From a virus, in the IMG/VR virus record IMGVR_UViG_3300046170_000204, positions 1 to 34,513 of that record: DNA of 34,513 bases; one strand, given 5' to 3'. Below the pieces are notes generated by a model. That model was not told where the DNA came from and searched no databases. It saw only the letters and a list, made by a program, of their open reading frames with translations. This document shows positions 1 through 34,513 of this stretch, piece by piece. The position numbers and the translations under genes were made by a program. Each line of letters begins with the position of its first letter. The stretch's first letter is position 1.

Positions 1-242
1 CCCTATATATATGATTACAAACAACACCAATGCGCAAACAAACCTAAGAATAATAGGCATATCTATAGAAATAATAGGCATATCTATATTAGCAATCGCT
101 TATACTATCATATATGTAATAAAATCAATGACTTATATATTATTATTTATTCGCATAATCAATATTATGTTAACTAATCCAGGATATACTATCATTTTTC
201 TGCAATCGACCTTCGGGGGGGCGCCGTCACCCCTTACGTATA
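1..242. repeat. Left copy of terminal direct repeat
   Basis: This stretch recurs at the far right end of the window (34261-34513). The first 30 bases and about the last 147 bases are identical. The segment between them differs by several substitutions and an 11-base length change. Most of the repeat is extremely AT-rich, but its last 37 bases hold a GC-rich block with a run of seven G and the palindrome GGCGCC (220-225). Direct terminal repeats of this size are usual for T7-like podoviruses that package from concatemers. No gene is credible here: the reading frame open in this copy is closed in the other copy. Confidence 0.9.
48..88. repeat. Two tandem ~21-bp units in left terminal repeat
   Basis: Two adjacent copies of a unit reading roughly GAAATAATAGGCATATCTAT occupy 48-67 (one A shorter) and 68-88. 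The right terminal repeat carries two full 21-base units at 34318-34338 and 34339-34359, preceded by a degenerate piece. This short tandem array lies in the only part of the terminal repeat where the two copies disagree. Confidence 0.8.
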
Positions 243-247
243 TCCCT

Positions 248-292
248 TTGACACAAAATTTTTGTGATTTTTGGTGAAAACAGTTATATACT
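248..292 (+). promoter_or_regulatory. Putative late promoter and operator-like dyad
   Basis: A perfect TTGACA (248-253) lies just outside the terminal repeat. It overlaps a dyad made of CACAAAA (252-258) and TTTTGTG (260-266) around one base. No good -10 lies 16-18 bases downstream of it. A separate -10-like TATACT sits at 287-292, only six bases before the small-terminase ATG at 299, and no Shine-Dalgarno is visible between them. Either the dyad is a control site over a weak promoter, or transcription starts at the ATG and gives a leaderless message. The exact promoter assignment is uncertain. Confidence 0.4.
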
Positions 293-298
293 CAGCTT

Positions 299-718
299 AT
301 GGGTAAATCATTATCACTAAAAGAAGCTAAGGCAATACTTAAATCTCCCAATGAAGCAAAAAGGGAAGCCATTGAGCAAGAGTTAGCAGCCATTGGTGCA
401 TCAGAATTAACTGATATTCTTAGCTGGGATAGCAACGGACACACTACAATGCTTGCTTCAGACCAACTAACAGAGAAAGCAAAGCGTAGTATCAAGAAAA
501 TGAAGGTAACACCAACCCAATACGGCAACCAGTTAGAGGTTGAGATGTATGATAAGATAGCAGCGCTTCGTTTATTAGCTAAACATTATGGTATGTTGAA
601 TGTCGATACATCACAGAACCGACCATCGGTACTAGGTATCAACATAAAAGGTCCAGAAACAGTGTATGACGTGAGAGAAAAACAAGATGATGATGAAGAA
701 ACCGAGCAAAAAGACTAA
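299..718 (+). CDS. Small terminase subunit
   Basis: A 139-residue protein, probably the DNA-recognition subunit that brings concatemeric DNA to the large terminase. The central segment (about residues 68-100) has the pattern seen in many podovirus small terminases: a VTPTQYG stretch followed by an amphipathic helix with DKIAALRLLAKHYGM. The C-terminus is highly acidic and Lys-rich. It is the first rightward gene after the terminal repeat and lies upstream of the large terminase, the usual order. The ATG has no obvious Shine-Dalgarno, unlike most genes here. The call rests on family resemblance and position. Confidence 0.75.
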   Translation: MGKSLSLKEAKAILKSPNEAKREAIEQELAAIGASELTDILSWDSNGHTTMLASDQLTEKAKRSIKKMKVTPTQYGNQLEVEMYDKIAALRLLAKHYGMLNVDTSQNRPSVLGINIKGPETVYDVREKQDDDEETEQKD

Positions 719-944
719 AGTAACATTGGTAATTTGGTACGATGCTGTAGCAGAAAATGGTTGGATTACAGGAGAGGAAGCTAAAACTAATTGCAAACTA
801 GACAAGTGTGTATCAATAGGTCACCTGGTAGATCGCAATGAGGAGAGAATATTATTAGCTTGTACTAAATCAGAAAACGAATATAATGCACTTATAAACA
901 TTCCGAATACATGGATTGATACCATTAAGGAATATAATTTATAA
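687..944 (+). CDS. Small protein between the terminase genes, function unknown
   Basis: An 85-residue protein overlapping the end of the small terminase by 32 bases in another frame. Several consecutive ATG codons (from 687) could serve as start. It begins with a Lys-rich tail and continues with VIWYDAVAENGW. The C-terminus has an ACTKSE segment and IPNTWIDTIKEY. This layout (aromatic W-x-DA motif, a short beta-rich core, then an I-P-x-x-x-I ending) is common among unnamed proteins encoded beside podovirus terminases. I recognise the type but know of no established function. No membrane segment or catalytic motif is visible. Confidence 0.65.
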   Translation: MMMKKPSKKTKVTLVIWYDAVAENGWITGEEAKTNCKLDKCVSIGHLVDRNEERILLACTKSENEYNALINIPNTWIDTIKEYNL

Positions 945-956
945 GGTTAATACAAT

Positions 957-2513
957 ATGGCGAGAGTATCAGGCAGTAAAGATATATCCAAGCGCAAAAC
1001 CAATAAGCATCAGCAGTCTGATGTTACTGCACTAAATTTAGATTTCAGCAAAAGTCCTACCGTATGGAAGTTTTTAAATGATCCGTCATTTGTACGTGGG
1101 CTGATGGGACCTGTAGGTTCTGGCAAATCTTACGCTTGTGCATCTGAGATAATGTTACGTGCATTACAGCAACCAGTTTCACCACTGGATAATACTCGCC
1201 ACAGTCGCTTTGTAATTGTACGTAACTCTTATCCTGAACTTAGAACCACTACGATCAAGACGTGGCTAGAAATATTTGATGAAGCAACCTGGGGACAGAT
1301 GCGTTGGTCACCACCATTGACACACCACATACAGTTACCGCCAAAAGGGAAGCTGGCAGGTCTTGACATGGAAGTCATTTTCCTAGCACTGGATACACCC
1401 AAAGATGTGCGTAAGTTATTATCTTTGGAACTGACTGGTGCTTGGGTAAACGAAGCCAGAGAACTACCGAAAGCGGTGATTGATGGTTTGACACATAGGG
1501 TAGGTCGATATCCAACCAAAGCACATGGTGGTTGTAACCATCGATTTATTATCATGGATACCAACCCACCTGATGACGATCATTGGTGGCACAGGTTAGC
1601 TGAAAAAGAAAAGATGAAAGGTAAATATGCTTGGAAGTTTTACAAGCAACCAGGAGGTGTCAAAGAAGTTGATGCCAATTATGAAGATGCTATTTACGCA
1701 GGTAGCAAATATTGGGCAATCAATGATAAAGCAGAAAACATTGACAACCTAACGGAAGGCTACTACGAACAAATGTTAGGTGGTAAGAACTTAGACTGGA
1801 TTCGCTGTTATGCAGGTGGTGAATACGTCTTTGTGCAAGAAGGTCGAGCCGTTTGGCAGGAATATACAGATTCGTTGATGAGTGAAGAAATTGAATATCT
1901 ACCTGAGTATCCTATCCAAATCGGCTTAGACTTTGGATTAACACCCGCAGCAGTGTTTGGTCAGCGTTTGGATAACGGTCGTTGGCATATCTTGCATGAG
2001 TTGGTGACCTTTGACATGGGACTCGAACGATTTACCACACAATTGAAGGTTGAAATCAATAAATTATTTCCAAATGCAAAAGATATTAAGATCTGGGGTG
2101 ATCCAGCAGGTAGCAAACGTGATGAAATCTTTGAGGTCACAGCGTTTGACCACTTAAAAACACAAGGGATGAACGCCAGACCAACGGTCAGTAACGATTT
2201 TAAGGTGCGTCGAGAAGCAGGTGCGATGCCAATGAACCGCTTGATTAACGGTAAAGCTGGGTTGATTGTGGATAAAAAGTGTTCAATGTTAAGAAAAGCA
2301 CTGGCTGGTGGGTATTATTTTAAACGAGAAGCGGTTGGCGCAGGGTATGAACGATTTAAGGATGTACCGTTTAAAAACAATTTCTCCCACATCGGAGATG
2401 CGTTTGGGTATTTGATGCTTGGAGGAGGAGAGCATCGAATCCTCACTCGTAAAAATGCACAAGGTAGCGCAACACAACAGACGACAGCGAGGATGGATTT
2501 TAATGTATTCTGA
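957..2513 (+). CDS. terL: Terminase large subunit (ATPase and nuclease)
   Basis: A 518-residue DNA-packaging motor. The ATPase half has Walker A GPVGSGKS (51-58), a Walker B-like segment GAWVNEARE (161-169) and a coupling segment MDTNPPDDDHW (200-210). The nuclease half supplies the expected acidic residues: D325 in GLDFGL, D382 in WGDPAG and D481 in HIGDAFGY. Length and motif order match podovirus large terminases. It follows the two small genes with short gaps, and its last codons overlap the start of the GNAT-like gene. It cuts unit genomes from concatemers at the portal. Confidence 0.95.
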   Translation: MARVSGSKDISKRKTNKHQQSDVTALNLDFSKSPTVWKFLNDPSFVRGLMGPVGSGKSYACASEIMLRALQQPVSPLDNTRHSRFVIVRNSYPELRTTTIKTWLEIFDEATWGQMRWSPPLTHHIQLPPKGKLAGLDMEVIFLALDTPKDVRKLLSLELTGAWVNEARELPKAVIDGLTHRVGRYPTKAHGGCNHRFIIMDTNPPDDDHWWHRLAEKEKMKGKYAWKFYKQPGGVKEVDANYEDAIYAGSKYWAINDKAENIDNLTEGYYEQMLGGKNLDWIRCYAGGEYVFVQEGRAVWQEYTDSLMSEEIEYLPEYPIQIGLDFGLTPAAVFGQRLDNGRWHILHELVTFDMGLERFTTQLKVEINKLFPNAKDIKIWGDPAGSKRDEIFEVTAFDHLKTQGMNARPTVSNDFKVRREAGAMPMNRLINGKAGLIVDKKCSMLRKALAGGYYFKREAVGAGYERFKDVPFKNNFSHIGDAFGYLMLGGGEHRILTRKNAQGSATQQTTARMDFNVF

Positions 2514-3051
2514 AACTAAAGAGATGCGAGGTAAAAGAGGGGTGTCAAAAACCTCGCAAAACCCTATAGGATTAGTAGAATTTTACAATAGTTTAAATAA
2601 GAATGAAAGAATACTTTATCGTGAATACCAAAATGATGATGCGTATTACTTAGATCGCAGAATAGCTGACACCATGTATCATGCTACTTATGATGAAACA
2701 GTAGCTAACATTGAAGCATTGCAAATGATGGGTCCAGCAATTACAGTTTTGTACGATAATCAAATAGCATCGTGTTTTGGATTTGCTACTGTGTTTCCAT
2801 CTGTTGCAGAAGCGTGGTGTTTAGGCAGTAAAATATTTAACAAACACCCTATAGCAACAACCAGATCTGCTAAGTTTGTATTAAATTATGGTGCAAAATA
2901 CATGGCATTACATCGTTTACAAGTAATTGTTCATAATGATAATCAAGTTGCAAAGAACTGGGCATCTGTATTACAATTCAATTACGAAGGTCTGATGAAA
3001 CAGTTTGGACATGATAAGTCAGATTATGTAATGTATGCTAAATATTATTAG
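2503..3051 (+). CDS. GNAT-fold virion-associated protein (T7 gp13-like)
   Basis: The ATG at 2503 is preferred over the longer open frame from 2419: it sits 6-7 bases after an AGGATGG ribosome site and limits overlap with the terminase to 11 bases, giving 182 residues. The C-terminal half resembles the acetyltransferase-fold proteins of podovirus heads: an AEAWCLGSK strand, then LHRLQVIVHNDN with NWASVLQF and EGLMKQF, the layout of the acceptor-binding part of GNAT enzymes. T7 gp13 has a comparable fold. Activity and substrate are unknown. Position between terminase and portal suggests a structural or maturation role. Confidence 0.6.
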   Translation: MYSETKEMRGKRGVSKTSQNPIGLVEFYNSLNKNERILYREYQNDDAYYLDRRIADTMYHATYDETVANIEALQMMGPAITVLYDNQIASCFGFATVFPSVAEAWCLGSKIFNKHPIATTRSAKFVLNYGAKYMALHRLQVIVHNDNQVAKNWASVLQFNYEGLMKQFGHDKSDYVMYAKYY

Positions 3052-3059
3052 GAGGATCT

Positions 3060-3197
3060 ATGCCAGGCAAGAAAGGTTTGTACGCAAACATTAACGCACG
3101 CAAGAAAGCAGGCACTAGCCGCCCTAAATCTAAATCAACTATTTCAGATAAAGCCTATGCTAATATGAAAGCTGGCTTTAAGAAAAAGAGGAAATAA
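3060..3197 (+). CDS. Small basic phage protein, 45 aa
   Basis: This short gene encodes 45 residues starting MPGKKGLYANINARKKAG and ending in FKKKRK. The ATG is preceded by AGGAGG at ideal distance. Small Lys-rich proteins with a GLYANI motif followed by a basic tail are frequent beside head genes in marine T7-like phages, and I recognise the pattern. No function is established. The charge suggests nucleic-acid or capsid-interior association. It is followed after two bases by the next gene. Confidence 0.75.
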   Translation: MPGKKGLYANINARKKAGTSRPKSKSTISDKAYANMKAGFKKKRK

Positions 3198-3199
3198 TT

Positions 3200-3448
3200 A
3201 TGGGCGCAATATTATCAAAACCAAAAATGCCAGCACCAGAACCAATTTCACAAGATGTTATGGATGAACAACAAAGACAAAAAGACGAATTAGCGGCAGA
3301 AAAAGCTCGTACTGAACAAGAACGTCTTGACGAAATGCAAGGATTGCAAAAACGCAAACGTAGTCAGCGTTACGGTGGTAGACGTACTTTACTTTCACCG
3401 TTGCGAAAAGATGCTGAAACTGGTGTGAAGAAAACAACTTTAGGGTAA
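3200..3448 (+). CDS. Small head-region protein with charged coiled coil
   Basis: An 82-residue protein. The start MGAILSKPKMPAPEP resembles the MG-x-x-x-S-K-P-K-P opening of a recurrent podovirus head-region family. The middle (about 20-52) is a Gln/Glu/Lys/Arg-rich helix likely to form a coiled coil, and the end has RYGGRRTLLSP and KKTTLG. The RRGGRRSLL-type C-terminal signature is often seen between terminase and portal. Function unknown; a minor head or scaffold-associated role is inferred from position only. Confidence 0.65.
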   Translation: MGAILSKPKMPAPEPISQDVMDEQQRQKDELAAEKARTEQERLDEMQGLQKRKRSQRYGGRRTLLSPLRKDAETGVKKTTLG

Positions 3449-3452
3449 GATT

Positions 3453-3827
3453 ATGATAAGCTTTGGGCAAATGATGGGGATGAGAAACAGAGATCCTTTT
3501 GAAAAATATTTTAAATCAGTTCAGATGCCTGACGGTCGTATAACCTATGAAAGAAGATTAGAAATAACACCAGGTCAATCATTGCAACAAGCACAACAAG
3601 ATTTAAAACCAGTTACCAAAGAAGCAGCCGATATCTACAAAGCAAAAACAGGTAAGGCTTACACTGGTGCTGTGTTAAAAGAGCCAGAGCCAGTAACAGA
3701 ACCAGAAACATTGGGTAAATCAGAATCAGCATTGTCCAGACGTGAACGATTACGTAGACGTAGAGATGCTGCTTTCCAATTTGCATCAATGCAAAAACAG
3801 GGCGGTAAAGCGCAATCAGGAGTTTAA
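3453..3827 (+). CDS. Head-region hypothetical protein, 124 aa
   Basis: I do not recognise a named family. The protein opens with MISFGQMMGM and a segment about parameters and symmetry-poor beta structure, continues with a Gln-rich stretch near 45, a Pro/Glu-rich linker (EPEPVTEPE, about 77-85) and ends with an Arg-rich helix RRERLRRRRDAAFQF. Translation could start at 3453 or at one of the following in-frame ATGs (3471, 3474, 3480). It lies in the run of small basic genes upstream of the portal and may be a minor head component. Confidence 0.55.
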   Translation: MISFGQMMGMRNRDPFEKYFKSVQMPDGRITYERRLEITPGQSLQQAQQDLKPVTKEAADIYKAKTGKAYTGAVLKEPEPVTEPETLGKSESALSRRERLRRRRDAAFQFASMQKQGGKAQSGV

Positions 3828-3828
3828 T

Positions 3829-3981
3829 ATGCCAAAAGTTACCAATCCAAAAACAGGAAAAACCAGACATTTTAAATACACAGCAAGCGGTGTTAAGATG
3901 GCTAAAGAGTATGCAAAAGCAAGCAATGGTAAATTTTCTATGGGATCACCAAAGGATGTTTACAGGAAAAAGAAAAAATGA
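3829..3981 (+). CDS. Small basic phage protein, 50 aa
   Basis: The open frame begins at 3742, but the ATG at 3829 is chosen because CAGGAG precedes it and it begins right after the previous stop. It gives 50 residues starting MPKVTNPKTGKTRHFKYTAS and ending YRKKKK. A small basic protein with a K-x-F-x-Y-T-x-x-G core is a recurrent neighbour of podovirus portals. The stop overlaps the portal ATG (ATGA), so the two are probably translationally coupled. Function unknown. Confidence 0.75.
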   Translation: MPKVTNPKTGKTRHFKYTASGVKMAKEYAKASNGKFSMGSPKDVYRKKKK

Positions 3982-5558
3982 AGCCAACCATAGGGCAGAT
4001 TACCAAAAGATATAAATCAGCAAAAGCTAAAAAAGATACATGGGAATCAGTGTATGAGGATTGTTATCGTTTTGCTTTACCCAATCGTAATTTATATGAA
4101 GGTTATTATGAGGGCGGTGTTGTTGGGCAAAACAAAATGGCAGACGTATTTGACAGTACAGCGATTGATTCAACACAAAGATTTGCTAACAGAATACAAT
4201 CAGGTTTATTTCCACCACAAACCAACTGGTGTCGATTAGAACCTGGCAACGATATACCTAATGAACAAAAAGTAGAAGTACAAAGAATCTTAGATATTTA
4301 CAGCGATAAAATGTTTTCTGTTATTCGTAGTAGTAATTTTGATTTAGCGATGGGTGAGTTTTTATTAGACTTAGCGGTTGGTACTGGTGTTATGTTGGTA
4401 CAACCTGGTGATGAATTACACCCAATTCGCTTTACATCAATACCAATGTATTTAGTTTGTTTTGAAGAAGGTGCGTATGGAAAGGTTGAAAATGTTTATC
4501 GAAACATAAAATGCAAAGCTGAACAAATACAGGTTATGTATCCAGATGCAAAATTAAATTCAACATTAAACGATATGGTGCGTGATAATCCTATTGGAGA
4601 AGTAGAACTTTTAGAATCTACTATTAAAGATTTAGAAACTGGTGTATATCATTATCAATTATGTTTTTCTAAAGAAAAATATGAATTATTACATCGTGAA
4701 TTAAAATCATCCCCATGGGTTATATCAAGATACATGAAGGCAGCAGGAGAAGTACATGGTCGTGGACCATTAACCGTTGCTATACCTGATATAAAAACTT
4801 TAAATAAAGTAAAAGAATTGTTACTTAAAAACGCATCACTGGGTATTGCAGGTGTGTATACCGCAGCAGACGATGGGGTGTTAAACCCTAATACTGTTAC
4901 TTTAAAACCTGGTGCTATTATACCAGTAGCTAGAAACGGTGGACCGCAAGGCGAGTCACTAAAACCATTAGCTCGTAGTGGTGATCCACAATTATCACAA
5001 ATTGTGATTGACCAATTACAAATGTCAATTAAGAAAATATTACTTGACGAATCAATACCAAGAGATGATATGTCAGCACGTAGTGCAACTGAAATACAAC
5101 AACGTATACAAGAATTAGCGCAGAACTTAGGTAGTGCCTTTGGTCGATTGATATCAGAAACCATGAATCCAATCATTCGCAGAACATTAGCTATTATGGA
5201 TGAGCAAGGAATGATCGAATTACCTTTAAAAGTAAATGGTTTAGAAATAAAAGTAAAACCAGTTAGCCCAATTGCTATGTCACAAAATCAAAATGATGTT
5301 AGCAATGTATTACAATTTCAACAAATAGTTGCTCAATTAGGACCAGAAGGTGCTACTGCAATTAAAGCAGGTGAAGTTGCTGATTACATTGCAGAAAAAT
5401 TAGGCATACCAGCAGAGTTGATAAATAATCCAGAAGAACGAGCTGCATTAATACAAGAAGCAGCAATGATGGCACAACAGGCTGCACAACAGCAAGCCAT
5501 GGCTGAACAAGGAGAACAAGCACCACAAGAAGATCAACAAGAATTACCAATGGAGTAA
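3978..5558 (+). CDS. Portal (head-tail connector) protein, T7 gp8-like
   Basis: A 526-residue protein forming the dodecameric ring at the head vertex through which DNA enters and leaves. The N-terminus (RYKSAKAKKDTWESVYEDCY then FALPNRNLY) matches the head-to-tail connecting protein family, as do FANRIQSGLFPP, the DLAVGTGVMLVQP segment and ATEIQQRIQELAQNLG in the C-terminal half. The end is a Gln/Ala-rich acidic tail. Length is typical. The ATG overlaps the preceding stop, and the next gene starts four bases after this stop using a ribosome site inside the portal end. Confidence 0.92.
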   Translation: MKPTIGQITKRYKSAKAKKDTWESVYEDCYRFALPNRNLYEGYYEGGVVGQNKMADVFDSTAIDSTQRFANRIQSGLFPPQTNWCRLEPGNDIPNEQKVEVQRILDIYSDKMFSVIRSSNFDLAMGEFLLDLAVGTGVMLVQPGDELHPIRFTSIPMYLVCFEEGAYGKVENVYRNIKCKAEQIQVMYPDAKLNSTLNDMVRDNPIGEVELLESTIKDLETGVYHYQLCFSKEKYELLHRELKSSPWVISRYMKAAGEVHGRGPLTVAIPDIKTLNKVKELLLKNASLGIAGVYTAADDGVLNPNTVTLKPGAIIPVARNGGPQGESLKPLARSGDPQLSQIVIDQLQMSIKKILLDESIPRDDMSARSATEIQQRIQELAQNLGSAFGRLISETMNPIIRRTLAIMDEQGMIELPLKVNGLEIKVKPVSPIAMSQNQNDVSNVLQFQQIVAQLGPEGATAIKAGEVADYIAEKLGIPAELINNPEERAALIQEAAMMAQQAAQQQAMAEQGEQAPQEDQQELPME

Positions 5559-5562
5559 TTAA

Positions 5563-5823
5563 ATGAGCTGGGATGAATTAGCATTAACAGACGAACAAGA
5601 AATAGATAGCAAAGATTTTGTAGATCCACAGGAATTAAATAGACTTTATTTTAGAGTTTTTAATACTGAGGATGGACAAAAGGTGTTAAAACACCTAAGA
5701 GCCATTACAATTGAACAACCTAGTTTTATACCAGGGGAATCAGCATCATATGGTTATTGTCGTGAAGGGCAAAACTCAATTGTAAGGGAAATTGAAAAAC
5801 GAGTGCAAAGAGCAAGAGGGTGA
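5563..5823 (+). CDS. Bbp19-like small phage protein
   Basis: An 86-residue protein resembling the Bbp19 family of podovirus and Bordetella-phage proteins: YFRVFNTEDGQKVLKHLR in the middle and, after a variable part, EGQNSIVREIEKRV at the end. GGAGT within the portal stop region provides a ribosome site. Family members sit between portal and scaffold or capsid, as here; their biochemical role is not established. Its stop overlaps the region just before the scaffold start. Confidence 0.7.
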   Translation: MSWDELALTDEQEIDSKDFVDPQELNRLYFRVFNTEDGQKVLKHLRAITIEQPSFIPGESASYGYCREGQNSIVREIEKRVQRARG

Positions 5824-5824
5824 A

Positions 5825-6655
5825 ATGGCAGAAAATCAACAAGCAGAATCATTATTAGATGATGGTCTAAACGAACTTAAAGAAGAACAAGCAGCAGAGC
5901 AAGAAGCAAATCCAGAAGTAATTGAAGATGTGTTAGTTCCTGATGGACCTGATCCAATGGAACAAACTGTAGCTACCGAAGAAGAAGATGTCGAATACGA
6001 AAGACCTGAGTATTTTCCTGAAAAATTTTGGAATGAAACAGATGGTCCAGACATTGAAGGATTGGTTAATTCATATCGTGAGTTAGAAAAAAACTTTTCT
6101 CAAGGTAAACACAAAGCGCCAGAAGAAGGATATGATATATCTTTTGCAGAGCAAAAAGGTATTCCTCAAGATGATGCTTTGTTAGGTAAATTTCAAGGCT
6201 GGGCTAAAGAACATGGTGTATCACAAGCTGCGTTTGAAGCATTAGCTAAAGATTATATTGATACTGAAATGGCTAATTTAGAACAATATGACACAGACGT
6301 ACGTGCAGAAAAAGCTAAATTAGGACCAGATGCAGACACAGTTATACGTTCTACAGTTGAATGGGTAGATAGTCTACACAAAAAAGGTGTTTTAAATGAA
6401 ACAGAACTTGATTCGTTAAAAATGTCAGCAGGAACAGCAGATGGTGTAAGAGCTTTACAGAAACTTAGACGTTATTACGGTGAAGGTAATATACCTGTAG
6501 CACAACCAACTACCGAAGGTGTGCCAACATTAGAAGAACTTTATGAAATGGTAGGAACTCAAGAATACAAGAACGATGTAAGCTATCGTAATAAAGTTCA
6601 GAAATGGTTTAAACAAAGAGTACCAGACAACCCTAATGAGGATTATATAATTTAG
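5825..6655 (+). CDS. Scaffolding protein
   Basis: A 276-residue acidic, Gln/Glu-rich protein that should guide capsid assembly and then leave. The open frame starts at 5792, but ATG 5825 follows AGAGGG at good spacing and begins MAENQQAESLLDD. Features typical of podovirus scaffolds: a disordered acidic N-terminus, a YFPEKFWNETDGPDIEGL segment followed by a SYRELEKNF motif (about 68-95), helical middle and a C-terminal MVGTQEYKND stretch with a basic end. It lies between portal and capsid, the standard place. Confidence 0.85.
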   Translation: MAENQQAESLLDDGLNELKEEQAAEQEANPEVIEDVLVPDGPDPMEQTVATEEEDVEYERPEYFPEKFWNETDGPDIEGLVNSYRELEKNFSQGKHKAPEEGYDISFAEQKGIPQDDALLGKFQGWAKEHGVSQAAFEALAKDYIDTEMANLEQYDTDVRAEKAKLGPDADTVIRSTVEWVDSLHKKGVLNETELDSLKMSAGTADGVRALQKLRRYYGEGNIPVAQPTTEGVPTLEELYEMVGTQEYKNDVSYRNKVQKWFKQRVPDNPNEDYII

Positions 6656-6683
6656 TTGCAAAGTATTGTAATTACATTATAGA
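6656..6683 (+). promoter_or_regulatory. Candidate sigma-70-like promoter upstream of capsid gene
   Basis: Immediately after the scaffold stop there is TTGCAA (6656-6661), a 16-base spacer and TATAGA (6678-6683). The remaining leader to the capsid ATG at 6816 is noncoding and contains a small GTAGG/CCTAC hairpin (6736-6750). An extra promoter before the capsid gene would raise output of the most abundant virion protein. Confidence 0.45.
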
Positions 6684-6815
6684 ATACACGATAAGGATAA
6701 CAGTACATCTGCCCTTGAATGTCAAATGACTCGTGGTAGGCGGTACCTACAAGTTTGAAGCCCAAAATGGACAACTTCTGGCGTAAAATTTAATTTAATT
6801 TTATGGAGTGATATT

Positions 6816-7656
6816 ATGAGTACATCTATTAGTACAAGTTTCGTCACCATCTTTGATGCGGAAGTAAAGCAAGCCTATCAAAACGATAGAGCTTTAGCTG
6901 GTACAGTTCGTGAAAGAAGTGGCGTTCAAGGTAATACTTATAAGTTCAACAAGTTAGGATCAGGTGTAGCGAATTTACATATTCCACAATCTGACGTAAC
7001 TCCAATGAACTTAACACACACACAAGCAACAGCTACAATGTCTGATTACAATGCTGCTGAATATAGCGATATATTTACAAACGGCAAAGTATTATTTGAC
7101 GAAAGAGCAGAGCTTGTAAAAGCAGTATCAATGGCTGTTGGTCGTAGAATGGACCAATTAGTAATTGATGCACTAGATGGAGCAGGGTACATCTTTAACA
7201 GTTGCTAACTCTATTGGTGGTACTACAACTAACTTAAACGTGGATAAAGTATTAGAAGCTAAAAAGTTAATGGACCAACAAGGTGTTCCAGCTGAAGATC
7301 GTTTCTTCTTATGTCATGCTAATAACATGGCTGCGTTCTTAGACGATAGTGATGTAAAAACTATTGATGTCAACACAACTAAAGCATTAGCTCAAGGAAC
7401 TGTTGATTCATTCTTAGGTTTTAAATTCATTATGGTTGGCGATAGAACAGAAGGCGGACTAGCTGTTGATGGTTCATCTGACCGTACATGTTTAGCTTGG
7501 CATAAAAATGCTTGTGGTCTTGCTATTAACATGGATAAGAAAACTGAAATTAACTATATTGCTGAGAAATCATCGTTCCTAGTGAACTCTATGTTCTCTG
7601 CTGGATCTGTTGGTATTGATACAGCTGGTATAGTTGAAGTCACTTGTCGTGAATAA
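6816..7656 (+). CDS. Major capsid protein (interrupted by a 1-base insertion)
   Basis: The reading frame is broken: 6816-7208 encodes the N-terminal 124 or so residues and the rest continues in the next frame to 7656. Removing one G from the GGG at 7185-7187 joins them as ALDGAGTSLTVANS and gives a 279-residue protein. The sequence matches a podovirus coat family: TSFVTIFDAEVKQAYQ at the N-terminus, TVRERSGVQGNTYKF, a YNAAEYSD segment and GRRMDQLVIDAL. A GGAG ribosome site precedes ATG 6816. The break lies mid-protein, so it is not a T7 gene 10-type programmed C-terminal extension. A sequencing or assembly indel is the simplest explanation. Confidence 0.88.
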
Positions 7657-7668
7657 CAGGAGGATAAT

Positions 7669-7953
7669 ATGGCATATGCAAGAGCAGGATTTGGAGCATT
7701 AGCTGGACAGGGCAGAGCAGGTGATTTACCAGCTTTGTATGTCTATACAACAACTGATGCTGCAACAGCAGTAGACGCTTCTGGTTACTTTAATGAACTA
7801 TCTGACCAACTTTCAGTTGGTGATATGATAATTGTTCATGGAGCAACTGGCGGTACAAGAACAGTTACTATGCACGTTGTCGTATCTAACGCATCTGGTG
7901 TCGTAGACATTAGTGATGGTACAACAATCGGAGCAGTTACTGATTCTGACTAA
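7669..7953 (+). CDS. Capsid-associated (decoration-like) protein
   Basis: A 94-residue protein right after the capsid gene, preceded by AGGAGG. It has the layout of the small proteins that follow the coat gene in many marine podoviruses: an N-terminal Gly/Ala segment, ALYVYTTTDAATAV, SGYFNELSDQLSVGDMIIV and a beta-rich C-terminus. I infer a head-decoration or minor capsid role from this resemblance, the position and the terminator directly downstream, which groups it with the capsid transcript. Confidence 0.6.
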   Translation: MAYARAGFGALAGQGRAGDLPALYVYTTTDAATAVDASGYFNELSDQLSVGDMIIVHGATGGTRTVTMHVVVSNASGVVDISDGTTIGAVTDSD

Positions 7954-7964
7954 GTAATATAAAG

Positions 7965-7994
7965 TTGTCCTGCTTCGGCAGGGCATACTTTTTT
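7965..7994 (+). terminator. Rho-independent terminator after capsid genes
   Basis: CCTGC (7969-7973), the stable tetraloop TTCG and GCAGG (7978-7982) form a stem that can extend by a G-U pair. Six T follow at 7989-7994. It lies between the capsid-associated gene and tail tubular A. It probably ends or attenuates the capsid transcript so that capsid proteins are made in excess over tail proteins. Confidence 0.85.
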
Positions 7995-8005
7995 AAGGAG
8001 ATTAT

Positions 8006-8632
8006 ATGGCAGCAGGAGATAGCAAGTTAACAATATGCAACGATGCACTTTTGATGCTTGGTGCTTCTGAGATTTCTTCGTTTACCGAAGGCACAGACTC
8101 AGCAAAAATCTGTGATCGCTTATATGATGACTTAAAAAAGTATATTTTATCAATTTATCCTTGGTCATTTGCTAAGGTTAAAGTTCAATTAGCACGTACT
8201 ACAGATACTCCAGTTACAGAATGGAAGTATGTGTATGCGTTACCAGCAAACATTATTGGTACACCTAAAGCAGTGTTTATTGCATCTGATGCTGGAACAT
8301 CACCACAAACTGAGTTTGAATTGTATTATGTGGATCAACCAAGATTATTAACTGATTATGAAACAGTTTATATAGATTACATAGCAGACATAGATGAATC
8401 AAGATTTCCAGAATATTTTATTTATATGTTACGTCATGCGTTAGCAGCAGACATAGCAGAACCATTGACTGACCAAATAACCAAAGCAGATTTTTTTAGG
8501 TCGTTAGCATTTGGTACACCGTCTGAAAATGGTAGAGGTGGTTTGTTTAGGCAAGCATGTCAAGCAGACGCACAAGGACAAAGAGCGCAAACACTAGGCA
8601 ACAATAGCTTTGATTTAATTGAGGTAAGGTAA
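8006..8632 (+). CDS. Tail tubular protein A (gp11-like)
   Basis: A 208-residue adaptor between portal and nozzle. Recognised by the N-terminal ICNDALLMLGASEISSF, YDDLKKYILSIYPWSFA, a TEWKYVYALP motif, then YVDQPRLLTDY and a YIADIDESRFPEYF segment. This order is typical of T7-like and related tail tube A proteins. AAGGAG precedes the ATG at 8006. Its last base overlaps the ATG of tail tubular B, which points to coupled translation. Confidence 0.85.
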   Translation: MAAGDSKLTICNDALLMLGASEISSFTEGTDSAKICDRLYDDLKKYILSIYPWSFAKVKVQLARTTDTPVTEWKYVYALPANIIGTPKAVFIASDAGTSPQTEFELYYVDQPRLLTDYETVYIDYIADIDESRFPEYFIYMLRHALAADIAEPLTDQITKADFFRSLAFGTPSENGRGGLFRQACQADAQGQRAQTLGNNSFDLIEVR

Positions 8633-10595
8633 TGTCAAGAGTTATAGCTATACAAAATAGTTTTACTTCAGGTGAACTAGATCCTAAATTATTATCTCGT
8701 ACTGATTTAAAAGCGTATGAAACTGGTCTTACAACGGCACTAAACGTAGTGGTATTACCACAAGGTGGTGTTAAACGCAGACCTGGACTTAAATATATAA
8801 CAGAGTTAGGTGGTAGTCCTGAAGATGGCATACGCCTAGTACCGTTTGAGTTTAATACATCTGATGCTTATTTATTAGCATTTACTAATAATCGTATGTA
8901 TGTAATTAAAAATGGCGTGGTACAAACTAACATTGCAGGTAGCGGTAATGATTATTTAACCACAACCATTACGTCAGCTATGCTAACCAAAATGTGTTGG
9001 ACTCAAAGTGCAGACACAATAATTACGGTACAAGAAGATATGGTACCTAAAAAAATTACACGTACATCTGATACAGCATGGACTATAGCAGATGTTACGT
9101 TTGATTTTAATCCACAGTATGCACCTAGTTTTACGATTGTAGATACATCTAGCGCTGGTACATTAACACCAAGTGCAGTATCAGGTAACATTACCTTAAC
9201 ATCACAACACAGTATATTTAGTTCAGCTCATGTAGGACAATACGTTAATGTAATTGGAGGTAGTAGTTTTGGTCGAGCTAGAATTGTTGAATTTAATTCT
9301 GTAACTGTAGTCAAAGCACACGTTGAAATACCATTTTTTAATACGGATGCTATAGACAACGCAAACTGGGAACTAGAAACAGGATATATAGATACCTTTA
9401 GTGGCAGTAAAGGATATCCTAGAAGTGCATGTTTTCATCAAGGCAGATTATATTTTGGTGGTAGCAAGTCAAGACCATCAACTATTTTTGCATCTAGGGT
9501 AAACGAGTTTTTTAATTTTAATCCAGGTGAAGGCAATGCTGATGATGCTTTTGTAGCTACATTAGATACCAACCAATTAAATGCTATTGTTGATATTATA
9601 TCAGCTAACTACTTACAAATATTTACAACAGGTGGTGAATTTTATGCTCCACAAGAATTTAGTGATCCATTAACACCAACAAACTTTATTGCTAAATTAC
9701 AGTCTAGTCATGGCAGCAAAGAAAACGTACGAGTACAAAACGTTGCTGGTGGTACATTATACATTCAAAGACAAGGCAAAGCGTTAAATGAATTTTTATT
9801 TAGTTCAGGTGAAGATGCTTATACTTCAACACAAATTAGTTTGTTGTCTAGCCATTTATTAAACACACCAACCGACATGTCGATACGTAAAGCAACCTCA
9901 ACTGATGAAGGAGATAGACTGGCTTTAGTTAATTCTGGAGATGGTAGTATGGCAGTTTACACATTGTTAAGAGATCAGCAAATTGTAGCTGCTAGTAAAT
10001 TTACTACAGACGGTGATTTTTTAAATATAGCAACCGTAGTGTCCGATCAATACGTAGCGGTTAAAAGAAGTATTAATAGCGTTGATAAATATTACATAGA
10101 ACTTTTTAATGAAGATGTGACCTTGGATAGTTCTTTAACAGGTGGTGCAGCATCAAGCGTATCATCAGGACATTTAAACGCAAAAACCGTTAAAGTTATA
10201 GGTGATGGTGTTATGCAAGACGATGTAACAGCAGGAGCAAGCACCATAACATTTGCTACAGCCACAGCAAGCACATATGAAGTAGGCTTAGATTATACGG
10301 TAACGGTTAAAACATTACCGATTGAACCTAGTTTACAAGGTTATGCTAGTTTAAAAGGATTTAAAAAACGTGTGCTAGAAGTAAATGCGTTTTTAAATGA
10401 AACACAAAATTTAACCATTAACAGCTATACACTATCCCTATTCGTACTTTAGGTACTGATAACTTAGATGTAGGCATACCAAGTTTTACTGGAACTAAAA
10501 CATTGCATGGTATACTAGGATACAGTTTGACTGGACAAATAGAAATTGGACAATCCGCACCTTTGAAAATTACACTTACTAGGTATGGATTATAA
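8632..10595 (+). CDS. Tail tubular protein B / nozzle (frameshifted near C-terminus)
   Basis: A tail nozzle protein of about 654 residues. The start is characteristic: NSFTSGELDPKLLSRTD, VVVLPQGGVKRRPGLKYI, then later YPRSACFHQGRLYFGGS. The first frame stops at 10452, but the next frame continues without a stop to 10595 and encodes PIRTLGTDNLDVGIPSF and PLKITLTRYGL, the usual C-terminal ending of the family. Adding one C to CCC at 10436-10438 joins the frames as LSPIRTL. The gap to the next gene is then only 20 bases. This is most simply a homopolymer indel. Confidence 0.88.
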
Positions 10596-10615
10596 GGTAA
10601 GCACAGGAGCATAGT

Positions 10616-11120
10616 ATGGCAACGATTACAGCAGCACAAGCACTAGCAGGTTCATCAATTTTACAAGGGTTTACTGCTATGCGTTCTAGTCAAGCACAAG
10701 CGGAACAGTATCGTGTGCAAGCGCAAGCTGCTAAAATTAAAAGTGATTTTGAAGCCAGACAAAATGATATAGCTAAGAAAAAAGAAGCCTTAGACATAGA
10801 AAAAAATCAAGTACAAATTTTAAAAGACACCTAAACGTCAAATTGCTAATAATATAGCGTTGGGTGCAGCTAGTGGATTTTTAAGAGATAATGTGTTGAA
10901 CTCTCAAATATTAGAAGAAGGTATAGAAGAATATTTGACAGGGCAAGCCAATCTTAATTTATTAGAAAGTTCGTTTGGAATCATGGGTGAAATGATTGAA
11001 CGTCAAGGTATAGATGAAGCTGCACAAGCACAAGCCGCTGCTACTAATACAGAAAATTTAGGCTTAGTACAAGCAGGTGGATATTTGGCACAAGGTTATT
11101 TAAACTTTAGAAAAATATAA
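10616..11120 (+). CDS. Ejection (internal virion) protein, gp14-like, frameshifted
   Basis: Two frames, 10616-10834 and the run ending at 11120, form one protein of about 167 residues if one A is removed from AAAA at 10822-10825, giving ILKTPKRQIANNIALG. The N-terminus has AAQALAGSSILQGFTAM followed by a Gln/Ala-rich helix. The C-terminal half is helical, with NLGLVQAGGYLAQGYLNF. Size, Ala/Gln richness and position directly before two large internal virion genes match the small ejection protein of T7-like phages, which forms a pore in the outer membrane. A Shine-Dalgarno AGGAG precedes the ATG. Confidence 0.7.
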
Positions 11121-11141
11121 CGTAGACACTACAGAAACATA

Positions 11142-13200
11142 ATGGCGAAACTAGAGAAACAATATAAAGGCGCAAGAGGTAGTTCGGTAAATCTACCAAA
11201 CCTATCTGTGTCTACAGCCAAACCATTAGGTGCAGGCAACTGGCGCTCAAGTATACGATGCCATGACTCAGAACATAGGTAAGATGCAAGTATTTTTAGA
11301 AGATCGAGCTAAGTCAACAGCAGTTGAAGCTGGTTTTCAATATTCTTTATTAAACACGCCTACTGACGAAGAAATTAACAATATGATTCCGACAGCAGAA
11401 GATCCTGATAAAAAAGCAGTTTTACCTTTTAAATCAAATTCGATGAATGTTGCAGAACAAACAGCAAGAGCATATATTGGCGAAGAAATACGTTTTAAAG
11501 CAGAACAAATAACCACAGAGAGGTTACATAAATATTTTACGCAAGACGTGTTTAATAAAGGCGGTAGCGAAAGCGAAATGTCTTTAGATGAAATGCACAC
11601 AGGCGCAAAAGAAATTATAGACAATAGTGCAAAAATGTTTGCAGGAAACAGAAATACTTACAATTCATTTGTTGATTCTATGAAAGTATATGCAACAGGA
11701 AAAATGAAAGAAAATCTTTCTACAAGAAATGCTTTGTATAATGCAAGAAAAGAATCTGATTTAAATACATCACTAACAACAATCAAAGAAGATCTTGATA
11801 TTATATATAGTGTTGGTGGTTTTAAAGCTGTAAATCAAAAATATAAAAGTTTAGAAAAATGGTCTGAAAGTACAGCAGGTTCAAAAAGTGAAGCATTTTT
11901 GCAAAAAATAAAAAAAGAAAAAGATGTGGCTGTACAAAAATTAACATCAGATCAAATGAAAAAATATTTTGATGATGTTCCTGATTTAAATAATCCGAAC
12001 TTACCTCTTATACAAAAATTAGTAAGTGATATTGGTGAATTTTATGAAGATGAACCAGAAAAAGGTTTAGCAGTTTTAACTAATAGTATAATTTCAGCAA
12101 GTGATGATGAAGCTGGAATGTTAAAATTAGATGTGTTGGAAAATACAATTTACAAAGGAAAAAAAGTTAGCGAGTATGAATACTGGGATGATTTTGAAAG
12201 AGAAGCAATTATCAGTATAAATAAAAATCAAGAAGAATTTTTAACAAATCGTGCAAAAAAAAATACAACTACTATATCTTTTATTGAGCAAGACGTTTTA
12301 AAAAATTTAAAAAACAATCCAGAATTACGAACTAGGTCTGGATTAAATACATATTTTTTAAAATTTTTAAACGATAAAAATTTAACAATGGAGCCAAACG
12401 AAATTGAAGTAGGTGTTGATTTAATTGAGAATAGCATTATTAATAGAACGCCTGATTTATCAATAGAATCTTTAAGTGACATAAAAAGAGGTTTAAGAAA
12501 ACAAAGCACACAAAATAAAAAAAATATAGCGCAAGTTGGCGAAAATTTTTTAAATGAAAATTATTTAAGCACAAAAGACAGACAACAATTAACTAATTTT
12601 ATAAATAACTACCAAAATGTAGACAACGATGAAGATTATAAAATATTTGGTAACATTACAAAATCAAGAATATCGTTAAATCCATTAGAAATTGGTAACG
12701 AAGCACAACTTGCAAGAATAGATGAAACTAAAGACTTTTATATTACGCATGTATTAACAAAAAATTTAAATGAAATTAAAAGTACAATGTCAAGAAACAA
12801 TATAGATATTAAAGAAGATGAATTTGCAAATCTTATTTCAACTAATGTAAATATTTTACTAAATGAAATTTTAGAAAACAGAAAAGAAACATTAGGTAAT
12901 GATAATCTTATTTTAGAAGATATTACATATGAATCTTTGGATAACGACAGCAAAAGAAAAATAGCTGCTGCTATGACTTTTCATGGACAATTTTTATTTA
13001 TCACAGGATTTAAAAATGATGATTTTTACAAAATGTTTATGCAAGACGAAACTGTTGAAAAGAGAAATGATAGAATAAATAAAGGGCAATCTTTTTTTGA
13101 TATACTAAGTACACAACATAATGAAATTTTTACAACAAGACAAATATTAAAAAAAGGTGAAACTATAACAATTAATACAGGTACAGGTACAGGCAAATGA
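11142..13200 (+). CDS. Internal virion protein, gp15-like, frameshifted near N-terminus
   Basis: A long frame encodes 656 residues from an alternative GTG at 11230. A better N-terminus lies upstream in another frame: ATG 11142 encodes MAKLEKQYKGARGSSV and LPNLSVSTAKPLGA and would join at about 11230-11236 if one base were removed (G near 11236), giving PLGAATGAQVYDAM. The product is then about 685 residues, mostly helical, Lys/Asn/Glu-rich, with LEDRAKSTAVEAGFQYS near the N-terminus. It lies between the small and the giant ejection proteins, the place of the T7 gp15 periplasmic tunnel component. The exact start is inferred. Confidence 0.65.
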
Positions 13201-16200
13201 CAGATGTAACTAACAAAGGAAATAATAAATATTATATTGAAGGCTTTGGAGATTATCAAGCTAACAAAGAATTGACTGTGCCTGAAATACAATCTTTAGT
13301 TCAAAAATTCCAAAATTCAAATTTAATTAATGAGCAATATGATAATGAGTTGACTACGCAAGATTTTTTACAAGATACAGGCTTACATGAATCTTTTAAA
13401 AGGCATTACAAGTTAACTAAATCAAAAGATTTTAAAGGTAGCAACGAAGAATTAGTTGATGAATACAAACAATACATGCGTGATTATAATTACAATTTAA
13501 CGCAGCTTAGTTACTTAGCTGTAGCTACACAATATTATAATGAAAATGATAAACAAGCGTTAGCCCACATGTGGAACGCATGGGAAAAATATGAAAAAGA
13601 TGATGGCATGGGCGGTTATGTTGACATTGGGCAAGCATTATTAAAAGATCCAGCAAGTTATCTAAACGTATTTAGTTTTGGTACAGGTGTAGCGGCTAGT
13701 GTTGCTGCTCGTGTTACTGCAAAAACAGCAGTTAAAGAAAAAATTAAAGCTTATACTACATCAGGCTTAATTCAAGGAGCTGTTAATGGTGCTGCTTATG
13801 CAGGCATTGATGACGTGGCTAGACAAAATGTTGAGATGCAATTAGGAAATTTAAGCGAATTTGATTATAAAAGGTTTGGTATTACGCTAGGTGTCGGAGC
13901 TGGGTTAGGTACTGCTATTGGTGGATTGACTGGCGGTGCTGTTGGGATTCGCAATTCTTTAAATAAAAAAATTGTAAAAAAAGATGGCTCACAAAAAAAA
14001 TTATCTCAACAAGAAATAGAAAAAACTGAAAAAGCATTGTCTGCTGGTTCTACTAAAAGGATGCAGCAATTAGTAGAGGATCAATTACAAATTACTTTAC
14101 GAAGAAAATCAGAAGGTTTGTCTGGCTCAGATTTAAAAAAAGCAAGACAAGATGCTCTTAATTCATTTAAAAATGATTTTAGTGAAGAATCAAAAAATAT
14201 GCTTGGGGAAGATGGTATTATAGCTTTAGGTCTAAAACCAAAAGATTTATCAAAACATTTAGATGATGTTGATAATTATTTTAAATTATTAGATGTCGAA
14301 GATATTACTGATGTAGATAGCATTTTAAAATCTTTTACAAAACAAAAAGGTTTAGCAGCAAAAGGAAAATACAGTAATGCTCACGATATATTTGTAAATA
14401 CTTTATCAAAAAAAGCAGTTCGAGATGTTTACGAAGCTAAACTACGACCAAACAATAACACACCATTAAGAATATTAGAAGAAAGAGAAACTAAATTATT
14501 AATGTTAGACAAAGAATTAGCTACTTCTTCAGGTAGAGCATTAAATTTAAGAAAACAAATGTATCAAGGTACATATGATGATGCGTTTGAAGATTTAAAT
14601 GCTCAAGCTGCTGTATTAGACGTTTTAAATGATATTGATAATTTAGCACAAAAAAAACAATTTATTAAATCTACTGACACGTTAATGAAAAAAGTTGGTA
14701 ACACTGCTAAAATTACTGTAGACGGAGCTAAAGAATTATTTATACATAATATTTTAGGTGGAACATTAACTATATCAGCTAACGTCTTTGGATCATTAGC
14801 CCATGTTATTGATCGTACAGCAATGCGCTATCTTGGTGGCGTTTTAGGTGGTAGTAAAATAGACCGTATGAAAGCAACTAATGAATTTACTGATCTGTTT
14901 CATAATTTAAAAGTGGCAACACAAGAATCAATTCGTGCTATAAATGATTCAAAAAATAGAATTGATAATCGTTGGATTAGAGATGATTACGCAGCAGATG
15001 AAGTAATTATTGGATCTAAAGAATCACCAATTTATCAAAAAGGCAAAACTCCATTTGCAAATTGGTATTTAGATGGCACTGAAAAATATGGTCCAACAGG
15101 TGGTTTAATGAATGTTATAGGAAATGGCATAAGATTTATTGGGCGTAGAGGAATCATTGGTACTGATGAATTTGTTAAACAATTATCGTTTCGTAGCTAT
15201 GCTCGTTCATTAGCAACTGACAAAGTTATCAAAGATAAAAAAATTGATGTTAGTAAATTAAATGGTAAAAAATTAAAAGAACTTAATATTGAAATAGAAA
15301 AAGAATTGCAAGATGCTATTGATGCTCAATTATTTCAAGCATCAACTGGCATAGATAGTGGTAACAATATATCAAGAAAAGCTATTGAAGAAGCACGCAG
15401 AGGTGTTTTTCAAGATGATCCATACCAATATCAAGGTAAAGCTGTCGTTGGATTAGATGCTGCTATGTGGAGTAGTCGTGGCTTGCAAGACTTAAAACGT
15501 ACTAAATATGAAAACAAAGCTGGAAAAATTATACAAGGTTCTAACTTGCTTGATTTTATTGTTCCCTTTGTAAGAACTCCTGCAAATCTAATTTCTTACG
15601 TTGTAGAAAGAACCCCAGGATTACAACTAGCTAGTGAAAAATTTGGAGCTAAGTTAGCTGCTGGTGGTGCAGATGCAAGACAAGCACATGCTGCTTTGAA
15701 CACAGGTATTTTTATGTGGTCTACAGCAATGATGTGGGGTTTATCAAATTTAGTTGAAGGCAAAGGATCTAAAGATAGAGGTCTAGCTCAAGTAAGAGAA
15801 GAAACTTTAGGTATACCAAGACACAGTATTTTAGTAGGTGATAAAAGAATTAATATAAGAAGGCTTGATCCTTATGCAAGATACGTTGGTGTTGTAGGTA
15901 ATATGATGGATGTCTATAAATATGGTAGCAAACAATCTACTACAGAAATGTTTGCAGCAATTGCTTTAGCAACAGCAGAATCTTTTTTAGATATGCCCAC
16001 ACTTACAGGTTTAAAAAATCTTGGAGATTCTTTAGAAAGTGAAAATAAAATTGCTACTTATGCTGGAAGGCAACTTTCATCTCTTATTCCTTATTATCGT
16101 TTATATAACGAAATTTTAGGAGATGATAGAAAATATCAACAGATGAATGGATTTATGGATCACATAAAAAGAAATGCTTATGGTTTTTTTGAAGATAGCA

Positions 16201-16742
16201 TTGACTTAAACAGAGATCCTATATTTGGTAAAGATAGAAATTATGCGGCTGATTTTCCATTACCAGCTTTTAATTATGTGGATGCAGAAGATCTTGATGA
16301 TCCGTTGTTAGCAGAATTAAAAAGACTACAGTTTGGGATTGAATCACCAGGATTTAAGGAAGGCTCTGTAAATTTAAAAGAATTTCGTGGTTCTGACTAT
16401 GGCGGTACTAATAAAAGAAGTATGTATGATGAGTATCAAGAATTGGTTGGAAAAATTAAAATTAACGGTAATACCTTGGAACAACAACTTAGAAAAGATA
16501 TTAATTCAAGATATTACAAAAATATAGTAGATCCTAGACCTGGTGTTGATATGCGTGATAAAAACTATTTTATTAGTGGTCGCATCAACAAATATCGTCA
16601 AGCAGCTAAATTGGCTATATATAGAAAATATGAAGATTTTTATAAAACCGAAATATTGCCTAATAAAATTAAAAGTAAAATTTTATTTAGCGAGGATGAA
16701 AATATAAATACTAAAGATTATATTCAAAAAATTACAAATTAA
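13197..16742 (+). CDS. Giant internal virion protein, gp16-like
   Basis: At 1181 residues this is the largest product. It overlaps the preceding stop (ATGA). Two Gly/Ala-rich hydrophobic stretches, SFGTGVAASVAARVTAK (about 161-177) and a longer one near 228-252 with GVGAGLGTAIGGLTGG, look able to enter membranes, as expected of a protein ejected to cross the inner membrane. Further on there is FIVPFVRTPANLISYVVE, a segment typical of podovirus ejection proteins of this size, and LDPYARYVGVVGNMMD. I do not see a convincing lytic transglycosylase motif at the N-terminus, which T7 gp16 has. Confidence 0.75.
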   Translation: MTDVTNKGNNKYYIEGFGDYQANKELTVPEIQSLVQKFQNSNLINEQYDNELTTQDFLQDTGLHESFKRHYKLTKSKDFKGSNEELVDEYKQYMRDYNYNLTQLSYLAVATQYYNENDKQALAHMWNAWEKYEKDDGMGGYVDIGQALLKDPASYLNVFSFGTGVAASVAARVTAKTAVKEKIKAYTTSGLIQGAVNGAAYAGIDDVARQNVEMQLGNLSEFDYKRFGITLGVGAGLGTAIGGLTGGAVGIRNSLNKKIVKKDGSQKKLSQQEIEKTEKALSAGSTKRMQQLVEDQLQITLRRKSEGLSGSDLKKARQDALNSFKNDFSEESKNMLGEDGIIALGLKPKDLSKHLDDVDNYFKLLDVEDITDVDSILKSFTKQKGLAAKGKYSNAHDIFVNTLSKKAVRDVYEAKLRPNNNTPLRILEERETKLLMLDKELATSSGRALNLRKQMYQGTYDDAFEDLNAQAAVLDVLNDIDNLAQKKQFIKSTDTLMKKVGNTAKITVDGAKELFIHNILGGTLTISANVFGSLAHVIDRTAMRYLGGVLGGSKIDRMKATNEFTDLFHNLKVATQESIRAINDSKNRIDNRWIRDDYAADEVIIGSKESPIYQKGKTPFANWYLDGTEKYGPTGGLMNVIGNGIRFIGRRGIIGTDEFVKQLSFRSYARSLATDKVIKDKKIDVSKLNGKKLKELNIEIEKELQDAIDAQLFQASTGIDSGNNISRKAIEEARRGVFQDDPYQYQGKAVVGLDAAMWSSRGLQDLKRTKYENKAGKIIQGSNLLDFIVPFVRTPANLISYVVERTPGLQLASEKFGAKLAAGGADARQAHAALNTGIFMWSTAMMWGLSNLVEGKGSKDRGLAQVREETLGIPRHSILVGDKRINIRRLDPYARYVGVVGNMMDVYKYGSKQSTTEMFAAIALATAESFLDMPTLTGLKNLGDSLESENKIATYAGRQLSSLIPYYRLYNEILGDDRKYQQMNGFMDHIKRNAYGFFEDSIDLNRDPIFGKDRNYAADFPLPAFNYVDAEDLDDPLLAELKRLQFGIESPGFKEGSVNLKEFRGSDYGGTNKRSMYDEYQELVGKIKINGNTLEQQLRKDINSRYYKNIVDPRPGVDMRDKNYFISGRINKYRQAAKLAIYRKYEDFYKTEILPNKIKSKILFSEDENINTKDYIQKITN

Positions 16743-16770
16743 GATATAATACGACAAACGAGGACAGATT

Positions 16771-18540
16771 ATGGCAGATTATGATATAGCAGCAGTAACC
16801 AGGAGAGCAGTCTACACAGGTAGCGCTGGTACTGGACCATACGCATTTAGTTTTGCATGTCTGGAAACCTCAGATATTGCGGTATATAAGGATACTACGT
16901 TACTAACAGAAACATCTGACTATACAGTAACCTTAAGTCCAACTACTGGCACAGGTAGTATTACTTTAGCTGTTGCTGCTAACTCAGGTAACACCATTAC
17001 CTTAGTAGGTGCTAGAGATTTAGCTAGAACCACAGACTTTGTGACTGCTGGATCATTAACCGCATCAGCGTTAAATACAGACTTTGATTCTCTTGTGATA
17101 TTTGCACAACAGTTATCAGAAGAAAATAGTAGAAACTTAAAAGCACCCGTAACAGAAGGTATTAGTGGTTCAACAGATATGACCTTGCCAGCCAAAGCTG
17201 ATCGTTTAGGTAAATATTTAGCGTTTAATGCAACCACAGGAAACCCCGAAGCAGGACCAGATCAAACTGATGTTGTTACTTTAGCAGCGATTACATCAGA
17301 TATTGCTACATTAGCAGACATAGAGGATGGTACCGATGCAACCGATGCGATACAAACAGTAGCAGGTATATCGGCTAATGTAACCACAGTGGCTGGAGTA
17401 TCTAGTAATGTAACAACTGTCGCAGGTATTAGTGCTGACGTTACAACCGTTGCTGGAGATGCTACTGATATTGGAACAGTAGCCACTAACATAGCTTCCG
17501 TTAATACGGTTGCAACAAACATTGCAGATGTCGTTACAGTTGCTAATGATTTAAATGAAGCAATCTCAGAGATTGAAACAGCAGCAAATGACTTAAACGA
17601 AGCAACATCAGAAATAGATACCGTTGCTACAAGTATATCTAATGTTGATACTGTAGGTACTAACATTGCCAATGTAAATACAGTAGCTGGCATTTCTGCA
17701 AACGTTACAACTGTAGCTGGAATATCAGCTGATACTACAACAGTAGCTGGTATTGCATCAGACGTAACTACCGTAGCTGGCATCTCAGCCGACACAACTA
17801 CCGTTGCAGGGATTGATTCTAATGTAACCACAGTTGCAGGTATATCAGGAAACGTTACAACCGTTGCTGGGATATCTGCTAATGTTACAACCGTTGCTGG
17901 AGTATCAGCTAATGTAACTACGGTTGCTACTGATATAGCTAACGTTAATACAACGGCTACAAACATAGCAGGTGTTAATAGCTTTGCTGAAAGATATCGT
18001 GTTGGTTCTAGTGATCCTGTAGCATCGTTAGATGAAGGTGATTTATTCTATAACAGCACAGACAATGCAGTTAAATATTATAACGGTAGTGCATGGGTAA
18101 CTATAGATAATAGTACAGCTTTAGATAGTGAAGTTACTGGCACGTTACCTGTAGCTAATGGTGGTACAGGTGCTACTTCACTAACAGCAAATGGAGTATT
18201 AATAGGTAATGGTACATCAGCAGTAACGGCTGTTGATCTATCAACCAAAGGGCATTTACTAGCAGGAGATGGCTCAGGCAATCCATCTGCACTTGCTTTA
18301 GGTACAAATGACTACGTACTGACAGCAGACAGTAGTGAAGCTACAGGATTAAAATGGGCATTGGCTGCGGCTGGTGCAACAGGTGGTGGTACAGACCAGG
18401 TGTTTTATGAAAACGCTAGAGTGATGACTACCAACTATACTATTACATCTAGCAAATCAGCTAGTACAGTAGGACCATTAACTATTAATAGTGGTGTAAC
18501 ATTAACCATACCGAGTGGAGAGAGGTTAGTAATCTTATGA
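16771..18540 (+). CDS. Tail fibre with T7-fibre base and TVAG repeats
   Basis: A 589-residue fibre. Residues 1-130 match the T7 tail-fibre attachment domain (RRAVYTGSAGTGPYAFSFAC, then SGNTITLVGARDLARTTDF and LNTDFDSLVIFAQQLSEE). About residues 190-405 are many short repeats of the form NVTTVAGIS, likely a beta-rich or coiled trimeric shaft. The C-terminal part has EGDLFYNSTDNAVKYYNGS, LPVANGGTGATS and a terminal INSGVTLTIPSGERLVIL. GAGGA precedes ATG 16771. Its stop overlaps the ATG of the S74 protein (ATGA). The repeats also keep long antisense frames open, which are not genes. Confidence 0.88.
   Translation: MADYDIAAVTRRAVYTGSAGTGPYAFSFACLETSDIAVYKDTTLLTETSDYTVTLSPTTGTGSITLAVAANSGNTITLVGARDLARTTDFVTAGSLTASALNTDFDSLVIFAQQLSEENSRNLKAPVTEGISGSTDMTLPAKADRLGKYLAFNATTGNPEAGPDQTDVVTLAAITSDIATLADIEDGTDATDAIQTVAGISANVTTVAGVSSNVTTVAGISADVTTVAGDATDIGTVATNIASVNTVATNIADVVTVANDLNEAISEIETAANDLNEATSEIDTVATSISNVDTVGTNIANVNTVAGISANVTTVAGISADTTTVAGIASDVTTVAGISADTTTVAGIDSNVTTVAGISGNVTTVAGISANVTTVAGVSANVTTVATDIANVNTTATNIAGVNSFAERYRVGSSDPVASLDEGDLFYNSTDNAVKYYNGSAWVTIDNSTALDSEVTGTLPVANGGTGATSLTANGVLIGNGTSAVTAVDLSTKGHLLAGDGSGNPSALALGTNDYVLTADSSEATGLKWALAAAGATGGGTDQVFYENARVMTTNYTITSSKSASTVGPLTINSGVTLTIPSGERLVIL
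17347..17968 (+). repeat. Degenerate short repeats inside tail-fibre gene
   Basis: About twenty imperfect units encoding variants of VTTVAGIS-A/N follow one another. At DNA level codons are varied so that exact repetition is avoided. This is the shaft region of the fibre. It is a common way to build elongated trimeric fibres and a likely site of recombination between phages. Confidence 0.75.
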
Positions 18541-19355
18541 CATGTAAAATTAATGCAGATACAACTGATGGTTTAAAGATAGTATCGGATACTAGTGGAA
18601 CTGTTGATATACAAAACAATGGCACAACAATAGCAGAAGTATCAAGTAGTAGTTTAGCAGTTACTGTTGCTGGAAGTGGTGTTACAGATGCTTTAAAATT
18701 AAAAACAACTGCTACGAATTCTGTACCAGGTATATTATTTAGTGGTGATATAGCTGATGCTCAAGTTGATTTGTCAAGAATTAGATGTCAACAAGATAGC
18801 TCAACAGTAAGTGGACTGGTTTTTGAAACTAAAACTGGTGGCACAATAGCAGAAAGTTTGCGTGTTAGTGGTGATGGTAAAGTATTTTTTAATGGCACAA
18901 CAGATTTATCAACAAGTCAAACATCTTGGCGATGGGATATTGCTGGTGTTAATTATGGAAATCGAGCAAGTGCTGGTACAATGCAATCATATAGAGTAGG
19001 TGGAACTGCTGTAGGAAGTATTTATACAGGAGCAAGTTCAACTACTTATAATACATCTTCTGACTATAGACTAAAAGAAAATGTAGATTACACATGGGAT
19101 GCAACCACAAGATTAAAACAACTCAAACCAGCTAGATTTAATTTTATAAATGATGATACTAATACATTAGTTGATGGATTTATAGCACACGAAGTATCAA
19201 GTATAGTGCCAGAAGCAATTACAGGAGCTAAAGATGCAGTCGATGAAGATGGCAATCCTGATTATCAAGGCATAGACCAAAGCAAACTTGTACCATTATT
19301 GGTTAAAACTATACAAGAACTTGAAGCAAGAATAACAGCATTGGAGAGTGAATAA
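18537..19355 (+). CDS. Tail fibre/spike protein with S74 self-cleaving chaperone
   Basis: A 272-residue protein. The C-terminal ~100 residues are a peptidase S74 intramolecular chaperone: SSDYRLKENV (174-183), containing the catalytic Ser175-Asp176 pair, LKQLKPARFNFIN, a VDGFIAHEVSSIVPEAI segment and the end coiled coil LVPLLVKTIQELEARITALE. In the family this domain trimerises the fibre, then cuts itself off before the serine. The N-terminal 170 residues are beta-rich fibre sequence. ATG 18537 overlaps the stop of the preceding fibre gene, so the two are likely subunits of one adhesin. Confidence 0.88.
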   Translation: MTCKINADTTDGLKIVSDTSGTVDIQNNGTTIAEVSSSSLAVTVAGSGVTDALKLKTTATNSVPGILFSGDIADAQVDLSRIRCQQDSSTVSGLVFETKTGGTIAESLRVSGDGKVFFNGTTDLSTSQTSWRWDIAGVNYGNRASAGTMQSYRVGGTAVGSIYTGASSTTYNTSSDYRLKENVDYTWDATTRLKQLKPARFNFINDDTNTLVDGFIAHEVSSIVPEAITGAKDAVDEDGNPDYQGIDQSKLVPLLVKTIQELEARITALESE

Positions 19356-20326
19356 TGGCATTAACATTACATGGCACAGTAGCAGATAACACAGCAGTCT
19401 TAGATAGAAGAAGTGCTAAACCTATTATCATCAATGGTAATTTTGCGGTTGCACAAAGAGGAACAAGTGCTGATGGTACATCTGCTTACTTAATAGATAG
19501 ATGGAAAAAACAATCTGCTACAACAGGAAATGTTGCAGTATCACAAGATACTGATGCTCCAACTGGATTTATTAATTCGCAAAAAATGTTAGCTTCAGGT
19601 GCTTCTAGTTTTTTTCAAACAGGACAACAAATAGAATATAAAAATTTTTATCCTTTGCTAGGCAAAGCAGCATCTCTAAGTTTTTATTATAAATCTGATG
19701 TTGATGTAATTATTAGAATAAGAACAGGTACAAGCACAGCAGACTCGGTTGTATTATTTGCAGGTTCAGTAGCTTCAACAGCTACAGTTTCACCTAGTGC
19801 TGATTGGGTGCAGTATGTACATAATTTTTCTGTAGCTACAAATGTTACTTCATTAAGTATTGAGTTTGCAACAGGTACTTTAGCCAATACTGATTTTGTT
19901 TTTTTAGCTGGGGTACAATTAGAACAAGGAACTTTCGATGCTAACAGCATACCACCATTTCAACATGAATCGTTTGGTGATAACTTGCTTAGATGTTATA
20001 GATATTTTTATAGAAAAGTTAGTGGTAATGATAAAAGTTTTGTAAATGGAGCTTACTATAACTCAACAATAGTAACTTGCCATGTTGATTTTCCAACTGA
20101 AATGAGGACTGCTCCTTCTCTTGTTCAAGAAACTGGAACAGATTTTTATGGTATATTTGCTGGTAATGCTTTTGATACTTTTAATAGTTTTACTGCAACT
20201 TTTTCTGCTGGTAATACAGGTGTTGCATTAGATTGCAATGCAAATGTATCAGGAACACAAGGAGATGGTGGTAGAATCAAATCTAATAATGCTTCATCTT
20301 TTTTAGGTTTTGAAGCTGAATTATAG
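19355..20326 (+). CDS. Tail fibre-associated protein, carbohydrate-binding-like
   Basis: A 323-residue protein whose ATG overlaps the last base of the S74 gene. The N-terminal part IINGNFAVAQRGTS and IDRWKKQSAT, the middle NFYPLLGKAASLSFYYKS and LAGVQLEQGTFDA, and the motif DNLLRCYRYFYRK are typical of phage fibre proteins with a jelly-roll carbohydrate-binding domain followed by a receptor-binding head. The C-terminal third is Ser/Asn/Gly-rich and ends FLGFEAEL. I infer a role in host surface recognition. No enzymatic motif is visible. Confidence 0.75.
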   Translation: MALTLHGTVADNTAVLDRRSAKPIIINGNFAVAQRGTSADGTSAYLIDRWKKQSATTGNVAVSQDTDAPTGFINSQKMLASGASSFFQTGQQIEYKNFYPLLGKAASLSFYYKSDVDVIIRIRTGTSTADSVVLFAGSVASTATVSPSADWVQYVHNFSVATNVTSLSIEFATGTLANTDFVFLAGVQLEQGTFDANSIPPFQHESFGDNLLRCYRYFYRKVSGNDKSFVNGAYYNSTIVTCHVDFPTEMRTAPSLVQETGTDFYGIFAGNAFDTFNSFTATFSAGNTGVALDCNANVSGTQGDGGRIKSNNASSFLGFEAEL

Positions 20327-20334
20327 GATAAATT

Positions 20335-20526
20335 ATGAATGTAGAAAATATACAAAGTGTGCAAATGGTTAATGATTATAATGATACTTTATGTAATTAT
20401 AAAGTAATTTGTATAGATAGCAGTTCAAGAGTATATCTTGTGCCAATCAATACAGACAACACAGATTATCAAGCAATACAAGAATGGGCAGCAATAGACG
20501 GTAACACCATAGCGGAGGCAGACTAA
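20335..20526 (+). CDS. Small fibre-region protein, 63 aa
   Basis: A 63-residue protein placed between fibre genes, with its stop overlapping the next ATG. The middle has KVICIDSSSRVYLVPI and the end TDYQAIQEWAAIDGNTIAEAD. Similar short proteins ending in YQ-x-I-Q-x-W and NTI-x-x-A-D are frequent next to marine phage fibres, sometimes as fibre-assembly or tip proteins. The function is not established. Confidence 0.6.
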   Translation: MNVENIQSVQMVNDYNDTLCNYKVICIDSSSRVYLVPINTDNTDYQAIQEWAAIDGNTIAEAD

Positions 20527-21044
20527 TGAGTAGCATTAAATTAAAAGGTAGCACTTCGGGTGATGTAACAATTACTGTACCAGCAGTTGCTGGAACTAAT
20601 ACAGTAACTATCCCAGCAGTAACATCTAGTGTTAATGTTGTTGGTCCTGCATTTTCAGCTCATGGTCCTGCACAAAGTATAGGTAATGCTTCTTGGACTA
20701 AACTTACATTTGATACAGAAGAATTTGATACAGATGGTAAGTTTGCTAGTGATAGATTTACACCAACAGTTGCAGGATACTACCAGATAAGTGGTGGACT
20801 TTATTTTGGAGCAACATCAGGAGCTTGTGTTATAAACATTTATAAAAATGGTAGTGGTTATAAAAGAGGAGCGCAAGGCACAGGTGTAACTGGCTTTGGT
20901 ATGGAAACTGGTGTATCAGCATTAATTTATTTAGATGCAGATGATTATGTAGAATTATATGTTTATCAAAATAGTGGCGGAAGCACAAATACAGGTGCTG
21001 GCGGAGAATTAAAATTTTTTCAAGGCACTTATATAAGGAGTTAA
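20526..21044 (+). CDS. Fibre protein with C1q-like domain
   Basis: A 172-residue protein. A short N-terminal segment with TSGDVTITVPAVAGTNTVTI is followed by a C1q/TNF-like trimeric jelly roll: FDTEEFDTDGKF, RFTPTVAGYYQISGGLYF, INIYKNGS, LIYLDADDYVELYVYQ and a final FFQGTYI strand. C1q-like heads are used by phages as trimeric receptor-binding tips. It overlaps the previous stop and is followed by GGAG before the next gene. Confidence 0.8.
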   Translation: MSSIKLKGSTSGDVTITVPAVAGTNTVTIPAVTSSVNVVGPAFSAHGPAQSIGNASWTKLTFDTEEFDTDGKFASDRFTPTVAGYYQISGGLYFGATSGACVINIYKNGSGYKRGAQGTGVTGFGMETGVSALIYLDADDYVELYVYQNSGGSTNTGAGGELKFFQGTYIRS

Positions 21045-21045
21045 C

Positions 21046-21207
21046 ATGGCAACATTAGTAGAAAAAATTAAAACATTAAAGTCAGGTGTAACAGACATAG
21101 ATTTTGTTACAAATATAATTGTACAAAATGATGGCGGTGAAGATTACATTGCTTCATGGAATCACCCTACTGAAACACAACCAACAGCACAAGAGTTGGA
21201 AGATTAA
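21046..21207 (+). CDS. Small protein with XkdW-like C-terminus, 53 aa
   Basis: An ATG with a good GGAG site opens a 53-residue frame starting MATLVEKIKTLKSGV and ending SWNHPTETQPTAQELED. The combination of a short variable part with W and a PT-x-x-E-L ending is common in small proteins after tail fibre genes, such as those related to XkdW. Function unknown. Confidence 0.6.
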   Translation: MATLVEKIKTLKSGVTDIDFVTNIIVQNDGGEDYIASWNHPTETQPTAQELED

Positions 21208-21210
21208 TGT

Positions 21211-21714
21211 ATGTTCAAGCTGCTATACATCATCGTGTTTGTAATCGTCATGACACACACAGCTACCATACACGCAGCTCAAACCACTATTAAATATGAG
21301 GATCAACCTCCACCATCAGCAATAAGCCCTAGCTTATCTATTGGTAGTGCTAGTGATGTGTGCGTTGTTGTAAGAAGTGGTGCGATTGGTACTGGTTTAT
21401 TTAGTGCAAGCACTGGTATACATGTGGTAGATTCAAATTGTGTTATGTTAAAAAATGCACGTATGCTTGCATCTCTTGGTCTTAAAGTAAGTGCGACCAG
21501 CCTTATGTGCCAGGATCGCAAAATCTTCATAGCTATGAAAAATGCAGGATCACCTTGCCCTGTAGATGGTTTGATTGGTGATAAAGCACTAGAACGTTGG
21601 AAAGAACTTGGAGTTATAGATGAAAACAATAATGTTGTGGGCAGTCTTGATGTCGTTAATGGTGGTGTTAACCAGCCACGCAGACCAAACGACTACGGAC
21701 AACCTGCTAACTAA
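21211..21714 (+). CDS. Secreted Cys-rich lysis-region protein
   Basis: A 167-residue protein with a clear signal peptide (MFKLLYIIVFVIVMTH, cleavage likely after HAA at about residue 23). The mature part begins with a Pro-rich segment PPPSAISPSL, then SDVCVVVRSG, a DSNCVMLK segment, VSATSLMCQDRKIFIAM and GSPCPVDGLIG. Four Cys suggest two disulfides in the periplasm. I recognise this as a family that recurs between fibre and lysis genes in marine phages; its function is not known to me. Its 3' end overlaps the next gene by 95 bases in another frame. Confidence 0.65.
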   Translation: MFKLLYIIVFVIVMTHTATIHAAQTTIKYEDQPPPSAISPSLSIGSASDVCVVVRSGAIGTGLFSASTGIHVVDSNCVMLKNARMLASLGLKVSATSLMCQDRKIFIAMKNAGSPCPVDGLIGDKALERWKELGVIDENNNVVGSLDVVNGGVNQPRRPNDYGQPAN

Positions 21715-22981
21715 CAAAGACTTTGATGCAGGACTGGAAGGTTGGACTGTGGAAGATCCTAATCTTATCTCACTTGATGGTAGCTGCTATTCTGAATCTG
21801 GTCTATGTCAATCGGTACGTTGGTCAGGCGATCTAGGTAAAACCATATCCCAGACTATTACTAATCTAGAATCTGACTATGTTGTTAAAGATGTTTACTT
21901 ATCGTTTACCGCATTGGGTTGTAACAACGAAGCAACAGGCGCTTGGTGTAGTCAAGGTACAGATTACGATAAAGTACAAGCTGTCATACAATTATCTAAT
22001 GGCACTTCACAGGAAAATTTATACCTGCAACAAGAGTTGGATTACAACGATGGTACACAAGATTACAGCTTATCTACAGAAACATTAGATACCTGGTTAA
22101 CTAATAATTTAACTATAGATTTCAGTATGACTGGTATTGATACAGGTGATTGGGATGGGCAGTTTGGTCCTATTGTAGATAATATAAATTTACAGTTAGG
22201 TTTGGAAGAACATGTGCCAGTGGTTATAGAACCAATTGTAGAAATCAAACCTGAAGTTATAGAACCAATTGTAGAAATCAAACCTGAAGTTATAGAACCA
22301 ATTGTAGAAATTGAACCTGAAGTTATAAAAGGCTTATCTTTAGAAGCAGAAGTAATCAATGATATTATCTTAGATCCTGTAGCTATGAACATACCTGAAA
22401 TACCACAAGTACCAGAGCTATCAATGAATATTGAAGTACCTGTAGATATGCCAGAGATAGAAGCTGTAGAAGAAATACAAGTTAATGATCCCATTGAAGA
22501 AATCGCTGAAGTTGAAATAGAAGAACAACCTGAAGAATTAAAAGAACCTAACGTTGAACAAGACCTTGCTGATGCAGAGGAGAAATTAAATGAGCCAGAC
22601 AATAGCCAAAAAGAAAATACTAGCGAAAAGAAAAAAGACAGCAACACCAAAGAAACCACCACAGAAAAGGGTGAAGAAAAACCACAATCCAAAACCGTTG
22701 CCAAAGTCAACAAGCCTGTGGCTGACAGTAAAGAACCTAGTATTGATGCTGATCCCTTGGGGAAAGTAAACATTGCCAGTATGGTCTATTTGCAAATGAT
22801 ACCTGAAACAATTACAATTCAGGAAACAGTGTCGCTGACACAGGAGATGATATATGAGCAAGACATTGGTGCTTTCACCAGCAGTGCTACTTACGATAGT
22901 CTTATCAGTAGTGCCAACAGCAGGTGGCTTCGTATGGTGGATGTCAGACCTAAGCACACGTTTAGTAGCTATGGAAGGTAA
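21620..22981 (+). CDS. Secreted protein: jelly-roll-like domain plus long Pro/Glu/Lys linker
   Basis: A 453-residue protein starting inside the upstream gene. ATG 21620 has GGAG at 21610-21613, and its first residues MKTIMLWAVLMSLMVVLTSH form a signal peptide, so the 95-base overlap is well supported. About residues 27-195 (LLTNKDFDAGLEGWTVED, with paired Cys) look like a secreted carbohydrate-binding jelly roll. Then come three VIEPIVEIKPE repeats (202-234), an acidic region, a Lys/Glu/Thr-rich stretch (about 330-375) and a final folded piece overlapping the next gene by 128 bases. The layout suggests an extended periplasmic protein, perhaps wall- or envelope-spanning. Function unknown. Confidence 0.6.
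   Translation: MKTIMLWAVLMSLMVVLTSHADQTTTDNLLTNKDFDAGLEGWTVEDPNLISLDGSCYSESGLCQSVRWSGDLGKTISQTITNLESDYVVKDVYLSFTALGCNNEATGAWCSQGTDYDKVQAVIQLSNGTSQENLYLQQELDYNDGTQDYSLSTETLDTWLTNNLTIDFSMTGIDTGDWDGQFGPIVDNINLQLGLEEHVPVVIEPIVEIKPEVIEPIVEIKPEVIEPIVEIEPEVIKGLSLEAEVINDIILDPVAMNIPEIPQVPELSMNIEVPVDMPEIEAVEEIQVNDPIEEIAEVEIEEQPEELKEPNVEQDLADAEEKLNEPDNSQKENTSEKKKDSNTKETTTEKGEEKPQSKTVAKVNKPVADSKEPSIDADPLGKVNIASMVYLQMIPETITIQETVSLTQEMIYEQDIGAFTSSATYDSLISSANSRWLRMVDVRPKHTFSSYGR
22223..22321 (+). repeat. Three tandem 33-bp repeats
   Basis: Units start at 22223, 22256 and 22289. Each is 33 bases and encodes VIEPIVEI(K/E)PE. The first two are identical and the third differs by few bases, so the expansion is recent. 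They sit in the linker of the secreted 453-residue lysis-region protein. Confidence 0.9.
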
Positions 22982-23195
22982 TATAGCTAGTAGCGATACT
23001 GGAACATTGAACGATAGACTTACCACTGTGGAAGAACGAGTACAATTTAATAACGATTCTATCAAAGAGGTTTATAGTAATATAGATAAACTTGATGTAG
23101 AAATGAAAGATATAGAAGATGAGTTAGCTGGTTGGATGGAAAGAGAAATTGGCAAAGTGTACGATATTATTAATGATAACCCATTAGGCAAATGA
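22854..23195 (+). CDS. Membrane-anchored coiled-coil protein, lysis region
   Basis: A 113-residue protein. ATG 22854 has AGGAGAT at ideal spacing, so the 128-base overlap with the previous gene is real coding in two frames. Residues 8-29 (SPAVLLTIVLSVVPTAGG then FVWW) form a transmembrane or signal-anchor segment. The rest is a charged coiled coil (LNDRLTTVEERV, IDKLDVEMKDIEDEL). One anchor plus coiled coil beside a holin resembles spanin-like or holin-accessory proteins. No lipobox is seen. Its stop overlaps the next ATG by four bases. Confidence 0.6.
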   Translation: MSKTLVLSPAVLLTIVLSVVPTAGGFVWWMSDLSTRLVAMEGNIASSDTGTLNDRLTTVEERVQFNNDSIKEVYSNIDKLDVEMKDIEDELAGWMEREIGKVYDIINDNPLGK

Positions 23196-23422
23196 TTAAT
23201 TTAGATTCAAAAATTACAACGCAAGTATTACCCATGTTAATATTAGTTGGTGTTGCTTGGGGTGCTAGTATGAATCGCTTGTATGCAGTAGAAGAAACAC
23301 AAGAAAAAATGACAGAAAAGATCGAAGATGTTACACGCCTAAAAGTAGAATTAGAATACATAAAATTACAAGTACAAAAGAACAGTGATAAACTGGATAC
23401 CATTCTGGAGAAAGTAAAATGA
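23192..23422 (+). CDS. Small membrane coiled-coil protein, lysis region
   Basis: A 76-residue protein with ATG overlapping the previous stop. Residues about 12-30 (VLPMLILVGVAWGASMN) are a membrane segment, followed by a coiled coil (EETQEKMTEKIEDV, KVELEYIKLQVQKN, KLDTILEKVK). Organisation is like XhlA-type or i-spanin-type accessory lysis proteins. Its stop overlaps the holin ATG by four bases, indicating coupled expression. Assignment as spanin is unproven. Confidence 0.6.
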   Translation: MINLDSKITTQVLPMLILVGVAWGASMNRLYAVEETQEKMTEKIEDVTRLKVELEYIKLQVQKNSDKLDTILEKVK

Positions 23423-23796
23423 TTGGAATGATTTTTTCAGGCGTAAGCAAGATAGCTACACAATATCTGGATAACAAAAGCAAACAGTCTGTTGCTAAAA
23501 GTAATTTAAAGATTGCAGAAATAGATGCTAAAGTTGCTGTGCAAAAAAAAGTCGCAGAAGGTAAAATTGAGTGGGAAACTGCTATGGCTAAAGCAAGTGA
23601 TGATTCATGGAAAGATGAAGCCTGGACTATTTGTTTTATTGCTATAATAATTTTAAGTTTCATTCCATACTTTCAACCTCACGTTGCAAAAGGTATAGAA
23701 TTTTTAGCTACATTTCCAGATTGGTTACAATGGTCTGTGATGGCTTCTATTGGCGCTAGCTTTGGGTTAAAAAGCATAGGAAAATTTACCAAATAA
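23419..23796 (+). CDS. Holin, GTA/3TM-holin type
   Basis: A 125-residue protein of the 3TM holin group. The N-terminal half is a charged helix (IAEIDAKVAVQKKVAEGK). Then comes WETAMAKASDDSWKDE, the hallmark lead-in, a membrane segment (AWTICFIAIIILSFIPYF, about 68-85), FLATFPDWLQW and a second hydrophobic segment (VMASIGASFGL) ending in GKFTK. Family members permeabilise the inner membrane to release the endolysin. The gene is overlapped on both sides and directly followed by the endopeptidase. Confidence 0.8.
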   Translation: MIGMIFSGVSKIATQYLDNKSKQSVAKSNLKIAEIDAKVAVQKKVAEGKIEWETAMAKASDDSWKDEAWTICFIAIIILSFIPYFQPHVAKGIEFLATFPDWLQWSVMASIGASFGLKSIGKFTK

Positions 23797-24167
23797 TGTA
23801 CAAACTATCTAAAAAATCACAAGCAAAACTTGAAGGTGTGCATCCATACATGCAAGAGTTGGTTAGAGCTGCTATTGGTTTATCTACCATTGACTTTGGA
23901 ATCAGTGAAGGGATGCGAACCAAAGAAAGACAACAGTTGTTGTTTGATCAAGGCAAGTCATTAACACTAAACTCAAAGCATCTCAAAGGATTAGCGGTAG
24001 ATGTGTATGCTTGGGTAGATGGTGGAGTAAGCTGGGATTTTAAACACTATGAAGAAATCAATCTTGCATTTGCAAGAGCCGCTGCATTAACTAACACAAG
24101 TTACATATGGGGTGGTACTTGGACCAAACTAAAAGATGGACCACACTTTGAACTAACGGAGGTATAA
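23796..24167 (+). CDS. Endolysin, M15 L-Ala-D-Glu peptidase
   Basis: A 123-residue single-domain zinc peptidase that cuts the peptide stems of peptidoglycan. Zinc ligands are visible: H62 and D69 in SKHLKGLAVDV and H117 in DGPHFEL. Upstream are FGISEGMRTKERQQLLF and the W-rich segment SYIWGGTW. Size and motifs match phage endolysins of the VanY/M15C group such as that of T5. There is no signal peptide, so release needs the holin encoded just before. The start overlaps the holin stop by one base. Confidence 0.92.
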   Translation: MYKLSKKSQAKLEGVHPYMQELVRAAIGLSTIDFGISEGMRTKERQQLLFDQGKSLTLNSKHLKGLAVDVYAWVDGGVSWDFKHYEEINLAFARAAALTNTSYIWGGTWTKLKDGPHFELTEV

Positions 24168-24168
24168 C

Positions 24169-24282
24169 ATGTTATATCAAATGCTTAGAGAAAAATTTAA
24201 ATGGACAGTCAAGAAACACAATCAACACTGTCGTATTATTAACCTTGTATTGTTAGGATTAATAATTATCATATTACTATGA
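24169..24282 (+). CDS. 37-aa single-span membrane peptide
   Basis: ATG 24169 follows GGAGG. The 37 residues have a basic front (LREKFKWTVKKHNQ) and a C-terminal hydrophobic segment (INLVLLGLIIIILL). The stop TGA overlaps the next ATG as ATGA. Position directly after the endolysin suggests a lysis accessory role. No family recognised. Confidence 0.55.
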   Translation: MLYQMLREKFKWTVKKHNQHCRIINLVLLGLIIIILL

Positions 24283-24542
24283 GAGATTACAAAAGAGAAT
24301 ACGCACTGTATCACAGTAAACCTAAACAGGTTAAAAGACGTACTGCTCGAAACAAAGCTAATCGTATGATGGGTGATGTTCCAGGAAAAGACGTAGCTCA
24401 CAAAGATAACAACCCAATGAACAATAGTCCTAGTAATCTCGTACATCAAAATAAATCTAAGAATCGTGCTGAACCTCGTAAACGAAAAGGTGATCCAAGT
24501 AAACGAGCTTACGCAAGAATGATGGCAAGGAAAAAGAAATGA
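24279..24542 (+). CDS. HNH-like small basic protein
   Basis: An 87-residue, strongly basic protein. The middle has VPGKDVAHKDNNPMNNSPSN followed by L, which fits the second half of an HNH nuclease motif (H, D, then N-P-x-N-N-x-x-x-N-L). The N-terminus RDYKREYALYHSKPKQVKRR is conserved in related phage proteins. No zinc-binding Cys pairs are present. Active nuclease or DNA-binding remnant cannot be decided. Coupled by ATGA overlap to both neighbours. Confidence 0.65.
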   Translation: MRDYKREYALYHSKPKQVKRRTARNKANRMMGDVPGKDVAHKDNNPMNNSPSNLVHQNKSKNRAEPRKRKGDPSKRAYARMMARKKK

Positions 24543-24811
24543 CATTAAAGAAACATCAGAATCCAAAGGGTGGGTTGAACGCAGCAGGTCGTAAACATTT
24601 TAAACGAACTGAAGGTGCAAACTTGAAAGCTCCAGTTAAATCTGGTACGAATCCAAGACGTGTATCATTTGCTGCACGCTTTGCTGGGATGAAAGGACCG
24701 ATGAAAGATGAGAAGGGTAGACCAACTCGTAAAGCATTGGCACTTAAAGCCTGGGGATTTGGATCGGTGGAAGCTGCACGTAGTTTTGCCAGTAATAACA
24801 AAAAAACTTAG
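24539..24811 (+). CDS. DUF6321-like protein
   Basis: A 90-residue basic protein with the recognisable phage pattern NPKGGLNAAGRKHFKR, LKAPVKSGTNPRRVSFAARF, GMKGPMKDEKGRPTRKALAL and KAWGF. I match it to the DUF6321 type. These proteins are common in marine phages beside HNH-like genes; their role is not established. The start overlaps the HNH-like stop by four bases. Confidence 0.75.
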   Translation: MTLKKHQNPKGGLNAAGRKHFKRTEGANLKAPVKSGTNPRRVSFAARFAGMKGPMKDEKGRPTRKALALKAWGFGSVEAARSFASNNKKT

Positions 24812-24850
24812 CGTCTTACAGGCTTATATGCAGACGTAAAGGAGGGTGGT

Positions 24851-24877
24851 ATGGGTAAGGCAAGGGAAAGTTATTAA
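24851..24877 (+). CDS. Possible 8-codon leader peptide MGKARESY
   Basis: A strong AAGGAGGG precedes an ATG whose frame encodes only eight residues and ends with TAA directly abutting the ATG of the next gene. The best ribosome site of the area thus serves this tiny frame, and the following gene could be reached by re-initiation. A weak CGTCT/AGACG stem lies upstream (24812-24836). It may be a translational leader or a chance frame. Confidence 0.3.
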   Translation: MGKARESY

Positions 24878-25537
24878 ATGTCGAATAAGCTCAAACAAGA
24901 CCGTCTGGTGATGATTACCGATGATTACCTACAGAATTGGAACCCAGATATGGTAGGTAGGAAGTCAATCTACATTCGTGATACTAAAGTTAGTTGTTTG
25001 TTGTGTTGTTTCTCAAAGAAAGGTATGCACTCATGGGCATACGACTATTCTAAAAGGCGAGTACATAAATCAAAAGTGTTTGGATACTATCCAGGCATGA
25101 CAATTAAACAAGCAAGGAAAAAAGCATTGCAAATACAAACAGAAGTAATAGACCAAGACAAAAATTACGATGAAGTGTTTGAGATCCATCGTCATCCATC
25201 TTACGTATATTTTTTAGAAAATAAATCAGGGCAGATAAAGATTGGTAAGTCTACGGATTGGATGGCTCGCATCAAAGAACTAACAGTATCAACTGAAGGG
25301 GTTAGACTGATTGGCATTAGATTAGAATCAAAAACATTTAATGAAAATGCTTGTCATCAACTCTACCGTAAGTACAGACAGCAATCGAACGAGTGGTTTG
25401 ATGATAAGTCTAATGAAATAAAAAAACTCATAACTGCTGCTGTAGTATACGGCGAGAAAGATCATATACTATCATCAATCATGGCAGAACAACACAAAAA
25501 TATTTATGCGACCACAGTCAGCAAAAGCAAAGGGTAG
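24878..25537 (+). CDS. Integrase-arm (DUF4102)-like domain fused to T5orf172/GIY-YIG-like domain
   Basis: A 219-residue protein with two recognisable parts. Residues about 30-95 follow the arm DNA-binding domain of tyrosine integrases: YIRDTKVSCLL, GMHSWAYDYS, VFGYYPGMTIKQARKKAL. Residues 108-190 follow the T5orf172/Mug113 branch of the GIY-YIG fold: YVYFLENKSGQIKIGKS, R131, E156 and H160 in NENACHQLY, and NEWFDD. No integrase catalytic domain follows. I infer a DNA-binding nuclease, perhaps a homing or defence-related enzyme. Its 3' end overlaps the nuclease gene by 32 bases. Confidence 0.65.
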   Translation: MSNKLKQDRLVMITDDYLQNWNPDMVGRKSIYIRDTKVSCLLCCFSKKGMHSWAYDYSKRRVHKSKVFGYYPGMTIKQARKKALQIQTEVIDQDKNYDEVFEIHRHPSYVYFLENKSGQIKIGKSTDWMARIKELTVSTEGVRLIGIRLESKTFNENACHQLYRKYRQQSNEWFDDKSNEIKKLITAAVVYGEKDHILSSIMAEQHKNIYATTVSKSKG

Positions 25538-25847
25538 AAAGTTACAGCAATGGGTGCGAGATAAACTCATTGACTTACTTGATGTGCATCCAGAAGACAT
25601 AGAGTCCAGGAGTATGGGTGCAGGTGGTGAGGATCTCATCATGGCTCGTGCTGCTAGACAAAAGTTTCCTTACTCTATCGAGTGTAAGAATGTAGAGAAG
25701 TTAAATGTTTGGGAAGCCTACGAACAAGCCAAGGCTAACTGCGGTGACTACGAACCTCTTGTTGTAATGAAGAAGAATAACAAGAAGCCCTTAGTCGTGA
25801 TTGATGCAGAATTTTTTATTAAGAATTGTCAAATTGATCAGCCATAG
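25506..25847 (+). CDS. PD-(D/E)XK nuclease, Holliday-junction-resolvase-like
   Basis: A 113-residue protein. The front KAKGRKLQQWVRDKL, then SMGAGGEDLIMA with E42-D43 and YSIECKN with E59-x-K61 give a compact PD-(D/E)XK active site. The end has YEPLVVMKKNNKKPLVVID. The size and the E...D...ExK order resemble small phage resolvases. It could cut branched replication or recombination intermediates before packaging, a role T7 gives to endonuclease I. Its last 29 bases overlap the opposite-strand methyltransferase-like gene. Confidence 0.75.
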   Translation: MRPQSAKAKGRKLQQWVRDKLIDLLDVHPEDIESRSMGAGGEDLIMARAARQKFPYSIECKNVEKLNVWEAYEQAKANCGDYEPLVVMKKNNKKPLVVIDAEFFIKNCQIDQP

Positions 25848-26385
25848 CTTCGGCTATACCAATATAAGTTTTGCTTCTTAGTTTTGCTCTATCTTTAGAG
25901 GGTGGCAAACGATGTAATCTTTGTTCTCTACCCTCTACAATATTAGTAGGTTGTAACCTTGGTAAATTTTTTAACCACAAACAAGTTGCTTTAGTTTCAC
26001 CATGTCCAAACTGCCATGGCTGTATTATTTGATCATACTTTCTCCCTATTCTTTCAACAGCATATTTATGTGGAATAGGATTCTCAACAGCAATCTTAGG
26101 TATATCAGCATGCAATAGTTTTGTAAAAAAAACAGCAGCTTTATCTAAATCTTTCCATAAATTTCTTTTATGTAACCATCTTACTCCACTATTGCAAAGC
26201 CTAGTACATGGTGGATGAGCTATCATTAAATCCCAGTCTTTATCTAAATGATTTAATACATCATCTTGAATGTGGTTACCTGCTGCTTCGCTAGGCAATG
26301 TATCACAACTCCAAGCATCATGCCCTTGGTTGGCAAAAGCATCTCTAACTACACCAGAATATTCACATGCTACAAGAACTCGCAT
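25819..26385 (-). CDS. DNA cytosine methyltransferase-like protein
   Basis: A 188-residue protein with an N-terminal nucleotide-binding strand MRVLVACEYSGVVRDAF, acidic DAWSCDTLPSE, a PPC motif (58-60 in IAHPPCTRLC) and ENP (101-103). The C-terminus FGHGETKATCLWLKNLP is shared by a widespread phage group usually annotated as cytosine-C5 methyltransferase. It is much shorter than classical C5 enzymes and has no clear target-recognition domain. It could modify phage DNA against restriction. No partner restriction gene is present. It is the last gene of the minus-strand arm. Confidence 0.7.
   Translation of the reverse strand: MRVLVACEYSGVVRDAFANQGHDAWSCDTLPSEAAGNHIQDDVLNHLDKDWDLMIAHPPCTRLCNSGVRWLHKRNLWKDLDKAAVFFTKLLHADIPKIAVENPIPHKYAVERIGRKYDQIIQPWQFGHGETKATCLWLKNLPRLQPTNIVEGREQRLHRLPPSKDRAKLRSKTYIGIAEAMADQFDNS
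25844..25857. terminator. UUCG hairpin at convergent gene ends (possible terminator)
   Basis: ATAGC (25844-25848), TTCG and GCTAT (25853-25857) form a five-pair stem with a stable tetraloop at the meeting point of the two transcription arms. Neither strand has a T-run directly after it, so it is at best a weak bidirectional terminator or an RNA-end stabiliser. It lies within the coding end of the minus-strand gene. Confidence 0.35.
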
Positions 26386-26386
26386 A

Positions 26387-27403
26387 CTAATACTCCAAAA
26401 GATTCTTAATCGTAACCGTCTTAGCTCTAATACTTCTAGCTTCTTTAGCTGCTACAAACTTCTCAGGTTGCGCCTTGTAGTTACGTACCTTGCGCTCTAA
26501 CTGTATCAGTCCTTGGTTGGTATTAACTTGTCCAATCTCATTGTCAGCCAACGCTTCAATCATTTGCATTTGTAATCCTTTCATTCCTTCTTCTAGTTCT
26601 TTCTTCTCTCTTTCCATTGTTTGATACAAGTTAATGACTTTTGATAACTCATCATCTAACTGTACTGTTTCATTGTAGTTAACACGATTGTATTTAGCTG
26701 CCATGGTTTCAATGTCAATAGGATCGTACAAAGTACCATCGTCTAAGTGCTGATAAAATTCGTGTGCTTTCTTAACAATTTCAGTTTGTATGAAGTCACT
26801 GGTTGGCATCACATAACAACGGTGATCGTTACCGTTAAATAAAATAGACACACATAAATAATCTGCATCCGCAATCCAGGCTTGACATTCAGCTTGTAGA
26901 TAGCCACGACCATACGGCTCTAACCTCAAGTCATTGACTGAATCGTAAGGTCGACCTTGCATATTTTTATACTCCACAACCATCTTACCTACCACATTTT
27001 GTATCAGTTCATCTTGTGGTGTGTATACTTTACCTTCAATCGGTACAATCGTGGTTGCTTTTTGTATGTAAGCAATGGCATCCAAACTTGCGTATAAATC
27101 ATACGGTTTGTTGTTTGAATCTAAGCCTAACTCTTTGCTCATTACTTCAGTTACAGGGTAAGCAATGTCCATCTCTAATGCTTCTTTGGTTAGCTCGTTG
27201 ATGGTACCTTCCAGTATGTTGCCCATTGCCATACGCTCTTCCATTTTATCACTGTACTCTGGTCGTTGGTATGCACCTGCTCTTACATCTCTTATTTGTT
27301 GTAGCACTGTGTGAGGTGTACTAAATAGGTAAGGAATCTGTGAAGCGCTCAACATGTCATCAGGTGATAGCTTGCCGAAACCTTTGTCGTTAATTTTTTT
27401 CAT
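26387..27403 (-). CDS. YqaJ-like exonuclease (PD-(D/E)XK)
   Basis: A 338-residue protein. An MAMGNILEGTINEL helix (59-72), D108 in YASLDAIAY, E144-x-K146 in VVEYKN and Q174 in YLQAECQAWI give the order of the lambda-exonuclease/YqaJ active site. The C-terminal part has a coiled coil (LYQTMEREKKELEEGMKG) and a short beta-basic end. Such enzymes resect double-strand ends for single-strand annealing, consistent with an SSB-like protein upstream. AAGGAAA precedes the ATG. It lies nine bases after the primase-helicase stop. Confidence 0.8.
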   Translation of the reverse strand: MKKINDKGFGKLSPDDMLSASQIPYLFSTPHTVLQQIRDVRAGAYQRPEYSDKMEERMAMGNILEGTINELTKEALEMDIAYPVTEVMSKELGLDSNNKPYDLYASLDAIAYIQKATTIVPIEGKVYTPQDELIQNVVGKMVVEYKNMQGRPYDSVNDLRLEPYGRGYLQAECQAWIADADYLCVSILFNGNDHRCYVMPTSDFIQTEIVKKAHEFYQHLDDGTLYDPIDIETMAAKYNRVNYNETVQLDDELSKVINLYQTMEREKKELEEGMKGLQMQMIEALADNEIGQVNTNQGLIQLERKVRNYKAQPEKFVAAKEARSIRAKTVTIKNLLEY

Positions 27404-27412
27404 AATTTTTCC

Positions 27413-29242
27413 TTAAAATTGGTTGGTGTTTTCTTCTTGTTGTTTTGGCAACCATAAATATTGTTTGCCTTTGGCTGATCCTGCAAATAATACCTTGTTG
27501 TCTGCCATTAATTTTTCTAATACTTTACTAAAATTTTTAGCTTTGGTACTGCCTAACCCATCAAACAATTCCAATGCTTGCTCTCGTAAATCACTACGTG
27601 TAACTGTAAGTTGTCCTTTAGGTACGTCAGCATGACTACTGCTATCACCATTCAATAACATCTTAGCTATTAAATCTAACAACTCTTGGTGTTTGTTCAT
27701 GCGACTTGGATTCTGATCGATCGTTGCTACCAACGATTGTCCACCTAAAAAATCTATCTTCTGCATTTCAAATTGCATTTGTTCAAACGGTTCACAATCT
27801 TTCATCTTGTCTGAGGTCAACGTGCAAAATAAATCATCCTTAGCTACTTGTATGGATGTGTCCATCGCAGCATAGATAGCTGATGATCCACGATACTGAC
27901 TGCCTGACTTACCTGAGTGATGCACAATCATACATGTTGCACCTGTGGCTTCACGAAACTTATCTAAGTTATTAATAATCTTAGACATTTCAGTTGCGCT
28001 GTTTTCTTCACTGCCAGCCGAGCAACGTGCCAAGGTGTCAATTATCAGTAGCTTTGGTTGCAATCGGTACATACTTACATCCATCAGCAGATCGTCAATC
28101 GTTCTTTCTTCATTGATATCCAATGCCATTGGTATCAAGTAAAAGTTATCAATCTTTTTCTGGTAATGTTCATACCATGCTGTGGTTCTATTCTTAAAAC
28201 CACTGGAACCTTCAGCTGCTACATACAATACAGTACCTGGACTGACCCTGCTACCATGAAAGTCTTTGCCTGTTGCAATACACAAAGCAAAGTCTAAGGC
28301 AACAAATGACTTGTAACTACCACTGTGTCCCCAGATCATTGCCAAACTATTCTCTTGCAGAAAACCATCCACTAAAAATTTAGGCGGTTGCATGGTCATA
28401 ATATCATCGTAGGACATGAATCGGTAATTAGGTTCTAGCTCCATCTCCTCATAATTTTCTGGACATTTTTTGACCAATTGTTTTAACGTTTCCACCGTGT
28501 GTCCTGATTCAAACCAGTCGGTAATATCATTGCAATGTTCACCCTGACCTTCAAGCCAACAGTGTTTGACCACTTTGGCTATGGGTTTTAGTTTGCCATA
28601 CAATTCACGTACTCGTTTCATCCCTGCCTTGTCGTGATCTCCCACGATAAAAACACGTTTGTCTTTGAAATACGGCATACATTCATCAGGCATATCACTG
28701 GCACCACCGAAGGTTGTTGCAATTAAGCCACGCATCCTCATGGTGTCGGCATCTTTTTCACCCTCACATAAAAAGATAAACTTATTGCCTGCTTTGGTTA
28801 ACTCGTGTAACGCATAAGGTACACGCTCTACACCATTCAGCGTGTAACCTTTGTCTGATTTCCAACGAAAGTCTTTGGGTTCCATGCGTAACTTCTGATA
28901 CAACACTCTACCTTTTTCATCGGTGTAATCGTACTGTGCCAAGAGTACAGACTGGGCAGGTGGGGTACTAGCGTTTTGGGGGTTCTGCTCCAGTCCATAC
29001 CGTTCTTGCAATACACTGATGGGTTTTTCATCAGGGTAATAATGTCGTAATAAGTCAACACATCCACCACCAACACCATTCTCGTGATCGTAAAACGTAC
29101 CACTGTTGATGTTGATTACCTTAGATCCTTTGGCACCAAACCTTATCATGTCATTGCTTTGACTCGTCGGCTCACCAAATATATCTTGGGCTACTGGTAG
29201 AATGTAGTCCTTCCAATTGATATCATTAGAATTCATCGTCAT
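27413..29242 (-). CDS. Bifunctional primase-helicase (Toprim + RepA/RecA-type ATPase)
   Basis: A 609-residue replication protein. The N-terminal region (about 31-68, with YDHENGVGGGCVDLLRHYYP) is the substrate-binding part seen in phage primases, without zinc-finger cysteines. Toprim motifs follow: FLCEGEKDAD with E160 and VGDHDKAG with D202/D204. The helicase has Walker A GHSGSYKS (305-312), VLYVAAEGSSG and Walker B LLIIDTLAR (398-406), as in RepA/AAA_25 hexameric helicases. The C-terminus has a DNA-binding-like domain. It unwinds and primes phage DNA. No replicative polymerase gene accompanies it, so host polymerase is implied. Confidence 0.9.
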   Translation of the reverse strand: MTMNSNDINWKDYILPVAQDIFGEPTSQSNDMIRFGAKGSKVININSGTFYDHENGVGGGCVDLLRHYYPDEKPISVLQERYGLEQNPQNASTPPAQSVLLAQYDYTDEKGRVLYQKLRMEPKDFRWKSDKGYTLNGVERVPYALHELTKAGNKFIFLCEGEKDADTMRMRGLIATTFGGASDMPDECMPYFKDKRVFIVGDHDKAGMKRVRELYGKLKPIAKVVKHCWLEGQGEHCNDITDWFESGHTVETLKQLVKKCPENYEEMELEPNYRFMSYDDIMTMQPPKFLVDGFLQENSLAMIWGHSGSYKSFVALDFALCIATGKDFHGSRVSPGTVLYVAAEGSSGFKNRTTAWYEHYQKKIDNFYLIPMALDINEERTIDDLLMDVSMYRLQPKLLIIDTLARCSAGSEENSATEMSKIINNLDKFREATGATCMIVHHSGKSGSQYRGSSAIYAAMDTSIQVAKDDLFCTLTSDKMKDCEPFEQMQFEMQKIDFLGGQSLVATIDQNPSRMNKHQELLDLIAKMLLNGDSSSHADVPKGQLTVTRSDLREQALELFDGLGSTKAKNFSKVLEKLMADNKVLFAGSAKGKQYLWLPKQQEENTNQF

Positions 29243-29915
29243 CTGTATCTAACATAGCATCTAATTTCGCCATCTCGGCATCCACTTCAGCTTTGGTGTA
29301 AGGTATCGCTTTTTTTCTTTTATCGCCTTTTCCTAACCTGTCATCCATGTGTGGTGGTACATCTATATCATCAAACTGATTCTCGTTAGGTTTGCCTGGC
29401 ATTGATAGATCTGTTGTTTCGGTTACGTTTATTTCAGGTAAACCTTCAGGTCTGTCCACGTATTTAATCACTTCAAACTGAGGTACAAACCATTCACCTG
29501 CGTTACCGTTTTCTTTGATAGCTACAACTGGTATCTGTTTGTCATCAGGTCTGCCTTCTAAGTAACTGTTGAAGAATTTTTGTACTGCTTGTCCGACCAT
29601 ACCACTGTTGGAACCAAACTCACATAGTCCTATGTCTTTGGCAAACAATCTGATGCAAAATGTTTTCTTAAATTCATCACCAGGTTTCACGGGAAATGGC
29701 TTGTCGTGCTTAACCATTTGTGATTGTGGTGCTTGACCTTTTAATATTAGATTCCACCCCTTTTGCATGACCGCTAAGTCCATAACAACCTTACTTGGCA
29801 TATCAATTACATTGGTTTCACCATCACGTCTTAACTTCCATTGACCAGTGTTGGCATTAAACGTAAGTATGTTTGGGAATTGACTCCCACCTTCCATTCC
29901 AAAATCATTTAGCAT
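29226..29915 (-). CDS. Single-stranded DNA-binding-like protein
   Basis: The ATG at 29915 is chosen: it has GAGGGG at good distance and overlaps the previous gene by 11 bases, giving 229 residues. The core (about 10-165) is beta-rich with FNANTGQWKLRRDG, GWNLILKGQAPQ and FGSNSGMVGQAVQKFF. The last 70 residues are disordered and acidic, ending KLDAMLDTDDDEF. A core plus an acidic tail with a terminal aromatic is the hallmark of phage and bacterial SSBs, where the tail recruits partners. The place next to primase-helicase and exonuclease supports this. The core was not matched to a named family. Confidence 0.65.
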   Translation of the reverse strand: MLNDFGMEGGSQFPNILTFNANTGQWKLRRDGETNVIDMPSKVVMDLAVMQKGWNLILKGQAPQSQMVKHDKPFPVKPGDEFKKTFCIRLFAKDIGLCEFGSNSGMVGQAVQKFFNSYLEGRPDDKQIPVVAIKENGNAGEWFVPQFEVIKYVDRPEGLPEINVTETTDLSMPGKPNENQFDDIDVPPHMDDRLGKGDKRKKAIPYTKAEVDAEMAKLDAMLDTDDDEF

Positions 29916-30135
29916 CTTCTTTCCCCTCTGTTGTGTTTTGTTTCGCTTCAAACGTATCTAAAATTTGTTGCAATTCTGCAATATACAATTTTGTATGCAC
30001 AATGTCTTGTATTATTTCTTGCATGTTGCTGTTCATATCACTGCCGTCACGCAATTCACTTAGCTGTAAACTCATGTTGAGTTCCGCTAGTTTGGTGCGG
30101 TATTGCTGTAATATTATCTTGTATACATCAATCAT
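29905..30135 (-). CDS. Small helical protein, replication operon, 76 aa
   Basis: A 76-residue mostly helical protein with likely coiled-coil stretches (YKIILQQYRTKLAEL, HTKLYIAELQQILDTF) and an acidic, hydrophilic end. ATG overlaps the stop of the RHH-like gene by four bases. No family recognised. Its place between a DNA-binding protein and the SSB-like gene suggests an accessory role in replication or regulation. Confidence 0.6.
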   Translation of the reverse strand: MIDVYKIILQQYRTKLAELNMSLQLSELRDGSDMNSNMQEIIQDIVHTKLYIAELQQILDTFEAKQNTTEGKEDAK

Positions 30136-30314
30136 AACTGCTCCCTCTCTTTTAAAATTTCATCTATAAAATCTTGCATCAAAAATATTATCTGTTGGCG
30201 CTGACTGATCCTTCTAAAGTCGCACGCCATCTTATAATCTTCACGCAAGCCCTTTGGTACAACGATGTTCAGTTGCACGCTGTCCATGTGTGTGTCATCT
30301 TTTGGCAATTTCAT
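30132..30314 (-). CDS. Ribbon-helix-helix-like DNA-binding protein, 60 aa
   Basis: A 60-residue protein whose core QLNIVVPKGLREDYKMA then RRISQRQQIIFLMQDFIDEI has the strand, helix, helix order and spacing of Arc/MetJ-type regulators. As the only small transcription-factor-like gene in the window it may control the early or replication promoters. It overlaps both neighbours by four bases. The fold is inferred from the pattern. Confidence 0.6.
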   Translation of the reverse strand: MKLPKDDTHMDSVQLNIVVPKGLREDYKMACDFRRISQRQQIIFLMQDFIDEILKEREQL

Positions 30315-30589
30315 GCTTTTCCTTTTCTCAATATAGTTTGTATGTAATCCCTATTCTCATACACATCCAGTGGATTGATCTCCAGTACGGTGTAACCAAT
30401 GTCTGTCTTGTGTGTTAAAAAAGGGCGTTTGTTTTTGATTGCCTTGCTCGTAAAGCCTTGATAAAAAGCATTGGACAATCGTTTCTTGACCTCATAACTC
30501 AAGCCTAAGTAAAAATAGATAAATTCATCTTCGGTACAACCAAACAAATCTATTTCTAAATTCAATTCTTTATTTATTTTCTGTTTCAA
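30311..30589 (-). CDS. Hypothetical replication-operon protein, 92 aa
   Basis: A 92-residue protein with ATGA overlaps at both ends. It contains CTEDEFIYFYLGLSYEVKKR and FYQGFTSKAIKNKRPF followed by a beta segment TDIGYTVLEINPLDVYE. The two Y-L-G-L-S and K-x-x-R-P-F stretches are reminiscent of small nuclease-like or HNH-associated folds, but no catalytic set is complete. I do not recognise it. Confidence 0.55.
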   Translation of the reverse strand: MKQKINKELNLEIDLFGCTEDEFIYFYLGLSYEVKKRLSNAFYQGFTSKAIKNKRPFLTHKTDIGYTVLEINPLDVYENRDYIQTILRKGKA

Positions 30590-31140
30590 AATGGTATTTC
30601 CTCGCCGTCAAACTCTTGCGCTGTTGCTTTAAACTTTTTTTTCATGGCGTACTGCACTTCATCGTTACTGATTAACGTACACAGCTCTTGCATGGTGTAG
30701 ATTAACACCGACTTACCCTGATACTCTTGTTCCATTAATGTCTTGGTGTTGCGGTCTGGTACCACCATGATTTCATCACCGTTGTCTTTGGTAATGGAAA
30801 AGAAATCAATGTCAATGCGTTCCAGTCCTGACTCCAATGCTTTCGCAATTACAATATCATAACCTTTGTATAAAGCCTTCAAACTTGTCATCAACGCATC
30901 CCTTTTGGGTACGTGTTTCGGTCTGATTAAGAATTCTGTCAAGTTACGACACGTTACATCCTCTTGTTTCTTAATTTTGGTGTACAAACTTACCTCTAAC
31001 ACCGACATCACCCTCGCCCTGCCGTACTTTAGTAACTCCATGTACTTATCTTCAGTCCTGGATAGCTGTTGCAAAACTTCCTTGCCCATGTTGGTGCGTT
31101 CCAGTGCGGTTCGGTCTATTTCTGATATGTATAAGCTCAT
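30586..31140 (-). CDS. Replication-operon protein with SSB-type C-terminal tip
   Basis: A 184-residue protein. Residues 1-150 are mixed helix and strand (LQQLSRTEDKYMELLKYGRA, LTEFLIRPKHVPKRDAL), with no family recognised. The C-terminus AQEFDGEEIPF closely resembles the DDDIPF tip by which bacterial SSBs bind many host repair and replication proteins. The start has the TGGGGGAACT site directly before ATG, and the gene is coupled by four-base overlaps to both neighbours. It may be an SSB-like protein or an adaptor that presents an SSB tip. See the second SSB-like gene downstream. Confidence 0.55.
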   Translation of the reverse strand: MSLYISEIDRTALERTNMGKEVLQQLSRTEDKYMELLKYGRARVMSVLEVSLYTKIKKQEDVTCRNLTEFLIRPKHVPKRDALMTSLKALYKGYDIVIAKALESGLERIDIDFFSITKDNGDEIMVVPDRNTKTLMEQEYQGKSVLIYTMQELCTLISNDEVQYAMKKKFKATAQEFDGEEIPF

Positions 31141-31778
31141 AGTTCCCCCATAATTTCATGTAGTTTTGGTACTCGTTTGTATTGCTGTATAAAAGCTCGT
31201 GCTTTGGGGAATACTTGCTCGAATGTAACCTTGATGTCGTTTTCCCTCATATATTTTTCGTACTCTTGGTGGCTGTATTGCACTGGCTGTCCCAATGCGG
31301 ATGACACTGCGGTATTCAACACCGATAGATACTGCATATCCACAGGTTCTTGTTTGATACTGACCTCTTGCTCTGCTTGTTCAATATGTTCTTTCAAATG
31401 TTGTCTATCCATCTTGTTAAAGGCTACTACTGGTAGTTCCTCGTGGTTCGGCACTTCATCTCTGCCACCCCCCAAATACAATACTTGTCGTCTGCCTGTT
31501 TTCCACTTGGATAGCTGTCCTTTTTGAAATTTCTTTTCCAAATCTCGCATCAAGCCTAACTTCTTTAACTTGTCCATGTTATTCGCAACGGTGTTCTTGT
31601 CTTGCCCTGATCTCATACCAATAGATTCACACGTTGCAAACAATAACCCTTGTCGGTTGCTAAACGTACACATAGATATAAAGGTTAACAGTTCCCCCTT
31701 ACTGAGTTTCTTACCCAACTTACACACCCTAATAGGAAGGATACTGTAGACTGCGCCTTTATAATCTTCTTCGTTCAC
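31137..31778 (-). CDS. Winged-helix replication initiator-like protein
   Basis: A 213-residue protein starting at GTG 31778 with GGGGGGAAC upstream. The first 95 residues match the DNA-binding domain of phage and plasmid initiators: ILPIRVCKLGKKLSKGELLT, FATCESIGMRSGQDKNTVAN and LKKLGLMRDLEKKFQKG, a winged helix with helix-turn-helix. The rest is a flexible linker and a helical C-terminus with FPKARAFIQQYKRVPKL. It likely binds origin repeats, such as those at 32636-32665, and loads the primase-helicase. It could instead be a transcription factor. Confidence 0.65.
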   Translation of the reverse strand: MNEEDYKGAVYSILPIRVCKLGKKLSKGELLTFISMCTFSNRQGLLFATCESIGMRSGQDKNTVANNMDKLKKLGLMRDLEKKFQKGQLSKWKTGRRQVLYLGGGRDEVPNHEELPVVAFNKMDRQHLKEHIEQAEQEVSIKQEPVDMQYLSVLNTAVSSALGQPVQYSHQEYEKYMRENDIKVTFEQVFPKARAFIQQYKRVPKLHEIMGEL

Positions 31779-31917
31779 GTTCCCCCCACTCTACACCTGA
31801 TAATATGTTACTGATCTGCTTGTAGGCTTGATCGTACAGTTCCCCATTGCCTGGATCGTCTAACTTTGCTTGCTCAAACAGGGTGTAGATTATATTTTGT
31901 AGTGATTTAATTGGCAT
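31759..31917 (-). CDS. Small protein, 52 aa
   Basis: A 52-residue frame begins at ATG 31917, directly preceded by the AGGGGGAACG site. The sequence opens MPIKSLQNIIYTLFEQAK, continues NGELYDQAYKQISNILSG and ends basic (ERERRRL). It is amphipathic helical with no family recognised. Its stop lies 20 bases inside the initiator-like gene. Confidence 0.5.
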   Translation of the reverse strand: MPIKSLQNIIYTLFEQAKLDDPGNGELYDQAYKQISNILSGVEWGERERRRL

Positions 31918-31925
31918 CGTTCCCC

Positions 31926-32225
31926 CTATTTATAAATGTAAATAAATGCGCCAAAATTATTAGATACATAATTAATAACTTGATTAAAATTATTAAATGG
32001 TTTGTTAACATACCCATCACCATAATAATTATAATGTGTTACACAAAAACGGTCTGAATCTTCGCCTATTTCTCTTAGTTTTTTATCCTTTTCAGCTATC
32101 CATATTTGAAAACCGTTATATCTATAAGACGGACAAGCGTCATTGTGGTATGATACATCTTCCCATTTACTAGGAATGTTTAAATCAGCTAAACATTCTA
32201 CTTCCCACCCTTTATATTCTTTCAT
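31926..32225 (-). CDS. Hypothetical protein, 99 aa
   Basis: A 99-residue protein rich in Tyr, Asn and Asp: GWEVECLADLNIPSKWED, CPSYRYNGFQIWIAEKDKK, FCVTHYNYYGDGYVNKPF and a final NFGAFIYIYK. A GGGGGAAAC ribosome site precedes ATG 32225. I do not recognise a family. The gene lies between the tiny membrane peptide and the 52-residue gene and probably shares the promoter at 32542-32570. Confidence 0.6.
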   Translation of the reverse strand: MKEYKGWEVECLADLNIPSKWEDVSYHNDACPSYRYNGFQIWIAEKDKKLREIGEDSDRFCVTHYNYYGDGYVNKPFNNFNQVINYVSNNFGAFIYIYK

Positions 32226-32235
32226 CGTTTCCCCC

Positions 32236-32328
32236 TCATTGATTGATTAAAAGTACAACCCCCATAGCGATTACAACTACAGGGATCAGGATTAATATTG
32301 CTAGTTTTATAAATAATATTGGATTCAT
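32236..32328 (-). CDS. 30-aa membrane peptide
   Basis: ATG 32328 overlaps the upstream stop as ATGA, giving 30 residues: MNPILFIKLAILILIPVVVI followed by AMGVVLLINQ. Nearly all of it is a single membrane span. Translational coupling and the tight operon argue for a real gene. Function unknown. Confidence 0.5.
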   Translation of the reverse strand: MNPILFIKLAILILIPVVVIAMGVVLLINQ

Positions 32329-32504
32329 TTCATAGTACCTATGTGAAATTTCCAATTAAAGGCAATTCTACCCTCATTAATTAATTCTTTAAGTACATTT
32401 TCATCTTCTAATCCATAACTACCATAATAAGATGAATCTGCCATTGATTTAATGGTTAACCAGTTATCCACATAATCTAAATATATTTCTATTGCTGTTA
32501 GCAT
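32325..32504 (-). CDS. Small early protein, 59 aa
   Basis: A 59-residue frame starts at ATG 32504, with AGAGGGGT upstream, as first gene after the promoter at 32542-32570. It reads MLTAIEIYLDYVDNW, then MADSSYYGSYGLED and ends NWKFHIGTMK. Rich in Tyr and acidic residues, no family recognised. The stop overlaps the ATG of the membrane peptide. Confidence 0.55.
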   Translation of the reverse strand: MLTAIEIYLDYVDNWLTIKSMADSSYYGSYGLEDENVLKELINEGRIAFNWKFHIGTMK

Positions 32505-32541
32505 TTAGAGTACCCCTCTATTTAATTTATGTTACCCCTCA

Positions 32542-32570
32542 ATGCTACATCTAGTTTAATCTAGTGTCAA
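32542..32570 (-). promoter_or_regulatory. Sigma-70-like promoter for the replication operon
   Basis: On the minus strand there is a perfect TTGACA (32565-32570), a 17-base spacer and TAGCAT (32542-32547). The spacer holds two CTAG-containing direct repeats ten bases apart, one helical turn, which could be a regulator site. The first gene downstream starts at 32504. There is no gene for a phage RNA polymerase, so host polymerase is expected to read it. Confidence 0.65.
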
Positions 32571-32600
32571 TAGAAATATATAGTTTATTAGTTCAGCTTA

Positions 32601-32625
32601 GCATCATAAGCATTTGCTTATATGC
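32601..32625. repeat. Inverted repeat upstream of iterons
   Basis: GCAT, a bulged C, ATAAGCA, two-base centre TT, then TGCTTAT and ATGC. The arms pair over eleven bases with one bulge. It sits between the replication-operon promoter and the direct repeats and may be part of an origin or a regulator site. Confidence 0.75.
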
Positions 32626-32635
32626 GGTGCTGTGT

Positions 32636-32665
32636 TCAACATCGCATCAACATCGCAACATCGCA
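32636..32665. repeat. Three iteron-like direct repeats
   Basis: TCAACATCGCA occurs at 32636-32646 and 32647-32657, and AACATCGCA follows at 32657-32665. The copies are exact in their shared nine bases and stand nearly one helical turn apart, in a higher-GC patch of an AT-rich region. Arrays of this type bind replication initiators, and the initiator-like gene lies about 0.9 kb away on the same arm. Confidence 0.75.
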
Positions 32666-32701
32666 TCACCCCTTATACGAATAGGCTTGTGAACCGCATT
32701 G

Positions 32702-32780
32702 ACAAGGAAGGATAGCAAATTTGCACTTCAGCAAGTCCGCATGTGTATATTCACTGTAAGTGAATACATGCGTTCCTTGT
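32702..32780. other. Large nested inverted repeat (cruciform or structured RNA)
   Basis: An outer pair ACAAGGAA (32702-32709) and TTCCTTGT (32773-32780) encloses a short TTGC/GCAA stem and the palindrome GCAAATTTGC (32715-32724). It also encloses a long hairpin in which CGCATGT and ATTCACT (32738-32744, 32749-32755) pair with AGTGAAT and ACATGCG (32759-32772) around GTA, with one four-base bulge. The result is a possible three-way junction. It contains no credible reading frame. It could be a replication origin structure or a noncoding RNA. Confidence 0.6.
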
Positions 32781-32912
32781 GCCATGCTATGTTATGAGAT
32801 ATGTTGAACCAATTAAAACCGTTCCCCCCATGTGTACTATCATCAAAACAAAAATCATAAAATATATAAATTTATTAGAATATTAGAATATAAGTACATC
32901 AAATATATAAGA

Positions 32913-32940
32913 TAAAAAAAAGCCCTCATTTCTAAGGGCT
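32913..32940 (-). terminator. Rho-independent terminator of early cassette
   Basis: On the minus strand AGCCCT (32935-32940), an eight-base loop and AGGGCT (32921-32926) are followed by eight T (complement of A at 32913-32920). This is a canonical terminator. It closes the leftward cassette of small genes starting at 34143 and insulates the origin-like block. Confidence 0.9.
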
Positions 32941-32944
32941 AAAA

Positions 32945-32986
32945 GCGCGGTATTTGTACCGCTTAGGATATAGCCGTTATGGCTAT
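32945..32986 (-). other. Two additional hairpins before the terminator
   Basis: Upstream of the terminator in transcription direction are ATAGCC/GGCTAT (32970-32986, five-base loop) and GCGGTA/TACCGC (32947-32962, four-base loop). With the terminator they form three hairpins in 75 bases directly after the last stop codon. They may protect the transcript end, or be part of a small RNA released at the terminator. Confidence 0.6.
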
Positions 32987-32998
32987 CAATGAAAACTA

Positions 32999-33112
32999 TT
33001 ATAATGCTAATATAAATACACACATAAAGATTAGACATGTAAAAAATATAATAGATCCTATTATTTCCAATATAGCAAAAATACATTTATTAATTTGATT
33101 GTTTTTATTCAT
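32999..33112 (-). CDS. 37-aa membrane peptide
   Basis: ATG 33112 lies three bases after the previous stop, with GGGG seven bases upstream. The 37 residues read MNKNNQINKCIFAILEIIGS then IIFFTCLIFMCVFILAL: a short polar front and one or two membrane spans. It is last in the cassette, just before the hairpins. A longer overlapping frame (33086-32883) lacks a ribosome site and runs through the terminator, so this one is preferred. Confidence 0.5.
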   Translation of the reverse strand: MNKNNQINKCIFAILEIIGSIIFFTCLIFMCVFILAL

Positions 33113-33115
33113 AAT

Positions 33116-33469
33116 TTACCCCATATATAATATATTTGATTCTGGATAGTAATTTTCACTAATCCAATTATTTACAATTTCTTCACCTAATATATAAGTG
33201 TACATATTAACAATTCTTTCAGGATCTGAAAAATCTGTATATACTTCACCAAAATTAGACATCTCATAATCTTTGATAAATTCAATAATATTGAATACTT
33301 CATTATCTAGCCATTGTTTAGCTTTATATCTACCAATAATATAATAATCAGTATTAAAACAGTGATGGTGTAAATCGTCTATATTATCTTCAAGCCAATT
33401 ATCATTACCTTTGTTATCTTCTATAAAATCTAGAAAATATTGTTTTATTTCTTCTTTTTTATAATCCAT
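33116..33469 (-). CDS. Early hypothetical protein, 117 aa
   Basis: A 117-residue acidic protein. A distinctive run is HHHCFNTDYYIIGRYKAKQW, then EFIKDYEMSNFGEVYTDFSD, PERIVNMYTYILGEEIV and WISENYYPES. I recognise the pattern FNTDYYIIG-x-x-x-A-x-x-W with a later DPE-x-x-VNM as recurring in small early proteins of diverse phages, but no function is known to me. An acidic early phage protein of this size could be an inhibitor of a host or defence enzyme. It starts just after the upstream stop, with GGGG inside that gene's end. Confidence 0.6.
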   Translation of the reverse strand: MDYKKEEIKQYFLDFIEDNKGNDNWLEDNIDDLHHHCFNTDYYIIGRYKAKQWLDNEVFNIIEFIKDYEMSNFGEVYTDFSDPERIVNMYTYILGEEIVNNWISENYYPESNILYMG

Positions 33470-33471
33470 AA

Positions 33472-33735
33472 TTAAACCCCTTTATTAATTAAATTATTTG
33501 TGAATCTATGCAGAAATTTTGGATCTCTGCCTTCTAACAGTTTTGAACATACAATTAGCATCTTATTTAAACTAACAGTTTTGCTGCTAACAAATGACCA
33601 TTGCAGACTACTATCATAATAATTAATTATATGATGCCTAGCTTCATCATCACTATCAGCTTCAAATACTCTAATATCTTCATCAATATCATTATATCCA
33701 TTTGTATCAACACCTATTGCTATATAATCATACAT
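33472..33735 (-). CDS. Early hypothetical protein, 87 aa
   Basis: An 87-residue protein: MYDYIAIGVDTNGYNDIDED opens it, then FEADSDDEARHHIINYY and, after a central strand, LLEGRDPKFLHRF. The beta-strand plus ADSDDEA-x-x-x helix pattern is like small early phage proteins that adjust surface signals, but no family is certain. AAAGGGGG stands ten bases before the ATG. The gap to the next gene is two bases. Confidence 0.6.
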   Translation of the reverse strand: MYDYIAIGVDTNGYNDIDEDIRVFEADSDDEARHHIINYYDSSLQWSFVSSKTVSLNKMLIVCSKLLEGRDPKFLHRFTNNLINKGV

Positions 33736-33749
33736 TTTAAAAACCCCCT

Positions 33750-33965
33750 TTAAATATATTCGTAATGTTTAATATCTTTTATTGATTCCAGCGCTAATAT
33801 ATTGCATAAATTTTCTATATCTATATCAGCGATAATTTCTATAATATCTAAATGAATATACAACCAATTATGTAGCATATATAAAATATGTTTATTCTTA
33901 ATATTAATATATCCTTGATATTTAAATATTGTTTTATCTTTTAATATTCTTTTAATTGGATTCAT
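33750..33965 (-). CDS. Early hypothetical protein, 71 aa
   Basis: A 71-residue protein, Ile/Lys/Asn-rich (RILKDKTIFKYQGYINIKNK, HNWLYIHLDIIEIIADID). The ATG follows GAGG and overlaps the upstream gene by 14 bases. No family recognised. Composition is much richer in A+T than the late genes, in line with the rest of this cassette. Confidence 0.55.
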   Translation of the reverse strand: MNPIKRILKDKTIFKYQGYINIKNKHILYMLHNWLYIHLDIIEIIADIDIENLCNILALESIKDIKHYEYI

Positions 33966-34143
33966 AATTTAACACCTCAATATTCGCTGTTATTTCTATA
34001 GTTTTACGTGTTGTCCTATGTTTAAAAGAATGTCTGTTATCATTCGAATACATATACATATAACCATCCTTTATATTATATTTAGGTTGTAATATATCGC
34101 AAATATCAAACACCCTTTTTACCTCGCTTATATAATGTATCAT
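33952..34143 (-). CDS. First early gene, hypothetical protein, 63 aa
   Basis: A 63-residue protein, first downstream of the early promoter. It is basic in the middle (YSNDNRHSFKHRTTRKTIEI) with a hydrophobic, aromatic front (VFDICDILQPKYNIKDGYMY). GAAGGG precedes the ATG. No family recognised. As first expressed gene it may act on host transcription or defence, but the sequence itself shows no such motif. Confidence 0.55.
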   Translation of the reverse strand: MIHYISEVKRVFDICDILQPKYNIKDGYMYMYSNDNRHSFKHRTTRKTIEITANIEVLNYESN

Positions 34144-34177
34144 TGTTTTACCCTTCTTTTGTTTAACTTACATCTAT

Positions 34178-34205
34178 ATAATACTAGATATAACTATATA
34201 GTCAA
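34178..34205 (-). promoter_or_regulatory. Early sigma-70-like promoter
   Basis: On the minus strand TTGACT (34200-34205), a 16-base spacer and TATTAT (34178-34183) stand about 35 bases before the first early ATG at 34143. The surrounding sequence is rich in short TATATAG and ATCTAG palindromes. It is the best promoter near the right terminal repeat and should fire first with host RNA polymerase. Confidence 0.65.
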
Positions 34206-34260
34206 TATATATATTAGATCTATTACTTATAATGGGATTATTAAGGGTATATTTTTAATC

Positions 34261-34513
34261 CCCTATATATATGATTACAAACAACACCAATACACAAATA
34301 AACCAGTCATATATATAGAAATAATAGGCATATCTATAGAAATAATAGGCATATCTATATTAGCAAGCGCTTATACTATCATATATGTAATAAAATCAAT
34401 GACTTATATATTATTATTTATTCGCATAATCAATATTATGTTAACTAATCCAGGATATACTATCATTTTTCTGCAATCGACCTTCGGGGGGGCGCCGTCA
34501 CCCCTTACGTATA
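34261..34513. repeat. Right copy of terminal direct repeat
   Basis: It matches 1-242 at both ends but is 11 bases longer and has several different bases in the first 100. It ends right after the GC-rich block and CCCCTTACGTATA. The stretch 34144-34260 between it and the first early gene holds only the early promoter and AT-rich sequence. Confidence 0.9.
34318..34359. repeat. Two tandem 21-bp units in right terminal repeat
   Basis: Exact units at 34318-34338 and 34339-34359 repeat the motif also found at 48-88. A shorter, degenerate unit precedes them. Unit number and boundary differ between the two terminal repeats. Confidence 0.8.

Follow-up and report, generated by a model that had tools for sequence, protein, structure and literature searches.

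A conserved block of non-coding DNA in an uncultured oceanic virus probably serves this podophage as its origin of replication (ori), with iterons that would bind an initiator and a hairpin possibly used for priming. This reading accounts jointly for the candidate initiator sites, for a structure of use only in single-stranded DNA, for insulation from transcription and for the adjacency of genes for initiation. A short motif is clustered in non-coding DNA, its copies are kept at matching positions in relatives, and an initiator-like gene lies close by, as expected of an iteron origin. Podophages of the HTVC010P-like and methylophage-like kinds occur widely in the ocean, and we found no mapped origin for them in the literature searched. 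The block provides a precise origin candidate, with defined sites, a hairpin that can be tested pair by pair and two named candidate binding proteins. Its features are listed in Table 1.

Table 1. Positions of the block, its elements and the associated genes (strand: +, -, or. where none applies).
Feature	Position	Strand	Remark
Primase-helicase: TOPRIM-like primase and RepA-type (AAA_25) helicase, possible C-terminal winged helix	27413..29242	-	
Winged-helix HTH_36 / O-like protein, candidate iteron-binding initiator	31137..31778	-	Pfam and PHROG
Sigma-70 promoter TTGACA-N17-TAGCAT, into replication operon	32542..32570	-	
Conserved non-coding block, iteron family and hairpins, putative origin core	32595..32815	.	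Kept in relatives
Second hairpin (AGCTTAGCATCATAAGCATTTGCTTATATGCGGTGCT), about ten pairs	32595..32631	.	Folds in window and L002
Long-range inverted repeat TTCAACAT / ATGTTGAA enclosing block	32635..32808	.	
Three exact iterons TGCGATGTTG (minus sense)	32637-32646, 32648-32657, 32656-32665	-	
Bulged hairpin, 60 bp: GCAC/GTGC, AAG/CTT, GCATG/CATGC, TATTCACT/AGTGAATA	32723..32782	.	
Inverted iteron TGCTATGTTA	32785..32794	+	Invariant in all relatives
AT-rich tract, 13% GC, possible unwinding region	32840..32915	.	
Intrinsic terminator	32921..32940	-	Conserved in relatives

Genomic setting of the block

The window, by which we mean the whole stretch of 34,513 nt that was analysed, is a near-complete genome of a podophage infecting bacteria. 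Its two ends (1-242 and 34261-34513) overlap by ~250 bp with 93% identity, and sequence from relatives spans the junction between them. On this evidence the record is apparently complete, as a circular or circularly permuted map of ~34.26 kb, despite its classification as linear. A GC-rich motif, GGCGCCGTCACCCC, occurs in the shared end (at 220 and 34491) and was not found in the relatives examined. The structural genes resemble those of Methylophilales phage MEP301 (MW452941), the closest cultured relative in this part of the genome (connector 59% identity, tail tubular B 50%, terminase 65%), and more distantly those of pelagiphages. The major capsid gene (6816-7656) is split between two overlapping ORFs, one matching the first part of Pfam Phage_capsid_2 and the other the second, reflecting a frameshift, a sequencing error or a programmed shift.

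Genes are directed rightward up to ~25.8 kb, and the remainder consists of leftward replication genes. Cumulative GC skew, which the initial annotation had proposed as a check on the origin, has its minimum near position 254 and its maximum at 25.9 kb. These extremes track the switch in gene direction and not the block, and the measure, confounded by transcription, does not discriminate.

That the block is non-coding, as originally described, was borne out: no convincing ORF crosses it. Its GC content is 41.6%, compared with 13-30% in the flanks. Read along the leftward strand, the terminator is followed by the block, the promoter and the replication genes, a layout conserved in relatives, and from this arrangement the terminator is predicted to shield the block from upstream leftward transcription. 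The promoter noticed earlier proved to be a minus-strand sigma-70 element, whose -10 sequence is TATAAT in L003 and L004 and thus matches the full consensus there. A perfect 14-nt inverted repeat (32481-32494 / 32568-32581) joins the -35 region of this promoter to the operon's first small ORF. The AT-rich flank reported beforehand was found again in L002 and is shortened in L003 and L004. Pairing of the long-range inverted repeat is kept in relatives only with mismatches.

Conservation of the block in related contigs

Searches with proteins and DNA patterns recovered the block in six further contigs (five further sequences): L002, L089, L003, L004, L094 and L096. L002 and L089 are near-identical within the block, and the L096 block is partial, the contig end cutting through it. 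All of these relatives belong to one narrow clade, to which the known distribution of the element is confined. Between the window and L003/L004, identity over the block is 67-73%, and several adjacent small ORFs fail to align. On this comparison, the block appears to be under more selection than its neighbours.

A scan for the promoter sequence pattern revealed no additional blocks, and the block was not found in MEP301. Wider searches based on terminase, exonuclease and helicase returned many phages, none of which has the hairpin, and annotated plasmids gave no match to the block. Among phages, an Enterococcus phage gave one weak and partial match (E 0.03), which was treated as chance.

A family of iterons in both orientations

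The initial annotation had pointed to three exact nine-base iterons in tandem. The 9-mer AACATCGCA is indeed exact at 32638, 32649 and 32657, and it lies within an exact 10-mer, CAACATCGCA, at 32637, 32648 and 32656; with spacings of 11 and 8, the copies form an irregular cluster and not a regular tandem array. No 9-mer occurred three times within 40 bp in any of 100 genome-wide Markov simulations or 2000 block-only simulations, and this density was not found elsewhere in the genome.

The exact triplet is specific to the window genome, and the copies in relatives are degenerate. Across relatives the iterons generalise to a family, TGCNATGTTG, that occurs in both orientations and mostly at matching positions. 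At a match of at least 9/10, each block contains 4-7 copies, whereas the remainder of each contig predicts 0.03-0.18. Weaker copies (8/10) are located at 32594, 32623, 32628, 32716, 32780 and 32797. All complete relatives have one inverted site near one end together with three sites in the same direction, which are spaced by 8 and 11-12 and read TGC(A/T/G)ATGTTG or TGAAGTGTTG. A second, similar array is present in L003, L004 and L094 and is degenerate in the window.

Iteron variants differ by clade: the window and L002 have GCGATGTTG, and L003, L004 and L094 have GCAATGTTG and GAAGTGTTG. A difference between window/L002 and L003/L004 is also seen in the candidate recognition helix of the HTH protein. 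Judged from these sequences, the data are compatible with co-divergence of the sites and the helix, a comparison that involves two groups only. A perfect consensus DnaA box, TTATCCACA (32464-32472, within a small ORF ~120 bp from the block), was rejected as a candidate element; it is not there in any relative, and relatives contain no conserved DnaA box.

Clustered sites of this kind might instead form a multi-site regulatory region, at which a phage repressor or activator would bind the repeats to control the early minus-strand promoter downstream. The conserved promoter directly adjoins the block, which lies upstream of it, and the HTH protein is encoded within the operon that would be controlled. 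This explanation leaves the bulged covarying hairpin, the ~220 bp span and the insulation by a terminator unaccounted for, and we regard it as quite improbable. A regulatory role and an origin can also coexist, as they do in autoregulating plasmids.

A bulged hairpin supported by covariation

The longest conserved inverted repeat of the block is the bulged hairpin, whose stems and bulges are kept as their letters vary; the apical stem of L096, for example, is largely re-lettered. When six sequences were manually aligned on their structure, double compensatory changes were seen at 10 of 20 pairs; 119 of the 120 cells are Watson-Crick, one is broken and G-U is absent. Because this alignment was picked by hand to fit the structure, the count from the MAFFT tool is the safer figure. 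The untouched MAFFT alignment has 7 pairs changed on both sides compared with 2.3 after shuffling (0 of 500 shuffles as high), although the structure derives from the same sequences and the control therefore leans in its favour. Slid controls gave far lower values. A covariance model of the hairpin retrieves all relatives, which were its own input, at E values of 1e-17 to 1e-19, and gave no significant score at other loci.

Two other inverted repeats had been singled out earlier. The eleven-pair repeat is probably the second hairpin of Table 1; the corresponding region of L003, L004 and L094 has different arms, made up in part of inverted iterons. The 79-base repeat (ACAAGGAA/TTCCTTGT, with 7-bp cores) is present at 32702-32780 and is not itself conserved in relatives.

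The main rival to an origin is a structured non-coding RNA or an RNA leader encoded by the block, with the repeats as helix arms. Compensatory changes with asymmetric bulges are compatible with this, as are the minimum-free-energy z-scores of the block (-2.8 for the minus strand and -3.5 for the plus strand) and the long-range complementarity of its 5' and 3' parts, although the two-orientation repeat family accounts for much of that pairing. Several observations nevertheless make an RNA unlikely. Rfam has no family for the block, permissive thresholds yielding just terminator-like or chance matches. The minus strand is without a good promoter upstream of the block and has a terminator just before it. 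The lack of G-U among the 119 hairpin pairs, which were hand-chosen, is unusual for RNA. Moreover, the two strands fold about equally, and tallies of G-U and A-C pick no transcribed strand.

Comparison with relatives, which had been recommended at the outset, thus favours an origin through the conserved two-orientation repeat family and the covarying hairpin. The original proposal of an origin is supported in part; of its details, the exact triplet is confined to the window and the 79-bp repeat is not conserved. Counting against an origin are the shortening of the AT-rich tract in L003/L004, the restriction of the relatives to one narrow clade, the degeneracy of several iteron positions in the window, the lack of a conserved DnaA box, the displacement of the GC-skew extremes from the block and the marginal HTH_36 match with its poor model.

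Candidate replication proteins and a proposed mechanism

The initiator-like gene that had been noted near the block is real and conserved, about 0.8 kb away. Its product matches Pfam HTH_36 with E=1.4e-5 and 25.2 bits, barely above the cut-off of 25, and primosomal / O-like families of PHROG with E=2e-4 and 1e-3. Structure prediction gave a winged helix in a low-confidence model, and a fold search with this model returned nothing significant; TubR and AspA are among the weak matches, all with E > 0.05. As these two are centromere-binding winged-helix proteins, we considered that the block is a partition (centromere) site or else a packaging site. No ParA, ParM or TubZ-like protein was seen in the scanned ORFs, and the terminase genes lie about 2 kb off, across the genome junction, so that either role is very improbable. 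Nor was an HUH or relaxase protein found among the scanned ORFs.

In the primase-helicase, the helicase part matches RSF1010 RepA (1g8y, E=5.2e-5) and AAA_25 (E=4e-37), and the primase region matches DnaG/TOPRIM phage primases and not the RepB' type. Its C-terminus has an H-H-H-strand-strand pattern in a very low-confidence model; the structure model of the whole protein was set aside as too poor for use. The operon also encodes a RecE-like exonuclease and several unknown proteins, two of which (30586-31140 and 29226-29951) terminate in acidic tails (EEIPF and DDDEF), as single-strand-binding proteins do. At the expected position of the ribosome-binding site, several leftward genes between 31100 and 32240 (minus strand) carry an unusual GGGGGAAC-type sequence. 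No DNA polymerase was identified among the scanned proteins, and the phage therefore probably recruits the host replisome. In the paper on MEP301, no DNA polymerase is described and the replication genes listed include no primase.

If the block is the origin, the HTH_36 protein, or the C-terminal winged helix of the primase-helicase, would bind the TGCNATGTTG sites in the early phase of infection. Binding would melt the adjacent DNA and allow the RepA-type helicase to load, by which the hairpin would be exposed as single-stranded DNA. Priming at the hairpin could then be carried out by the fused primase or by the host primosome, and host polymerase III would presumably extend the primers because no phage polymerase was seen.

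Comparison with known origins

By analogy, the best reading is that the block works like RSF1010 oriV or the origins of P4 and lambda, without a claim of membership in any of these classes. The pRN1 origin is a stem-loop of which the shape alone is conserved (PMC4234260), and it resembles the block in this preference for shape over sequence and in its position near primase-helicase genes. Unlike the present system, pRN1 has an archaeo-eukaryotic prim-pol, an SF3 helicase and no iterons. The phage lambda origin (O, P) shares an O-like HTH protein, iterons and reliance on a host polymerase, whereas here the initiator gene does not contain the iterons, which precede the operon promoter, and the phage has its own primase-helicase. 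Phage P4 combines a TOPRIM primase, a helicase and possibly a C-terminal winged helix in one protein, alpha, and has short origin repeats (PMC4234260). In our phage, by contrast, the helicase is of the RepA-like AAA_25 type and a separate HTH protein is present.

The closest mechanism for the block, again by analogy, may be that of RSF1010 (IncQ). RSF1010 oriV has three and a half 20-bp direct repeats, whereas the repeats of the block are 10 bp long, irregularly spaced (8-11) and in both orientations. The primase here is of the TOPRIM type and fused to the helicase rather than RepB'-like, only one hairpin is strongly supported, and the genome is that of a podophage. We do not assign the block to the RSF1010 class, given the mismatch in repeat length and primase type. 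The likenesses are repeats together with a conserved hairpin, a RepA-type hexameric helicase, and genes for a DNA-binding protein and a primase near the origin. In RSF1010, RepC binds the iterons, RepA unwinds the DNA and priming takes place at the hairpins ssiA and ssiB (PMC4234260). A closer parallel, which we put forward tentatively as possible though doubtful, is an iteron-plus-hairpin origin of the RSF1010-like kind that would depend little on the host's DnaA and DnaG, and in which the hairpin would be a specific single-strand priming site for the fused TOPRIM primase-RepA-type helicase.
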